Origin: Candidatus Methanoperedens sp.
GTDB taxonomy: Archaea > Halobacteriota > Methanosarcinia > Methanosarcinales > Methanoperedenaceae
DNA: 57,653 nt
Direction of reading: 5' to 3'
Assembly: GCA_026552975.1 (NCBI GenBank)
Contig: JAPMTR010000077.1
Location: 1-57,653, forward strand
Shown: piece by piece, positions 1-57,653 of the stretch
Layout of the letters: every line of letters starts with the position of its first letter
Position numbering within the stretch: the first letter of the stretch is position 1
Made by a program: the position numbers and the translations under genes
Notes under the pieces: generated by a model
Told to the model about the DNA's origin: nothing
Seen by the model: the letters and a program-made list of their open reading frames with translations, nothing else
Database searches by the model: none

Positions 1-305
1 AACTATCAAGAATGTGGATGCTAATCATCTGAAGATCTATATCTCAATATTGTTGATCTTTGTCAGCTTGCTAATATTTTCAAGGCTGTTAGCTTGATTG
101 AGAAATTAAGACATTGTAAATTCCGGTAGTCCACCACGATTCTTTTCCCCCAAACGCGGTTCATGTCTGGTAAATATAAGCGTCCTGCTAAATTGAGACG
201 AATTACTGGTAGAGTTCGGCGACGGTCTTGAGCATGTTGATTTGCTTTATCGGAATTCTCCAATTTACTCATGCCGCCAAACGAATTTGAGCAACCTTGA
301 TTTTT
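1..305. other. Window edge, no supported gene
   Basis: I see no convincing gene here. A minus-strand open frame at 63-272 (69 codons) resembles no family I know and has no clear ribosome binding site. A short basic plus-strand frame starts at 163. The stretch may hold degenerate coding sequence or the 3' region of the minus-strand operon that ends with the ferredoxin at 306. Confidence 0.4.
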
Positions 306-539
306 CTAACGTATTTGAATTATCTGCACTGGACATAGATCTGCAGCTCTTCGTACCATTTTTTCAATCTCAACGGGCGCTTCTCCTTCACCGGGATTGC
401 TTGCTATCCTATATTTATCAATAACCTGGCTGCAAGCATCTTTTTGATTCTGTTCAAAGAATTCAGGGCAACCATTCCAGCATGTTCCGCAGCTGATGCA
501 ACCCTTGCGGTCTATACTTACTCTCAGTTTTTCGGTCAT
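306..539 (-). CDS. Small [4Fe-4S] ferredoxin
   Basis: A 77-residue soluble electron carrier. C14, C17, C20 and C24-Pro form a CxxCxxCxxxCP cluster site, and a distal C69-Pro lies in the usual C-terminal position of small archaeal ferredoxins. One cluster is certain. The pattern of four close cysteines plus a distal CP also fits a 3Fe/4Fe type. It lies 2 bp downstream of the HPP gene, so it is probably co-transcribed with it. Its partner is unknown; the nearby cytochrome and CO dehydrogenase are candidates. The same cysteine pattern occurs in the broken ferredoxin at 35715-35963, which makes this gene a useful comparison for that in-frame TGA. Confidence 0.85.
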   Translation of the reverse strand: MTEKLRVSIDRKGCISCGTCWNGCPEFFEQNQKDACSQVIDKYRIASNPGEGEAPVEIEKMVRRAADLCPVQIIQIR

Positions 540-541
540 AT

Positions 542-1081
542 CTAAAACCAGTATTCAGGATATTTTCTATTTTTTGAAAGATTATTTACTAACAGGGCAA
601 CGATAAGAAGAATGACTGCTCCCAGTCCGGCAGGTACAAAGGCATAAAAAAAACCAAGGTTATGAATCTGTTCACTCCCGATTACAGCTATCAGCGCAGT
701 TGCGCCTCCCGGGGGGTGCAGTGTATTTGTGACAAGCATTAATGCTATCGATAAGGATACGGCAAGCGCTGCTGCTGCCCATGTCGCTGTTCCAAAAACC
801 TGGTAGCAGAATACCCCTGCAAGTCCTGATATAATATGTCCCCCGATAAGATTTCGTGGTTGAGCCAGAGGACTTTTAATTGCAGCATATACAAGGACGG
901 CGGATGCCCCGAAAGAACCTATGATCATTGTCAAATCCCTGGGTTCAAAGTAAGACGATGAAAGATACCCTAATACGCCGATACCTGCAAAAGAACCAAG
1001 CCATGACCACAAAACCTCAGAAATCCCAACACATGGAGGGCTTGTTCCACCTCCTTTCATTTTTGAGAAATACTCTTTCAT
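542..1081 (-). CDS. HPP family integral membrane protein
   Basis: A 179-residue membrane protein with about four hydrophobic segments and the family signature HPPGGATAL at residues 122-130. The HPP family is widespread; members in plastids and cyanobacteria have been linked to nitrite transport, which would suit a nitrate-respiring cell, but that role here is inference. Its start codon overlaps the end of the CBS-domain gene by 4 bp (ATGA). In other organisms HPP and CBS domains are often fused in one protein, so these two genes probably act as one complex. Confidence 0.85.
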   Translation of the reverse strand: MKEYFSKMKGGGTSPPCVGISEVLWSWLGSFAGIGVLGYLSSSYFEPRDLTMIIGSFGASAVLVYAAIKSPLAQPRNLIGGHIISGLAGVFCYQVFGTATWAAAALAVSLSIALMLVTNTLHPPGGATALIAVIGSEQIHNLGFFYAFVPAGLGAVILLIVALLVNNLSKNRKYPEYWF

Positions 1082-1650
1082 TGTTTCCCCAGGTATCTCA
1101 CAATGTTCGCCCTTGAGATAATCCCTATGACCTTATTGTTTTCATCCACTACAGGAAGCCTTTTGATTCTTTTTTCATCCAGTATCCTGGCTACTTCCTT
1201 GATGTCTCTATCAGGTGATGTTGTTATCACCTGTGTGGTCATTATTTCTTCGACTTTGCTCCCTTTATTGATCCTGGGATGCGGTTCACCTAGAATATGC
1301 CTTAAAATATCCCTGAAATCATGGCTTTTTTTCATGCCAGTTGAATAAAGGATATCTGCTTCCGTGACAATCCCTATCAGATGCTTTTCTTCATCAATGA
1401 CAGGTAGGCCACTTATCCTGTTCTGGGAAAGGATGCGTGCAGCTTCATGAATATCAGCATCTTTTTTAATGCATATCACATCCCCTGTCATCACATCTTT
1501 AACAGGAACCTTGAAAGTGAGCCTTTCTCTGGCGTGCCTGAGGGCAATCGCGTAAATTTTCTTGAGGTCTTCTTCGGTGACATCAACATATTGATGCAAT
1601 TCCTCTAATGCCGCATGAAGATCCTCACTTTCAAGTTCGATTTCTTGCAT
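1078..1650 (-). CDS. CBS-domain pair protein
   Basis: A 190-residue cytoplasmic protein with an acidic helical N-terminus (about 1-45) and then two CBS domains (about 50-110 and 125-188). Each starts with the usual V(K/E)DVMT or VEEIMT box and has a GLPV or RLPV strand. CBS pairs bind adenosine nucleotides and regulate partner proteins. The 4-bp overlap with the HPP membrane gene indicates translational coupling and suggests it senses energy state for that transporter-like protein. Confidence 0.85.
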   Translation of the reverse strand: MQEIELESEDLHAALEELHQYVDVTEEDLKKIYAIALRHARERLTFKVPVKDVMTGDVICIKKDADIHEAARILSQNRISGLPVIDEEKHLIGIVTEADILYSTGMKKSHDFRDILRHILGEPHPRINKGSKVEEIMTTQVITTSPDRDIKEVARILDEKRIKRLPVVDENNKVIGIISRANIVRYLGKQ

Positions 1651-1692
1651 ATCTTTTATCGCCTCAAAGAATTGATATCACGAATGAAAAAT

Positions 1693-1902
1693 CTATCCTC
1701 CTTTAAGGATCTCTTTCACTATATCTTGTGTCCGAAGACTTCCATCTGCAACCCGTTTGATCATTGGGTAGATGAACCTGCAATCTTCGATAGAATTCCA
1801 GATATCAGGACCCACATCCTTTATGACGCTGTTCATTATCTGCGTACATCTATCACATACTCTTTTATTTGTCGTATCGTCACCGCATATATCACATTTC
1901 AT
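1693..1902 (-). CDS. Small zinc-binding protein
   Basis: A 69-residue protein with an N-terminal treble cysteine pattern: CDICGDD at residues 3-6, then CDRC at about 16-19. This fits one structural zinc site followed by a helical tail. I do not recognise a named family. It lies between the octahaem cytochrome (15 bp upstream) and the CBS gene in the same orientation, so it is probably part of that transcript. A role in cytochrome expression or assembly is possible but unproven. Confidence 0.6.
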   Translation of the reverse strand: MKCDICGDDTTNKRVCDRCTQIMNSVIKDVGPDIWNSIEDCRFIYPMIKRVADGSLRTQDIVKEILKGG

Positions 1903-1917
1903 TATTATACCTCTTTT

Positions 1918-3216
1918 TTATGATCTCTTCCTGACCATGACGAAAGATACCATTATACCCAAAACTGCAAGCATAGTCCCGAATCCCGGAGTTGCTTTTG
2001 TTCCTTTTCCCATTGTCTTTTGAGATTTTTCAAGCTCTGCTATCCTGCGCAATGTACTGTTCTGGGATTTTATCTTTTCAAGGTCAAGATTTATCTGCGC
2101 CCAGCCATACCAGTGAGCATAATCCGGGTTCATGTGATAAGCTCCTTTCCATGAGTGAACCAAAGCGTATTTGAACATCTCAAAGAACTCAGCCTCGATG
2201 CCTGAGGTATTGGAGTATGTCTGCTGTCCAGTGACAGTAAGTTTATTCCCAGTAACGGGATTAGGTGGTCTATTTTCCGGCATGGGATCAAGCAATCCAT
2301 CTTTATTCAGTCCTTCGATTATGGTTATGCCTTCTCCAACTTTTTTATCGGCCTGGATTTTTATTTCATCCGCATTTTCAAGGACATTTTGGGCAAAATT
2401 CCTGGAATGGCAGCGTGCACAGATTGAAAGCATTTTGTTCCTGTTGGTATCGAACTGTTCCTGAGTGATCGATCTCATTACAATGCCGTTTGAGTCTTTC
2501 ACGTAATCATTTCCACTGCTAGTGTTGCTTATGAATGCCCCCTGCGAAACTGTACCTATTGTTGTTCCCTGGCTCACATCATGAGTTCCTTCATCCATAT
2601 GGCATGTGATACAACCAGGGGCTCGTGCACTTGTCCGGTTTGTTTCCTGTATCATCCCGTGCTTTGATTTCTTGTAATATTCTATCTGTTCATGGTCAAG
2701 CCCCATATGGCAGGTCTCACATGCTTCTGGCTGGCGCGCTTCCTCATTGCTAAATAGATGCCTTGTATGGCATGAATCGCATTTCCCGGCAGAGTCGTCA
2801 GCATATACTTTTCCTATGCTGTGGCAGCCTTCGCACATACTTTGCCGCATTTTTTCATTCGGGATGGCTTTGTATCTGGCTGCTGATGTCATTTTTGTCC
2901 AACTGATGCTGTGTTTTCCTGCCCCGAACTGGCTCACCTGTGTTGGATGACATTTTGCGCAGTCTTTCGGCGATGGCGTCGTTGTGATCAGAAAACCATT
3001 GTGACTTATTGCGTCCTTATCCCCGTCCGCTGCCTCATGGCATTTATCACAGGTAACATTTTTCAAAGCATGTTTGCTTTCTTTCCAGTCATTGATTATC
3101 CCTTTTGTAGCTCCCACCGAAGTATGACAGCCCACACATGCATTTTCAGCCGCGGTAGAAAATCCTGTTAAAAATAAAAGAACAAATATTGTTATGAAAA
3201 TTCTCTTTATCATCAT
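1918..3216 (-). CDS. Octahaem c-type cytochrome, HAO-like
   Basis: A 432-residue exported cytochrome. A signal peptide covers residues 1-23, and eight CxxCH haem sites follow: CVGCH, CDKCH, CAKCH, CEGCH, CDSCH, CETCH, CITCH and CARCH. Haem number, order and length fit the hydroxylamine-oxidoreductase/octahaem family, which oxidises hydroxylamine or reduces nitrite. The catalytic direction cannot be read from the sequence. The C-terminus has a TPGFG motif, a hydrophobic helix and a basic end, which fits a PGF-CTERM archaeosortase sorting tail anchoring the protein to the pseudoperiplasmic face. A GGAGGG ribosome site precedes the ATG. It lies downstream of cooS across a hairpin. Confidence 0.88.
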   Translation of the reverse strand: MMIKRIFITIFVLLFLTGFSTAAENACVGCHTSVGATKGIINDWKESKHALKNVTCDKCHEAADGDKDAISHNGFLITTTPSPKDCAKCHPTQVSQFGAGKHSISWTKMTSAARYKAIPNEKMRQSMCEGCHSIGKVYADDSAGKCDSCHTRHLFSNEEARQPEACETCHMGLDHEQIEYYKKSKHGMIQETNRTSARAPGCITCHMDEGTHDVSQGTTIGTVSQGAFISNTSSGNDYVKDSNGIVMRSITQEQFDTNRNKMLSICARCHSRNFAQNVLENADEIKIQADKKVGEGITIIEGLNKDGLLDPMPENRPPNPVTGNKLTVTGQQTYSNTSGIEAEFFEMFKYALVHSWKGAYHMNPDYAHWYGWAQINLDLEKIKSQNSTLRRIAELEKSQKTMGKGTKATPGFGTMLAVLGIMVSFVMVRKRS

Positions 3217-3260
3217 TTAACCCTCCATATTATACCATATCCACTATGATATTAAAAATT

Positions 3261-3285
3261 ATGGTGCGCTAACCAGGCGCACCAT
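3261..3285. terminator. Bidirectional-looking hairpin after cooS
   Basis: A perfect 9-bp stem (ATGGTGCGC/GCGCACCAT) with a 7-nt loop. T-rich runs flank it on both strands. It lies in the 94-bp gap between the end of cooS and the start of the octahaem cytochrome, so it would end or attenuate cooS transcripts. Confidence 0.6.
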
Positions 3286-3310
3286 TTTTCTCATTTTTCG
3301 TAGGGGTTTT

Positions 3311-5260
3311 CTACTTTGGCAATCCCAATGCTGCCCTTTTCTTCATAATATGGGCTTCTATGCCATTTGCTGCGTCAACCATGTCTGTTTCAACAGCGAT
3401 TTTTCCACCTGTTATTCCTTCAAGGTCTTCGGTAAGGAGTTTCACAAGGCGGGGCGCTCCTGCAACCGGCGGGAGAGGGGAAACGTGTGTATATAGACCA
3501 AAAGCGAGGGCAAATATTGCGTCAATTGTTGCTTTTTGTTCCATATATTCCGGAGCTGTCACCGCAACAGGAAGCTGGGACGGGTCAACTCCAAGAGCTT
3601 CTGCGACAGCGGTTACAAGAAGAGCAATTCTTCCCGTATCTGTGCATGTGCCAAAGCTTAGCACCGGCGGGATCTTGAGTAGTTCACAAACCGCCCTAAG
3701 TCCAGGACCAGCTTCTGCTTTTGCTTCAAGAGTTGTAAGTCCTCCGACCTGCAGGGCAGCATTTCCACATCCTGCGCTTATTACGAGGATATCCCTTTTG
3801 ATAAGTTCTCTGGCCATCTTCAGGGTATTGATGTCCTGACCCCCATCGCGAAGCGTTGTGCAGCTGACAAGTGCAACAACACCTTTAAGAGTACCTTTCT
3901 TGATCACATCAAGAAGCGGATCAAGAGTTCCGCCAAGCGCACCAAGACATGCTTCTGTCGAGAAACCGATCACAGCATTCTGCTTCTTGCTTGATGGATT
4001 TGTTACTTTTCCTTTTCTCTTCTTGAAGTTCTCAATAGCGATATCTATGAGTTTCTGCGCCTGAGCTGCTGCATCTTCAGGTTTGTAGACTATATGGTCT
4101 TTCATTCCTGGGATATTAACGAGATTTGAAACCGAAATAAGACTCGAATTGTATTTATCCTGGTACTCTGTCAATCCAGGGGGTGAGCAGTTCATATCCA
4201 TTGCAAGGACATCGATGCCGCCTGTTGCAAGTGCAGGTTCGATTGAAAGCCAGTTACCGGTCAGTCCGACGAATACATCATCAATATTGTATCTCTGGAC
4301 AAGCTCCTGCCCTGTCTCGATGGAACCGATGATATGAAGTCCTTTTCCACCTGCTTTCTTCGCACTTTCCTGGTTTTTCGCCTCATGGGCTGCCTGGATA
4401 AGGGCTACGCCAATGAACGGCTCATGACCGTTCACAGCAATATTTACATACGCTGGATCGATGATTCCAAGGTCAACATTAACCGCATGCGGTTTTGGTG
4501 TCCCGAAAAGAATATCCTGTCCCATTTCAAGTGGTATCTGTGAGCCGTAAATACAGGAAATACCAAGGCGCAATGCCTTTTTAGCCAGCGAAACATAATC
4601 GCCGTCAATATTTGTCATTGAACTTGTGACACAATCGGTGGTCTCATTCAGAGGCCCTCCGGGCAGGATCCCAAGTTTTCTCCATAGGTCTATTCTTGAT
4701 TTTGGAGCAAAACGAAGAACATTTGAAAGCTCGATGTCAGAATCAGAGTTTATTTCTGCAATCATCGCATCTGCTACTGCTATTGCGACTTCATTTGTAC
4801 TTCCATCATTTTTTAATCCCAGCTTACCTGCAAAGCTTCTCAGTTTTGCTTCATCGCTGATCTTGAATGGCGTTTTGCCAAGTGCTGTTGCCCTTAATGT
4901 TTTTGCGACTTCCTTTGCATGGTGGGTATACGCTGCTATTCCCATGGTATTCAGGAACATCATGTTCCTCATTGCCATGGCATCTGCATCAATGCCGCAG
5001 ACTCCACGATCCACGCCAGGTTTTATCCTGCATGGGCCATTGCTGCAAAGCTGGCAGCTAATACCCTGTTCGCAGAATGAACATCGTTTTCCCTGGGCAA
5101 GGGCTCTATCAAAACTATTGGTTATATTATCTTTATGCAATACTTTGTGCAACTGGATTACTGATGGATGTGCACTTACATCCTCTGGTTTATTTTCTTT
5201 TATATCCACTTTTATGTCCTCTTTTTTGGTTCCGATTCCGATTTTCTCTAGAAAACTCAT
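3311..5260 (-). CDS. cooS: Anaerobic Ni-CO dehydrogenase catalytic subunit
   Basis: About 649 residues, the normal size for monofunctional CooS, which oxidises CO to CO2 with a Ni-Fe-S C-cluster. The N-terminal block has CSFCEQGISCQLC and a following Cys, matching the D- and B-cluster ligands. Later come NGHEP (C-cluster His region), MNCSPPG, SCTTLRDGGQD, SAGCGNAALQ and FGTCTDTGR. The ATG at 5260 is chosen over 5290 because GGAGG lies 9 bp before it, while no site precedes 5290. No cooC nickel-insertion gene is adjacent. The Lrp regulator and a double-cluster ferredoxin protein upstream are the likely regulator and redox partner. In this organism it could make or use CO alongside the acetyl-CoA pathway. 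Confidence 0.93.
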   Translation of the reverse strand: MSFLEKIGIGTKKEDIKVDIKENKPEDVSAHPSVIQLHKVLHKDNITNSFDRALAQGKRCSFCEQGISCQLCSNGPCRIKPGVDRGVCGIDADAMAMRNMMFLNTMGIAAYTHHAKEVAKTLRATALGKTPFKISDEAKLRSFAGKLGLKNDGSTNEVAIAVADAMIAEINSDSDIELSNVLRFAPKSRIDLWRKLGILPGGPLNETTDCVTSSMTNIDGDYVSLAKKALRLGISCIYGSQIPLEMGQDILFGTPKPHAVNVDLGIIDPAYVNIAVNGHEPFIGVALIQAAHEAKNQESAKKAGGKGLHIIGSIETGQELVQRYNIDDVFVGLTGNWLSIEPALATGGIDVLAMDMNCSPPGLTEYQDKYNSSLISVSNLVNIPGMKDHIVYKPEDAAAQAQKLIDIAIENFKKRKGKVTNPSSKKQNAVIGFSTEACLGALGGTLDPLLDVIKKGTLKGVVALVSCTTLRDGGQDINTLKMARELIKRDILVISAGCGNAALQVGGLTTLEAKAEAGPGLRAVCELLKIPPVLSFGTCTDTGRIALLVTAVAEALGVDPSQLPVAVTAPEYMEQKATIDAIFALAFGLYTHVSPLPPVAGAPRLVKLLTEDLEGITGGKIAVETDMVDAANGIEAHIMKKRAALGLPK

Positions 5261-5303
5261 ATATTTTACCTCCAATACGTTTTTACTCATAATAGATTTC
5301 AGA

Positions 5304-5360
5304 ATGTATATACTTACTCACTATGAATGATAATATAAAATCTGAAATTGACTATATGTG
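5304..5360. promoter_or_regulatory. cooS upstream region with Lrp-like half-site
   Basis: The AT-rich 130-bp gap between cooS and the Lrp gene has ATGTATAT at 5304-5311. This is the same 8-mer that forms both arms of the palindrome in the Lrp promoter (5989-6007). A further CTATATGTG lies near 5351. This suggests that the Lrp protein binds here and controls cooS. Confidence 0.45.
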
Positions 5361-5391
5361 ATAACAATAAAACATTTACATGAAGAGTTGC

Positions 5392-5970
5392 CTATTTCCA
5401 GATATTTCCACTATAGTTGTTAGTTACAGGACATCCCAGACACCTGTTAGATATATGATGATGGCAATCCTCACATTTACATTGATTTCCACAGGGCGGA
5501 GTGTCTTTGAACTCAAAGTTCATCCTCAAAGGCATGATCAAATCTTTCATCGGTGTTATCACTATGCTGACCTCGGCGCTTTTAACCAGAGGGTTATTTC
5601 TTAGATGTCCATCCACGATAGCCTCAAGAGTAGCGATATCCTCGCTTACGAAAAAAAGACAAAGGTTATGTTTTCCTGACACGATCAGACCATTTAAGAA
5701 GTATGGGCAGTCCTTGAAAATGTCAAGCAACGATGAAGTATTGTTGGCTGTCACATCAACCTTTGCCATGTGAAGTTTAACTTTTTTTAGATTCATTCCT
5801 ACGATATGAACAAGAGCTCCTTTTTGTTTTAATTTGTGAATCCTTGCACTGACAGATGGCTGGGATATTTTAAGTTTTTCTGCCATATCATTCTGGGACA
5901 TTTCAGGATATTTCTCCAGCAGGGACAATATCTCCCTATCTCTTTTATCAAGGTCCAGAAAATCTCGCAT
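5392..5970 (-). CDS. Lrp/AsnC regulator with Cys-rich tail
   Basis: A 192-residue transcription factor. Residues 1-60 form an AsnC-type winged helix (LDKRDREILSLLEK, then SQPSVSARIHKLK), and about 65-145 form the RAM ligand/oligomerisation domain. Residues 160-190 are unusual: a tail with about six cysteines and several histidines (CGNQCKCEDCHHH, then CLGC). This looks like a metal or Fe-S sensing module. The gene lies upstream of cooS in the same direction and has a perfect palindrome in its own promoter, so it is probably an autoregulated redox, metal or CO-responsive regulator of cooS. Small-molecule specificity is unknown. Confidence 0.85.
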   Translation of the reverse strand: MRDFLDLDKRDREILSLLEKYPEMSQNDMAEKLKISQPSVSARIHKLKQKGALVHIVGMNLKKVKLHMAKVDVTANNTSSLLDIFKDCPYFLNGLIVSGKHNLCLFFVSEDIATLEAIVDGHLRNNPLVKSAEVSIVITPMKDLIMPLRMNFEFKDTPPCGNQCKCEDCHHHISNRCLGCPVTNNYSGNIWK

Positions 5971-5988
5971 AAATCTAAACTATCAAAG

Positions 5989-6007
5989 ATGTATATATAA
6001 TATACAT
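5989..6007. promoter_or_regulatory. 19-nt palindromic operator
   Basis: A perfect dyad, ATGTATAT-ATA-ATATACAT, 19 bp upstream of the Lrp start codon. It overlaps a likely TATA element between the divergent Lrp and ferredoxin genes. The arm sequence recurs before cooS at 5304. It is a probable Lrp binding site. Confidence 0.6.
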
Positions 6008-6095
6008 ATAATTCAGAATTCAATGTTATAATTTAACTATACTTCAAAGCCAATAACTTTATACGAAATAAAACCTGATATTAATATGATAAAAT

Positions 6096-6842
6096 ATGAA
6101 AAGAAAGATAGTATCTATTGATGAAGAAAAGTGTAATGGCTGCGGTGAATGCATACCTAACTGTGCCGAAGGAGCAATTAAGATCATTGACGGAAAAGCA
6201 AAACTATTAGATGATAAGTTCTGCGATGGACTTGGTGCATGTCTTGGACACTGTCCCCAGGATGCAATCAGAGTAATCGAAAGGGATGCGCTAGAGTTTG
6301 ATGAGGAGGCGGTAAAGATGCACCTGAATGTTACGGAAGAAAAGCCCAATAAGTTACATAAAGGAGTACCCCGAGGAATGATGCATGGAGCAGCGGCACC
6401 TCACGGATGTCCGGGCAGCATGGCAATGGATTTCAGGAGCGAGCAAAGCTCAAATGCCACAGTGTCACAGAGGCAGGAACCTCAATTGAGGCAGTGGCCT
6501 GTACAACTTTCACTTGTTTCTCCACAGGCATCATATTTCAAGGATGCTGACCTTCTCGTGGCCGCTGATTGCGTTCCATTTGCGTACCCGAATTTCCATC
6601 AGGATTTCCTTGCAGGAAAGTCGCTCGTTATAGGATGTCCCAAGCTGGATGATGTGGATTTCTATATAGATAAGTTGACTGAATTGATCAAGACCAGCAA
6701 TATTAAAAGCATCACTCTTGTCAACATGGAAGTGCCCTGCTGTTTCGGGTTGCAAAGAATCGTAGAAGAAGCAGTAAAGAAATCCGGGAAGATTCTGCCG
6801 ATCAGGCAGACAGTAATAACGATAAAGGGTGAAAAACAATAA
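6096..6842 (+). CDS. Double [4Fe-4S] ferredoxin-domain protein
   Basis: A 248-residue protein. Residues 1-60 are a 2x[4Fe-4S] ferredoxin: CNGCGECIPNC and, for the second cluster, CDGLGACLGHCP, which has one changed spacing. After a linker with His and Cys (HGCPG) comes a C-terminal domain of about 120 residues containing DCVPFAYPNFH, GCPKLDD and PCCFGL motifs. Proteins of this build are common in anaerobes near CO dehydrogenase or hybrid-cluster genes, but their reaction is not established. Divergent from the Lrp gene across the palindrome, it may share that control and carry electrons for CooS. Confidence 0.8.
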   Translation: MKRKIVSIDEEKCNGCGECIPNCAEGAIKIIDGKAKLLDDKFCDGLGACLGHCPQDAIRVIERDALEFDEEAVKMHLNVTEEKPNKLHKGVPRGMMHGAAAPHGCPGSMAMDFRSEQSSNATVSQRQEPQLRQWPVQLSLVSPQASYFKDADLLVAADCVPFAYPNFHQDFLAGKSLVIGCPKLDDVDFYIDKLTELIKTSNIKSITLVNMEVPCCFGLQRIVEEAVKKSGKILPIRQTVITIKGEKQ

Positions 6843-6926
6843 TTCAACTGCGGACGTGAAAGCACCATCTATAGGCACGACATGAATGTGTCTGCAGTTA
6901 AATGACTCGAAAAATGAGATAATTGG

Positions 6927-7202
6927 ATGAGTTGCATTGATGAGCTGGATTACGAGATACTGCTACCAAACAGTTCTGTAAAGGAATGCGCCGATTACAT
7001 AAAGAAAAATTTTAAAGAAATCTATTTTGTGCGCCAGGGATACATGATTTTTAATACATATTTGATCGGCATAAATCCAATTCCGGTTGCAGTGGATAAC
7101 GAATACATTATTATGCCTTATGTCAAACCATGCCATGGCAGCTTCGTTCTGAGAATTAAAGGAAAATTTGAAGTTGAAAGGCTAAGAGCCGCAGGTTTAT
7201 AA
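6927..7202 (+). CDS. Small DUF1894-like protein
   Basis: A 91-residue soluble protein whose stop codon overlaps the start of the methanogenesis-marker-14 gene (TAATG). Size and sequence character recall the DUF1894 family of small methanogen proteins, but I could not confirm this by alignment. No catalytic motif is visible; two cysteines (C3, C15) and a PCHGSF segment stand out. Coupling to marker 14 suggests a shared role in methyl-coenzyme-M-related metabolism. Confidence 0.7.
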   Translation: MSCIDELDYEILLPNSSVKECADYIKKNFKEIYFVRQGYMIFNTYLIGINPIPVAVDNEYIIMPYVKPCHGSFVLRIKGKFEVERLRAAGL

Positions 7203-8728
7203 TGAACCCCATCAAGCTGATCCTGGAATGCTATTTTGGCCCAAAACCAGGGATAGCCGATAGCCCGCCCATACGGCCTGTCGAATTGAAGGCAGACCCA
7301 TATAGACTTGCTGAGTCGATCCCGTTCTTCCTGGTAGCATCTATTGAAGTTGGAAACACTACAACAAAATGCATCCTGACCGGAACGAACATGAAAGATG
7401 GCCGCTCACGTCTTGTAAACAAGACCGTGAGAATGACTCGTAATGTACGAAAACCAAAACCAAATGAGCGGATATTTGGCACAACATTGAGCGGTGTAGC
7501 CCTGACAAGGGAATCGATCTCTGAATTAGTCCGGGATACCTTGATCGAGGCGCATGAGAATGTAAATCTCGATATCAGGACAGACCTTGATTTTGCTGTG
7601 AGGTCAACAGGTGTTGTTGCAGGTTTTTCATCTCCCCATGAAGTAGGTGAATTCGTAAAAGCCCTGGCCGACGGATGCCTTCTTGCAGGTATTCCCCCTA
7701 AAAAAATGGTTCCAGCTATGTCTATCGATAATGTGCCTGTTAAGTTCCAGCCCCACAGTTTTATTAATAAAGTAGTATTTACAGGCGCTGTGGGAGGGGT
7801 TCTACCCCCCATTGGTTCCACTGGAGTGGAGATAGTGGCAAACGAGATGGAAGGCGAGCTTGCGACAGCCGGGATCAAGGAGGGTGCTAAATGGACAGAC
7901 GTGGATTTCAGGAATCCTGTTTTTTCGATGGATTTTGGTACCACACTTAAAGGCCGCATCACCAATGATGAGATCCCTTATGCCAGAACCATTGCTAACC
8001 TGTGCGGTTATGCAGGCGCGATCCCTGATGCTGTGATAAAAGGAACCGATCTTGTGGATAAGAGATATGGTGCTGCACTTGATCTATTCAAAGACAAAAA
8101 GGAGGTCATGATCTGGCTCACAAAAAACAGTATTATTAAAAAATATGCCCAGTCAATCGATTCTTTGATAACTGTCGAGCTGGTGCCGCATGATAGGGAT
8201 AAATACGGAAGTGTGCCTGTAGATCCTGCTGCGGCAAGAGATATAGGTGTCATGCTCATGGGCTGTGATGTTGGCATTAATGGAGACCTTATGCCTAAAC
8301 TCACCCAGATCGGCGAAGAAATATATTCAAAGCACGGTTTAAAAACGATGTTTGCAACTCTTGATCTTGTTTCTGCGATGATGGTAAAGAGGCTTGTAAA
8401 ATTGAGCCTTGATAATCATCTGATCTGTGAGAAAACATCTATCGGGTTAACAGGCAGGGCAGCCATCACAGGCTGCAAGCCGTACCTGATACTGGATGAG
8501 ATAGAGAAACTTGGGATTTATGATAATGCAAGAAACCATGTGGTTTTCGTGGATGATGGCCTTGCCCGCGGCGCCGGAGTTATGGCTCGCTGTATGAACT
8601 CACTGGGAGTCCCGGGTAATCCGATCGGGGGAATAAGGGGTGGAGGATGCGTCATGGGAAAGCGCATCGAGCATTATAAAAAATCAAAAGAGAAAGGCTC
8701 TGGGACTTCCAGTCTGAATGCAAGTTAA
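7202..8728 (+). CDS. Methanogenesis marker protein 14
   Basis: A 508-residue ASKHA-fold ATPase-like protein. IEVGNTTTKCIL near residue 48 is the phosphate-1 loop and FSMDFGTTLKG near 240 the second nucleotide-binding segment. The C-terminal VVFVDDGLARGAGVMARCMNS and GGIRGGGCVMGKR are typical of marker 14, a protein restricted to methane-metabolising archaea. It resembles activators that reduce corrinoid or Fe-S enzymes, and a role in maturation or activation of methyl-coenzyme M reductase or methyltransferases is plausible but unproven. Its presence beside a nitrate reductase operon is strong evidence for a nitrate-dependent methanotroph. Confidence 0.88.
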   Translation: MNPIKLILECYFGPKPGIADSPPIRPVELKADPYRLAESIPFFLVASIEVGNTTTKCILTGTNMKDGRSRLVNKTVRMTRNVRKPKPNERIFGTTLSGVALTRESISELVRDTLIEAHENVNLDIRTDLDFAVRSTGVVAGFSSPHEVGEFVKALADGCLLAGIPPKKMVPAMSIDNVPVKFQPHSFINKVVFTGAVGGVLPPIGSTGVEIVANEMEGELATAGIKEGAKWTDVDFRNPVFSMDFGTTLKGRITNDEIPYARTIANLCGYAGAIPDAVIKGTDLVDKRYGAALDLFKDKKEVMIWLTKNSIIKKYAQSIDSLITVELVPHDRDKYGSVPVDPAAARDIGVMLMGCDVGINGDLMPKLTQIGEEIYSKHGLKTMFATLDLVSAMMVKRLVKLSLDNHLICEKTSIGLTGRAAITGCKPYLILDEIEKLGIYDNARNHVVFVDDGLARGAGVMARCMNSLGVPGNPIGGIRGGGCVMGKRIEHYKKSKEKGSGTSSLNAS

Positions 8729-8777
8729 AATCCTATGAAAACGATGCGCTGCAACTCCATCGCATTATTTTTCTATA

Positions 8778-8833
8778 AGCTATAGTTGAAAATATAACTT
8801 TGAGCTATAGTTCATAACGGATATATATTTACG
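8778..8833 (+). promoter_or_regulatory. nar operon promoter with direct repeats
   Basis: Two copies of AGCTATAGTT (8778-8787 and 8803-8812), 25 bp apart, flank an inverted AGTT...AACT. A TATA-like ATATATATTT lies at 8821-8830. The repeats are just upstream of the TATA box, as expected for an activator or repressor site. A related TATAGTTGA is upstream of tusA near 24888. Confidence 0.55.
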
Positions 8834-8874
8834 TTGACAATTCATAAACCATAAGAGGATGTGACTTTTAAAAA

Positions 8875-9000
8875 ATGCAGATAGGTGATGACTTCATGAT
8901 AATGCCTGGAATAAAGTATCAGTTGTATAGAGACTCTATTGAGCGAAAATTAATCGGGAAAAAAAGATCGATATTAGATGGAATGGGGTACGTCTCATGA
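8875..9000 (+). CDS. Possible 41-aa leader peptide of nar operon
   Basis: A short open frame of 41 codons whose TGA overlaps the narG start (ATGA at 8997). A GAGG ribosome site lies at 8856-8859, somewhat far from the ATG, and the frame includes further ATG codons at 8896 and 8902. The product is basic towards the C-terminus and has no recognised motif. Start-stop overlap with narG argues for translational coupling, but a chance frame cannot be excluded. Confidence 0.45.
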   Translation: MQIGDDFMIMPGIKYQLYRDSIERKLIGKKRSILDGMGYVS

Positions 9001-12000
9001 GTTCTTTAACAGGTACCCAACATAGTTCTGTTCCGACTATAGAAAAAATAACGCGAAGAAATTTTATAAAAATTTCCGCAGCTGCAGTTGCAGCATTAGG
9101 TATGAGTAACCCCGTACTTGCTGCTTTCAAATTTATCCCTGAGATCGATAATCCTCTTGACTTTTACCCTGACAGGGACTGGGAGAAGATATACCGCGAT
9201 CAGTTTAAACATGATCATACGATTCACTTTCTATGCGCTCCTAACGATACCCACAACTGCCTCTTGAGGGGATATGTAAAAAATGACATCATTACCAGGA
9301 TAGGCCCAAGCTATGGCTACGGCAAAGCAAAAGATGTTTACGGGAACCAGGCATCCCACCGATGGGATCCACGCTTATGCGAGAAAGGGCTTGTGATGGT
9401 TCGAAAGATATACGGACCGAGAAGAGTGAAATACCCAATGGTCAGGGAAGGGTTCAAAAACTGGGTTGACGCCGGTTTTCCAAGGGACGAAGACGGGAGA
9501 ATGCCAGAAAAATATCGCAATCGTGGGAAAGAATCCTTTGTAAAGGTTACTTTCGAAGAGGCGTGCGATATCGTTGCAAAATCCGCGGCCAGCATTGCAA
9601 CTACATACTCAGGGAAGACTGGAGAGAACCTTCTTAAGAAACAGGGCTATGACGAATCAATGATCGAAGAAATGCAAGGAGCAGGGACTCAAACGCTGAA
9701 GCTCCGGGGTGGAATGGCATTCTTAGGGGCAACAAGAATCTTTGGGATGTACAGGTTCGCAAACTCATTAGCGCTTCTGGATGACAAGATACGAAAGGTT
9801 GGAAAAGAGAAGGCTCTGGGCGGGCGGGGTTTTGACAGTTATTCATGGCACACGGATCTGCCTCCGGGACATACTATGACATGCGGCCACCAGACAATGG
9901 ATTTTGATCTTTCCACAGTGGAAAATGCTAACCTTGTTATCTGTTGGGGAATGAACTGGATCTCCACAAAAATGCCTGATGCGCACTGGTTAACAGAAGC
10001 GCGGCTTAAAGGGACGAATGTCGTTACTGTGGCATGTGAGTACCAGTCTACATCCAACAAGGCAAATAATGTCATCGTTATTCGGCCTGGAAGCGATACT
10101 GCCTTTGCTCTTGGGCTTGTTAATATAATTATCAGTGAGAACCTTTACGATACTGACTTTGTGAGGGGGCATACAGACATGCCTCTTTTAGTGCGGATGG
10201 ACACTCTCAAACTGCTCAAGCCTCAGGATATAATTGCTGATTACAAGCCCAGCGAACTGAAAAAGATGACAGTACTCAAACAAGGGGAACATGCACTTCC
10301 AAACATGGAGCAGGACCGCCAGATAACAACCGAAAAACTGCGTGATGAATGGGGGGATTTCATTGCCTGGAATTCAGATACAAATCAAACAGAAATCGTT
10401 ACGAGAGATGATGCAGCCACAAATAATAATTTTGCTCTTGAAGGCGAATTTACAGTTGATACCTTAGACGGGAAAAAAATCTCTGTTAGACCCGTGTTCG
10501 ACATGCTCAAAGAACATGCCTCATATTTCACTCCCGAGGTCGTAAGTGATTTATGCAGTGTGAACCAGGATGCGATAACCTGGCTGGCCCGTGAAATTGC
10601 AAAAAACAAATCAAAAACCCTTGTACCTGTCGGAATGGGTCCGAACCATTTCTACAACGGTGACCTAAGTGGCAGAGCAATATTCCTTGTTTGCGCTCTC
10701 ACTAAAAATATAGGGTTCCACGGGGGAAATATCGGAAGTTTCTCAGGTAACTACAGGGGCGCATATTTCAACGGCCTTCCTTATTATATCGCTGAAGATC
10801 CTTTTGATATTGAACTTGACCCTGCAAAAACCCCCCGTCACAAGGATTATTATAAATATGAATCTGCTCACTACCTTAATTATGGTGACCGTCCGCTCAG
10901 GGCAGGAGATAAGCTTTTCACCGGGAAAAGCCACATGCCCACCCCGACAAAATTCTTCTGGTTCAATAACGGGAACTCTATTCTTGGAAATCTGAAATGG
11001 CATCATGATTTTGTGATGAACACGCTTCCAAAGATCGAATGCGTGGTTGTGAATGAATGGTGGTGGACAGCGTCTTGTGAATACGCTGATGTGGTCTTCG
11101 CAATAGATTCATGGGCAGAGTTAAAATACCCTGATATGACCGCAGCTGTCACCAATCCATTCTTGTCGATATTTCCAAGAACCTCCCTGAAGAAGGTGCA
11201 TGATACCCGCAGCGATATCGAAGTTCTGGCAGGCGTTGGAAAAGCGATGGCAAAAGTTACAGAAGATGCTCGTTTTGATGATTACTGGAAGTTCGTGAAC
11301 GAACAGAATGTCGAGGTCTATCTCCAGAGGATCATCGACCACTCTTCTACCCTCAAAGGCTACAAAATTGAAGAGCTTGAGGCAAACGCAAGTGAAGGCA
11401 TACCAGCGCTGATTATGTTACGAACCTATCCCAAAGCCATGGGCTGGGAACAGTCCGTTGATAATAAGCCACATTACACGAAATCCGGGAGGATGGAGTT
11501 TTATCGCGATGAAGATGAGTTTATAGAGTACGGGGAGAACATCCCTGTTCATCGTGAACCCATTGATTCCACGATATATGAACCGAATGTGATCGTGTGC
11601 GGTGGGACCAATTTGATAAGACCTAAGAGCCCGGAGGAATATGGTTTATCACGGGATGATCTCTCCTGCGAAGTCAGGCAGGTCAGAAATGTTATAATAC
11701 AGCCTGCGCAGGTCACAAAGACTGTCCATCCCCTGCGTAAGAGTGGTTTTTCTCTTGTTTACATAACGCCTAAATATCGCCATGGTGCACATACCACGCC
11801 AGTTGATATCGATCTCATGTCCCTCTGGTTTGGGCCATTCGGGGATCTATCACGTCGGGATAAAAGAATGCCCTGGGTAGGGGAAGGATATGTTGATCTG
11901 AACCCGGCAGATGCAAAGGAACTGGGAATAGCAGATGGAGACTATGTCTATATTGATGCCGATCCCGATGATCGGCCATTCCGGGGCTGGCAGAAAAAGC

Positions 12001-12461
12001 CCGACGATCACAGGGTGCACCGCGCAATGATGCGTGCGCGCTATTATATGGGCATTCCTCGCGGCATAGCCCGTTCATGGCATAATATGTTCGTTGCCAC
12101 CTATGGTTCTGTAGAAGGTCATGAAACTAATCCGGATAAACTTGCAAGGAACCCGCGCACAGGCTACCAGGCAATGTTCAGATATGGTTCTCATCAGTCT
12201 GCAACTCGTGCCTGGCTTAAGCCGACCTTAATGACAGATTCGATGGCACGCAAGGACTATTTTGGACAAAAAATTGGACAAGGCTTTGCTGCTGATGTCT
12301 ACTGCACGGTCGGAGCCCCAAAAGAGGCGTTCGTGAAGGCTACAAAAGCAGAGCAGGGCGGTGTGGAACATGCCCTCTGGAGACCGGCTGATCTTGGCTT
12401 CAGACCAGGCTACGAAGGCGAAGCTATTAAAAAATTCCTCAAAGGGGGCTTTTCATTATGA
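8997..12461 (+). CDS. narG: Nitrate reductase alpha subunit, Tat-exported
   Basis: A 1154-residue molybdopterin oxidoreductase of the type II DMSO-reductase (Nar/Nxr) group. TRRNFIKI at about 19-26 begins a twin-arginine signal, so the enzyme works outside the membrane. C80, C88 and an upstream His region form the FS0 cluster site with a later Cys near 130. GGRGFDSYSWHTDLPPG near residue 275 matches the segment carrying the Asp ligand to molybdenum in NarG/NxrA. The enzyme reduces nitrate to nitrite; the reverse is possible by homology alone. The order narG-narH-chaperone-gamma and the Mo-cofactor genes downstream support the call. Confidence 0.92.
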   Translation: MSSLTGTQHSSVPTIEKITRRNFIKISAAAVAALGMSNPVLAAFKFIPEIDNPLDFYPDRDWEKIYRDQFKHDHTIHFLCAPNDTHNCLLRGYVKNDIITRIGPSYGYGKAKDVYGNQASHRWDPRLCEKGLVMVRKIYGPRRVKYPMVREGFKNWVDAGFPRDEDGRMPEKYRNRGKESFVKVTFEEACDIVAKSAASIATTYSGKTGENLLKKQGYDESMIEEMQGAGTQTLKLRGGMAFLGATRIFGMYRFANSLALLDDKIRKVGKEKALGGRGFDSYSWHTDLPPGHTMTCGHQTMDFDLSTVENANLVICWGMNWISTKMPDAHWLTEARLKGTNVVTVACEYQSTSNKANNVIVIRPGSDTAFALGLVNIIISENLYDTDFVRGHTDMPLLVRMDTLKLLKPQDIIADYKPSELKKMTVLKQGEHALPNMEQDRQITTEKLRDEWGDFIAWNSDTNQTEIVTRDDAATNNNFALEGEFTVDTLDGKKISVRPVFDMLKEHASYFTPEVVSDLCSVNQDAITWLAREIAKNKSKTLVPVGMGPNHFYNGDLSGRAIFLVCALTKNIGFHGGNIGSFSGNYRGAYFNGLPYYIAEDPFDIELDPAKTPRHKDYYKYESAHYLNYGDRPLRAGDKLFTGKSHMPTPTKFFWFNNGNSILGNLKWHHDFVMNTLPKIECVVVNEWWWTASCEYADVVFAIDSWAELKYPDMTAAVTNPFLSIFPRTSLKKVHDTRSDIEVLAGVGKAMAKVTEDARFDDYWKFVNEQNVEVYLQRIIDHSSTLKGYKIEELEANASEGIPALIMLRTYPKAMGWEQSVDNKPHYTKSGRMEFYRDEDEFIEYGENIPVHREPIDSTIYEPNVIVCGGTNLIRPKSPEEYGLSRDDLSCEVRQVRNVIIQPAQVTKTVHPLRKSGFSLVYITPKYRHGAHTTPVDIDLMSLWFGPFGDLSRRDKRMPWVGEGYVDLNPADAKELGIADGDYVYIDADPDDRPFRGWQKKPDDHRVHRAMMRARYYMGIPRGIARSWHNMFVATYGSVEGHETNPDKLARNPRTGYQAMFRYGSHQSATRAWLKPTLMTDSMARKDYFGQKIGQGFAADVYCTVGAPKEAFVKATKAEQGGVEHALWRPADLGFRPGYEGEAIKKFLKGGFSL

Positions 12462-13594
12462 ATGTTTACAATTGGCAGTTGAACAGGGATATGAATTATA
12501 AATATCAGGAGATACATCCGCAAAAACAGGTTGCGTGGGTCTTTGATACTAATAAGTGCATTGCTTGCCAGACATGCACTATTGCATGCAAAAATGCCTG
12601 GACATCAGGTAAAGGACAGGAGTACATGTTCTGGAACAACGTTGAGAGCAAGCCATGGGGATTCTATCCTCTTGGATGGGATGTAAAGCTCCTGGAAAAA
12701 CTCGGGCCCCAGAAATGGAATGGCGATAAATATGCTGGAAAGACCATCTTTGAAGGAGCACAGTACGGTGAGGAAATATTGGGATACGCACCTGATGAAA
12801 AGGATTACTCTTATCCAAACCTTGGGGAGGATGAAGTAAACCAGCAGGTAAAAGAAAAGGAATATATAACGATCCCTCACGAGCCCTGGATGTTCTATTT
12901 ACAGAGAATATGCAACCACTGCTCATATCCGGCTTGCCTTGGCGCCTGCCCGAGAAAAGCGATCTACAAAAGAAAAGAAGACGGAATAGTTCTTATCGAC
13001 CAGAAAAGATGCAGGGGTTATCAGGAGTGTGTGCGTGCCTGCCCTTATAAAAAATCATTTTTCAGGACGAATACGGGAAAATCAGAAAAGTGCATATCCT
13101 GTTTCCCTGCTGTTGAACAGGGGAAACAAACGCAATGTGTCCAGAATTGCATCGGGAAGATCAGGCTTTTCGGTTTCAAGAATAACTTGAATGAAGTAAG
13201 AGGGGACAATCCTATTGATTATCTTGTCCACATTAAAAAGATCGCTCTTCCACTTTATCCGCAATTCGGAACCCAGCCCAACGTGTACTACATACCACCG
13301 ATACACGTACCCGAAGCATTCAACAGGCAACTGTTCGGTCCTGGAGCTAAGAACGCAGTTGAACAGTACAAAAAAGCCTATGAGGATATGGACCTTACCG
13401 GTCTTTTGATGCTTTTCGGCTCTACTGATCAAATAATAAGTTCATTTAAAGTCGAAGGTGACATAAACAATGGGCACTGCGCTGGCTATGACGATAAGGG
13501 GAATGAACTTATAAAAGTCCCAATAAAAGAACCCATAATTATCAGAGAGGAATACGATGAACAGAGAAACGTGCGAAGATTCAATGTTACGTGA
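12458..13594 (+). CDS. narH: Nitrate reductase beta subunit
   Basis: A 378-residue Fe-S subunit passing electrons to NarG. Four cysteine groups are visible: CIACQTCTIAC, CNHCSYPACLGACP, CRGYQECVRACPYKK and CISC with later QCVQNC. In the third group an aromatic Tyr replaces the second cysteine, as Trp does in bacterial NarH, so it should bind [3Fe-4S] as in that family. It overlaps narG by 4 bp. It has no signal of its own and would be exported with NarG by the Tat route. Confidence 0.93.
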   Translation: MNVYNWQLNRDMNYKYQEIHPQKQVAWVFDTNKCIACQTCTIACKNAWTSGKGQEYMFWNNVESKPWGFYPLGWDVKLLEKLGPQKWNGDKYAGKTIFEGAQYGEEILGYAPDEKDYSYPNLGEDEVNQQVKEKEYITIPHEPWMFYLQRICNHCSYPACLGACPRKAIYKRKEDGIVLIDQKRCRGYQECVRACPYKKSFFRTNTGKSEKCISCFPAVEQGKQTQCVQNCIGKIRLFGFKNNLNEVRGDNPIDYLVHIKKIALPLYPQFGTQPNVYYIPPIHVPEAFNRQLFGPGAKNAVEQYKKAYEDMDLTGLLMLFGSTDQIISSFKVEGDINNGHCAGYDDKGNELIKVPIKEPIIIREEYDEQRNVRRFNVT

Positions 13595-14123
13595 TACGGG
13601 GAGAATGAACATGTACAAAACTTTGTCATTGGCTTTCTCTTATCCTGATGAACATTTCTTCAACCTGTTTTCTTTCACAGATGCAGAAAAGAAGGAAATT
13701 GTTTTGGAATATGACAGGCTTTTCAGGGCAAAAGATATCTGGCTTTATGGGACAGAGTACACAGCGCTGAATGAATTCCAGAGGGTTCAGTATCTATCTG
13801 ACATCATGGGTTTCTATAAAGCATTTGGTCTTGATCCTGAAAATGATAGACCGGATTCACTGCATATCGAACTTGAATTCATGCATTATCTTATCTTTAA
13901 AAGATTTCATGCACTTGAGAAGGACGAAGCAGATTCAAATGAAAAAGCATTTATCTGCCTTGATGCACAGAAAAAATTCTTTAATGAGCACCTCTACCCT
14001 GCGGCAGAAAAAATAGCAAAAGCAATAATTTCCCAAAGCAACAATGATTTTTATGTAGAAACGGCGAATGACATGCTTGAATTCTTAGAATCAGAAGAGA
14101 AAATTTATGGGAGGAATACATAG
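13557..14123 (+). CDS. TorD/NarJ-type assembly chaperone
   Basis: A 188-residue, all-helical, acidic protein with the LAFSYPDEHFF motif near residue 22 typical of TorD/NarJ chaperones, and HIELEFMHYLIF in the middle. Such proteins hold the molybdoenzyme before cofactor insertion and Tat export. It overlaps the 3' end of narH by 38 bp. GAGG lies about 7 bp before the ATG at 13557, but ATG 13611 with GGGAG before it is an alternative start. Confidence 0.82.
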   Translation: MNRETCEDSMLRDTGRMNMYKTLSLAFSYPDEHFFNLFSFTDAEKKEIVLEYDRLFRAKDIWLYGTEYTALNEFQRVQYLSDIMGFYKAFGLDPENDRPDSLHIELEFMHYLIFKRFHALEKDEADSNEKAFICLDAQKKFFNEHLYPAAEKIAKAIISQSNNDFYVETANDMLEFLESEEKIYGRNT

Positions 14124-14978
14124 ATGAAAAAAAATAATATTATTTTGATCATCATTGTTGCAATATCTTCAGTTGCACTGGCTTATTATGGATTAGGACT
14201 TTCAAGTGGAATACTGGCTGCCACACAAACATATCAAATACCAATAGATATTCAGTTCATTGACAAAGATATAGATCTTGAGAAAGGCATTTCTCCTGAG
14301 ATATGGTCGCCTATCCATCCAATCGATATAAAGATGGAATATCAGGTCATGGTATTACCGTGGGGAAAGAGCTTGATCAACCCCGTTACTGTAAAGTCAT
14401 TCCACAACGGAAAGGAAATTTACTTTTATATGAGATGGAAGGATGATACTGAGGATAGAATTATCGGGACAAGCAGGTTCTCTGACGCAGCGGCCATAAT
14501 GTTCCCTGTTGGAAATAATGTTCAAAATTCCACAATTATGATGGGATTCATGGGAAATGGGTCAAATATCTGGCAGTGGAAAGCAAGCCAGGACAACGAG
14601 TACTGGTTAAATGAGACATCAAAAATTGAGGCTTATAGCGATTATTATTATCCTTTCGAAAATAATGAAACATTATTAGTTTCAAAGGTAACACCCGGAT
14701 CAGCAGTCAACGATCTTATGGTAATAAGAGTGGCTACACTTACGCCCAAACCTGCCCAGAATGTGCAGGGCAGAGGGCTCTGGGATAACGGAACCTGGCA
14801 GGTGGTATTCAAACGTTCTCTTAACACCGCCGATCCGGAACAAGACGCTGATTTTAACACCCTAGCAAAAGTTGCTTTCGCCGTATGGAATGGGTCAAAT
14901 GGCGACAGGGGAGGCAGGAAGTCCATCTCCAATGACTGGATTTCAATTAATATAATACCTATGGAGGGTACAAAATGA
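14124..14978 (+). CDS. Haem-binding gamma subunit (ethylbenzene-DH-like)
   Basis: A 284-residue exported protein: a hydrophobic N-terminal segment (8-30), then a beta-rich domain. IWSPIHPIDIKMEYQVMVLPWG and the FYMRWKDDTEDR segment resemble the haem-b-binding gamma subunits of type II DMSO-reductase enzymes (ethylbenzene or DMS dehydrogenase, selenate reductase, archaeal nitrate reductases). It would carry electrons from the cupredoxin or cytochrome carriers to NarH. It starts right after the chaperone stop codon and overlaps the CuA gene by 4 bp. Confidence 0.82.
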   Translation: MKKNNIILIIIVAISSVALAYYGLGLSSGILAATQTYQIPIDIQFIDKDIDLEKGISPEIWSPIHPIDIKMEYQVMVLPWGKSLINPVTVKSFHNGKEIYFYMRWKDDTEDRIIGTSRFSDAAAIMFPVGNNVQNSTIMMGFMGNGSNIWQWKASQDNEYWLNETSKIEAYSDYYYPFENNETLLVSKVTPGSAVNDLMVIRVATLTPKPAQNVQGRGLWDNGTWQVVFKRSLNTADPEQDADFNTLAKVAFAVWNGSNGDRGGRKSISNDWISINIIPMEGTK

Positions 14979-15424
14979 AAATCGATAAGCTGATAATCGG
15001 CATCATTATTTTGGCATTACTTGTGGGACTTCCGCTTATACTCGCGCAACCGGAAGAGCCAAAGGAGAAGACAATAATCATCAACGCTAAACAGTTCTCC
15101 TATACACCAGATACAGTGGAGGTGAACAGGGGAGACAGGGTAACCATCAGGTTAATCAGCACAGATGTGCACCACGGCTTATACATCGATGGCTACGAGG
15201 TTTCAACAGATGCGCGCCCAGGACAGGATGGGAGCTTAACTTTTGTCGCAAATAATACCGGAAAATTCGTAATGCGTTGCTCGGTCACATGTGGACCTTT
15301 CCATCCATACATGATAGGCTATCTTAAGGTCAAGCCTGACTACCGGCTCTTTGGATCAATATGGCTTGCGGTGGGGATATTCATTTGTTCGATTTTACTT
15401 GTATCAAGGAGGCAGAAGCAATGA
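14975..15424 (+). CDS. Membrane-anchored CuA-type cupredoxin (first)
   Basis: A 149-residue protein with an N-terminal hydrophobic helix (7-24), a cupredoxin fold and a second C-terminal helix (126-143). C102-x3-C106-x3-H110-x2-M113 with upstream H66/H67 is the full dinuclear CuA ligand set of cytochrome oxidase subunit II and nitrous oxide reductase. No oxidase catalytic subunit is next to it. It is thus a likely electron-transfer protein of the nitrate reductase chain, or a relic of an oxidase-like complex. Confidence 0.88.
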   Translation: MKIDKLIIGIIILALLVGLPLILAQPEEPKEKTIIINAKQFSYTPDTVEVNRGDRVTIRLISTDVHHGLYIDGYEVSTDARPGQDGSLTFVANNTGKFVMRCSVTCGPFHPYMIGYLKVKPDYRLFGSIWLAVGIFICSILLVSRRQKQ

Positions 15425-16827
15425 CAGAAAAGATACTTGGACTGATCCCCGTTGACTGGAGATTTGAGCTTACTTCGCTTCCATATGTCAGAAAAATAAT
15501 CAAGAGCAGGTGGATGCCTTTCCTGCCTATAGTGCTGAATCTCTCCGTATTCACGGTAATACTGATGGCAGGCTTTGTTGGAGGGGTTTCTGCTGGCAAT
15601 TATAATTTTGGGATAATGTTTGTATGGATAGTCTGGTGGCTTTTATTAATGATGGTCATGGTGCCATTTTTCTCACGGGTCTGGTGCATGATATGCCCGC
15701 TTCCTGCTTTCGGTGAATGGCTCCAGAGACTCGGTTTCATGAAGGTGAGAAATAAACTCTTTGGGCTTAACAAAAAATGGCCGAAAGCATTGAAGAACAT
15801 GTGGCTGGTGAACTTCCTGTTCCTGGGCACCACTTATACCACAGGCTTCTTAACGACACGTCCAATAGCTACTTTCATACTGTTAATGTCGATAATCATT
15901 GGCTCCATCGTTCTAATGGCTGTTTTTGAGAAGAGAAACTTCTGCAAGTACATTGGATGCCCTGTGGGCGGTTTCCTGGGGCTTTATTCGAACATAGCGG
16001 TAACTGAGATACGCGCAAAGGATCCGCAGATATGCAAGGATCACAAGCATAAGGATTGTGTGATCGGGAATGAAAAAGGTCATGCCTGTCCATGGATGAT
16101 ACTCCCGTTCGACATCGGGAGAAATACTTATTGCGGGATGTGCCTGGAATGTTTCAAGACCTGTCCCTATGATAACATGGCGATTAATCTTCGACCGCCT
16201 GCCACAGATTTACTAGTAGATAAGAATCGCGGACTGGATGAGGCATGGAAGGCCTTTATCATGCTGGGAATCGCTATATTCTTTTTCCTGATCATGCAGG
16301 GTAACATGGGATTCCTGAAAGACTGGGCAAACGCAACGACAACAGAAGGCTATCTCACTTTTGTTGCACTGCACTCAATTTTCAATCTGCTGCTGATTCC
16401 GGGAGTGTTCTTTGTCTTTGTCTATGCTTCCCGCACCCTTGGCAATAAGGAGATTCCGCTTAAAAAATTATTTACAAATTTCTCCTACACACTTGTGCCC
16501 ATGGGACTGATAGCATGGATAGCCTTCAGCTTCGGCATCCTCTTTCCCAACAGCAGTTATGTGCTCCATGTGATCTCTGACCCGTTTGCCTGGGGCTGGG
16601 ATCTCTTCGGGACTTCGCATTTCCCCTGGACACCTTTTCTGACAGGGGTGATGCCCTACTTCCAAATAGGAACTTTGCTATTCGGGCTTGTCTTATCGCT
16701 TGACATAGGCTTTAAGATATCCAAGCAGACATTCCAGAAAAGAGACCAGGCTGTCAGGGGTTTCATTCCCATCGCGGCCTTCCTGACAGTAGTGACAATA
16801 TTCCTTATATGGCTCTTCACAGGGTAA
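15421..16827 (+). CDS. NapH/NosR-like membrane ferredoxin
   Basis: From the ATG at 15421 about 468 residues (an upstream in-frame ATG at 15361 lies inside the CuA gene and is less likely). There are about eight membrane helices. SRVWCMICPLPAF, the NapH-type CxxCP box, lies near residue 80; CKYIGCPVGG near 175; and CGMCLECFKTCP, a [4Fe-4S] site, near 240. NapH/NosR-like proteins pass electrons between quinols and extracytoplasmic reductases. Here it probably feeds the CuA proteins or NarH from menaquinol. It overlaps the CuA gene by 4 bp. Confidence 0.85.
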   Translation: MTEKILGLIPVDWRFELTSLPYVRKIIKSRWMPFLPIVLNLSVFTVILMAGFVGGVSAGNYNFGIMFVWIVWWLLLMMVMVPFFSRVWCMICPLPAFGEWLQRLGFMKVRNKLFGLNKKWPKALKNMWLVNFLFLGTTYTTGFLTTRPIATFILLMSIIIGSIVLMAVFEKRNFCKYIGCPVGGFLGLYSNIAVTEIRAKDPQICKDHKHKDCVIGNEKGHACPWMILPFDIGRNTYCGMCLECFKTCPYDNMAINLRPPATDLLVDKNRGLDEAWKAFIMLGIAIFFFLIMQGNMGFLKDWANATTTEGYLTFVALHSIFNLLLIPGVFFVFVYASRTLGNKEIPLKKLFTNFSYTLVPMGLIAWIAFSFGILFPNSSYVLHVISDPFAWGWDLFGTSHFPWTPFLTGVMPYFQIGTLLFGLVLSLDIGFKISKQTFQKRDQAVRGFIPIAAFLTVVTIFLIWLFTG

Positions 16828-16840
16828 AGAGGTGAATAAA

Positions 16841-17251
16841 ATGGAAAAAAAACAGATTACGGAAATAATTGCGGCGATTCTTGTGCTTCTGGCCACAGTC
16901 GGCGTTATTGGTGCTGCGCTCCTTTATGATGAACATCTATGGGGAGGGCTCAGAACCATCGAACTCACTGCACAGGCCCCTGAAAGGGGAAACTGGAACA
17001 TACAGGAGATACATCTGGTCAGGGGAGAACCTGTAAGGATAAAGATCAGGAATATAGACACTGTGAGCCACGGTTTTGCCATCCCGGAGCTCGGGATAAG
17101 CCTCAACGGCACCGGGGAGATCAAGCCCGGCAATGTGGGGGTAATCGAGTTCACGCCAGAGAAAACAGGTGATTTCTTGTTTACCTGCACAACGTGGTGC
17201 AGCACCCAGCACATGCAGATGACGGGCAGGATAATAATTTCAGAAAAATAA
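16841..17251 (+). CDS. CuA-type cupredoxin (second)
   Basis: A 136-residue protein with one N-terminal membrane helix (8-29) and a cupredoxin domain outside. H77, then C116-x3-C120-x3-H124-x2-M127, give a complete CuA ligand set. The start at 16841 is chosen because GAGGTG lies 6 bp before it. It shares the fold but little sequence with the first CuA protein, and lacks that protein's C-terminal helix. Two distinct CuA carriers flanking one NapH-like protein is unusual. Confidence 0.88.
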   Translation: MEKKQITEIIAAILVLLATVGVIGAALLYDEHLWGGLRTIELTAQAPERGNWNIQEIHLVRGEPVRIKIRNIDTVSHGFAIPELGISLNGTGEIKPGNVGVIEFTPEKTGDFLFTCTTWCSTQHMQMTGRIIISEK

Positions 17252-17270
17252 TCTATTATAGGAGGAAGAT

Positions 17271-18482
17271 ATGAGTTCAAAAGTAATATACGGAGCAATA
17301 ATTGGTTTCATAGCCATATGGATAATCCCGGTGGTTCAGGCTAATGAAGAATTTCAGTCAAGTTATACCTGCATCGAATGCCATCCTGACAGGTACGAAG
17401 AATGGACGCATTCCACACATGCCCTCGCAGTGAGCGATCCGGTCTTTGAAGCATCGTACATGCGAGCGCTCAAATCCGACCCACAATACAGGGAATACTG
17501 CCTGAGCTGTCATTCTCCAATTACCAGGGCATCAAAGGATTTCAACCTCACAAAATCGATTTCCATTGAAGGGGTTGGCTGCAGCTTCTGTCACTCGGTC
17601 ACAGGGGTAGAAAAAAACAATTATATATTTAACCAGAGCAACCCGATGCAGGGTCCATATTCAGATTCAAAGACAGAGGCACATACATCTGCATATTCTG
17701 ACTTACTCACAAAATCCGAGTTCTGTGCAGGCTGTCATGAGTTCTCAATTAACGATGTGCCGGTTTATGAAACATACTCTGAGTGGAAGGAAAGTCCCTA
17801 TGCGTCTGAGGGAAAACAATGCCAGGACTGCCACATGGAGGCTAAACGTGGCGAAGCAGCAAAGAACGGGACGATAAGGGAAAAGGTTTACCAGCATTTC
17901 TGGTACGGGGGACATTCAGGTTTGTTCCTGGATAAGGCGTTTGATTTGAAAGAGGACTTAATCCAGGAGAATGGAGACATGATCAAAGTGACGCTCAACA
18001 TCACCAACAAGAATGTGGGTCACAAGGTCCCGAGCGGTTTCCCTGCGCGAAAGGTAATTCTGCATTTCACCGCAAGCGACGAGAATGGGCAGGAGATATA
18101 TAATGAAAATAGAGTTTACGCCAAGACCCTTGTTGACCAATACGGCAATGAAGTGGCTGACTTCTGGAAGGCAACCTCCATATCAAAGGATAATAGAATC
18201 AAACCAAGAGAGAGCAGAATTGAAGTATTCGAGTTCAAAGTGCCCGATAGTTCAGGAAAAGTAAAGACCAAGGCGACATTGGAGTATCAGCTTGAAGCAG
18301 AGATTATCACCAAGTCTTTGGAATCTATGAACCTTGAAATTGCAGAGACAAGTAAGACGACGTCGCTCAACAGGACAATTGGAGTAGAAGCAACGATCGC
18401 AAAGAACACGCCAGGTATTGGATGGATTGGAGCAATTGCAGTTATGATTGCTGTGTCCATGATATACAGAAAGAAAAATTGA
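17271..18482 (+). CDS. Pentahaem c-type cytochrome
   Basis: A 403-residue exported cytochrome: signal peptide 1-24, then five CxxCH motifs (CIECH, CLSCH, CSFCH, CAGCH, CQDCH) in the first 190 residues. A beta-sandwich-like region follows, then a tail with TPGIG, a hydrophobic helix and RKKN, resembling a PGF-CTERM sorting signal. The haem half resembles cytochrome c554-like domains. GGAGG precedes the ATG. As part of the nar operon it probably brings electrons to the reductase on the outer face of the membrane. Confidence 0.87.
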   Translation: MSSKVIYGAIIGFIAIWIIPVVQANEEFQSSYTCIECHPDRYEEWTHSTHALAVSDPVFEASYMRALKSDPQYREYCLSCHSPITRASKDFNLTKSISIEGVGCSFCHSVTGVEKNNYIFNQSNPMQGPYSDSKTEAHTSAYSDLLTKSEFCAGCHEFSINDVPVYETYSEWKESPYASEGKQCQDCHMEAKRGEAAKNGTIREKVYQHFWYGGHSGLFLDKAFDLKEDLIQENGDMIKVTLNITNKNVGHKVPSGFPARKVILHFTASDENGQEIYNENRVYAKTLVDQYGNEVADFWKATSISKDNRIKPRESRIEVFEFKVPDSSGKVKTKATLEYQLEAEIITKSLESMNLEIAETSKTTSLNRTIGVEATIAKNTPGIGWIGAIAVMIAVSMIYRKKN

Positions 18483-18527
18483 ACATATGCAATCAGACGA
18501 AGTACAAAGAAAAGGAGGTGAGAACAA

Positions 18528-18779
18528 ATGATCGGATCTACAGAGATGATATTGATATTCGGTGTGATAATACTTCTTTTTGGAGCAAATAAGCTCCCTG
18601 AGCTTGCAAGGTCCATGGGGAAGGCAACAGGTGAATTCAAGCGTGCTCAGCGAGAGACCGAGCTTGAAATGCGCAAACTCGATGAACCTATCCGCCTGGA
18701 AGCAGCAGGGATCTCGCAAAACGTGCAGAAGCTTGCCAAAGACCTTGATATCAAAACAGAAGGAAAGGTTCATGAATAA
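18528..18779 (+). CDS. tatA: Tat translocase subunit TatA
   Basis: An 83-residue protein with one N-terminal membrane helix (4-20), FGANKLPELARSMG hinge and amphipathic helix, and a charged tail: the standard TatA build. AGGAGGTGAG precedes the ATG. It would form the pore exporting the folded NarGH. No tatC is in the window. The coding end overlaps the moaA start. Confidence 0.92.
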   Translation: MIGSTEMILIFGVIILLFGANKLPELARSMGKATGEFKRAQRETELEMRKLDEPIRLEAAGISQNVQKLAKDLDIKTEGKVHE

Positions 18780-19707
18780 TATGCTCATGGACCCTTACGG
18801 CAGGGTGATAACAAGTCTGCGTATATCCGTAACACAGAGGTGTAACTTAGGTTGTATCTATTGCCACCAGGAAGGTGAAAATAGCAATTCCACATCTGAA
18901 ATATCCCCCAAAACGATTGCCAGGATTGTAACGGCCGCAACCGAATATGGAGTAAGAAAAGTGAAATTTTCCGGGGGAGAGCCGCTTATGAGAAATGATT
19001 TTGAAGAAATAATAGCAGCATTACCTGAATTGAAAGATATTTCTGCCACCACAAATGGCATACTTCTTTCAGAACGGGCAGCATCACTGGCAAAGAACGG
19101 TCTTGACCGTGTGAATATAAGCCTTCCTTCGCTGAATAAAGAACATTATCAATTTATAACCGGTTCCCGGAATGGGCTTCCCCTGATCATAGATGGGATA
19201 AATGCTGCGATCGACGCTGGTTTAACTCCTATTAAACTCAATATGGTTTTGTTGAGGGGCATCAATGAATTTGAAATCGATAAAGCTATTAAATTTGCAT
19301 CCAGGTTCGATGGAAATTTAATATTGCAGCTGATCGAACTCATGAATTTCAAGAATACCAGCCAGTACACGGTAGATATTGATAGCATAGAAAAAATGCT
19401 TGAATCAAGAGCAACTTACATGTACGAACGAAGGATGCATCGGAGAAAAAAATATTTTATAGATGGAGTTGAAGTGGAACTGGTAAGACCTATAGATAAT
19501 TCGAATTTCTGTGCAAACTGTAACAGGATGCGTTTAACTTCAAGCGGAAAATTGAAACCCTGCCTGATGAGGAATGATAACCTGATTCATATTCACGAAG
19601 ATGCTACTGTCCCTGAAATCAAAGAAATGCTTCAAAGAGCGGTGCAAAAAAGGGAACCTTATTATAAAGAAATGAAATCGAACAATATAATTTTATTAAG
19701 AACATGA
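18772..19707 (+). CDS. moaA: GTP 3',8-cyclase MoaA
   Basis: A radical SAM enzyme of about 311 residues making the first molybdenum-cofactor intermediate from GTP. CNLGCIYC gives the N-terminal cluster, SGGEPL the SAM-binding strand, and CANCNRMRLTSSGKLKPC the C-terminal cluster and GTP site. The frame is open from 18580, but homology starts at LRISVTQRC, so the ATG at 18772 (or 18781) is chosen; AGGAAAGG lies just before. It overlaps tatA by 8 bp and moeA by 4 bp, so cofactor supply is coupled to the nar operon. The family's GxGxxR-type C-terminal tail is not obvious. Confidence 0.92.
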   Translation: MNNMLMDPYGRVITSLRISVTQRCNLGCIYCHQEGENSNSTSEISPKTIARIVTAATEYGVRKVKFSGGEPLMRNDFEEIIAALPELKDISATTNGILLSERAASLAKNGLDRVNISLPSLNKEHYQFITGSRNGLPLIIDGINAAIDAGLTPIKLNMVLLRGINEFEIDKAIKFASRFDGNLILQLIELMNFKNTSQYTVDIDSIEKMLESRATYMYERRMHRRKKYFIDGVEVELVRPIDNSNFCANCNRMRLTSSGKLKPCLMRNDNLIHIHEDATVPEIKEMLQRAVQKREPYYKEMKSNNIILLRT

Positions 19708-20885
19708 ATCCACCAATAGCTATTGAAGATGCGCTTGAAAATATGAGAATATTAAAGAATAAGTATTACTTCAGGCGCGAATCAGAGAAGATCACTCTTC
19801 ATGATTCGATAGGCAGAGAACTCAGCGAAACCATTTTTGCAAATTCAATATCACCAGAATTCGATATAGCAGCAATGGATGGTTTCGCTTTTAATTGTGA
19901 AGATAAATTTCCTCTGAAGATCATGGGGAAAGTGTATGCAGGTGATAACTTTCTAAGGATAAAAATGGGAGAAGCACTTGCAATAACTACAGGCGCATTG
20001 CTGCCAGAGGGGGCGAATGCTGTGCTGAAAATAGAGGATGTCGATGTAAAAAATGATATGCTTTTTGGAAATACCTTGCCGGAATGGAAAAATGTCTTCA
20101 GAAAGGGTTCGGATTACAGGGAAGGTGATATGATATTTGAAAGACATCACCGCATAATGCCCCAGAGCGCAGCGCTTTTATATAACCTTGGTATAGAAAA
20201 AGTGTCAGTATATAAAAAGCTGAGGACAGGTATAATATCCACAGGCACTGAGATACACAATGGGATGGTAAAAAATACAAACGCAGTGCTGATCCAGGGT
20301 TTTATGAAAGAGTTGGGCTGTGAATCCACATTTATAGGAACTGTGCCTGATGACTATGAGGAAACGAAGAAAATTCTGCTTGACTCATGCGAAAAATATG
20401 ACATTGTATTCTCAACAGGCGGCGTTTCAGTGGGTGAGCGAGACTATGTTTCAAACATCATCGAGGAGATCGGTGAACTTGTATTCCATAAGGTTGCCAT
20501 AAGACCGGGAAAACCCCTGGCTGTTGGAATAGTTAATGATAAGCCAGTGTTCGGGCTGCCGGGCAAACCCACAGGTGCTTTTGCAGCTCTTGAAATGGTG
20601 CTTCGCAGCTATTTCACAAATATACCCAGGGCCACATGTGAACTTATTATAAACGAGGATATTATACTGGATGAAAAAGGTTTTGATTACATTCTCTTCA
20701 TGAAAATTAAAGAAAATTCTGCAAATACCATGGGGTATAAGAATTCAGGAATGAAACTTTTTGATAAGAAATATGAGACCGGGATAATTTCTTCATCACC
20801 GCGCTCAACTGTGGTGGACGGCTATGTTGTAACTGACAGGGATATTAAAAAAGGGGAAACTGTTAAAATCAATCTTTTCAGCTAG
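19704..20885 (+). CDS. moeA: Molybdopterin molybdenumtransferase MoeA
   Basis: A 393-residue enzyme inserting molybdate into adenylated molybdopterin. It has the family order: FDIAAMDGFAF near 54, TTGALLPEGANAV near 92, GIISTGTEI near 174, STGGVSVGERDYV near 235 (active-site region), and GLPGKPTGAFAALE near 290, with a C-terminal domain of about 70 residues. Length is normal. It overlaps moaA by 4 bp. Confidence 0.93.
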   Translation: MNPPIAIEDALENMRILKNKYYFRRESEKITLHDSIGRELSETIFANSISPEFDIAAMDGFAFNCEDKFPLKIMGKVYAGDNFLRIKMGEALAITTGALLPEGANAVLKIEDVDVKNDMLFGNTLPEWKNVFRKGSDYREGDMIFERHHRIMPQSAALLYNLGIEKVSVYKKLRTGIISTGTEIHNGMVKNTNAVLIQGFMKELGCESTFIGTVPDDYEETKKILLDSCEKYDIVFSTGGVSVGERDYVSNIIEEIGELVFHKVAIRPGKPLAVGIVNDKPVFGLPGKPTGAFAALEMVLRSYFTNIPRATCELIINEDIILDEKGFDYILFMKIKENSANTMGYKNSGMKLFDKKYETGIISSSPRSTVVDGYVVTDRDIKKGETVKINLFS

Positions 20886-20899
20886 GAAGATGAACAAAT

Positions 20900-21487
20900 A
20901 TGGATGAAAAAATAATAAAACTTGCAATCGATCTGCATAGTCACCTGGCGCCGGGAATAGCCCTGGGGCTTCGAATGAGTGAGCTTTCCCTTTCACACAT
21001 GGGCTTAAGCAAAGGAAATAAGTATCTTATCGGAATATCCGAAACAGCACGCTGCCTAGCCGATGCCATGCAGGCTGCAACGGGCTGCACTCTTGGCCAT
21101 GGAAATGCCTTTGTTGAAAATTATGGGAAACTTGCGATTACCATAGGGGATATAAAAACAAAAAAAGGAGTGCGCGTTGCTCTTAAGGATGAGGCGAATA
21201 ATCTTTCCCCTCTTATGAATAAATGGATGATGCGCCTTGGAAAACTAACTCATGAGGAAGAGAATGAACTCGGCAACCAGTTGCTTAAATTGGATGACAA
21301 ATATTTCTTAATTCAAAATGTTGAGATAACCAGGAATCAAGATTTTGATAATTCCCAAATTGTCAGATGCCAAAAATGCAATGAGTCAATTCCAATGGGT
21401 CTGGGAGTAATGAAGGAGGAAATCACCTATTGTAAGGCGTGCAAGGGTGAAACATACTATGCATTATTTGAGGCTCAAAAAGCATGA
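20900..21487 (+). CDS. FmdE-family protein with zinc ribbon
   Basis: A 195-residue protein. LHSHLAPGIALGLRMSE at the start and ATGCTLGHGNAF near 62 are the FmdE core with the conserved Cys/His residues. A C-terminal zinc ribbon has CQKC near 155 and CKAC near 177. FmdE proteins co-purify with or sit next to molybdenum/tungsten formylmethanofuran dehydrogenase; their reaction is unknown. Placed after moeA, it may help in molybdenum-cofactor handling. Confidence 0.85.
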   Translation: MDEKIIKLAIDLHSHLAPGIALGLRMSELSLSHMGLSKGNKYLIGISETARCLADAMQAATGCTLGHGNAFVENYGKLAITIGDIKTKKGVRVALKDEANNLSPLMNKWMMRLGKLTHEEENELGNQLLKLDDKYFLIQNVEITRNQDFDNSQIVRCQKCNESIPMGLGVMKEEITYCKACKGETYYALFEAQKA

Positions 21488-21505
21488 TCATTTTGGGAAA
21501 ATAAA

Positions 21506-22246
21506 ATGAATTTGGAGGAGGTCATTCTTCTTTCTGTCCTTATCTTCGCGGCAGGGTTGTTGTATTCAAGCGTTGGTCACGGTGGAGCGTCAGCATATTT
21601 AGCAGTAATGGCGCTATTTGGACTGACACCTGCAGTAATGAAGCCAACAGCTCTCGTGTTGAATATTCTCGTTGCCAGCATCGCCACAGCGCAATTCTTC
21701 AAAGCTGGCAGTTTTTCATGGTTTACCTTTTGGCCTTTTGCTATAGCTTCGATTCCTTTTGCATTTATTGGAGGTGCTCTATCTTTACCAGGTTCTGTAT
21801 ATGAGCAAGGTGTTGGTCTTATTTTATTGTTCGCAGCTGTTCGGCTTTTTCAATCGAAGCAGTCAAAGATAAGAACTGCTGTCAAGCCCCTATCAATCCC
21901 TATAGCTGTTCTCTGTGGGGGTGGAATTGGTTTATTATCTGGATCCATCGGTGTAGGAGGTGGTATCTTCTTGAGCCCATTGCTCATGTTAACTGGCTGG
22001 GCTGGAGCACGGCAAACTGCGGGAGTTTCAGCAGCATTCGTTCTTGTGAACTCTGTGGCTGGTATCCTGGGGCATTTAGCGAGTATGAAATTTATACCCG
22101 TAGACATTGGGTATTGGGGATTAGCAGCAGTTCTTGGAGGGGTAGTGGGCTCTCATCTGGGCAGTCAAAAACTTGCACCCGCAATACTTTATCGCTTGCT
22201 GGCGGTAGTGCTTGTTATTGCAGGCTTTAAGCTATTGCTTGTGTAA
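21506..22246 (+). CDS. TSUP (TauE/SafE) family permease
   Basis: A 246-residue membrane protein with about seven helices. GHGGASAYLAVMAL near residue 27 and GSIGVGGGIFLSPLLML near 150 are the two repeated TSUP signature segments. The family moves sulfite, sulfoacetate or other organosulfur anions. At the end of the nar/moa operon its substrate could be an oxyanion such as sulfite or molybdate, but the sequence does not tell. Confidence 0.82.
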   Translation: MNLEEVILLSVLIFAAGLLYSSVGHGGASAYLAVMALFGLTPAVMKPTALVLNILVASIATAQFFKAGSFSWFTFWPFAIASIPFAFIGGALSLPGSVYEQGVGLILLFAAVRLFQSKQSKIRTAVKPLSIPIAVLCGGGIGLLSGSIGVGGGIFLSPLLMLTGWAGARQTAGVSAAFVLVNSVAGILGHLASMKFIPVDIGYWGLAAVLGGVVGSHLGSQKLAPAILYRLLAVVLVIAGFKLLLV

Positions 22247-22268
22247 AGTAGAAATCGCTTTCGAGCAC

Positions 22269-22742
22269 TTAATCAAGGCCGCAAAATCTTGCCACTATAT
22301 TTGCAAGTCCTGGTATGTCCTCCAGTCCAGCATTTTTGTCCAATACTGCTATAACTTCACACCCTCGTTTGAATACCTCAATTTCCTCTTCACTGTCTGC
22401 GATTATTATTCTTGGCTTAACGGAAAGTGTAAATCCATCAGCAAGCACGATATCACAATCTGCGAAGTGTTTCACAATGATGTTATCAATCGCGGGTTCG
22501 CCACTTGCTTTTTTTATGAGTACAAATTTCATCGATGATGAAATAGCTACTGTATCCGCTCCTGCTTTTGCATACTTCCATGTATCTTTGCCTTCGATAT
22601 CGACCTCAAAATCCCCGTGTTTATGGTATTTCAGGGCACCCACCCTCAGTCCCCGAGCTTTCAACTCCAAGATCAATTCTTGCATGATCATTAATTTCAT
22701 GCTTTTACTTTTTCCCACTATGCAGATTACAGGCGGCTTCAT
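22269..22742 (-). CDS. MobB-like protein with degenerate P-loop
   Basis: A 157-residue protein of the MobB fold (GALKYHKHGDFEVDIEGKDTWKYAKAGADTVAISS), which normally binds GTP and helps attach GMP to molybdopterin. The nucleotide loop is changed: VGKSKSMKL has no GKT/GKS ending, so GTP binding may be lost. The stop-side overlaps nothing, but its start overlaps mobA by 4 bp. A second MobB domain with an intact P-loop is fused to MoaE at 23346-24170, so this copy may have diverged in function. Confidence 0.8.
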   Translation of the reverse strand: MKPPVICIVGKSKSMKLMIMQELILELKARGLRVGALKYHKHGDFEVDIEGKDTWKYAKAGADTVAISSSMKFVLIKKASGEPAIDNIIVKHFADCDIVLADGFTLSVKPRIIIADSEEEIEVFKRGCEVIAVLDKNAGLEDIPGLANIVARFCGLD

Positions 22743-23338
22743 AAATCAATCTTTTCTATATCTTCGCAGGTATTGATGTTCATAAATGTTCTTAAATCAT
22801 GGTCTATTTTACTTATCTCTTCAAAATGCACATAATTTACATTAAGTCTTGAAATAGGGGCAAGTATAGTGGTTTCATTGTTTTCGAGTGATTTTTTTGT
22901 TTCCCTCATCATCGATCTGCTATTATAAACAGCATGAAGGGGTTCGAGAAATCCATCACTCTGTCGTGGGATAGCTGCGTCATAATCCCTGCACTTTGAA
23001 AAAAGCAAATTTACAACATTTTCATTAATAAAAGGCATATCGCATGCCGTAATAAAACAATATTCATCCTTACAGATAGAAAGCCCTGAAAGTATGCCTG
23101 CGAGCGGACCTGTGTTTTCATACATATCATAAGCATACCGCAGGTTCGGGAATATCGTCTTTAAAAGCTCACCCTGTGCCTCATCGCGAACGGAAATTAT
23201 TATTTCGTCAACTACTTTTTCAAGGCTCTCGATGACAAAAGCTATCAATGGTTTTCCATTTATATCAATAAGGGCTTTTTCCCTGAATCCCAGGCGGCTG
23301 CCTCTTCCACCAGCGAGAATGAGAGCTGAACAGGACAT
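22739..23338 (-). CDS. mobA: Molybdenum cofactor guanylyltransferase MobA
   Basis: About 199 residues from the ATG at 23338; an upstream in-frame ATG at 23380 would overlap the preceding gene. The N-terminal LILAGGRGSRLG is the nucleotidyltransferase loop, followed by KALIDINGKPL, TGPLAGILSGL and ITACDMPF with the metal-binding Asp. It links GMP to Mo-molybdopterin, making the bis-MGD form used by NarG. It overlaps the MobB-like gene, giving a MobB-MoaE/MobA/MobB operon convergent to the nar operon. Confidence 0.92.
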   Translation of the reverse strand: MSCSALILAGGRGSRLGFREKALIDINGKPLIAFVIESLEKVVDEIIISVRDEAQGELLKTIFPNLRYAYDMYENTGPLAGILSGLSICKDEYCFITACDMPFINENVVNLLFSKCRDYDAAIPRQSDGFLEPLHAVYNSRSMMRETKKSLENNETTILAPISRLNVNYVHFEEISKIDHDLRTFMNINTCEDIEKIDL

Positions 23339-23345
23339 ATTTGAG

Positions 23346-24170
23346 TTAAATATTGTTTGTGTCATGCACCCAGAATTCACCTTTTTGCGTATGTTCTTTT
23401 TTCCAGATTGGCACTTGCACCTTCAAACGTTCGATCGCTTCCCTGAGTACTGGAAAAAGTTGTTCCCTGTGTGCTGCAGAAACAACGATATACACTATAT
23501 CCTCTCCTTTTAAAATGATACCTGTTTTATGATGCATCAGGATATCGATTATACCCTCTTTTTGTTTAAGTTCTGAGCATATTTCATTCATCTTTTGCCG
23601 GGCAACATAGCTATATTCCTCAAATTCGAGAAACTCTGTTCGAGTTTCCTTTTCGGTTGCCCTGACAATTCCTGTGAAAGTCCCGATGGCTCCACTTTTG
23701 TCTATATCCCTGGATCTACAGATTTTCGCAAGTAATGAGTACAAAGTATGATATTCCGGCTGTTCCAGTATAATATTGATTATGTCTTCAATATCAGCCC
23801 TCTCTGGTTTATTCAATTTTTTGAGAATGTTAATGGCCTCAACATTACCCAGCGCTATTTTAGGCATTTTGCTTTCTTTAAAACCCTCGATCACTCCAAA
23901 ATCCACTCCAGTATCTGCAAGTTCATCCAGGGCTTTTGTAAGATTATTATCATGCGAGAATTTTACAAGTTCACTTTGAGTGACACCAATAACGACATCA
24001 GCGCCAGCATTGGCATGTTTCCACGTGTCTGTGCCTGGATTGTTTATATTATGTTCATGCAAATGTTTTATTGTTCCCACAGAGCCGTAGTTTTTCAAGG
24101 CGCGTACCAAGTTTTCCACTAATGTGGTTTTCCCTGTTTTTTTATAGCCTACAACTGAGATTATTTTCAT
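23346..24170 (-). CDS. MobB-MoaE fusion protein
   Basis: A 274-residue two-domain protein. Residues 1-150 are MobB with an intact P-loop (GYKKTGKTT at 8-16) and GTIKHLHEH plus DTWKHANAGAD. Residues 150-274 are MoaE, the catalytic subunit of molybdopterin synthase, with VRATEKETRTEFLEFEEY, HREQLFPV and the WKKE active-site lysines near 256. It would act with a MoaD sulfur carrier, which is not in the window, and with MobA next door. Such fusions are known in archaea. Confidence 0.88.
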   Translation of the reverse strand: MKIISVVGYKKTGKTTLVENLVRALKNYGSVGTIKHLHEHNINNPGTDTWKHANAGADVVIGVTQSELVKFSHDNNLTKALDELADTGVDFGVIEGFKESKMPKIALGNVEAINILKKLNKPERADIEDIINIILEQPEYHTLYSLLAKICRSRDIDKSGAIGTFTGIVRATEKETRTEFLEFEEYSYVARQKMNEICSELKQKEGIIDILMHHKTGIILKGEDIVYIVVSAAHREQLFPVLREAIERLKVQVPIWKKEHTQKGEFWVHDTNNI

Positions 24171-24402
24171 AACTACATTCGATTAACTCCATTCGTTTTC
24201 AATCTTAAGGTTTACTCTAATGTTAATCATTATTGCCATTTGTGTATTATTTTGATAAATAGCTAATTCAAGAGCTTGTGAACAAAAGTGTTGGGAGGCA
24301 TTTCCAGAAGTTAACATCAGGCATCGGGACAAGCATTGAAATAAAGGATGATACCAGCTCATTGAATAGATAGATGACATGCATCAGATGCACCAGCTTG
24401 CG

Positions 24403-24732
24403 TTAGTGCTCTTCGTTCTCTAACCTTTCAAGGAGTTCTCTGACCCAGCTATAGGTCATTATCATTTTCGGGAAACCTACTGTGTTTAGGGTGAGCAAGA
24501 CGGTATGATATATCTCCTCTGGCGTGACTCCGAATTCAAAAGCCTGAGTGGCATGCGAACGAACTGCGCCGCGCAGCTGGGCTGATGCTGCTATTCCAAG
24601 CTGAATGAGATGGCATGTCTTTTTATCAAGGGGTCCACTGGTATGTATCAGGTTGCCTGTTTTTTCATGTGCTTCCCAGACTTCTGGATATTTCTGTATA
24701 AATGATGTGAGTGATTCAGAGAATTTCTTCAT
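24403..24732 (-). CDS. Carboxymuconolactone decarboxylase/AhpD-fold protein
   Basis: A 109-residue helical protein of the CMD/AhpD fold: LDKKTCHLIQLGIAASAQLRGAVRSHATQAFEFGVTPEEIYH. The CxxC redox pair of AhpD peroxidase reductases is absent (AQLRGAVRSH at that place), so it is not a thiol peroxidase partner; a lyase or small-molecule binding role is possible. It is transcribed alone, divergent from tusA. Confidence 0.8.
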   Translation of the reverse strand: MKKFSESLTSFIQKYPEVWEAHEKTGNLIHTSGPLDKKTCHLIQLGIAASAQLRGAVRSHATQAFEFGVTPEEIYHTVLLTLNTVGFPKMIMTYSWVRELLERLENEEH

Positions 24733-25119
24733 TTCTTGCTCTCCTTAATTATTTGAGTGAGTCCTTTCCTATTAAAGATTTCTACTCAATAAGCCAGCGT
24801 ATCCCTGACAATCAAATAATTTTGTTCATGCTCGATGCGCTGGTTGTAAACGGCTATATTCAATAGCTTAAAATCACATTTTAGATTATAGTTGATAGTG
24901 GTTAAATTTTTAAGTTAAAAAGATATATACGATTGAAGAGGAACCACAGAGATTGATATAAAACGATAAACGTTGTCACTACAATAACACCATTGACAAA
25001 AACCTCTGTTGATTCGTGATGATGTGCAAGCTTCTGGCGCATCATCAATTTTTACTTATAAAAATTAGTAAATATTTAAGATTGATATAGTGTTATAGAG
25101 AAAATAAAACGGAGAATAG
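24733..25119. promoter_or_regulatory. Divergent promoter region before tusA
   Basis: 387 bp without a gene. Near 24886 is TTATAGTTGATAGTG, which shares TATAGTTGA with the nar promoter repeats, followed by a TATA-like AGATATATAC at 24921. A second AT-rich TATA candidate lies near 25065-25080 before tusA. A 29-codon open stretch at about 24783-24870 has no start and looks like chance or a remnant. Confidence 0.4.
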
Positions 25120-25374
25120 ATGGTAGAAGATATGGTTTCCAGTCAGTTGGATCTCAGAGGAGTGATGTGCCCTATTAATATTGTTCAGCTCAAGCTGAAA
25201 ATGAAAGAAATTGAAAACGATGGTATTTTAGAAATAGTTATTGACGAAGGAGAACCGATGCAAAATGTGCCGCGTTCGATAAAAAAAGAAGGGCATAAGG
25301 TAATAAAAGTTGAAAAAATTCCTGAGGGTTGCTATAAACTTCTGGTACGGAAAAATGGAGGCAGTTTGAAATGA
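25120..25374 (+). CDS. tusA: TusA-like sulfur carrier
   Basis: An 84-residue protein with LDLRGVMCPINIVQLKLKM near residue 11-29: the CP motif on helix 1 carries the persulfide in TusA. It delivers sulfur to partners such as molybdopterin or siroheme sulfur enzymes. GGAG is 5 bp before the ATG at 25120. Its stop overlaps the start of the sulfite-reductase-like gene (ATGA), so they act together. Confidence 0.88.
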   Translation: MVEDMVSSQLDLRGVMCPINIVQLKLKMKEIENDGILEIVIDEGEPMQNVPRSIKKEGHKVIKVEKIPEGCYKLLVRKNGGSLK

Positions 25375-26366
25375 TAGATAAATCTGTAAAAGATAAAAGC
25401 AATAAAGTTAAAGTAGATACGAAAATTGATGGGAAAACGGGAGACATAGATTTCAATACTCTCAAATCCGGGGGTCTGATCAAGCAAACGCAAAAAGATT
25501 TGTTCACTGTCAGACTTCGCTGCCCCGGAGGCAGGGTCCCGCTTTCAAAGCTTGAGAAAATTTTAGAAGTAGCAAAAAAATATGCCGGAGACTATGTACA
25601 TCTTTCCGTCAGGCAGTCTATTGAACTACCGTATGTTGATTACCATGATTTTAAAAAATTAAATGAGGAGTTATTAGAAGCTGATCAAAAGATCGCCTCT
25701 TGCGGCAGGCGGATCAGGGTGCCCACAGCATGTTCCGGCTGTGAGTATAATCCAAATGGCATAATGGATACGCAAAAAATGGCTGAACTTGTAAATGAAA
25801 AATTCTTTGCACATCCAATGCCCCATAAATTTAAGATCTCATTTTCAGGATGCCCCATAGATTGCGCCCGCACTTCTGAAAATGACCTTGGTTTTCAGGG
25901 CGCTGTCGAACCCAAATGGGTTGAAGAAATATGCATTGGATGCCGCATTTGCGCCAGTGCTTGCAGGGAAGGAGCGATAGAGAGCGATCCTGAGAGCGGA
26001 AGACCTATATTTTATGCTCAAAAATGTCTTTATTGCGGGGACTGTATCCGATCGTGCCCGACAGATTCATGGCAGGAAGAGAGAAAGGGCTGGATTATCC
26101 GCGTCGGTGGAAAGCATGGAAGACATCCTGTCGTGGGTCGCAAAATAGCCGAGTTTGTGAGCGATGAAGATATTCTGGAGTTCATTGAAGCGATTATAAA
26201 ATGGTACGAAAAAGCAGGCAGAGCATGTGGAACTTTGCGAATTGGGGATATTCTGAGAATGCCTGAACAATGGAATGATTTCATAAGCGAATTAAGAATT
26301 AGGTTTGATAAGAAACTGCTCCCGGATCCAAAAATGCCGTATAAGAATGAGATACACTTTGAGTGA
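25371..26366 (+). CDS. Siroheme sulfite-reductase-like protein (first copy)
   Basis: A 331-residue protein of the small dissimilatory-sulfite-reductase-like group found in methanogens. PTACSGCEYNPNG near 115 and SGCPIDCARTSENDLGFQG near 160 supply the ligands for the siroheme-coupled [4Fe-4S]. CIGCRICASACREGA and CLYCGDCIRSCP form an inserted 2x[4Fe-4S] ferredoxin domain. GGKHGRHP near 252 and the C-terminal segment match the second siroheme half. Substrate, sulfite or nitrite, is not proven. A close paralogue is at 29441-30418. Confidence 0.87.
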   Translation: MIDKSVKDKSNKVKVDTKIDGKTGDIDFNTLKSGGLIKQTQKDLFTVRLRCPGGRVPLSKLEKILEVAKKYAGDYVHLSVRQSIELPYVDYHDFKKLNEELLEADQKIASCGRRIRVPTACSGCEYNPNGIMDTQKMAELVNEKFFAHPMPHKFKISFSGCPIDCARTSENDLGFQGAVEPKWVEEICIGCRICASACREGAIESDPESGRPIFYAQKCLYCGDCIRSCPTDSWQEERKGWIIRVGGKHGRHPVVGRKIAEFVSDEDILEFIEAIIKWYEKAGRACGTLRIGDILRMPEQWNDFISELRIRFDKKLLPDPKMPYKNEIHFE

Positions 26367-26372
26367 AGAAGT

Positions 26373-26618
26373 ATGTATAGAGTCAAAGCGTATAAAAATC
26401 AGGATGGATTCACCCTGCATCTCCTTGGCAAAGATGGGCAGTGGGAAGCAGATAAGTTAACGATGTTATCAGAATTGATAAGAAGATATAGCATCCCTTT
26501 TGTTCACATACCAATGGGAAAAACATTATTTGAAATAAAAATAATCTCGCCTGATGATATACATTCCATCCTTCTTGAATTGGAGAGAAATGGTTTTATT
26601 GTGAATTCGGTTCTTTAA
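26373..26618 (+). CDS. Small unknown protein downstream of sulfite reductase
   Basis: An 81-residue protein, alpha-beta in character, beginning MYRVKAYKNQDGF. It has no cysteine and no recognised motif. It starts 7 bp after the sulfite-reductase-like gene, so it belongs to the tusA operon. A distant relation to the ferredoxin-like half-domain of sulfite reductases is possible from its size and pattern only. Confidence 0.65.
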   Translation: MYRVKAYKNQDGFTLHLLGKDGQWEADKLTMLSELIRRYSIPFVHIPMGKTLFEIKIISPDDIHSILLELERNGFIVNSVL

Positions 26619-26660
26619 ATAGAAAATAAACGTTTGGAAATAACAGCACAGAGGCGAGAA

Positions 26661-27383
26661 ATGATAATTGATGCACACAATCATGTAGGCGGTCCGGACA
26701 GGGGCGATGGAAAGAGGCAAACTGCCGAGGAAATAGTGACTGAAATGGACCGGTTGGGTATAGATAGGGCAGTGATCTTTCCGTTCAGCGAGATAAATCC
26801 TGGTATATCTTTCTCCATGGCGAACAACAGGACTGTGGAGGCTATCACTAAATATCCAGACAGGCTGATGGGCTTTGCAAGGCTTGACCCCAACTTTGGA
26901 AAAAAAGCAGTCGAAGAGCTGAGACGCAATGTTGAGATCGGGTTTGTTGGGATCAAGCTTCATCCCTCAAGCCAGAAGTTCTCACTCAGAAGTGAGCATC
27001 TAAAAAACATTATCAAAAAAGCAGCCAGGCTCAATATTCCTATCATCTTTGATTCAGGTAAAAAGGAATCGCCGCCAGAACAATTTGGAGAACTGGCAGA
27101 TTTATTCCCTGATGCAAAGATAATCATGGCACACATGTTAGGAGATTTTCTCCGAGTGGCTTTACACCACCAAAATATCTATCTTCAGACAACAGGCATG
27201 CCACGAAAAGAGATTATTCAGGCAGCTATTGAGGATCTCGGTGCTGAAAGAATAATCATGGGATCAGACTCCCCATATATCAGTATGGAATCGGAACTTA
27301 CAAAAATAAAATCGCTAAATATATCTGAAATGGAAAAAAAACTTATTATGGGGGAGAATATGAGACGCATAATGCAGTTGTGA
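26661..27383 (+). CDS. Amidohydrolase-family protein
   Basis: About 240 residues from the ATG at 26661 (an upstream TTG at 26634 is less likely). IIDAHNHVGG at the start gives the first HxH metal ligands, IKLHPSSQKFS the next, IMAHMLGDF a further His, and IIMGSDSPYIS the C-terminal Asp: the metal-dependent TIM-barrel hydrolase of the amidohydrolase_2 type. Such proteins are hydrolases or decarboxylases; the substrate is unknown. It closes the tusA operon. Confidence 0.83.
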   Translation: MIIDAHNHVGGPDRGDGKRQTAEEIVTEMDRLGIDRAVIFPFSEINPGISFSMANNRTVEAITKYPDRLMGFARLDPNFGKKAVEELRRNVEIGFVGIKLHPSSQKFSLRSEHLKNIIKKAARLNIPIIFDSGKKESPPEQFGELADLFPDAKIIMAHMLGDFLRVALHHQNIYLQTTGMPRKEIIQAAIEDLGAERIIMGSDSPYISMESELTKIKSLNISEMEKKLIMGENMRRIMQL

Positions 27384-27436
27384 GTTTTGAAATATTGAGC
27401 AGATACTGAAAAATAAAGAGGAAGTCAAGACAAAAC

Positions 27437-27838
27437 TCAGCTTTTTGTTGCTATCTCTGGGGGTATGAGTGACCTTGCCATATTATAAACAAAGATGTAA
27501 ATAGCCAGAAGCGATATCGAACCAAATACCTCGGTCCCGAGCAGATAGCTGTTACTTGCATACCTGTAGGGCATGGTGAAAGCAAGGCCAATGAGACCTA
27601 TATTCTGAAGCCAGAATTGTATCTCAGCGAGGCGAAGGCTGTACAGGTCAGTGCCTGCGAATACCGGTAGAAGATGATATCCCACACCAAATATCATCAT
27701 TGAAACGAAGCCTATGAGGAGCACATGAGCGTGGGCGGGTGTAAGTGGTAATGAATTCAAAACCATTATGAATCCTATGGTGCTGCCTATGAGCAAATAA
27801 ATCAGGCTTGCCCAGGCAAATTTAAGCGGTATTTCCAT
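27437..27838 (-). CDS. Haem-copper-oxidase-subunit-I-like membrane protein
   Basis: A 133-residue membrane protein with four helices. PAHAHVLLIGFVSMMIFGVGYHLLP contains the His pattern seen in NnrS-like and cbb3-type subunit-I-like short proteins. It is far too short for an oxidase. In related gene sets such proteins occur near nitric oxide or haem functions. It ends the minus-strand operon that starts with the second sulfite-reductase-like gene. Confidence 0.75.
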   Translation of the reverse strand: MEIPLKFAWASLIYLLIGSTIGFIMVLNSLPLTPAHAHVLLIGFVSMMIFGVGYHLLPVFAGTDLYSLRLAEIQFWLQNIGLIGLAFTMPYRYASNSYLLGTEVFGSISLLAIYIFVYNMARSLIPPEIATKS

Positions 27839-27865
27839 GTTTTCCCTTCGCTAAAAATTTTATAT

Positions 27866-28069
27866 TTATGCCGTCTCTGCTGCCTTATTCAATTCGTCAA
27901 GCAATTGGTTAATATCCACCCTGTGCATCCTGCAGAAAAATTCCAGATTTTCGGATGGCAATCGTCCCACATATTTTGGCATTCCGTGTTTGATAAATAC
28001 ATCCCTGGTGGCTGGATATTTTGTTATTACATCGTTTAATTTGTTATCTTTGGTTATTTTGTCAATCAT
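27866..28069 (-). CDS. DUF1858 domain protein
   Basis: A 67-residue protein consisting of one DUF1858 domain (ITKDNKLNDVITKYPATRDVFIKHGM). This domain is the N-terminal part of ScdA/RIC-like iron-sulfur repair proteins and is common as a stand-alone protein in anaerobes. The usual C-terminal CxxC is replaced: a single Cys is in FFCRMH. A role in Fe-S or NO-linked chemistry is an inference from the family. Confidence 0.82.
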   Translation of the reverse strand: MIDKITKDNKLNDVITKYPATRDVFIKHGMPKYVGRLPSENLEFFCRMHRVDINQLLDELNKAAETA

Positions 28070-28135
28070 AAATTCCTCACATCCATATTATCTTTTGTCT
28101 TAAAACTATATATTTTTTTGTTTGTTCGTGTTATT

Positions 28136-28454
28136 CTATTTGTTCTCAGTTTCGAGCGCTTTGTTCTGTTTCTCTTTTTCCTCCCATATATTTTCTAACT
28201 TATTCCTGGTTTCCTGAAATAATTCTTTTATCTTCTCCTTATTGCACAGTTCAATTTTTTCCCCACAATCTGGCCATTTTGTCTCGCATCTATCAGCAAG
28301 CGCATAGCATTTTTTTTTCAAGATCGGGTAGATTTTTTTCAATCGCTGACTTGATATCTAAAGTATCAATTTCAAACTTGGCACTTGTAAGGATTGACGG
28401 GATCAATTGATTTTGAATTGTTTTGAGCTGATCACAGGGATCTAAGGTCACCAT
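28136..28454 (-). pseudogene. Small Cys protein broken at a run of nine A
   Basis: The ATG at 28454, 7 bp after the GXGXG gene, opens a frame MVTLDPCDQLKTIQNQLIPS that runs to ...NLPDLEKK and soon stops. Loss of one A in the A9 run (28310-28318, given on the plus strand as T9) would join it to the remaining frame, ...CYALADRCETKWPDCGEKIELCNKEK, to 28136. The joined product is about 105 residues with six cysteines. The downstream frame has only a TTG start. So this is a single gene with a frameshift in a homopolymer: real decay, slippage or a sequencing error. Confidence 0.65.
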
Positions 28455-28461
28455 ATTATAT

Positions 28462-29427
28462 TCATTCCTCTTTTTCCATTACGACCACGGATCCATCACG
28501 CATTCGCACAAGTCTCTCCTTTTTTATCCCGTATTTCCGATAGCTCATAGCCTCAACATGACCCAAACCAAGATATTTCATTATCCGATTGGCATCTTCC
28601 TGAGACATGGTAAGTTCTTCGACAGAGGATGCGATTTTGATTTTCGTTTTTACAAAAATTACACCTTCTTTCAGATTAGCGCCCACGAATCCTTTAGAGT
28701 CCGTTAATATCAGCGTGCCTTTTTTCATGTATGCCCCGGCGAACTCATCCGTAATACCTTCCACAATTACAACACCACCATCAAGATGTGCACCTGTGTT
28801 CATGCCTGCATCTCCCATGACATGAACCGTGCCTTTTTGCATCAGCAGCCCTGTGCCGTTGTAGGCATTTTCCTTTATTGTAACAAGAGCATCACAATAA
28901 CATCGCGTTGCCACTGTCCCGCGAAGTATTCCATCATCCAATATCAGATGCTTTTTTCGTTCATCGAATTTATTCTTTACTAGAACATCTTTTCCCAGCC
29001 CTTTGCACAGTATCTCAGTTATTGATCGGAATTTTCGATAACACGGCTCACCTGACACGATCTCAACTACATTTCCTAGAGGTTCTTCTATAAGCCCTTT
29101 AACATATATCACCCCTGAAACCATACCCATACCCATTTCAGAAGAAACATTTCCATCGATGTATACATTTCCAGCTTTTTCAGGAGCTCCATTTCCCCCG
29201 AAATGTATGAGATTGGCACCCAGGCTGTAAGCAAGTCTTTTGCCCACATTTCCATAGATTCGCACATCTTTGCCTTTTTTTAATTCATTCACCAGGTCTT
29301 TGTAAGTAAAACTTGTGTCTTCCTGGGAAGGTATAATACCGGTGGGACGAATTTTATTACTCTGCCATGCGAAATTATACGTGTAATCGCAGAGATTATC
29401 GATCGGTTCTTTAAGTTTTAATTCCAT
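28462..29427 (-). CDS. GXGXG-motif protein (GltB C-terminal-like)
   Basis: About 321 residues from the ATG at 29427 (the frame is open upstream into the preceding gene). It is a right-handed beta-helix of repeated GXGXG-type turns, GANLIHFGGNGAPEKAGNVYIDGNVSSEMGMGM, with a second run near GDAGMNTGAHLDGGVVIVEG. This domain occurs at the C-terminus of glutamate synthase and in FwdC. Stand-alone archaeal GltB3-like forms exist. Placed after a sulfite-reductase-like gene, it may be a structural subunit of that redox enzyme. Confidence 0.82.
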   Translation of the reverse strand: MELKLKEPIDNLCDYTYNFAWQSNKIRPTGIIPSQEDTSFTYKDLVNELKKGKDVRIYGNVGKRLAYSLGANLIHFGGNGAPEKAGNVYIDGNVSSEMGMGMVSGVIYVKGLIEEPLGNVVEIVSGEPCYRKFRSITEILCKGLGKDVLVKNKFDERKKHLILDDGILRGTVATRCYCDALVTIKENAYNGTGLLMQKGTVHVMGDAGMNTGAHLDGGVVIVEGITDEFAGAYMKKGTLILTDSKGFVGANLKEGVIFVKTKIKIASSVEELTMSQEDANRIMKYLGLGHVEAMSYRKYGIKKERLVRMRDGSVVVMEKEE

Positions 29428-29440
29428 AAAAACACTGTTC

Positions 29441-30418
29441 TCAAATATTTCCGTACCTGGGGAATGCTTCCGCAGCTCCGGGCCAGAATATAGTTTTCCA
29501 TTTCGGCTGTTCAATATCTTTCTGCGTGAGAAGACACTCTCCAAATATATCTTTCATATATTTTCTGTAATCGTCGATCCCCACCCTATCTATGGTGAGA
29601 CCAATGCGTTCCCTTGGCTTGCCTCTTGATTTATACCAGGCAAGGGTTCCATCTATCACATCAAAGACCTTTTCATCGGGAATAAATTCAGCAACTGGAT
29701 ACGCTGCATGCGGATTCCTTCCATGTTTTCCTCCTGCATATACGGCATGTCCAACATTTTTTGCAACAAGAGCACTGGATGGACATACATTGATGCAGTC
29801 CCCACAGGAGACGCATTTTTCCTCTATTCTTATTGGAAGTTCATTTACCATTTCAAGCGCTCCTGAATGGCAGGAGTGGACACACAGACTACAGCCAGTG
29901 CATAAGCTTTCTACCAGTTCAGGCTTTACCATTCCCTGAAATCCCATATCCATTTCACGGGTACGCATGCAATCAATGACACAGCCAGTAAATGCTATTT
30001 TGAACTTGTGATATGTATCTGTACCAAAATATCTCCTGTCAACTTCCAATGCAAATTTTTGCGTATCTGTCCATCCTCTCGGATTATACTCGCAGCCGCC
30101 GCATGCCGTTGGAACACGTACCCTGCTACCGCATGTGGCTATGGGAGAATGCCAGAGACTTCCAAGTTCTTCAATCACGCTGGTTAAGTCCTTCATATTG
30201 ACATACAATATTTCAGGAGACATCCGTACTGACAGATGCACAGTTCCATCACCATATTTTTCAGCAACTTCCGCCAGTTTTCTCAATTTAGCTCCCGTCA
30301 AGCGCCCACCTGGAGCCCTGCATCTCACTGCGACCAGGTCTTTCTGTCGTTGTGGGATGAACCCACCGCTTTTAAGTTCTTCTGTGGTTAGGAGTCTTCG
30401 TTTTGTATCTTGTGTCAT
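29441..30418 (-). CDS. Siroheme sulfite-reductase-like protein (second copy)
   Basis: A 325-residue paralogue of the protein at 25371-26366, with the same order: PTACGGCEYNPRG, TGCVIDCMRTREMDMGFQG, then CTGCSLCVHSCHSGA and CVSCGDCINVCP clusters, and GGKHGRNP. It should bind siroheme coupled to [4Fe-4S] plus two more clusters. Its operon differs from the first copy: no TusA, but a GXGXG protein, DUF1858 and a membrane haem-type protein follow, which suggests different partners. Confidence 0.87.
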   Translation of the reverse strand: MTQDTKRRLLTTEELKSGGFIPQRQKDLVAVRCRAPGGRLTGAKLRKLAEVAEKYGDGTVHLSVRMSPEILYVNMKDLTSVIEELGSLWHSPIATCGSRVRVPTACGGCEYNPRGWTDTQKFALEVDRRYFGTDTYHKFKIAFTGCVIDCMRTREMDMGFQGMVKPELVESLCTGCSLCVHSCHSGALEMVNELPIRIEEKCVSCGDCINVCPSSALVAKNVGHAVYAGGKHGRNPHAAYPVAEFIPDEKVFDVIDGTLAWYKSRGKPRERIGLTIDRVGIDDYRKYMKDIFGECLLTQKDIEQPKWKTIFWPGAAEAFPRYGNI

Positions 30419-30446
30419 ATTGCCTTTCTCCTTTCATTTCAATCTT

Positions 30447-30764
30447 TCATAACATCTCTACAACGATTTTGATCTTTTCATCCCAGGCAATCCACGGCAT
30501 CAGTTGCCTTAGAACTGCTGCGGCATCGTAACATTCTGGCATTTTAAGTTTTCTTTTTTTTCCACATGCAACCTCAAACAAGTCGCTTTGAATTTGCTTT
30601 AAGTTTAAGTGCTCGGATTGATCTAAAATCGTCTTTCCACAAGCACATTCAAGTGGTTTTCCATCGATTTCCCATTTTTTTAAGAGGTTCTCTTGCAACT
30701 CTTTCCTTATTCTGGGCGGTTCTTTTGCCTTTAATTCTTCGATCAATTCCTGTCTGGTTATCAT
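30447..30764 (-). CDS. Small Cys-containing protein, unknown
   Basis: A 105-residue soluble protein with a helical start (TRQELIEELKAKEPPRIRKEL) and a core with CACGK near 41, ACGKKRK near 67 and one further Cys, possibly a metal site. I do not recognise the family. As first gene of the second sulfite-reductase-like operon, it lies 28 bp upstream of that gene and just downstream of a palindromic promoter. Confidence 0.65.
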   Translation of the reverse strand: MITRQELIEELKAKEPPRIRKELQENLLKKWEIDGKPLECACGKTILDQSEHLNLKQIQSDLFEVACGKKRKLKMPECYDAAAVLRQLMPWIAWDEKIKIVVEML

Positions 30765-30809
30765 TTAGATCTTTACTCTAAAATATTCCAGTAGTGTATA
30801 TAGTTATTC

Positions 30810-30824
30810 GCTATATATTATAGC
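30810..30824. promoter_or_regulatory. Palindromic operator before sulfite-reductase operon
   Basis: A perfect dyad GCTATA-TAT-TATAGC, 46 bp upstream of the ATG at 30764 on the minus strand. A second TATATAG...CTATATA inverted pair overlaps it (30798-30817). It covers the expected TATA region, so a repressor or Lrp-type regulator could bind here. Confidence 0.55.
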
Positions 30825-30942
30825 TAAATATTGAAAACAGCCTATATTAAATAATATTTTATTTGGTAATAGGTAAGAACAAGTGGACAGTTGTCCCTTT
30901 TTCACCTCGAAACTTATGTGGTTTTCCAGGTCCTATCTCTCT

Positions 30943-31656
30943 CTACGTCCCCTGTTCCGCAAGCTCCCCATCCTTGAGCCATATCATCCTCCCAACATAC
31001 GTCCTATCCTCAGACTCATGCGTCACCATCAGAATCGTCAACCCGATATCACGGTTCAATTGTTGAAATAATTCAAGAATCTGTTTTGATGAAGCACTAT
31101 CCAGATTTGCGGTTGGCTCATCCGCGAACAATATATCCGGCTTATTTATCAGGGCTCTTGCGATTGCAACCCTTTGCTGTTCGCCTCCTGACATCTCTCG
31201 CGGGCGATGATGTAATCGTTTTCCAAGTCCAACCTGTTCAAGCACTTTTGTGCCATTTTTTACATACTCTTCCTTTCGCCTGCCCAGTGCCATGGCTGGC
31301 AAATAGACATTTTCAAGTGCAGTAAGCTCAGGAAGGAGCGCATATTCCTGGAAGACATACCCGAATCTTTCAAGTCGGAATTTTGCCTTTTGGGACTCAG
31401 ACAAATTTAAAAGGTTCTTTCCATCAATAATGATCTCACCGGACGTCGGGACATCGAGCAATCCGAGCTGATGAAGCAAAGTGGATTTACCGCTTCCGCT
31501 TTTTCCCATTATAGCTGCAAACTCCCCGCGTTTGATATCAAATGTTACATTATTCAGGGCAGGCACCCGCACTTCACCCATAATATATATTCGGGTGAGT
31601 TTTCTTATTTCGATCAGGGTTTCTTTTTCAATCCCTGTAAAAGACTCCTTGACCAT
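30943..31656 (-). CDS. ABC transporter ATPase, MacB/LolD type
   Basis: A 237-residue ATPase. Walker A GKSGSGKST near 50, Q-loop VFQEYALLPELT, signature MSGGEQQRVAIARAL, Walker B DILFADEPT and H-loop VTHE are all intact. The LolD/MacB type pairs with FtsX-like permeases, and such a gene follows with 1-bp spacing upstream. The substrate of the export complex is unknown. Confidence 0.9.
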   Translation of the reverse strand: MVKESFTGIEKETLIEIRKLTRIYIMGEVRVPALNNVTFDIKRGEFAAIMGKSGSGKSTLLHQLGLLDVPTSGEIIIDGKNLLNLSESQKAKFRLERFGYVFQEYALLPELTALENVYLPAMALGRRKEEYVKNGTKVLEQVGLGKRLHHRPREMSGGEQQRVAIARALINKPDILFADEPTANLDSASSKQILELFQQLNRDIGLTILMVTHESEDRTYVGRMIWLKDGELAEQGT

Positions 31657-31657
31657 T

Positions 31658-32860
31658 TCAATCCCCCCAGATCGCTTCTAATATCGTTTCCCGGACTGCC
31701 ATCCAGGAAGGTATGAGTCCTGCAGCCAATGCAGCTGCGATCAAGCTTATTGTATTTACCATAACCTTTTCAGGCACGATCAATAATGAAACAAATCCAA
31801 CAGGGAATTTTAAGGGATGTATAATAAACCAGGGTTTCAGTATAAAAAACATAATAAACAAACCAATGATCGTCCCGCTGATCGCATAGAACATTGCCTG
31901 TAAAATATACGAATGCATGATCACAGACCCCTCTATTCCAATTGCCCTGAGGATCCCGATCTGCCTTCGTTTGCTTATGGTGTTCACATAAATTATAATA
32001 AAAATGGTCACGCTTGCAACAAAAAGCCCGATAACAGCAATTAATAAAGCTATCATATCAAAACTTGCAGTTATGTTTTTTACCATGGCGGCATAGACTG
32101 TCCACGGCTTTATTTCTTCTTTAATACCCAACTCAAGGAACTGTTTTATGTAGCTGTCTTCATTTCCTAAATCTCTGGTCTTAATAAGGATCAGCGATGC
32201 CTTATCCTCCAGGCCGAGTACGGATTCCATCTCTTTCTGGCTGATGTATGCGATGTTGTTCGATTGCTGGAAATTCGCGTCAAATACGCCTTTTACCCTG
32301 AAACTGCGAGAAACGCCATTATTGAAGAGAACGTTGATGGAATCCCCGACCTTGACCCCGCCAAGTGAAAGATGTTCAAGGTCTCCGCCATACCCGCCAG
32401 GAATCTCTTTTCCAAGGATGATCTCGTCACTATCCAGTTTGCTCAGGTACTCACCATCAATCATAAAATTGTGTATTGTTGTGACAGTTATTTCATCATC
32501 AGGATTGATTGAGCGTATTGCCCATGCTCCGCTTTTATCCTTATAGGAAAATGCAGCACCGGTTACGTATTGCGCTGAGATGCCAGTTATACCAGGAACG
32601 CTATTTATTTTTTGCTTCAGCGAATAAACATCGCTGATATATTTTTCATCAGTTTTTGGTTCAAGAGCAACGTTCCCATAGAGCGTATTAATTACCTGAT
32701 TGTTCACTGTGTTACCCAACCCAAGAAAAATGGAAGCTGTAAACACTAAATTTACAAAGATCAGGGACATGATAAAGATTGTCAAAACCAGAGTGCCTTT
32801 ATTGCCCTTTGTTATCGATTTATATGCCAGGAATAATGAAAGGTTAAGGTTACTTAACAT
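31658..32860 (-). CDS. FtsX-like (MacB-type) permease
   Basis: About 400 residues from the ATG at 32860. One helix is near the N-terminus (GTLVLTIFIMSLIFVNLVF), a large extracytoplasmic domain covers about 50-255, and three helices follow, with GILRAIGIEGS and the C-terminal WMAVRETILEAIWGD coupling segment. This is the MacB-type permease build. It works with the ATPase next door. It lies just downstream of a CARDB-like surface protein, which may be part of the same export system. Confidence 0.87.
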   Translation of the reverse strand: MLSNLNLSLFLAYKSITKGNKGTLVLTIFIMSLIFVNLVFTASIFLGLGNTVNNQVINTLYGNVALEPKTDEKYISDVYSLKQKINSVPGITGISAQYVTGAAFSYKDKSGAWAIRSINPDDEITVTTIHNFMIDGEYLSKLDSDEIILGKEIPGGYGGDLEHLSLGGVKVGDSINVLFNNGVSRSFRVKGVFDANFQQSNNIAYISQKEMESVLGLEDKASLILIKTRDLGNEDSYIKQFLELGIKEEIKPWTVYAAMVKNITASFDMIALLIAVIGLFVASVTIFIIIYVNTISKRRQIGILRAIGIEGSVIMHSYILQAMFYAISGTIIGLFIMFFILKPWFIIHPLKFPVGFVSLLIVPEKVMVNTISLIAAALAAGLIPSWMAVRETILEAIWGD

Positions 32861-32870
32861 TTGCCACCTT

Positions 32871-34037
32871 TTATTTTTTCTTGCGGTATCGATAAAACAC
32901 AAATGCTCCAGTGACTAACACAACTACAATAACCGGTATTATAATCCCATTTTTATTTGTATCGCGCACATTGAGAGCAAGTTCTTCTTTAACGGTGTGC
33001 CTGCCAAGATCATCTTCAAACTCGATCGATGCATTATATGGAATATCACCGCTTTGTGTTGCATAGAATGTGAACACACCTGGCGCATCATCGTCGGGTT
33101 TGATCTTACCAAGAAATGCTGTTTTAGTTCCTTCAAATGGTATGTCAAGGTTTACTTTCACGGATTTCGCATCGCCATTCCCGGAATTTTCAAGTCGCAT
33201 GGTAATTGTGACAAGATCGCCTTTGACTGGATTTTGCGGCTCATTCTTGATATTTCCAATTGAGAGTTCTGCATCGCCGAGAACTTTTACACCTACAAAA
33301 CTCGCAGAGCTCGTGTTTTTTCCATTTTCATCTTTATACTCCATTTTGATCGGGATTGAGTATGACGAAATTAGAGTCTTATCTTTGACCAGAAGACGAT
33401 AGTTCAATGGAATGGACTCACCAGGATCAAGATTTTTTATTATCTTTGTGTCAGCACCTATCGGAACAAAAGGTAGACCGCTCGTTGCTGCACTTACCTG
33501 TACTTCACGTGCAATCCCTGTTCCTTCATTTGAGATTGAAAAAGTGATATTAAACGTATCCTGTGGGCTTATGAGTTCAGGGTTGATAGTGATATTAGAT
33601 ATTGCAAGCTGCGGCACACCTCTAACCAGGACATTGAAAGTCCTGTCAGTTTCACGCTGCTGGTCATTGCTTATCCAGTGTGCCTCAAACTTAACTTCAT
33701 AGATGCCTGAAACTGCACGAGGATCAATATGCAGCAGATATGTTTCAACCACAGCGCCGTATTTTATAATATTGCCCTCATTTATGATTCGATCATTTTC
33801 ATTTTTGAGTATAATAGGCGAATCCGGAAGGATGAAAAGCCTAACCCCATTAGCATCAACGTTTTCATTTATGAGCATGACAGAAAGCATTAAATCCTGG
33901 CCAGGCTCGACAGGTTGGGGGGATAGTTTCTCTAACACGATAGCAAATTCAGCATTAACAGGAACGATTAAGAACAGTATTGCAGCTGTTGCAAATAGGA
34001 TTGATTTTCCGACTTGGTTTATATTACTTATATTCAT
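32871..34037 (-). CDS. Secreted CARDB-like protein with C-terminal anchor
   Basis: A 388-residue protein: signal peptide 1-30, then three beta-sandwich repeats of CARDB/COG1361 type (LSPQPVEPGQDLMLSVMLINE, ISNITINPELISPQDTFNITF, IGNIKNEPQNPVKGDLVTITM). It ends in one helix and FYRYRKKK. Such proteins in archaea commonly go with MacB/FtsX-like exporters, as here. Confidence 0.85.
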   Translation of the reverse strand: MNISNINQVGKSILFATAAILFLIVPVNAEFAIVLEKLSPQPVEPGQDLMLSVMLINENVDANGVRLFILPDSPIILKNENDRIINEGNIIKYGAVVETYLLHIDPRAVSGIYEVKFEAHWISNDQQRETDRTFNVLVRGVPQLAISNITINPELISPQDTFNITFSISNEGTGIAREVQVSAATSGLPFVPIGADTKIIKNLDPGESIPLNYRLLVKDKTLISSYSIPIKMEYKDENGKNTSSASFVGVKVLGDAELSIGNIKNEPQNPVKGDLVTITMRLENSGNGDAKSVKVNLDIPFEGTKTAFLGKIKPDDDAPGVFTFYATQSGDIPYNASIEFEDDLGRHTVKEELALNVRDTNKNGIIIPVIVVVLVTGAFVFYRYRKKK

Positions 34038-34040
34038 TTA

Positions 34041-34223
34041 TTACTCCTCTAAAACATCTTTTTTTGGCATAACTTCTCTCTCTGAACTCGCTTTTATCCA
34101 TTTGGCAATTTTTGGCCAGTTCTCCTTTACCTTCAGGACGAAATAGAGCATGAATAGAGCAATTACCACAATAAACAGTGTATATGACCACCATATCGCA
34201 TCAGTTGGGTACATATCTCCCAC
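34041..34223 (-). CDS. Small single-helix membrane protein
   Basis: A 60-residue protein with one membrane helix (WSYTLFIVVIALFMLYFVLKV) and a charged cytoplasmic tail. It lies 3 bp upstream of the CARDB-like gene in the same direction, with GGAGG before its ATG. No known family. Confidence 0.65.
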   Translation of the reverse strand: MGDMYPTDAIWWSYTLFIVVIALFMLYFVLKVKENWPKIAKWIKASSEREVMPKKDVLEE

Positions 34224-34260
34224 CTCCTATAATGCCTGAAAATAACATGGAGATTCAGTG

Positions 34261-34557
34261 TTAATGCTCGTGTCCACCAGTTGCTTCTGTCGCGTGTCCT
34301 CCAGCGCTCTTCATGTACATATACAATTTATGCGAATACAGCATGAACCCAAGCATCGCCCTGACATATTCTCTTGCAGCATTTACATCGTTCTCTTCGT
34401 ACTTCTTCAACGATGTAGCATACCTGAACCTTTTCTGCACTTCCTCTTCTCCCTTTTCAGGTACCCAGGGAAGTATAAGGTTGACATTCCCTGTCTCCAA
34501 TGCAATTTTCGATGTTTTAACCACAGGTCCATCCATAGTATCACAATGTGGCGGCAT
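34261..34557 (-). CDS. DUF6448-like protein
   Basis: A 98-residue protein beginning MPPHCDTMDGPVVKTSKIALETGNVNL, the start typical of DUF6448-like proteins (from memory). It has several His residues at both ends (HCD near 4, GGHATEATGGHEH at the end) that could bind metal. Its function is unknown. GGAGG lies before the ATG. It is the first gene of the minus-strand operon running to the ABC exporter. Confidence 0.75.
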   Translation of the reverse strand: MPPHCDTMDGPVVKTSKIALETGNVNLILPWVPEKGEEEVQKRFRYATSLKKYEENDVNAAREYVRAMLGFMLYSHKLYMYMKSAGGHATEATGGHEH

Positions 34558-34770
34558 AATTTTACCTCCTATTCAGTAACTTTCTATTCCTTACCTAATT
34601 TTTTCCCCGTTTTTCCAGTCGAAGATATATCCTGACTGTATGAATGTAAGTAATTACTTGCATAGAAATAAATGTTTCGTTTTAATTCTCTGATCATCAA
34701 GTCATAGAATATTTATATCAAATAAAAGGCTTTTTCTATAATCAAATATAAGTTTGAAACGTGAATTCAT
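34558..34770. promoter_or_regulatory. Divergent promoter region
   Basis: A 213-bp gap between the DUF6448-like gene and the cupin gene. TATA-like TATTTATATC near 34709 would serve the cupin gene. TAATTACTTGC near 34650 is AT-rich and may be part of the minus-strand promoter. No palindrome stands out. Confidence 0.4.
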
Positions 34771-35079
34771 ATGGCAGAACTTATTATATTGAAAGAATAT
34801 ATCGAATACAGTCCGGAATCAGTGGTCAGTAAAACCTTAAAACAGAACCCTGCCGGTACGATAACCTTATTTGCTTTTGATAAAGGGCAGGGATTAAGTG
34901 AACATACCGCACCTTTTGATGCAGTGGTGCAGGTTATTGATGGAGAAGGGGTTTTTATAATCGGACGAGAAGAACATAATCTAAAGGCTGGAGAGTTAAT
35001 AGTAATGCCAGCCAATATGCCTCATGCTGTTAGGGCTATCGCACGGTTCAAAATGCTTCTTATCATGCTCCGAGCGTAA
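34771..35079 (+). CDS. Cupin-domain protein
   Basis: A 102-residue single-domain cupin. Motif 1 is changed: GLSEHTAPFDAVVQVIDGEGVFIIG has one of the usual two first-motif histidines plus a possible Asp. Motif 2 is GELIVMPANMPHAVRA. It probably binds one metal. Small archaeal cupins like this often act as sensors or lyases. Upstream of the TetR gene, it may be controlled by it. Confidence 0.85.
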   Translation: MAELIILKEYIEYSPESVVSKTLKQNPAGTITLFAFDKGQGLSEHTAPFDAVVQVIDGEGVFIIGREEHNLKAGELIVMPANMPHAVRAIARFKMLLIMLRA

Positions 35080-35115
35080 CATTATTCTTAAGACTTAAAG
35101 TAATTATAGACAATT

Positions 35116-35709
35116 ATGGACGAAACCGAACAAAAAATCCTGAATGCTGCGATAAAAGTGTTCGCCAGCGAAGGCTATGGAGGGGCAACTACCCAAAGAA
35201 TAGCAGAAGTTGCTGGTGTCAACGAAGTAACATTATTCCGGAAATTCCAGTCAAAAGAGAACATACTTCGAGCAGTCATAACCAGAAATCGGGAAATAAT
35301 TCTCAAAATCCTTGACTCGGTATTGCAGATAGAAAAAGAAGAGGATATTGAAACGAGTCTTCGCACCCTTGGCAGAGGTCTCCTGAAAGTAATGAGAGAA
35401 AGGGTCAACATTATGGTTATACTAATTGCAGAAGGACGCAGGAACCCGGAAGTTGCTGTGATTCTTGAGTCTGTTATAAAAATGGTAGTAGCACGCATCA
35501 GCGAATACTTTGAATACCAGATGAAAAATGGAAAAATGCGTATCATTAACTCCAGAACTGCAGCGTTGACTTTTCTTAGCTACATCTGTCACATGAGTCA
35601 GCTAAGAGGGGTAATCAGCGAAGATATCTTAGGCAATGACGAAGAGGAGTTTGATGGATTCGTGGATATATTTATTAAAGGTATTTTAAATGCAGAGGAG
35701 AAAAAATAA
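35116..35709 (+). CDS. TetR/AcrR family regulator
   Basis: A 197-residue regulator with the standard N-terminal HTH (ILNAAIKVFASEGYGGATTQRIAEVAGVNEVTLFRKFQSKENIL) and a helical ligand domain. It follows the cupin by 36 bp in the same direction. Probable targets are its own operon and the divergent exporter operon; the ligand is unknown. Confidence 0.9.
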   Translation: MDETEQKILNAAIKVFASEGYGGATTQRIAEVAGVNEVTLFRKFQSKENILRAVITRNREIILKILDSVLQIEKEEDIETSLRTLGRGLLKVMRERVNIMVILIAEGRRNPEVAVILESVIKMVVARISEYFEYQMKNGKMRIINSRTAALTFLSYICHMSQLRGVISEDILGNDEEEFDGFVDIFIKGILNAEEKK

Positions 35710-35714
35710 ACATC

Positions 35715-35963
35715 TTAACCAATTTTTTCCCCATTTTCATACACTTTTATGCATGTAGCTGGACAGCTTTCTGCAGCCTCGATGTCGCACTTCACATTGT
35801 CCATCTCCCTTTCTTCATTCTGACCTATTTTTTTTGAGCCCTTTAAATGGGAAAAACCGTCATCCGCCATCTCCCAGAATTCAGGGCACATGTTGACTCA
35901 ATTCTCGCATGCTATGCATAATGGTCTTTCGATTTCTACCTTAAACTTTGCCACATCCTTCAC
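35715..35963 (-). pseudogene. Ferredoxin with in-frame TGA at third cluster cysteine
   Basis: The minus frame from a GTG at 35963 (or further upstream) to TAA at 35715 reads as a small ferredoxin: IERPLCIACEN, TGA, VNMCPEFWEM, then later ESCPATCIKVYE. The TGA at 35898-35900 falls exactly where CxxCxxC needs its third cysteine; the intact ferredoxin at 306-539 has Cys there (CISCGTC). Otherwise the frame is open and well conserved. A single TGC/TGT-to-TGA change is the simplest reading; recoding is a remote alternative, since no SECIS element or Sec gene is visible here. Confidence 0.7.
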
Positions 35964-36108
35964 ATCCGAAATCAACTTTCAGCAATTTTCTTATTGCGTT
36001 CTTGAAAACATTAACTCCCGGCGCCCCTGCGGTCACATACACTACGCCAAGCGTATCCAGGATTAATAGCTGAGTGATCAACCACTGCGGTTCAAATTTT
36101 ACAAGATC
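35941..36108 (-). pseudogene. Degenerate coding fragment
   Basis: An open stretch without a start reads FEPQWLITQLLILDTLGVVY, then TAGAPGVNVFKNAIRKLLK and ends in GCEGCGKV. It has coding character, but upstream (36109-36300) the frame is broken by several stops on all readings I tried. It looks like the remnant of a decayed gene whose end overlaps the ferredoxin start. Family not recognised. Confidence 0.4.
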
Positions 36109-36411
36109 TTATAGGTCTGCTCAACTCCAAGGATATAAACACTATTTTCTGGCTTCCGTCCACATTATTTATCAATCAAATCACCTCATGCGCTGGATAA
36201 AGGCAATCCCACCATCAACAAGATTCGCACACAGGAGCAGGAAAATGTGCAAAGCCATTATCCGCGCCTCAATCAAAGATTCAGTGTTTGCGTTATGAGA
36301 CCTGGTCGTTCATTCAATCATGCACTGAAATGGGAACTGAAATAGTTCCAAGACCAAGCTTACAACGGAAACACTTTTTCAAGTAGACCGAATTGGAGGG
36401 ATCTGAAAGAT
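36109..36411. other. Degenerate boundary region
   Basis: About 300 bp without an intact gene, with fragments of broken frames on the minus strand. Features: a hairpin GGAACTgaaatAGTTCC near 36333-36349 between GGTC/GACC arms, and TTTTTCAAGTAGACC at 36375-36389. The latter 15-mer is also found at the start of the structured repeat near 53555. This is the left border of the accessory region. Confidence 0.4.
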
Positions 36412-36684
36412 ATGCAACAATTAGTTTCCAATGCTCCCATGAAGGGAGTAGTAAAGACACCGACCTTGATAACAGGTAAGGATGAGATAAAGCAGGAGAG
36501 GCTGTCCGCAGCTATGCTCGCTTCGCAACTTGGCATGGACTTCCCGCAAATGGGACTACCGATCGTTATGGATAATGGCGAACCGGTGGCAGTTCATGCT
36601 GAGGACCTTGTTAGTGCAAACTCCTGTTTCCTGACAGATTACTCAGGTCAGATGGTCACTGTGCAACCAATGATGGGAGGGTGA
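36412..36684 (+). CDS. Small unknown protein of accessory element
   Basis: A 90-residue soluble protein (MQQLVSNAPMKGVVKTPTLI...) with no recognised domain and one cysteine. GGAGGG lies about 12 bp before the ATG. It is the first gene of the plus-strand accessory run. The group II intron lies 90 bp downstream, so the intron does not interrupt it. Confidence 0.6.
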   Translation: MQQLVSNAPMKGVVKTPTLITGKDEIKQERLSAAMLASQLGMDFPQMGLPIVMDNGEPVAVHAEDLVSANSCFLTDYSGQMVTVQPMMGG

Positions 36685-37225
36685 CGACAAGAAGCTACAT
36701 CATGAATTGCAGAAATGCCACTCCTTCCATTCGGAGTGACCTTATTATGGCACGCGTTTTCAGTAATGAAGATGTGTGAAGCCCATGAGACAATGTGGAG
36801 AATTTCAGAGAGTCTAACTCGGAATATCTGCTAAGGTAATAATGCTATGAAGAAACGAAAGTTGAACTGTCTTAAGAGTCGTGACATTGAACAAGCGAAA
36901 TTAGACCGTAACGCTTGCACCAAAATGGTACAGAGTCTGACTATAACGCCTCCGCCCACGTTTTAGGGAATGGACATATGATTCTCGGCTTATAGATGGC
37001 TTCTAAAGCATAAATAAATTATTTGTGGTGTAGAACTTGGAAACCCCTATGCACTCCCGAATATCAGGGTAGGAACTCCGCAAGGTGTGACGAAGGTGCA
37101 GAGGGTAAAGGATACGATAAAAAGCGAATGTCAGTCAGTAATAGACTGGATAGAGGTCAACTACCTCAATCTGAAAGGATGCTAACTTATCGTTGGTATT
37201 CAATTGTGTGAACGAAGGTAAACCT

Positions 37226-38785
37226 ATGAATGTGAGAAATTCAATTACATCGAAAGATGAGATGCTTACAAACAAACAACTGAAAATCCAGTGGAATAAC
37301 ATCGACTGGAAGAAAGTTGAAAAATATGTGAATAGGCTACAGGTCAGAATCACAAAAGCAGTAAAAGAATGTAAATGGAATTTAGTAATAAGGTTGCAGT
37401 ATTTGCTAACGCATTCGTATTATGCGAAACTTTTAGCAGTGAGAAAACCCACTCGAAATAAGGGTAAAGGAACGGCGGGAATTGATGGTGAAACATGGTC
37501 TTCACCTGAGACCAAAATGAAAGCCGTTCTCAGCCTAACCGATAAAAAGTATGTCGCAAAACCGTTGAAAAGGGTTTTCATTGAGAAACATGGGACGAAA
37601 AAGAAACGACCTTTAGGAATTCCTACAATGTATGATAGGTCTATGCAATCACTCTATGCGTTAGCGTTAGAGCCGATTGCTGAAATAAATGGTGATCGAA
37701 CATCATTTGGATTCAGAAAATTCAGAAGCACGCATGATGCGTGTGAATATGCATTTCAATATCTGTGCAGGAAAGACACACCTGAATGGGTACTGGAAGG
37801 AGATATAAAAGGCTGCTTCGACAATATATCCCATCAATGGTTATTGGATAATATCCCGATGGATAAATCAATTCTAAAACAATTTCTCAAGGCAGGCTAC
37901 ATATTTGAACGCCATCTATTTCCGACAGAAGCAGGAACACCACAAGGAGGTATTATATCACCAATCCTGGCTAATATAGCTTTGGATGGGATTGGAAATT
38001 TACTTCATGATAAATACCACAAGAATAAAGATGGTAAGATATCCGAAAATCAAGCATCAAAACACAAAGTGAACTTTGTGCGATATGCAGATGATTTCAT
38101 AGTTACTGCCAAAACGGAAGAAATAGCTAAAGAAATTAAAGAGTTGATTAAAGAATTCCTGAAAGATAGAGGTCTTGAACTATCTGAAGAGAAAACAGTG
38201 ATAACCCATATTGATAACGGTTTTGACTTCCTCGGATGGAACTTCAGAAAATACAAAGGTAAACTCCTTGTCAAACCATCTAAGAAATCCATCGACAAAA
38301 TTACTGAAAAAATCAGTAACACAATCGAAAATAGTAAAGCATGGAAACAAGGGAAACTTATTGACGCACTCAACCCAATTATAACAGGATGGGCAAACTA
38401 CCATCAATCTGTTGTATCCAGTGAAATATTTAATAAACTTGATTCAAGAATATGGAATATGCTCTGGCATTGGGCTAAAAGAAGACATCCAGGTAAACCT
38501 AAGCAGTGGATTGCCAATAAATACTGGCATCCGCGTGGAAATAGGAAATGGACATTTTCTGAGGAAAATAAACAACTGAATCTTCTATCTGATACAAAGA
38601 TAGTCAGACATATAAAATTGAAGTTAGATATGAATCCTTATCTAGACAAAGACTACTTTGTTTTAAGAAGGCTAAAACTTCGAGCCCGAAAATTAGCCGA
38701 TACGGCAAAGAAAACGTGGGATAAAACGAAAAAGATATGCATACCTAAAACTGAGACCATGACAAATAACTGCTGCCCGATTTGA
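37226..38785 (+). CDS. Group II intron reverse transcriptase/maturase
   Basis: About 519 residues from the ATG at 37226 (the frame is open from 37193). RT motifs in order: GKGTAGIDG, KKRPLGIPTMYDR, FGFRKFRSTHDA, GDIKGCFDNI, GTPQGGIISPILANI and the catalytic VRYADDFIV. A maturase X domain follows (GFDFLGWNFRKYKGKLLVKPS). The C-terminus ends in NNCCPI; I see no complete HNH endonuclease, so target-primed retrohoming through second-strand cleavage may be absent. Confidence 0.92.
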   Translation: MNVRNSITSKDEMLTNKQLKIQWNNIDWKKVEKYVNRLQVRITKAVKECKWNLVIRLQYLLTHSYYAKLLAVRKPTRNKGKGTAGIDGETWSSPETKMKAVLSLTDKKYVAKPLKRVFIEKHGTKKKRPLGIPTMYDRSMQSLYALALEPIAEINGDRTSFGFRKFRSTHDACEYAFQYLCRKDTPEWVLEGDIKGCFDNISHQWLLDNIPMDKSILKQFLKAGYIFERHLFPTEAGTPQGGIISPILANIALDGIGNLLHDKYHKNKDGKISENQASKHKVNFVRYADDFIVTAKTEEIAKEIKELIKEFLKDRGLELSEEKTVITHIDNGFDFLGWNFRKYKGKLLVKPSKKSIDKITEKISNTIENSKAWKQGKLIDALNPIITGWANYHQSVVSSEIFNKLDSRIWNMLWHWAKRRHPGKPKQWIANKYWHPRGNRKWTFSEENKQLNLLSDTKIVRHIKLKLDMNPYLDKDYFVLRRLKLRARKLADTAKKTWDKTKKICIPKTETMTNNCCPI

Positions 38786-38803
38786 AAGGGTGATTGAATG
38801 CTT

Positions 38804-38837
38804 GAGCCGTATGCGATGAAAGTCGCACGTACGGTTC
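38804..38837 (+). ncRNA. Group II intron domain V
   Basis: A 34-nt hairpin with the GAGCCGT/ACGGTTC outer stem, a GCGA/TCGC inner stem and a GAAA-type loop: the catalytic domain V shape. It lies 18 bp after the RT stop codon, its standard position. Confidence 0.85.
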
Positions 38838-38922
38838 TTAGAAGAGACGGGGCGGGAAACCGCTCTTTCTTATTCGACATAAACCCATCATTTTTTTTTT
38901 TGATAACAAGTTAGAAGGTGAA

Positions 38923-41411
38923 ATGATGTTAGAAACTACTGAAGATAGCGCAGCTTCCGCCCTTGCGGTGTCTGTGCCCGTAACAGCGCCGTTATGGAAA
39001 ACACCACGCTCTGTTGCAGATACACAGAGCCCAATAAAGCTGGAGACGGTGACGGACTTCGATTCTGGTTTTATTCCATACGAGATAGAGTATGGGGTGG
39101 TTATGGATCAGCTTTCCAGGATATATAAAAGCTGGAAGTCAACGATACGAGAATATATCGCAAATGCGGAAAGCGCCTGCATCTCTACGCTTAAGCTTGA
39201 CCCAAACTATGTCCCGGAGATAAGAGTGGAGTATAATCCAGAGCAATGTCTCCTCACAATAGAGGATAACGGTATCGGGCTATCAAAGAAAATGTTTATG
39301 GAGGTATTCCGGTACTTTGGCAGGTCAAGGAACGCTTTTGATCCATCGGTTTCGGGGATGTTCGGCTTAGTGCCAAGTCATTCGTTATGCTCGTCGGTGA
39401 CAAGGGCAGTATGGTTATTCATACAAAGAGCAGAGAGACCGGCGAGTGCTATAAGATGTATGCCCGTAAGGTCGGATTCGATGTTTTGCCTCATGAGGAT
39501 AGAGGCTACGGTACATCCTTTATGTTCATTCACGATCCTGGCTTCAACAAGCTGGACGTTGTCAAGGCTATAGGCGAATTCTCACGGTATGTGAGGATCC
39601 CGGTGAGATTCACGATATCAGGAAGTCCGGTGAAAGTCCCCAATCCCGATACCTCAAGACATTATGGCGTAACCGTTCCTGCAGAGCTCGTCCTCACGCC
39701 CTCTGGACCTACCGTAATATCAGGGCTATCACCGATGGTAGTCTTGAATAAGAAGATCAAAGACCTTAATGCTTCACGAACTGGCTACAGGTCTGATGAG
39801 AATGCCACGGAGTATATCAAGCTCCATTTTGACACAGAGCATTACGAATTCAGGGGTTTGATACAGGTTAATGTTACTGACGGAACCTTGACCAGTAGAA
39901 ACAACGCTGACGGGGTTGCATCTCTTCTACTTATCAGCATGCCTACGGAGGACGTTGTAACTGAATTGTTTACAAAGGCGGTTATCAGGATAAAGTCAGA
40001 AACAGGCCCTGACTGGCTGCCTAAACCAACGCCAGATAGGGAAAGATTTGAGGAGTCCTCTAAAGCAGCTTTTATCCAGAAACTTAACTCTGACATAGTC
40101 GAACGACTCCCAACACTTCACGGCGAGTCGCTATATAGCCGTAAGAAAGGCGAACCTTTAGAGCCAGGGAGTTTCGAAGGAATAGGTAAGATAGAATCTT
40201 ATAAGGACTTTTTCTCTTTGACTACTACACAGAAAGCAGTCTGGAAGGGATTGTATCACACTAACGAGTTCAAGGAACACATACCTCCTTCTACGATGTC
40301 TATTCTTGACGGTCTATTTCACCGTGTTGAAGAATGGACTACTCATTCGATCAGACGCAGGCACTATAATTCTGGCGGGAAGGATACGATGCATGAGGCT
40401 ATCGAAGAGGTGATTGACAAAGGGAACCTTGTTTACATAGCGCCGGTTAATGCAAAGAGATCAGCTTCCATGAGAACCCGATGTACGACCGCACAACGCA
40501 GGGGCGATGTTGTCTTGCGTTCTCCGGCGCTATCCGCAATACCGCTTGCTTTGAAAGAGAACATCCCCATTTTCCGGGACCTATTGGAGGTCGAGCTAGA
40601 GAAGATAGAGAAGTCGAATGATCAAGTAATTACCCATACAGTGGATGTGACATCCGGTTATGGCTGGAATCAGCAGACCAAGAGAAGTTCGGATTCGACA
40701 CATATCAGTAAAGTGGCTGAACTTGAGAGAGGCAAAGCAGTAGCGTTTCCTGCAAGTGAGAATATAAGCGAGTATATCAGCCTGCTTGAAGCGCCTATGC
40801 ATACCTGTCACGTCAAGTTGTTTAAGGCAACAAGGTCACAAATCAAATGGCTGACAGGGAACTCAGAAATACTCCCGATCCAAGATTATGTGGCCTGGGC
40901 AAAGAGACAGACATTGGCTACCAGCAAAGGAAAGATCCCAATAGGTGACCTTATAACGGATCGGTCTTGCGTCTTTCATTCTGTAGGTAAAGAGGCTGGC
41001 CTGAGGCTGACTAATGCTCTTCGAAGTCGTGATGATGTGACGTATGTTCCTCTGACGGACGTGAATTACTTCAAGGTCGCGGCTGTGCTTCATTTCAATA
41101 AGCTGGATGTTGAAACCAATGCCCTCAAGAAGAAGGTCGTGGGTTCAGTAAAGCTGGCAGAAGCATTGGGTTTTTACAACATCAAAAAAGGAAATACTCC
41201 TGATAAGACTGCTTTACTATTATATTCCAGACTCATGCTGGAAGACCTGAAGGATCAGGAAGCGATCGTGTCAATAGTTGATGTTCCGTCAACTGAACTG
41301 ATACGGATTATTGATATGATGGTTAAGTTCAGGCTGGAGACAGTGAATCATAAGAGCATATCAGCCAGGCCAGAAGTACTGGGGCAGTTCTTTGGCATTG
41401 TGGAGGGATGA
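38923..41411 (+). pseudogene. GHKL (rIIA-like) ATPase, frameshifted
   Basis: Two overlapping frames form one protein of about 829 residues. The first frame has STIREYIANAESA (Glu77, Asn81), EDNGIGLSKKMF (115-) and SGMFGL; the second frame continues ..AKSFVMLVGDKGS from about 39370. Adding one base in TTAGTGCC (39367-39374) restores SGMFGLGAKSF, the GHKL G2 box. The ATPase domain resembles phage rIIA and Hsp90-like proteins rather than Topo VI-B. The remaining 500 residues are unknown. So this is a broken gene, a sequencing error, or a programmed shift; the rest of both frames shows no further damage. Confidence 0.78.
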
Positions 41412-41414
41412 TCT

Positions 41415-42143
41415 TTGGAAGACCGATTTACCAGGGTTTTGAACATCACCCCTAACGCTATATTACTGCTTGAGCACAGCGAAGACGGTAAGGATACTAC
41501 AAGACTGATACCTGCTAACACCTTTAACACCCTGAAATATGCGATGAAGGGTTCGTTTGAGGGTATGATCGGAAGAAGCCATACCAGGATACACATTGGG
41601 GATAACTGTTTGATATCCCCGACCACTCAGGAATATGTATTCTGTCTTGAGTATGACGGGATGCTCGTCCATACGACCCCTGATGCGGATAAACAGGTAT
41701 GTGAGGCGATCCTGAAGGCTTATACTGAGCAGGATTTCAAACCTTTCATCAAGCTTTTCAACGACCTATATTCAAAACGTCAAAAAGGCGAGTTCCTTGA
41801 GTTGTTTATGGTTGCCCTCGGGCAAAGGGTCGTTTCAGCAACAATAGACGGGCTGAACGGATACATTGTGGACAAGGAGTTCTTTGTAGCTCAGAACGGC
41901 AACGCTTACCGTATATTGCCCCCGGATGACAGTAAGGATCCGAAGCCTGTTCCCAGCAATTTGGCGTTTCTGTGTATTGTACCCAGGAATCATCAGATAA
42001 AGCCGATGAATCTCATGTATAACAATGTGAGGATTGTGCTCGGACAACAGGAGCAGATATTCATTAGCAAGATAATGATGCTCCTCAACCGGGAGAAATA
42101 TAAAGGTGATACGGTGTTCTGGGGGCAGATCAGCAGGAAATGA
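41415..42143 (+). CDS. Unknown protein paired with GHKL ATPase
   Basis: A 242-residue soluble protein, probably starting at TTG 41415, as GGAGGG lies 7 bp before it and no good ATG is near. It follows the GHKL gene by 3 bp, the place rIIB has next to rIIA in T4, but I do not recognise rIIB sequence. FIKLFNDLYSKRQKGEFLELF in the middle is helical; LDGLNGYIVDKEFFV-type text follows. No catalytic motif. Confidence 0.7.
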   Translation: MEDRFTRVLNITPNAILLLEHSEDGKDTTRLIPANTFNTLKYAMKGSFEGMIGRSHTRIHIGDNCLISPTTQEYVFCLEYDGMLVHTTPDADKQVCEAILKAYTEQDFKPFIKLFNDLYSKRQKGEFLELFMVALGQRVVSATIDGLNGYIVDKEFFVAQNGNAYRILPPDDSKDPKPVPSNLAFLCIVPRNHQIKPMNLMYNNVRIVLGQQEQIFISKIMMLLNREKYKGDTVFWGQISRK

Positions 42144-42146
42144 AAA

Positions 42147-42383
42147 ATGTATGACGAAGAAGATTGTCCAGAGCGTGTTGATAATCCACTGCTTATGACC
42201 GGAGTGGAATTCAAGATGTGGTTGTCTGGCAGAGGTGTTGATTCTGTAGGGATTCCACCAGGATGCCCAATTCAGAGAGCTGATTTGCTGTTGGAAGTAT
42301 CGTCAACAGGAAAAGTGTCTCACTCAGAGATAGGCAGCTACCTCTCTGAGATCGGTCTAATGATGCCGATAAGGGAAACCTGA
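42147..42383 (+). CDS. Small unknown protein
   Basis: A 78-residue acidic protein, 3 bp after the preceding gene. No recognised domain. Two cysteines, one in the IPPGCPIQRAD segment. Its short spacing fits a translated gene of the element operon. Confidence 0.6.
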   Translation: MYDEEDCPERVDNPLLMTGVEFKMWLSGRGVDSVGIPPGCPIQRADLLLEVSSTGKVSHSEIGSYLSEIGLMMPIRET

Positions 42384-42419
42384 TTCACAGGGGATAAAAG
42401 AAGAGATAGAGGAGCATTT

Positions 42420-43265
42420 ATGAATGAAACAAATGATGTAGCGGACGCTACGCAACCAACAAGAGAAGAGATGATCACTTTTCTGAGGGGTCATTTCAGG
42501 TACTATACGATGAATTCATGGAATAGATCAACAAGCTATGCCATGAAAGTAAAAATAAGCAATCTTGGTCTCACAAGAGAACAGGAGTCCAATGCATACG
42601 ATCTTATCTATGTCGAGGATACGTTTCTTGAAATAAATGAGAGGATAAGAGAGTTTAGTGAAGAGAACAGCTATCGATATCAAGAATGTTTCAATGGTAG
42701 AAGCAGTGGATATATCGTATTGATACAGGGCGGCAGGGAGCCAAGTGGATATCAGTCTTTTTGCACAGAATGCGGTCAGATGAATTATAAGAAAGTCTTG
42801 CCCCTCGCAGAGACTCCAGAGGATAAAGTCAGGAACTATATCCGAGTCAAGAACTGGTGGACTCCGGATGTATACATCCAGCAGGAAGAGGTCACCAAAC
42901 ATGGTCTCACTACAGAAAGAGTTCTGGAGATAGTCAAAGAAGTCAAAGCAGAGAAAACGGAATATTCAGGAGACGCTGCCTGTGGAAAATGTGGCGCAGT
43001 TGCACGAAAGAATTTTGCTACCCCCCATCAACGAATATATACAAAAGGTATCGGTACGGATGAGGATGCTGATTTCGAAAACGAGGATGAGTGGGATCTT
43101 GGTTCTATCAAGGATAGATATGATCTAGTAAAATCATTTGATAAGATGGTAGATGACTGTATTGAGATATTCAAGTCGGTTTGTAAAAATTACAGAGTGG
43201 CAGAGATAGAAGTACCATGCACACGGAAGGTAAGGATACTTGAGCCCATAGCAGCGGAGGCATAA
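42420..43265 (+). CDS. Phage-type protein with two CxxC knuckles
   Basis: A 281-residue protein. The first half (FRYYTMNSWNRSTSYAMKVKI, then NGRSSGYIVLIQGG) has the look of a protein family I associate with bacteriophages, unnamed to my knowledge. Two zinc-knuckle parts follow: CTECG near 117 and CGKCG near 188. An acidic stretch (DEDADFENEDEWD) precedes the C-terminal domain. GATAGAGGAG precedes the ATG. Function unknown. Confidence 0.72.
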   Translation: MNETNDVADATQPTREEMITFLRGHFRYYTMNSWNRSTSYAMKVKISNLGLTREQESNAYDLIYVEDTFLEINERIREFSEENSYRYQECFNGRSSGYIVLIQGGREPSGYQSFCTECGQMNYKKVLPLAETPEDKVRNYIRVKNWWTPDVYIQQEEVTKHGLTTERVLEIVKEVKAEKTEYSGDAACGKCGAVARKNFATPHQRIYTKGIGTDEDADFENEDEWDLGSIKDRYDLVKSFDKMVDDCIEIFKSVCKNYRVAEIEVPCTRKVRILEPIAAEA

Positions 43266-43266
43266 T

Positions 43267-43674
43267 ATGGCAAAAGAAATGTATGCAGTTGTGCATCTGT
43301 TTCAAGGGATAGTCCATGAGATAAAGATCTTCCCGGAATGGGATAAAGCAAGAGAGGCTGCCGACAAGAAGATAGTCGAGGAATACGGTGAGTTGGTTGA
43401 GGAACAGAACGGCGATAACGAGATTATTCTGGAGCAAGCAGAGTTAGTCGCAGATCGCCATGACAGCGGTGTCTTGCTCGACAAAGCATCGATAAGGAAC
43501 GCCCTGATAGACCGAATGGAACGTGGTGGTGTGGCAGTCAAGCGTAGTCCAGACTTTGATAAGCAGACTGAAGACTATTATCTGCATATTGAGGACGCTC
43601 TGACTGGATTCCTTGACGATCAGTACAACATGATCGTAGAGGATCAAGAAGATGAGGCTAAGAAGGAGGAATAA
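43267..43674 (+). CDS. Acidic unknown protein
   Basis: A 135-residue strongly acidic, helical protein with no cysteine. It starts 1 bp after the previous stop and its stop overlaps the next ATG (TAATGG). No recognised domain. Acidic small proteins are common in phage operons, but no specific role is visible. Confidence 0.65.
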   Translation: MAKEMYAVVHLFQGIVHEIKIFPEWDKAREAADKKIVEEYGELVEEQNGDNEIILEQAELVADRHDSGVLLDKASIRNALIDRMERGGVAVKRSPDFDKQTEDYYLHIEDALTGFLDDQYNMIVEDQEDEAKKEE

Positions 43675-44069
43675 TGGCTAAAGAGCTCACAGACATCGAC
43701 AAGGCGATAGTAATACTGGAAAAGACACGAGACGGAGATGAATTGGATCCAAAGCTTTTGGGATTGGTCGAGCTTGCGGTGAACGGGCACTTAAACAACG
43801 TGGGAAAAGATGCGTTCGAGGGGCTTTATCTGGAAGTTGTGAAGGGAATTTATAAGCGCCCATGGTTTCACGGCGTAGAGCATTTGGTAATAGACCATGA
43901 GGGATACGTCTATTGGAAGGGCAATAAGGTAGAGCATTTCACACTCAGGTTCGCTTATAAAGACTCTGCACAGAAGCAGGCCGTCGAACTCGGTAGAAGA
44001 TGTAAGATAATTGAGGATAAAGGGATTGTTCCTTCGATAGGTAATGCTGTTTGGAACTGGAAAGAGTAG
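43674..44069 (+). CDS. Unknown phage-like protein
   Basis: A 131-residue soluble protein; the stretch RPWFHGVEHLVIDHEGYVYWKGNKVEHFTLRF is its most regular part, with several aromatic and His residues. I associate this pattern with uncharacterised phage proteins but cannot name a family. Its start overlaps the previous stop. Confidence 0.65.
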   Translation: MAKELTDIDKAIVILEKTRDGDELDPKLLGLVELAVNGHLNNVGKDAFEGLYLEVVKGIYKRPWFHGVEHLVIDHEGYVYWKGNKVEHFTLRFAYKDSAQKQAVELGRRCKIIEDKGIVPSIGNAVWNWKE

Positions 44070-44092
44070 TTTGTCGGATTCGGAAGTATAAT

Positions 44093-44338
44093 ATGTCAAT
44101 AACATTGAGTAAAGTGGAGTATACATACTTTGGTAGTATCACTTCAGAGTTCGCGGATTTTCTGGATTCGATTGCCAGCGATGTCACACCAACCAGAATG
44201 CATCTATCGATGGATGATAAGTACCGGATAGAAAAGCTAAAGAGTTATGTCAAATCCCACCCGGATGATGCAGATAGTGTAGAGTATATCCTGAAAGATG
44301 TAGAAAAGAACGGCAAGATTGACATAGCCTGGGGATGA
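44093..44338 (+). CDS. Small unknown protein, end of first element run
   Basis: An 81-residue protein from the ATG at 44093, chosen because GGAAG lies 8 bp before it (the frame is open from 44051). HLSMDDKYRIEKLKSYVKSHPDDADSVEYILKDVEKNG is helical. No family recognised. It is the last plus-strand gene before the minus-strand radical SAM gene. Confidence 0.6.
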   Translation: MSITLSKVEYTYFGSITSEFADFLDSIASDVTPTRMHLSMDDKYRIEKLKSYVKSHPDDADSVEYILKDVEKNGKIDIAWG

Positions 44339-44507
44339 GTTCTGGTCGGAATTTTATTATAGATTCGTTCCTCCCTGATACATTCGTTGTTTATTCAATC
44401 ATTTGTGGGTTGTTGTTATTGTTTCACTTGTGCGAACCTAATCGAAAAGTGAATTCACCAATTAACATGTCAGAAAAGTCAGGAATAAATCATGACTGAT
44501 AATATAA

Positions 44508-45938
44508 TCATTCAAGAATCCCAAACCTCTCAACTATCCCCTCATAAAACCCACACCATTTTCCATAATCACACCCCGAATTCATAGGCATCCCTGCCCT
44601 GAATTCTTTCACCAGATCAAAATACTCCTGCGGATACCATGGAGCCTTGAAATCAAACTGGTCAAAGTCACCCCAATCTTCCAGCGTATCGAGGGGCTTC
44701 AGTCCATTCCTGGTTGAAGCATCGTATAATTTCGTGTGCGGATATGGTGTAAAAAACGATAGCAGTATATCCATATGTTCAAGTTCCCCCATCTTCCCGT
44801 ATGCAGAAATGATGCCATTTATCTCTTCAAAAGTTCTTATCATTTCCTCTTTTGCATCCATGCCAGGTATCCCGACCATGAACGAACCGCGAATATCGAT
44901 ATCATGTTTTATGCATTTATCTACGCAGACCTTTATCTGGCTCGTCTTTGCTCCTTTGTTCATGGCATCAAGCGCCTCCTGGAGTCCACTTTCAAAACCA
45001 AAGAATATCTCATGTATCCCGGCTTTCTTGAAAAGTCCCCACACATCGTCATCAATCCGCCAGAGCTGCTCCATTCTTCCATTAACGCTTGTGAGGCGGA
45101 TACCCGGATTTTTCTCAATAAGGAGGGCGCATATCTTCTTAAGGCGCGGGATATTTATGAAAAAATCACTGTCTCGGATCATGAAAGTATCTATGTTATA
45201 TGTTTTTGCAAGATATTCAAGCTCCGAAACTACAGTCTCAGGAGCAAGTCCTGACCAGCGCCGCCCGCAAAATAATGGCTCTGAACAGAAATCGCATCCT
45301 GCCGCACAGCCCTGGCTTGCATAATAATCAAGGCAGCGTTTTGCGAACTTGTAGCCTTTGACATGCTGTTCAACATCAACCATTTCATAGGGAATCGGTG
45401 GGAAAATGTCAAGTGATTTGAATTCCTGCGCTGGATTTTCTAGTATCCTGCCACCATCTTTGAATGAAATTCCCTTAACGCCATTGAGAGATTCTTTATT
45501 CTTAAGTTTATGAACTAATTCTTTAAACGTAAGTTCACCCTGCCCCCTGATAACGATATCAATATACGGGTTATTGAGCGTCTGCACTGGTTCTGTTGAC
45601 GGATGATACCCTCCCCAGATAACAGGAAGCGAGGGATTATGTTCTTTAACAGCTTTGCAAACCTCGATACCGTCACGGATCTGGTAACAGGTCATACTGC
45701 TCACGGCAAGGCAAAGGGCATCATTGCAGGCATCGAGTATCTTCTGCAGGTAATCGCTATCTACGACAGCATTGATGATCTTCACATCAAAATCATCCCG
45801 AACCATTCTTGCCAGGGCAAGAAGCGATAGCGGAACATTGATAAGAGGCACCTGCAGAGATGTGGTCATCTTATTCGTGATCGCGACAGGATGTTCAACT
45901 GGCATTGGGTTAAAGAGAATGATCGTGTTCTTTTTCAT
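44508..45938 (-). CDS. B12-binding radical SAM protein
   Basis: A 476-residue enzyme. Residues 1-150 form a cobalamin-binding domain (PLSLLALARMVRDDFDVKIIN, VIWGGYHPST), and CAAGCDFCSEPLFCGRRW near 210 is the radical SAM cluster. FGFESGLQEALDAMNKG and GIPGMDAKEEMIRTFE are standard barrel segments. BchE-like class; the reaction (methylation, cyclisation or other) is not predictable. It is transcribed against the element genes on both sides and looks like ordinary chromosome. Confidence 0.87.
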   Translation of the reverse strand: MKKNTIILFNPMPVEHPVAITNKMTTSLQVPLINVPLSLLALARMVRDDFDVKIINAVVDSDYLQKILDACNDALCLAVSSMTCYQIRDGIEVCKAVKEHNPSLPVIWGGYHPSTEPVQTLNNPYIDIVIRGQGELTFKELVHKLKNKESLNGVKGISFKDGGRILENPAQEFKSLDIFPPIPYEMVDVEQHVKGYKFAKRCLDYYASQGCAAGCDFCSEPLFCGRRWSGLAPETVVSELEYLAKTYNIDTFMIRDSDFFINIPRLKKICALLIEKNPGIRLTSVNGRMEQLWRIDDDVWGLFKKAGIHEIFFGFESGLQEALDAMNKGAKTSQIKVCVDKCIKHDIDIRGSFMVGIPGMDAKEEMIRTFEEINGIISAYGKMGELEHMDILLSFFTPYPHTKLYDASTRNGLKPLDTLEDWGDFDQFDFKAPWYPQEYFDLVKEFRAGMPMNSGCDYGKWCGFYEGIVERFGILE

Positions 45939-46225
45939 TTTTACACATGCTTTTTTTTGAGTGTTACCTTTCTAATCGTATTATTGTATATCTTTTCCTA
46001 TTGCAATTCCGAACTATAAATATATAATTGGCTCGTTTCGAGAGTATTGTACCTGTTCTGGAGAACTCCGCTGGTTCTTGAGGTTAAGGCCAATTAGAGA
46101 TATGCCGGTGGGAAATTAAGGTATACGACCGATCTGAGATTAAGAGATGGCTAACTGTGGTCACAATGCTTCTTCAGCCAGACTAATTAGAAAAGTATAT
46201 TCAAGTAATGCTGGCATAGGATAAT
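45939..46225. promoter_or_regulatory. Divergent promoter with structured sequence
   Basis: A 287-bp gap. ACTATAAATATATAATT near 46013-46029 is a TATA element that could serve both directions. AATTGGC (46026-46032) pairs with GCCAATT (46089-46095), enclosing an AGAAC/GTTCT hairpin (46062-46078). This could be an operator or a small structured RNA; neither is proven. Confidence 0.4.
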
Positions 46226-46483
46226 ATGCACACATTAAAATTGCAGGAGATTCGGGCGCGGATTAAGGCGCTAAAGAACGATAACAGTGTTCTATGTCAA
46301 CCTGGCGTTCAAAGGGATAACGAGTTACGCCGGTTAGAAGAGTGGAGGGCGGAACTTCTTACAATAATGTTAGATGACCTTGAGCAAGAAGGTTTGGATT
46401 TTGTAGAGGTGGCGGCTACAATAGATGATTTGAGCATAATCCTTGCCAGAGTAGCAAGGAGATTCGAGGAGTCTGTATCTTAA
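46226..46483 (+). CDS. Small helical unknown protein
   Basis: An 85-residue, charged, mainly helical protein (RIKALKNDNSVLCQPGVQRDNELRRLEEWRAELL). No recognised family. It starts the second element run, 8 bp upstream of the XPF-like nuclease gene, so it could be a partner of that nuclease. Confidence 0.65.
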   Translation: MHTLKLQEIRARIKALKNDNSVLCQPGVQRDNELRRLEEWRAELLTIMLDDLEQEGLDFVEVAATIDDLSIILARVARRFEESVS

Positions 46484-46491
46484 GAGGCGCA

Positions 46492-47244
46492 ATGGCTGAT
46501 ATACCGACAAAGATGCCTGAGATTGTTATCGATCACCGAGAGTTAAGAAGCCCGGTGGCTAAGACCCTGGAGAGATTGGGAGTCAAGCTGACCTTCAAGA
46601 CTCTCCTTGTAGGTGATTATGTTGTTTCGGACAGGATAGCCTTTGAAAGGAAAACTATAGATGACCTATTCTCTTCATGGCTTGATGAGAAGAAGCTTTT
46701 CGAGCAGTTGTATGATCTTGCGCAGGCATATCATAGACCGGTATTAATAATCGAAGGCGGTGACCCGTTCTTCACCACAAGAAGAGTCAATGTCCAGGCA
46801 ATAAGAGGTATGCTAAACGCTATAACCGTCAGTCTTCGTGTGCCAATACTATATTCGCTTACCGCAGTTGAGACCGCTCAGCATCTCCTCTTGGTGGCAC
46901 TCAAAGAACAAAACAAGGATGGTCGCAGTATCAGTGTACATGGGAAGCGGTCACATATGGATATCGATGAGCAGCGAGAGTATATCGTGTCTGCTATCAC
47001 GGATATAGGACCTTTAGCTTCCAGGAACTTGCTCTCATATTTTGGCAGTGTGGAGAATGTGATGAAAGCATCTCCAGAAGAGCTGGGGAATGTGAAGTTG
47101 ATTGGACCAATAACCGCAGAGCATATACGAAAAGTGGTTTCGGGGAAGTACGGCTATGGAGGCAAGATAGATGAAGAAAAAGGCAGAGAGAATGTATCAG
47201 TTCAGCAGGGAGCAGAAGAACCCGCAAGTCAGTTGTGGGTTTGA
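46492..47244 (+). CDS. XPF/ERCC4-type nuclease
   Basis: A 250-residue structure-specific DNA nuclease of the helicase-free archaeal XPF type. The nuclease motif is GD (41-42), then ERKTIDDLF with E52-R53-K54, matching GDxnERKxxxD, and D14 upstream. Two helix-hairpin-helix units follow (ITDIGPLASRNLLSYFGSVENVMKAS, then VKLIGPITAEHIRKVV). A PCNA-binding tail is likely (QLWV at the end resembles a weak PIP box). It cuts branched DNA; in this context it probably belongs to the element's replication or repair genes. Confidence 0.9.
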   Translation: MADIPTKMPEIVIDHRELRSPVAKTLERLGVKLTFKTLLVGDYVVSDRIAFERKTIDDLFSSWLDEKKLFEQLYDLAQAYHRPVLIIEGGDPFFTTRRVNVQAIRGMLNAITVSLRVPILYSLTAVETAQHLLLVALKEQNKDGRSISVHGKRSHMDIDEQREYIVSAITDIGPLASRNLLSYFGSVENVMKASPEELGNVKLIGPITAEHIRKVVSGKYGYGGKIDEEKGRENVSVQQGAEEPASQLWV

Positions 47245-47298
47245 GGCTATAGCAGAGGTGCGAAGGAAGCATATTTGCCATGCTCTGTGGGAGCAAGT

Positions 47299-47436
47299 AT
47301 GATCGTTTATCACTGCAGAACTTGTGCCAATAAGGGTTTGGGTTGTAAACTTTGCACATGGACGGATTCGAACTACCCTACGATGTTTGCGGAGAAGCTA
47401 AATAAAGAGGAACTCAGGATGGCTTTTGGGGGTTAG
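47299..47436 (+). CDS. 45-aa zinc-knuckle protein
   Basis: A short frame of 45 codons, MIVYHCRTCANKGLGCKLC..., with CxxC and CxxC (residues 6-9 and 16-19) as a zinc site. GGAG lies 8 bp before the ATG, and the next gene starts 5 bp after its stop. These make it a likely real gene despite its size. Confidence 0.65.
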   Translation: MIVYHCRTCANKGLGCKLCTWTDSNYPTMFAEKLNKEELRMAFGG

Positions 47437-47441
47437 ACTGG

Positions 47442-47909
47442 ATGGAAAGTGAAAATACCACGATAACACGGGATAAAACAAAATACATAGCAGCAATAGT
47501 AATAATATCAATAATTTTGATGTCAGTCGCAGCGTTTTTCTTGCCAGATGAAAGTGTTTCATTAGGAATACCTGTCTCCATCATTTCACCAGATTTTATA
47601 GAAAGAGTGGGGTTTCCGGTAGCTACGACCATTATGGTATTGTATACCGTGGTCTGGATGATCAGGAAAGACGAGAAAAGGCAACAGAAAGGGGATGAAA
47701 GATATACGGCGCTCGTCAACGAATTTATTTCGACGATGAAAAACATGTCAAAGGATAATCAAAGTGTTCTTGCGCAAATGGCTCAACAATTACAGGAAAC
47801 AACATTGACCATTAATGCCGGGATTGCTCAAACTCAAGAGAAGATTGCAGATGTCCGGTTTGAGATTAATCGAATATCAAGTGAAAACAAAGGAGAAAAG
47901 AAAAAATAA
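47442..47909 (+). CDS. Two-helix membrane protein with coiled coil
   Basis: A 155-residue protein: two membrane helices (about 16-35 and 58-73) and then a long coiled-coil tail (NEFISTMKNMSKDNQSVLAQMAQQLQETTLTINAGIAQTQEKIADV). This build is seen in phage and plasmid membrane proteins of unknown or holin/spanin-like role, but no family is certain. Confidence 0.7.
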   Translation: MESENTTITRDKTKYIAAIVIISIILMSVAAFFLPDESVSLGIPVSIISPDFIERVGFPVATTIMVLYTVVWMIRKDEKRQQKGDERYTALVNEFISTMKNMSKDNQSVLAQMAQQLQETTLTINAGIAQTQEKIADVRFEINRISSENKGEKKK

Positions 47910-47917
47910 AGAGACCA

Positions 47918-48091
47918 ATGCGCCCAAGCAGAAAGAAACTTCATAAGAAAAGAGCGAACCGCAGGTACTATCTGAAGTATCCAAGCCATAGGCTTCTATT
48001 CGGACATCGGTTCCGCCATAACCCCGCATATTCAGTCAAGAATCCAGTATGCTTGATTTGCGGACGTGACGGGCCACCGGGGCCAGGTTGA
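47918..48091 (+). CDS. 57-aa very basic protein
   Basis: A short frame of 57 codons, MRPSRKKLHKKRANRRYYLK..., with many Lys/Arg and one CLIC pair near the end (residues 46-49). It starts 8 bp after the previous gene. A nucleic-acid-binding role is likely from its charge. Its TGA is followed directly by the region of structured repeat A. Confidence 0.55.
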   Translation: MRPSRKKLHKKRANRRYYLKYPSHRLLFGHRFRHNPAYSVKNPVCLICGRDGPPGPG

Positions 48092-48154
48092 GGAAGAATT
48101 CTCAAGTGAGGGTAATCCTCATAAGGTGTCCGCATGAGAGTTCTATACCGGAAT

Positions 48155-48283
48155 CTTTTTTCAAGCTAAGCTCTCAGCGTAGTCTAAGAGAAGAATGCTC
48201 GCATCGCAGTAAAGGCAAGCCATACCAAGAAATGCTTCGCACGCTCTGGGAAGAAGGTGTGCAAATCCTTTAATTACGATGCT
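48155..48283 (+). ncRNA. Structured repeat copy A
   Basis: A 129-nt sequence starting CTTTTTTCAAG and CTCTCAGCGTAGTCT, present in a second diverged copy at 53553-53683. The outer stem GCATCG/CGATGC (48201-48206 with 48277-48282) is continued by AAAGG/CCTTT (48211-48215 with 48267-48271), and an inner hairpin pairs 48236-48242 with 48259-48265 (one mismatch). It ends about 50 bp before the ATG at 48334; a further hairpin ATGCAG/CTGCAT precedes the ribosome site. It may be an untranslated RNA or a 5' leader. Confidence 0.5.
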
Positions 48284-48333
48284 CAAAAACCGAAAATCAC
48301 CAAATGCAGGTTACTGCATGGAGGTTAACAACA

Positions 48334-49737
48334 ATGGATGAAAAATTTTTAGATAAGGTGTTTGCTACAGCAGATCAGGCTGTGGGGCATGGCGGAGAAA
48401 AGGTTCCTATCCTTGGGCATTTGATATGGTATTCCGTAAAGGAATCCAGGATCAGAACTTCAGATTTAAGGAAGCTTTTCGCCCAGGTAAAAATACCAAT
48501 GGATTTTATGCCAGAGGAGCCAAGCAAAATCAATGCATTCAAACGAGCGACGACGGAGCTCAGCGAGGAGACTGAGGTTGATATTGGAGATGGGAAGCAT
48601 GCTGTCTACATGGTCAGGCTGGCGGCGAAGACCGATGACGAGATAGTCAAATCAATTGTCAAAGAGGTCAGGGATGCAAGCAAAAAGGCGCTCACTTCGG
48701 AAGATTATGCAGAGATAGGTCGGGTACACTTCGACAAAGATACAGAGGATGTCAGATATTATGATCTTCAGCCTGACAGCCAACCAATAACAACGCAGAT
48801 CAGGCAGTTGTATGAGACTTACTGCTCTTACTTGACTGGTAAACAGATCAGAGTGATGTTCCACGAGATCATAAAAAGCATGTCGCCAACTCTTGTAAGG
48901 CCAAGCGGTGCAGTTTACTTCATCCCATATGCACATGCTGATATGGTTCAGAAGATGGAGGTACTGTCGAAAGAACTTGCCGCATATGGTATAACTGATT
49001 ACGAGTCTGCTTTTGAGAGCATCCCTCTAATAGACGCTGACAAGACAAGGGCTCTCGTTGAGGTAAGATTCGAAGAACAGAATACAAGGGATGTGGACAG
49101 GACTCTGGTGGAGTTATCGAAGCTTCTTCAGGGTACTGATACTACAACAAAGACTGCCGCTAAATATGTGGAGATGGTAAAGGCATCAAAGGAAACTATT
49201 TCCAGGTATGAAGGATTGCTCAACAAAGAGATGTCTATTGCAAGAATGAAGGTCGAGGTTCTTGACCAGCAGGTACGGAAGCTTGTCGAGAAGGTCGCGC
49301 AGCAACCGCTTATTTCACCCCTGGCGCAGGAGAAAAAGACCGCTGAGCCCTCAATCGCTGTTGTAGTACCTCATCCAGAACAGGCGCAAGAATCTGCGGC
49401 AGCGAAGCCTGTATTACCTACATCCATAGAAGGCATTGCAGTAGCAGCCCCGGCAAGTCTAGAAGCGCATAACATCGTCGGAGGTTTCACTGTTGTAGTG
49501 CCAAAGGCGGAGCAGGCTCCGAGGGTAGAACAATCGGTATTGACGGAGTCTGATGTAAAGGTGGACGAGACGAGCGGTGTTCTGGTTATCCCTGAGCCTG
49601 TTCTGCAGGCAGAGGCTGATATAGAGACTCAGGCTGAGGCAGATGCGCAGTTAGAGGATAATACTCATAACCCACAAAGACCTGTTAGCGTGATGAATGC
49701 CCCGATTGAGTTCACTGCAGAGTCGCTGTTGGCGTGA
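48334..49737 (+). CDS. DUF6744-like phage protein
   Basis: About 467 residues from ATG 48334, with GGAGG 10 bp before it (the frame is open from 48304). The N-terminal two thirds (LIWYSVKESRIRTSDLRKLFAQVKIP, INAFKRATTEL, YFIPYAHADMVQKME) resemble DUF6744 proteins of phages, whose role is unknown. The middle has a coiled coil, and the last 130 residues are low-complexity, rich in Ala, Glu, Gln and Val. It may be a structural or DNA-binding protein of the element. Confidence 0.72.
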   Translation: MDEKFLDKVFATADQAVGHGGEKVPILGHLIWYSVKESRIRTSDLRKLFAQVKIPMDFMPEEPSKINAFKRATTELSEETEVDIGDGKHAVYMVRLAAKTDDEIVKSIVKEVRDASKKALTSEDYAEIGRVHFDKDTEDVRYYDLQPDSQPITTQIRQLYETYCSYLTGKQIRVMFHEIIKSMSPTLVRPSGAVYFIPYAHADMVQKMEVLSKELAAYGITDYESAFESIPLIDADKTRALVEVRFEEQNTRDVDRTLVELSKLLQGTDTTTKTAAKYVEMVKASKETISRYEGLLNKEMSIARMKVEVLDQQVRKLVEKVAQQPLISPLAQEKKTAEPSIAVVVPHPEQAQESAAAKPVLPTSIEGIAVAAPASLEAHNIVGGFTVVVPKAEQAPRVEQSVLTESDVKVDETSGVLVIPEPVLQAEADIETQAEADAQLEDNTHNPQRPVSVMNAPIEFTAESLLA

Positions 49738-49756
49738 AACGGGTGGAGGAAAGAAC

Positions 49757-50170
49757 ATGCTTGAGAAACGGATTCAAATCCCTGCTGAAAGTGTCCTTTT
49801 TGAGGTTAGCAAGGATGGGGTCGCGATCCTTGACACCACAACGGGAATGAAGGAGATTGATGGTAACACGACGGCATTGTGCGATCTGTGTTCGGTTGCT
49901 ATTGGCCCAATGAAAGATATAGAACATATAGAGTCCCCGGAAGCAATATCAAGGGCAGTAAAGCACGGATACAGACCTGAGGAAATGCTCAGGAAGAGTG
50001 CAGAAATGCTGGATTCAATGGGTGAAACGGATGAGGCTTTCATCAGTGATATCATGGGTAAGTCGCTCAAGTCGTGGATAGAGATGGTGGATAAAAGCGA
50101 GACTTCCTGGGCATTATGTGAGGATTGTTATAAAGAGGTTCATAAATTTATTCTAAACGGAGGGTCATGA
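49757..50170 (+). CDS. Small zinc-binding unknown protein
   Basis: A 137-residue protein from ATG 49757, with GGAGGAAAG before it. CDLC near 43 and CEDC near 122 could jointly form one zinc site across the protein. The rest is acidic and helical. The stop overlaps the next ATG by 4 bp. No named family. Confidence 0.68.
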   Translation: MLEKRIQIPAESVLFEVSKDGVAILDTTTGMKEIDGNTTALCDLCSVAIGPMKDIEHIESPEAISRAVKHGYRPEEMLRKSAEMLDSMGETDEAFISDIMGKSLKSWIEMVDKSETSWALCEDCYKEVHKFILNGGS

Positions 50171-50400
50171 AACAAAGAGAAGACGGATCGGTAAAAGTCA
50201 GAGTACGAGTTCCAGTGACCCGTGATGTATATTACGCGGTTGAGGTCGAGGATCCAAGTGATGTGGATGAAGTTTCAAGGGCGCTTGCAAGGAAAGATCC
50301 GTCTAATTGGGAGTCTGATCCCTGTTTCTATGAACACCTTGGAGATGTCTGGAAGCATGTTGTGGATAAGGTACAGAAAGAGGATATCGAGATCGTTTAA
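50167..50400 (+). CDS. Small unknown protein
   Basis: A 77-residue protein with a beta-rich start (SVKVRVRVPVTRDVYYAVEVEDPSD) and an acidic helix. Coupled to the preceding gene by ATGA. No recognised family. Confidence 0.62.
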   Translation: MKQREDGSVKVRVRVPVTRDVYYAVEVEDPSDVDEVSRALARKDPSNWESDPCFYEHLGDVWKHVVDKVQKEDIEIV

Positions 50401-50410
50401 GGAGAACTTA

Positions 50411-50611
50411 ATGTTAGCAAGATGCGACAAACCGCCGGACAGGTGTAATATCTGTGGCCGTCTGGCACAGTTTTCCCATCCATCGGCTAAGAGTCATGCG
50501 CTATGCATTGCAATAAAGGAAAAGATGGACCGATATGGCTGGACATATGAGCAAGCCCACCATTGGGTTACAATGACTAAGAGGTTCTGTAAGTTCAGAG
50601 AAAAAACATGA
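50411..50611 (+). CDS. 66-aa zinc-finger protein
   Basis: A short protein from ATG 50411, with GGAG 7 bp before it. CDKPPDRCNICGRLAQFSH and HALC give a likely zinc knuckle. YGWTYEQAHHWVTMTKRFCKFREK is a helix with aromatic residues. Its TGA overlaps the RNA ligase ATG (ATGA). No named family. Confidence 0.65.
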   Translation: MLARCDKPPDRCNICGRLAQFSHPSAKSHALCIAIKEKMDRYGWTYEQAHHWVTMTKRFCKFREKT

Positions 50612-51240
50612 AATACCCAAAGATAAATACAATCTGGAAGAGAGATGAGTCGAATAAGTTTAAAATAATCGAAGGTGACTTTTCTAAACAAGAATTCGCC
50701 AATATCAAGAACTGGCAAATTACAGAAAAGATAGACGGAACGAACATAAGAGTTTCTTTTGAAAACAATACCGTAAGATTTGATGGGCGCACAGATGAAG
50801 CCCAGATGCCTGCGCATTTGTATGAAGCACTCCAAAAAATCTTTACAATATCGGCAATGCAACAAGCTTTCAAAGAGCCTGTGCCATGTAAAGTGGTTCT
50901 GTATGGCGAAGGGTACGGCGCAAAGATCCAGAAGGGTGGCGGACTTTATCGTAAAGACGCAGGATTCATCCTATTTGATGCCTGGATTGATGGCTGGTGG
51001 CTTGAAAGAGATAGTGTAAATGATATCGCAGATAAATTATCCATAAAGTCTGTTCCTGCACTTGGAATAATGGATTATGAATCAGCTATCAGAATCGTTA
51101 AATCAAGACCAAACAGCCTAATATCTGAGGAAGCAAAGGTTATTGAAGGGATTGTAGCAAGAAGTTATCCTTTGATGCTGTTTCGGGACGGTACTCCGAT
51201 AATGTGGAAACTGAAAGTACGCGATTTTGATGCGAAGTAA
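50608..51240 (+). CDS. RNA ligase family protein
   Basis: A 210-residue nucleotidyltransferase of the T4 Rnl2/phage RNA ligase type. The AMP-accepting lysine is K41 in EKIDGTNIR (motif I). LYGEGYGAKIQKGG is motif III/IIIa, FILFDAWI motif IIIa, EGIVARS motif IV and WKLKVRD motif V. It would seal nicked RNA, as phages do against host tRNA-cleaving defence. No polynucleotide kinase/phosphatase gene is in the window. Confidence 0.88.
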   Translation: MKYPKINTIWKRDESNKFKIIEGDFSKQEFANIKNWQITEKIDGTNIRVSFENNTVRFDGRTDEAQMPAHLYEALQKIFTISAMQQAFKEPVPCKVVLYGEGYGAKIQKGGGLYRKDAGFILFDAWIDGWWLERDSVNDIADKLSIKSVPALGIMDYESAIRIVKSRPNSLISEEAKVIEGIVARSYPLMLFRDGTPIMWKLKVRDFDAK

Positions 51241-51254
51241 AAGGGTAACATGGT

Positions 51255-51497
51255 ATGGCGAAAGTAAAGTGTATTTGTACGGGATGTGGCATAACCCATA
51301 ACATAGACTCCGCTGATATCGGCCAGACTGGATATCCCGAAAGAGGTTTTCTTTCGGCAGGTTGTTCCCATTGCGCCGGACTGATAAAGAGATTGAAGGG
51401 CTTTGATAAATGGGGTGCGGGACATCCAGAGTGTCTGGAGCTCGACTGTGGGACATGCTTTAAGAAGAGCTGCAAGGAGATGGGGCTCTATTTATAA
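51255..51497 (+). CDS. Small zinc-ribbon protein
   Basis: An 80-residue protein rich in cysteine: CICTGCG near 6, CSHC near 37, then CLELDCGTCFKKSC at 60-73. Nine cysteines could bind two zinc ions. GGTAACATGGT precedes the ATG. No family named. It closes the second element run. Confidence 0.68.
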   Translation: MAKVKCICTGCGITHNIDSADIGQTGYPERGFLSAGCSHCAGLIKRLKGFDKWGAGHPECLELDCGTCFKKSCKEMGLYL

Positions 51498-51509
51498 AAG
51501 TGATGAAAA

Positions 51510-51692
51510 TTATTTTAACATTGAACTATAACCCAATGCCCATTTACGAATTTCTATAATCTCCTCTTGGGTAAGTTCACGATTTAAGTTCTTATGGAAT
51601 ATTTCTGCATCCACATCTTTGAGTTCGGGAATATATTCCACGATTTCAGCCATATGTCTTTTTTCATTGTCTTTCTCTTTTATGCATGCCAT
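51510..51692 (-). CDS. 60-aa unknown protein
   Basis: A 60-residue acidic protein with a helical body (ELTQEEIIEIRKWALGYSS). Its ATG (51692) overlaps the stop of the large secreted protein upstream by one base, so the two may be co-transcribed. No known family. Confidence 0.5.
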   Translation of the reverse strand: MACIKEKDNEKRHMAEIVEYIPELKDVDAEIFHKNLNRELTQEEIIEIRKWALGYSSMLK

Positions 51693-53395
51693 TAAAGTAG
51701 TCTCCTTCTTGAAAGCAGTAGTATTATAATTGAGAATACCCCTCCAAAAAATTCAAAACCGGATATGGATTTTCCAGGGCTGGTTTGGATATTATCTGTG
51801 ACATTATTATCTATAATATTATTATCAGATATAATAACCTGGGATTGTGTAGTATCTACTTTCACGTCACCGACTTTTACCAGCCAGCTTTTACTGTCTC
51901 CGGAACTATCTGATTCCGTAGTCCCTGCAATTACATATCCGCCATCAGATGTCTGCTGAACAAACTTGGCCTCATCTCTTTTCACTCCCCCAATGGTCTT
52001 GGTCCACTCAAGATTGCCGTTGGCATCAGTTTTGAAGAGCCAGGCATCATAATTCTCATAGAGTATCTGGCCTTTGAACTCAGGATTCTTGGCTGTGTCG
52101 ATTTGACCTGCCAGCACATATCCTCCATCTGATGTTTGCTCAACAGAATTAACACGATCAGGTCCATCCAATCCGAAAGTCTTATTCCACTGCTCATTGC
52201 CATTTGCATCGGTCTTTAAAAGCCAGGCATCCCCTCCGGTTCCATACGAAAACGTCATACCTGCCAGAATATAGCCACCATCCAATGTATTCCGGACAGA
52301 ATAAGAAAAGTCATTTTCAGCCCCGCCAAGTGTTCTGCTCCACTGTTCAGTTCCATTTGAATCGATTTTTGAGAGCAAGACTTCAGCCATTCCAAGATTG
52401 TCATCCCAGCGAATATCTCCTGTCAGTATATATCCTCCATCCGTGGTCTCCAGGACTATTGGTTTGCTCGTGAGGGTATAAGACTCCTTGATGGGATATC
52501 CCCCATATGGGGACTCCCGGACAGAAGACTTTCTATAAAACTCGTCTAATCCAAAGGTATTACTCCACTGTTTGGTTCCATTTGAGTCGGTCTTGACAAG
52601 CCTGGACATTCCTGCAAGTATAAAGCCGCCATCAGAGGTCTTCTGAATTGATTGGGCATCTCCAAGATCAAAAGATTTTTTTAATTGCTGATTTCCAAAA
52701 TATCCGGAAGTCTTGTTCCATTGTTCATTGCCATTTACATCAACTTTTATTGACAATTCACATCCTCTAAAACATTGATACCCAGCCCCAGAATTTTGAG
52801 ACACGATCGTACCTCCAAGGATATATCCGTAGTCTGAAGCCTGCCGGACAGACAACTCATATATTCTGCCAAATTTATATACAATAGTCCTATTCCATTC
52901 TTCACAAGGAGCCTCCTTTATTTTTGGATTTAGATTAGTAGAGACAAAATCGGGCTCAATAATAGTCGATCCGTCAGAATATTGATAAAAAGGTTTGAGC
53001 ATGACTATATTGTTAGGAGTTCCTCTAAATATTGTATCTAACTTTGACTCAATAATTATATATTCTCTTCCACCTATAGTTTTATTGTAATAAATATAAT
53101 CTCCTGTCTTTAATTTTATCCTTTTTACAATTTCTTCATTCTTATATATGGTAAGAACTGCTACCGTCTGAGTGTAATTCGCATGGTCGTAAACATCATC
53201 CAGTGATAATGAATATCCTTCTTTTAGTATTGTAGTGCCCAATGTAGTTGCTTCATGTGGGTCAGGGTAGGGAAATAAAATTTTAGTATCCAATATTAAA
53301 TCCCCTGCAGCTGCATTTGCTGGAATGGAAAAAGATATTGAAAATAAAATACTTATTATTATAAAGATAAGATATATCAACTTTTTTTTATTCAT
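51692..53395 (-). CDS. Large secreted repeat protein with sorting tail
   Basis: About 567 residues from ATG 53395, which precedes a good signal peptide (KKLIYLIFIIISILFSIS), rather than the open frame from 53482. The middle has about eight repeats of the kind QTSDGGYILAG, then LxKTDxNGxxQW, typical of archaeal beta-propeller surface proteins. The end has SISGFEFFGG, a hydrophobic stretch and SRRRLL, resembling a PGF-CTERM sorting tail. Thus a cell-surface protein; the ligand is unknown. It is an ordinary archaeal gene lying between element runs. Confidence 0.87.
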   Translation of the reverse strand: MNKKKLIYLIFIIISILFSISFSIPANAAAGDLILDTKILFPYPDPHEATTLGTTILKEGYSLSLDDVYDHANYTQTVAVLTIYKNEEIVKRIKLKTGDYIYYNKTIGGREYIIIESKLDTIFRGTPNNIVMLKPFYQYSDGSTIIEPDFVSTNLNPKIKEAPCEEWNRTIVYKFGRIYELSVRQASDYGYILGGTIVSQNSGAGYQCFRGCELSIKVDVNGNEQWNKTSGYFGNQQLKKSFDLGDAQSIQKTSDGGFILAGMSRLVKTDSNGTKQWSNTFGLDEFYRKSSVRESPYGGYPIKESYTLTSKPIVLETTDGGYILTGDIRWDDNLGMAEVLLSKIDSNGTEQWSRTLGGAENDFSYSVRNTLDGGYILAGMTFSYGTGGDAWLLKTDANGNEQWNKTFGLDGPDRVNSVEQTSDGGYVLAGQIDTAKNPEFKGQILYENYDAWLFKTDANGNLEWTKTIGGVKRDEAKFVQQTSDGGYVIAGTTESDSSGDSKSWLVKVGDVKVDTTQSQVIISDNNIIDNNVTDNIQTSPGKSISGFEFFGGVFSIIILLLSRRRLL

Positions 53396-53552
53396 GAGGG
53401 TAGCATCATTCTTTTTTTTTATCTTGCGTAAATCATCCATCCTACCACATAAATCCTTTTGACCATACATCAAAAACGACAACTGCTATCAATAAAAATC
53501 TCCCGGACTCCGCTGCAGCTAAATCCTAACCCTTTTTACATATTATCACAAC

Positions 53553-53683
53553 CTTTTTTCAAGTAGACCTCTCAGCGTAGTCTCATGACAGGCAGACTCG
53601 CATCGTGTTAAAGGCAGAACAAACTATGACAGGCTTCGCACGCTTGAGAAAGCAGGTGTGCGAACCCATTACACACGATGCTT
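53553..53683 (+). ncRNA. Structured repeat copy B
   Basis: A 131-nt sequence homologous to copy A, with the same CTTTTTTCAAG start and CTCTCAGCGTAGTCT. Here the outer stem is a perfect 9-bp GCATCGTGT/ACACGATGC (53600-53608 with 53673-53681), and the inner hairpin TTCGCAC/GTGCGAA is a perfect 7 bp (53635-53641 with 53658-53664). AGTCT/AGACT can pair as a small 5' hairpin. It lies 85 bp before the ATG at 53768, the same relative place as copy A. Confidence 0.5.
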
Positions 53684-53726
53684 TCCAATTTTCCATTCAC
53701 TTTCGTAATTTGAGAGGTGTAAAAAA

Positions 53727-53765
53727 ATGAATAATAAAAGTGCATCGTTTGGTGCAGGAAGGTAA
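53727..53765 (+). CDS. Possible 12-codon leader frame
   Basis: A short frame MNNKSASFGAGR with GAGGTG 8 bp before its ATG, ending 2 bp before the next gene. The equivalent place after copy A has only a GGAGG site and no short frame. Whether it is translated is unknown. Confidence 0.3.
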   Translation: MNNKSASFGAGR

Positions 53766-53767
53766 CT

Positions 53768-54112
53768 ATGGATAATGTTGAGTTGAGTACTATTCTTGAG
53801 GAAAAGGGAATGGATTGGCTCGTCGCTGCTATGATTGAGGGCTCGATTGGATATCACTCGCCAAAGCATGCGAAAATACTAATTGAACGTGCGGTCGCCG
53901 GTGAGGTAAAGGATTACTGTGAACGCTGTGTGGCTTGCTTCAATTACGATCTCATGAAGATGATCGAGCGTGATGTTGAGATCTTTGAGCGTTTAGAAGC
54001 GCGGGATCCTCAGAGGTCCGAGCGGATTGTTAGCTTTTCGAAGCAGATTGCCAACCTAGACGAAGAAGGACAGGGTCTGGTTAGCCTTGCATATCCAACA
54101 ATGGGGGTGTAA
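53768..54112 (+). CDS. Unknown element protein
   Basis: A 114-residue, mainly helical protein with a CERCVACF cysteine pair group (51-57) that could bind metal. GGAAGG lies before the ATG. No recognised family. It starts the third element run after repeat B. Confidence 0.68.
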   Translation: MDNVELSTILEEKGMDWLVAAMIEGSIGYHSPKHAKILIERAVAGEVKDYCERCVACFNYDLMKMIERDVEIFERLEARDPQRSERIVSFSKQIANLDEEGQGLVSLAYPTMGV

Positions 54113-54114
54113 AG

Positions 54115-54318
54115 ATGCATATCTGGAGAGATTTGCCGCCTGAAGAAGTCAAGGAGTTTGTTCAATGGTCGCTTGACAACTGGAAGCCAGACACACAGAT
54201 CAATAATGTGTGGCATCCTGTAGTAAGGAACACCTGGGGAAAGTTGGACGAGGCATTCGCTACAGCAAAGAGACAGATCATGGCTGATTGCAAGGACATG
54301 TCGGAGACGAGTGTATGA
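54115..54318 (+). CDS. Small unknown element protein
   Basis: A 67-residue protein (MHIWRDLPPEEVKEFVQWS...) 2 bp after the previous gene. The stop overlaps the next ATG by 4 bp. Rich in Trp; one cysteine. No recognised family. Confidence 0.65.
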   Translation: MHIWRDLPPEEVKEFVQWSLDNWKPDTQINNVWHPVVRNTWGKLDEAFATAKRQIMADCKDMSETSV

Positions 54319-54371
54319 GTCTATCGAATAAGCAAAAAGGGTATCTATCAGGAATATTAGCAGATTATTGA
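54315..54371 (+). pseudogene. Possible truncated start of a lost gene
   Basis: ATGA coupling to the preceding gene opens an 18-codon frame, MSLSNKQKGYLSGILADY, then TGA. The start context and residue pattern look like the beginning of a longer gene now cut off. If so, the right junction of the element lies at about 54372. Confidence 0.35.
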
Positions 54372-54399
54372 AATCGGTATGAAGAGAGGTATAACAACA

Positions 54400-55629
54400 A
54401 TGACAGAAATAAGGTATAAAATAATGAACAATAACCGGAAAAATGCGTTATGGCTTGCACTTCTCTCTCTGGCAATATCTTTACTGGCGACACTATATTT
54501 CACAGTAGCCGCTGGTTACTCTCCATTAGTGCTTGTTTCCCCAGTAGTGCTCATTCTGGCATTTGCCCCTCTTGCCGGGGTGCTGGGGATCAAATCAAGG
54601 AATAAAGAGATTTTGATCATCTCCTCCCTTATTTCACTTGCCTTAACTATTCTTGGAATAGTATCCATCGGTTTCTTTTTTGTGGTTCCATCTCTGCTCC
54701 TGATAATCTCAACATTCGTTTATCTGAAGGATGAACCTGTAATGGAAGTGAATGAAAAAGCGATCAGAACTGCACTTTTTACAGCTCTTGCCTCCTTATT
54801 TGTTTCAATAGCAGCAGTCGTACCTGAAGTTTCTTACGCCGGGTCCATGCTGGCGCTTGCTTTCGGACTGATATTCTATTTGTTTCCGCTCATACCTCCA
54901 GTATTGGGAATAGTGGGAATACGAAACAGGAATAAGGATTTCTTGTTTGCTTCTTGCGCCATATCCCTGGTATTGGCGATGTTTTTGGGATTACTTTTTC
55001 GAAAGCCCTTATTTATTGCCTCCTCTCTTCTGCTGGTTATTTCGGCTTTAGCATATCAGGGTGGAATAATAGGGGAGTTCAAGAAGGAAATGGTCGAAGC
55101 ACGGTTAAAAAAGACTGCGCTGGTTATTGCAGGTATTGCACTGGTTGCTGCAATGGTCACAACATTGTATTCCGAGATTATACTGATAACCGACGGTTGT
55201 TATAATTACAAGACTTCGCCGACAAGCGGTGGATATATCTGCGGCGATTTTCGCCCCGATTATGTAATCCCTGTAATAATTGCTGCAATTGGAATTGTCG
55301 GGATCATCAGAGAAAATAAACTGTTGCTGTATGCTTCTGCGACTGTTTCTTTTGTACGGATACTGGGATATTTGCAGCCGATCCAAAACCTGTTCCTTCC
55401 CTCATTTGTGGCACTGATATTCTCAGCGTTAGTCTATAAAATAGGGATAAGAAAAATGGAACCCAAGGCAGAGGTTCAGGAAAATGGACAATATTATTAC
55501 TTTCTATTGCTCTTAACTGTCCTTGTTATTATATGGATATTCGCAGTCTATGTATTCGTGCATCCAAGCAGCATCGATGCATCGGGTGGATATGGATATG
55601 AGAGCGCACCAACTAAACATGCCCCATAA
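54400..55629 (+). CDS. Multi-helix membrane protein
   Basis: About 409 residues from ATG 54400, chosen because GAGAGG lies about 9 bp before it (another ATG is at 54379). About eleven hydrophobic segments occur in three blocks, each of a DUF4190-like kind (PLAGVLGIKSRNKEIL, PPVLGIVGIRNRNKDF, IIAAIGIVGIIRENKL). No catalytic motif. An ordinary chromosomal membrane protein, unknown function. Confidence 0.78.
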   Translation: MTEIRYKIMNNNRKNALWLALLSLAISLLATLYFTVAAGYSPLVLVSPVVLILAFAPLAGVLGIKSRNKEILIISSLISLALTILGIVSIGFFFVVPSLLLIISTFVYLKDEPVMEVNEKAIRTALFTALASLFVSIAAVVPEVSYAGSMLALAFGLIFYLFPLIPPVLGIVGIRNRNKDFLFASCAISLVLAMFLGLLFRKPLFIASSLLLVISALAYQGGIIGEFKKEMVEARLKKTALVIAGIALVAAMVTTLYSEIILITDGCYNYKTSPTSGGYICGDFRPDYVIPVIIAAIGIVGIIRENKLLLYASATVSFVRILGYLQPIQNLFLPSFVALIFSALVYKIGIRKMEPKAEVQENGQYYYFLLLLTVLVIIWIFAVYVFVHPSSIDASGGYGYESAPTKHAP

Positions 55630-55635
55630 AAGGTT

Positions 55636-56172
55636 TTATTGCACATTTAACAGGAAACCATAGGCTACACTGCCCTTTTCTTTCCATCTTGGGAATACCT
55701 CAAGTACGTAAAGCCCAGGTTCAAGTGACAAATTTATATCAGACTCACTTTCTGGGGTCAAATTGGAGTAATTACTTGTCTGCATTTTCTCTTCCTCAGG
55801 CAGCCACATGAAAGAACCATTTAAATAGGATTTTATCTTATCATCATCCGTAACCAGGATTACATTGATTTGTAACTCTTCTGGAGGTTCCTTTAGTGGG
55901 AGGCTAAGATGCGCTATAACAGGTGACTTTGCAGGCAATGGCTCACTAACTGTTGGGATACCTGCATAATCAGCACAAACGCTTTCCCATGCTTCATTCC
56001 AGCAATATGAACCGATCCCCGAAATCTGTTCTTTTCCATCTAACTTCAGAATCGCAGGTGGTGGTTTTATTATTTCCCTATGTGGAAGTATGGTTGATTG
56101 AATATTTATAATTACCAGGATAAAAACAGCTAATATAAGTCCTATAATTGCAAATTTGATTTTCTTGTTCAT
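55636..56172 (-). CDS. Membrane-anchored secreted protein
   Basis: A 178-residue protein with one N-terminal helix (7-26) and an extracytoplasmic domain. GIGSYCWNEAWESVCADYAGIPT (with two Cys, probably a disulfide) is a pattern I have seen in secreted proteins of Gram-positive bacteria. The second half is beta-rich (DINLSLEPGLYVLEVFPRW). Convergent to the membrane protein gene. Function unknown. Confidence 0.75.
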   Translation of the reverse strand: MNKKIKFAIIGLILAVFILVIINIQSTILPHREIIKPPPAILKLDGKEQISGIGSYCWNEAWESVCADYAGIPTVSEPLPAKSPVIAHLSLPLKEPPEELQINVILVTDDDKIKSYLNGSFMWLPEEEKMQTSNYSNLTPESESDINLSLEPGLYVLEVFPRWKEKGSVAYGFLLNVQ

Positions 56173-56323
56173 ATTGATCGAATGTTTTTTTTTTCAAGCC
56201 GGGAATATAATTCTGCGAATATCATCTACGCCTCAGACTCATAAAAGATTATCTTAAACTACGAATGGAATTTTAATATGTCTTTTACCAGATTTTGAGA
56301 AAAGATATTCCAGTTTTTGGGTC

Positions 56324-56339
56324 ACAATATTTATATTGT
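56324..56339. promoter_or_regulatory. Palindromic operator of HTH regulator
   Basis: A perfect 16-nt dyad, ACAATAT-TT-ATATTGT, 20 bp before the ATG at 56360. It overlaps a TATTTATATT TATA-like element, so binding by the HTH protein would block its own promoter. Confidence 0.5.
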
Positions 56340-56359
56340 CAACACGCATATATTGACTT

Positions 56360-56806
56360 ATGTTCCTGCCTTTAAAAGATAAGCAGTTTGAGTTCTGGAG
56401 GCTGCGGCGCGGCGGTCTTCCCAATATGAATATAGCGCGTTTATTCGATATATCCAAACAGGCAGTATCAAAAGCGCTCATAACGATGGATGAACGTATT
56501 GAAAAGACGCTTCTTGAGATGGCAGGGGCAAATCAGATAGAGGTAGAGAAAGTGAATGCAGAGCGCGGTATCCTGTTCGGTCACTCAGTGCCGTTCAATG
56601 CCAGCGCCATTATTTTCGTATCTGCCAAGCACGGGATGCAGGTGTGGTACGAGCATGAAGGAAACTGCGGTGCATGCAATAGATATACACAATGCATTGA
56701 ATTGCTGTGGGACTTTGCAGATGAGATGAAAATCAAGCTTGAGAAAACTGATGATCCCACGAAGCTGGCGGATGAGCTTTTTGGGAAGTTGAGGGGTTTG
56801 GCATGA
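56360..56806 (+). CDS. HTH regulator with Cys motif
   Basis: A 148-residue protein. Residues 1-50 form a sigma-70-region-4/Tfx-like HTH (FEFWRLRRGGLPNMNIARLFDISKQAVSKALITM). The C-terminal domain has CGACNRYTQC near 98-107, a possible metal or Fe-S sensor. Similar proteins occur in Methanosarcinales. It overlaps the DUF1673 gene by 4 bp and probably regulates the operon from the palindrome upstream. Confidence 0.8.
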   Translation: MFLPLKDKQFEFWRLRRGGLPNMNIARLFDISKQAVSKALITMDERIEKTLLEMAGANQIEVEKVNAERGILFGHSVPFNASAIIFVSAKHGMQVWYEHEGNCGACNRYTQCIELLWDFADEMKIKLEKTDDPTKLADELFGKLRGLA

Positions 56807-57399
56807 CGATAAATGTAACAGAGATAATAAGAAAAACGATGGGCTGGTGCCCTCTGTTGAGGATGAAAAACACTGTTGTTGATAGCGGTATGGAATATGT
56901 CTATGCATCAGGAACAAAAAGAAGCGGAGTTTTTGCAAATAAAACTACGGTATATGAGGAAAAAGCGCCTTACAGCAACACGATAAAGTTGGTAATGGTG
57001 TCAGGCTTATTCTCACTGGCTATTTTGTACTTCATATCCGTTTTTAGCAAGCCTGAACGGGCTGAATTCATTTTACTTCTAGCAGTATCAGTCTCTGCTC
57101 TGGTTACGTGGAGCTTTTTTAGCATCAAGTTCAGAATTACAACCGATGGCGTGGAGGCTGTAATGCCTCCTTTTAAATACAGAGTCCCGTTTTCTGAAAT
57201 CAAAGAGATTAAAACGATAGAAGACATTCCCTGGTACGCTGGTTGGGGATTGCGCATGTGGGGAAGAAGGCTTGCTTTCATCAGCATGCGCAAAAGTGCG
57301 GTGTTGATTGAAAAGGAGAAGGGATTTTTCAGGAAACTTATACTGACCACTCAAAATCCTGAAGAATTCATTAAAAAATTGAAAGAGGAAATGGAATGA
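56803..57399 (+). CDS. DUF1673 membrane protein (first)
   Basis: A 198-residue protein with the IRKTMGWCPLLRM start typical of DUF1673, a family found mainly in Methanosarcinales. Two membrane helices lie at about 65-82 and 88-105. The C-terminal half has a PH-like beta region (ITTDGVEAVMPPFKYRVPFSEIKEI). Function unknown. Coupled by ATGA on both sides. Confidence 0.82.
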   Translation: MTINVTEIIRKTMGWCPLLRMKNTVVDSGMEYVYASGTKRSGVFANKTTVYEEKAPYSNTIKLVMVSGLFSLAILYFISVFSKPERAEFILLLAVSVSALVTWSFFSIKFRITTDGVEAVMPPFKYRVPFSEIKEIKTIEDIPWYAGWGLRMWGRRLAFISMRKSAVLIEKEKGFFRKLILTTQNPEEFIKKLKEEME

Positions 57400-57653
57400 A
57401 TGCCTTGAAGAAAATGAGGTTGTGGCTGGGCTGGTGCCCGAATGCGAGCACGATAGAAGCAAGAAAATCAATTCAGTTTGATGACATAATGGTAAATGCG
57501 CCTGGTAGTGGTGGGGAATTAACTCACACTTCCGCTGGATGGTGGAATAAACAGCGCAACAGGATTTTGATAGTAGGAATAATTGGCACTTACCTTGCTA
57601 TTTACTGGTTTGTTTTGTATGGAATAAACAACATGAATATTTTTCTGGTGGGA
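57396..57653 (+). CDS. DUF1673 membrane protein (second, partial)
   Basis: Begins at ATG 57396, overlapping the first DUF1673 stop, and runs off the window end with no stop (86 codons). LWLGWCPNASTIEARKSI matches the first copy's IRKTMGWCPLL start; one membrane helix follows (RILIVGIIGTYLAIYWFVLYG). A tandem paralogue, cut by the window edge. Confidence 0.8.
   Translation, partial: MNALKKMRLWLGWCPNASTIEARKSIQFDDIMVNAPGSGGELTHTSAGWWNKQRNRILIVGIIGTYLAIYWFVLYGINNMNIFLVG

Follow-up and report, generated by a model that had tools for sequence, protein, structure and literature searches.

The present locus bears on how Methanoperedens connects the oxidation of methane with extracellular nitrate; it encodes two putative CuA proteins beside a nitrate reductase. 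CuA centers have been described chiefly in oxidases, in certain NO reductases, and in N2O reductase (NosZ). The window (the whole 57,653-nucleotide stretch of DNA analysed, contig JAPMTR010000077.1) contains the operon listed in the table. This gene list has been known since 2015: Table 1 of Arshad 2015 (PMC4683180) has the first seven of them, identically arranged, for the Methanoperedens nar operon (NarG, NarH, NarJ, Orf7, HCO II, NapH, HCO II), and the arrangement is also in print in PMC13079737. According to the parts of PMC4683180 available to us, all seven genes are transcribed in MPEBLZ, NapG was not found in two relatives, and the proposed complex was left for further biochemical studies. 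By the available parts of both papers, the window itself does not differ from this "non-canonical nitrate reductase". Its sequence relatives in other phyla, however, suggest a reusable electron-delivery module.

Table. Genes of the nar operon in the window. 7b04 is the nitrite oxidoreductase (NXR) of Kuenenia.
Feature	Position	Strand	Remarks
NarG / NxrA-type catalytic Mo subunit	8997..12461	+	1154 aa, Tat signal; 893.9 bits, residues 17-1150 vs 7b04_B
NarH / NxrB-type iron-sulphur subunit	12458..13594	+	371.5 bits vs 7b04_A (subunit B)
NarJ-type chaperone	13557..14123	+	Nitrate_red_del 52 bits, cut-off 22.2
Orf7, haem b subunit (EB_dh family)	14124..14978	+	EB_dh 117.2 bits; 95.8 bits vs 7b04_C (NXR subunit C); without CxxCH
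CuA1, CuA-type cupredoxin	14975..15424	+	149 aa; COX2 30.5 bits; ligands H67 (H66), C102, C106, H110, M113; CuA-domain fold
NapH-like membrane iron-sulphur protein, long form	15421..16827	+	468 aa; conserved Cys
CuA2, CuA-type cupredoxin	16841..17251	+	136 aa; COX2 22.6 bits; ligands H77, C116, C120, H124, M127; top structural match NosZ CuA domain
Five-CxxCH cytochrome (c554-like)	17271..18482	+	directly after CuA2

The ligand motif of CuA1, CSVTCGPFHPYM, spans residues 102-113, with H66/H67 upstream; that of CuA2, CTTWCSTQHMQM, spans residues 116-127, with H77 upstream. CuA2 starts at ATG 16841, with GTG 16832 as a possible alternative. The pattern C-x3-C-x3-H-x2-M was found in 2 of the 192 six-frame open stretches of at least 80 codons in the window, namely CuA1 and CuA2 only, and when each protein was shuffled 400,000 times it turned up in 5 versions of CuA1 and 2 of CuA2. 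Both proteins have the full set of His plus this pattern when aligned to known CuA proteins, and both exceed the Pfam COX2 cut-off of 22 bits, CuA2 barely. The predicted models have a cupredoxin fold nearest to CuA domains, with NosZ and the Thermus ba3 CuA as best Foldseek matches; CuA2 is nearest to the NosZ domain by sequence as well. In the models, CuA1 has two helices (3-23 and 123-148) and CuA2 a single N-terminal one (3-34). Model confidence is low in the ligand loop of CuA1 (mean pLDDT 66, residues 101-110), while the ligand loop blocks of CuA2 have pLDDT values of 95 and 94. The ligands are invariant in 17/17 CuA1 rows and 19/19 CuA2 rows from the window and one set of loci with relatives. 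Ligands, family profiles, and predicted fold support the assignment of both as CuA-type. The preliminary description, which had proposed two CuA proteins of different length and anchoring, agrees with the ORFs, ligand sets, COX2 scores, and models.

A recent duplication as the origin of the pair was rejected: 23 CuA1 rows formed one group (99/95), and 24 CuA2 rows grouped with one long NosZ row on a weak branch (58/13). In AU tests, neither a single CuA2 clade (p 0.305) nor the separation of CuA1 plus CuA2 from the nine reference rows, of which L082 and L099 are identical in sequence, was rejected (p 0.239). Viral carriage was also rejected, if on a weak test: viral contigs scanned once with CuA2, by two peptide patterns, gave no relative.

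Do the two proteins serve a CuA-dependent enzyme? With the NosZ family profile they reached 52.7 and 40.9 bits (cut-off 625), in its C-terminal part only; they resemble the CuA domain of NosZ, but each stands alone and lacks the catalytic domain of that enzyme. No NosZ exceeded the cut-off in any of 31 Methanoperedens or 14 control genomes, with a profile that works on a genuine NosZ (786.4 bits in the archaeal locus L085). At E<=1e-6 the profile matched 16 of the 31 genomes, all below the cut-off, and the matches listed lie in the C-terminal CuA part (positions 481-578). Subunit II of ba3/aa3 oxidases shares the CuA ligand set, the fold, and the membrane anchor; in contrast to it, CuA1 and CuA2 have no adjoining COX1, the module being flanked by Orf7 and a cytochrome gene. 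This genome encodes its full-length COX1 elsewhere (G000:C107:9177-10421), fused with FixO and cytochrome c domains as in the cbb3 type (Pfam above cut-off; NCBIfam CcoN and PRK14485 below theirs), and cbb3-type oxidases are not known to use CuA. Searches of the genome (assembly 93.6% complete) revealed neither a CuA oxidase nor NosZ, nor any COX2-domain protein besides CuA1 and CuA2, and on these searches the idea that the pair serves such an enzyme in the genome was rejected. The refuting case named earlier, a complete oxidase or NosZ complex elsewhere in the genome with which the two proteins group, did not turn up in them. The earlier statement that haem-copper oxidase genes are absent fails for the genome, which has the cbb3-type COX1, and is not quite true of the window either, where there is a partial COX1 match (ORF 27437-27838, minus strand, 93 of 436 positions).

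The protein encoded between the two cupredoxins, whose ATG (15421) overlaps the CuA1 stop, had been called NapH-like. By profile the likeness is weak (NapH/MauN 17.8 bits, far under the cut-off of 213; Fer4_5 23.4 bits, cut-off 22). The iron-sulphur cysteines of NapH are present: Cys 89, 92, 175, 180, 205, 213, 223, 238, 244, and 248 are invariant over 22 aligned rows, and C241 nearly so. The homologue in PMC4683180 is given nine transmembrane helices, five more than NapH. As with NapGH of the periplasmic nitrate reductase, an extracytoplasmic reductase is accompanied in this locus by a membrane protein of the NapH type that bears iron-sulphur cysteines; in contrast to NapGH, this NapH is extended and two CuA proteins stand in the place of NapG, for which the Pfam and NCBIfam scans of the operon genes gave no match.

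Is this arrangement peculiar to one genome? COX2-domain proteins occur in 8 of the 31 Methanoperedens genomes, two in each, and they are the CuA1/CuA2 pair flanking NapH. The order CuA1-NapH-CuA2 recurs in 12 of 13 loci outside the genus from the set used for the ligand counts (L061 has only a piece of CuA1, and L065 is cut at NapH) and in all 11 archaeal loci (L085-L095). Besides Methanoperedens and other archaea, the module was found in Planctomycetota and in Nitrospinota and Spirochaetota MAGs; the MAG titles Woesearchaeota (L070) and Undinarchaeales (L063) may reflect misbinning, and families f9 and f34 of the window's phylum are presumably Archaeoglobi. NapH proteins that have CuA homologues form one group in the tree (28 rows versus 7; 100/100). 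CuA1, the long NapH, and CuA2 make up a conserved module of three parts, in which NapH belongs to a clade of its own. We did not find such a module across phyla in the literature, and the parts of PMC4683180 and PMC13079737 examined make no mention of CuA ligands, of the fusions, of loci that lack NarGH, or of occurrences in other phyla. The idea that every long NapH has CuA partners was rejected: long NapH matched in 62 of 392 Planctomycetota genomes, and of 20 stretches fetched from 18 of these, 6 (L135-L139, L154) encode a CuA-like protein and 14 (L140-L153) none at E<=1e-4. Six of these 14, together with L031, make up the seven-row NapH group that has no CuA.

Natural fusions suggest how the module is wired. 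Orf7::CuA1 fusions were found in L062, L066, L068, L069, and L071 (domains checked in three). They represent four distinct Planctomycetota MAGs, each counted once (L066 and L071 come from one MAG; L069 and L071 are alike where compared), and lie behind NarG (L062) or NarGHJ (L066, L068, L069). These predicted fusions are the best evidence of this analysis for electron exchange between CuA and the nitrate reductase. CuA1::NapH fusions occur in L060, L063, and 9 of the 11 archaeal loci; archaeal frames of ~670-700 aa that had been read as NosZ proved, where fetched, to be such fusions. For CuA2 the fusion partners are a copper nitrite reductase (NirK) in L070 and a cytochrome c in L136. Together the fusions provide a specific and testable wiring diagram and suggest that several phyla use CuA as a general extracytoplasmic relay when they reduce nitrogen oxides.

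Computation shows the components with their ligands and fold class, the order of the genes, and the fusions. From these we infer, with a probability of roughly 0.6, that CuA1 and CuA2 are outward-facing dinuclear-copper relays that form one delivery module with the long NapH and feed Orf7-NarGH; copper loading, contact, the order of the CuA proteins, donor, and direction belong to the inferred part. NapH would accept electrons at the membrane or cytoplasmic side, from menaquinol or from a cytoplasmic donor via its iron-sulphur sites; by analogy, the long NapH may oxidize quinol. It would pass them to CuA on the outer face, where the CuA proteins would do the work of NapG. CuA1 would then reduce haem b of Orf7, from which electrons would flow through the NarH iron-sulphur clusters to the NarG molybdenum, with nitrate reduced outside the cell. 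CuA2 would act as a second relay or as a branch to other acceptors. The preliminary description had proposed CuA as a new electron route to an extracytoplasmic nitrate reductase; this is probably right in outline, but the gene arrangement was already published and the module is not confined to that enzyme.

Alternatively, CuA1 and CuA2 could work as COX2 does, taking electrons from a c-type cytochrome (e.g., the five-haem protein, fed by a Rieske-cytochrome b) and giving them to Orf7-NarGH, with NapH as a side branch or assembly partner. The five-CxxCH cytochrome follows CuA2 here and is a neighbor of the module in 6 of the 8 loci from Methanoperedens, CuA2 is fused to cytochrome c in L136, and the Figure 2 legend of PMC4683180 proposes Rieske-cytochrome b plus a soluble cytochrome c as donor. 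However, the CuA1::NapH fusions and the fixed gene order point to NapH as the direct partner, and no c554-like homologue was seen in L027 (~10 kb read past CuA2) or, at E<=1e-4, in L063 and L066-L072; in L028 the contig ends. We therefore consider a cytochrome-fed pair unlikely.

A structural or copper-handling role off the electron path is still less probable for the CuA-like proteins. Two archaeal loci (L094, L095), where the module adjoins a molybdopterin enzyme and an EB_dh protein, retain both cupredoxins without ligands, so proteins of this type may work without copper. Neither Sco1/SenC nor PCuAC was found in any of the 31 Methanoperedens genomes searched, and the usual CuA loading factors are therefore missing. 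On the other hand, 24 of 26 CuA1 rows of the wider alignments retain the full set of five ligands, and 23 of 28 CuA2 rows have them at standard spacing (both counted by eye; non-standard in L060, L061, and L085), and one or other protein is fused to the redox partners NirK, cytochrome c, Orf7, or NapH.

The relay favored here would serve an enzyme of a known kind. NarG scored 893.9 bits with NXR subunit A and 128.9-134.5 bits with E. coli NarG, and its NCBIfam narG score of 160.9 bits is far from the cut-off of 1084. It thus does not classify as canonical NarG, whereas the full-length NxrA match and the Tat signal (NCBIfam 21.6 bits, cut-off 16.7; Pfam 21 bits, cut-off 22.7) place it among external type II Mo enzymes. 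By sequence the catalytic subunit is of the already known NxrA type, and the direction of the reaction is therefore not readable from it. In contrast to NxrC, which carries haem c, Orf7 has no CxxCH, and in this operon the NxrABC set is extended by NapH and the pair of CuA proteins. NarG relatives (60-70%) occur in 8 of 10 tested genomes that carry a close module. That the enzyme is a nitrite oxidoreductase, with electrons running from NxrA via Orf7 and CuA to the membrane, is very improbable. In favor of this reading, the solved structures nearest to NarG, NarH, and Orf7 are the A, B, and C subunits of 7b04, module relatives occur in Brocadiaceae and Nitrospinota MAGs, and the available parts of PMC10732223 group Methanoperedens NarG with nitrite oxidizers and call Kuenenia NXR bidirectional. 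Against it, the Nitrospinota genome of L060 (1.4-Mb assembly) gave no NarG relative, and Methanoperedens reduces nitrate with methane or CO as electron donor according to the consulted parts of PMC7327174 and PMC13079737, which makes reduction the working sense with these donors.

The module does not belong to nitrate reductase alone: CuA2 is fused to NirK in L070, a genuine NosZ lies beside the module in L085, and two Methanoperedens module loci lack NarGH (L029, L030). The latter adjoin multihaem cytochromes, which suggests that the relay may also feed these, a possible route of extracellular electron transfer. Tentatively, at somewhat less than even odds, the module could be a general plug-in for electron delivery in archaea and bacteria, using copper instead of NapG or cytochrome bc1, with NxrA-type nitrate reductase, copper nitrite reductase, N2O reductase, and multihaem cytochromes as acceptors. 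As such it might shift electrons from cytoplasmic F420H2 or NAD(P)H directly over the membrane to outside acceptors, bypassing the quinone pool. This possible route is indicated by an F420-dehydrogenase-like (FrhB-like) subunit encoded between CuA1 and NapH in L029 and L030, and by L154, from the Brocadiaceae genome of L072, where a GltD-type NAD(P)H dehydrogenase forms one protein with the C-terminal part of a second NapH.

Both open reading frames with a CuA ligand motif were present in the nitrate reductase operon as first described. When the window was read in six frames, 192 open stretches had 80 codons or more, and the motif occurred in 2 of these. The first cupredoxin (CuA1, 149 residues) carries CSVTCGPFHPYM at residues 102-113 with His66/His67 upstream, and the second (CuA2, 136 residues counted from ATG 16841) carries CTTWCSTQHMQM at residues 116-127 with His77 upstream. 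The motif appeared in 5 of 400,000 shuffles of CuA1 and in 2 of 400,000 of CuA2. Both scored above the cut-off of Pfam COX2 (30.5 and 22.6 bits; cut-off 22). AF2 models had mean pLDDT values of 84.1 for CuA1, with a low-confidence loop, and 90.4 for CuA2. In Foldseek, the CuA1 model matched NosZ (E 1.8e-9) and the Thermus ba3 CuA; the CuA2 model matched NosZ best (E 1.9e-9, rmsd 1.6 across 103 columns), as well as the Thermus CuA. By sequence, the nearest matches were Thermus-derived CuA domains for CuA1 (2.2e-15) and NosZ for CuA2 (9.2e-12).

Features of the window and of the compared loci (L-numbers)
Feature	Sequence	Coordinates	Remark
NarG	window	8997-12461	NxrA-like (7b04 match)
NarH	window
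NarJ	window
Orf7	window	14124-14978	haem b subunit, EB_dh family
CuA1	window	14975-15424	start within Orf7 end
NapH-like protein	window	15421-16827	ATG within CuA1 stop
CuA2	window	16841-17251	13 bases after NapH
Five-CxxCH cytochrome	window
TatA	window
331-aa ORF	window	25371-26366 (+)
Short COX1-like ORF	window	27437-27838 (-)	133 aa
325-aa ORF	window	29441-30418 (-)
FrhB-like gene	L029	9399-10397	between CuA1 and NapH
FrhB-like gene	L030	11033-12031	between CuA1 and NapH
Cupredoxin without CuA motif	L031	9266-9730	~154 aa
Cupredoxin without CuA motif	L032	5086-5547	~154 aa
SCO protein	L063	14926-15603	about 4 kb from CuA2
CuA2::NirK region	L070	3794-8971	contig titled Woesearchaeota
CuA1::NapH and CuA2 homologues	L094	3605-6004	copper ligands lost
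CuA1::NapH and CuA2 homologues	L095	4752-7272	copper ligands lost
NirK-like stretch	L149	900-1835	46% to L070 NirK
GltD::NapH fusion	L154	2-2188	NapH part from residue 213 onward

The operon genes, from NarG to TatA in the order of the table, are closely packed around the CuA1-NapH-CuA2 module. Among solved structures, NarG matched NxrA of 7b04, from Kuenenia, with 893.9 bits over residues 17-1150, far above the 128.3-134.5 bits for E. coli NarG entries. NarH matched NxrB of 7b04 (371.5 bits) and Orf7 matched NxrC (95.8 bits). The NapH profile found no relative among solved structures at E<=0.1. The grouping of Methanoperedens NarG with NxrA is already published (PMC7327174, PMC10732223). Near the operon, two ORFs of 331 and 325 residues have similar beginnings and resemble, by eye, small proteins of the sulfite/nitrite reductase type that have ferredoxin cysteines.

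Of 31 Methanoperedens genomes, 8 contain COX2-domain proteins; each has two, which correspond to the CuA1/CuA2 pair at positions that agree with the fetched loci. NarGHJ-Orf7 lies upstream of the module in six of the eight loci and is absent upstream in L029 and L030. In these two, an FrhB-like (F420H2 dehydrogenase) gene is inserted, and cytochromes with five and eight CxxCH motifs follow downstream. The FrhB-like subunit, scored in L029, reached 136.6 bits with Pfam FrhB_FdhB_C (cut-off 23.3) and 233.2 bits with NCBIfam PRK09325, under the cut-off of 269. The window-type NarG had no match at E<=1e-5 in the genome of L030 (G021) and distant matches only in that of L029 (G030). The NarG searches covered all 31 genus genomes but nine, which lack the module. 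In a set of 19 of those covered, NarG at 80-100% identity was found in five, all with the module, and four others gave distant partial matches; G024, outside this set, was a sixth genome with a full NarG match. In the NapH tree, loci with CuA homologues formed one group (28 rows against 7 without; 100/100), which includes a second NapH at a contig end for which no separate CuA partner was seen (L066b) and L094/L095, whose CuA partners are ligand-less. Both FrhB-type NapH fell within the Methanoperedens group (99/97), which suggests a change of partner between NarGH-type and FrhB-type loci inside the genus, in either direction. The 23 CuA1 rows formed one group (99/95), and the 24 CuA2 rows shared a weakly supported branch (58/13) with one long NosZ row. 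AU tests rejected neither a single CuA2 clade (p 0.305) nor a grouping of CuA1 and CuA2 together against the nine reference rows (p 0.239).

The preliminary description had reported neither a haem-copper oxidase nor an N2O reductase gene. NosZ was indeed not found above the family cut-off in any of the 31 Methanoperedens genomes, but the oxidase statement has to be corrected, as the window's own genome contains one full-length COX1 match, joined in a cbb3-type protein to FixO and cytochrome c domains (Pfam scores above cut-off, NCBIfam scores below). No COX2-domain protein other than CuA1 and CuA2 was found in this genome. Two short matches to COX1 were also seen in it; the one that lies within the window is an ORF covering 93 of 436 COX1 positions (PF00115, 37.8 bits), and comparable short proteins of about 140-170 residues recur in many Methanoperedens genomes. 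The copper loading factors Sco1/SenC and PCuAC were not found in the 31 genomes (control genomes positive in 5/14 and 3/14, respectively); an SCO protein is encoded near CuA2 in an Undinarchaeales MAG. The cupredoxins of L031 and L032, from two Methanoperedens genomes, are of a different kind and adjoin a membrane protein, and weak NosZ-type matches like these were seen in other genomes of the genus.

A contig scan with the NapH alignment, which reaches close kin only because just two peptide patterns were used, gave 19 loci. Thirteen lie outside Methanoperedens (53-62% identical), in MAGs titled Nitrospinota, Planctomycetota, Undinarchaeales, Spirochaetes, Woesearchaeota, and Brocadiaceae. 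All three module parts are present in 12 of these 13 (L061 has a piece of CuA1 only); L065 begins at NapH, at the contig edge. NarG relatives (60-70%) were found in 8 of 10 genomes tested, the exceptions being those of L060 and L070, and the gene order from NarG to CuA2 in L067 (titled Spirochaetes) is identical to that of the window. Of 392 genomes from the window's phylum, 87 gave a match to the CuA1 profile at E<=1e-5. Among the 15 places fetched, 11 (L085-L095) have all three parts and four (L096-L099) a COX2-like protein alone; further matches were used, if at all, as tree references only.

The cross-phylum module and its fusions appear to be new, whereas the Methanoperedens gene arrangement itself is already published. 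Arshad 2015 (PMC4683180) gives the genes as NarG, NarH, NarJ, Orf7, HCO II, NapH, HCO II, together with their transcription values. It also points out that NapH is extended, and an unusual complex is proposed there. A 2026 paper (PMC13079737) uses the term "non-canonical nitrate reductase", counts HCOIIa and b among its parts and, for BLZ2, places two cooS genes in the same cluster. PMC5244752 touches on HCO II-related copper centres of ANME-2d, PMC9012536 on scattered NapH homologues in ANME, PMC9605863 on cupredoxins of Borgs, and PMC3475470 on NapH and CuA of Bacillus; the pertinent passages of these four do not describe the pairing seen here. Such pairs outside Methanoperedens were not found described in the literature searched, which mostly excludes subscription journals and preprints.

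The partners vary among the loci. Orf7 and CuA1 form a single frame in L062, L066, L068, L069, and L071 (EB_dh and COX2 domains verified in the first three), and CuA1 and NapH are joined in nine archaeal loci (L086-L092, L094, L095) as well as in L060 and L063. A molybdopterin enzyme adjoins the ligand-less pair of L094/L095, as does an EB_dh protein; this was checked for L094. CuA2 is fused to NirK in L070 (NirK part 300.8 bits; cut-off 296.3), where tblastn matches suggest a CuA-like and then a NirK-like domain in a second, upstream frame. In L136, CuA2 is fused to cytochrome c, and the second CxxCH there falls within the CuA motif. A search of this stretch, whose contig starts shortly before NapH, did not find CuA1. 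In L085, the module stands beside NosZ (786.4 bits; cut-off 625) and NosL/D/F/Y-like genes, judged from sequence starts and order only, with a molybdopterin-enzyme relative on the other side (26% to NarG, among the matches listed). In L149, from a Planctomycetota genome, about 5.7 kb separate the NirK-like stretch from a long NapH that has no CuA beside it.

Module presence, ligands, gene order, and fusions come directly from the computation; for the cofactor, contacts, and direction of electron flow, which we infer, the most economical path would be from NapH through CuA and Orf7 haem b to NarH and NarG. CuA1 is the likelier bridge between NapH and Orf7, because it is fused to one or the other in different genomes, and CuA2 may be a second exit or relay, given its NirK and cytochrome c fusions elsewhere. 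The initial observation was essentially right apart from the oxidase statement. Its CuA route to nitrate reductase probably holds in outline, but the arrangement was already published and the scope was too narrow, as NirK, NosZ, and FrhB-type loci show. NapGH suggests, by analogy, that menaquinol could be the donor to NapH; the other candidates are F420H2, ferredoxin, and NAD(P)H, raised by the FrhB insertion, the published BLZ2 cooS neighbours, and a GltD fusion. This fusion joins a GltD-type NAD(P)H dehydrogenase (PRK12771 492.1 bits, slightly under the cut-off of 516; Pyr_redox_2 above cut-off) to NapH in L154. The locus belongs to the Brocadiaceae genome that also carries L072, and a CuA-motif protein follows the fusion there.
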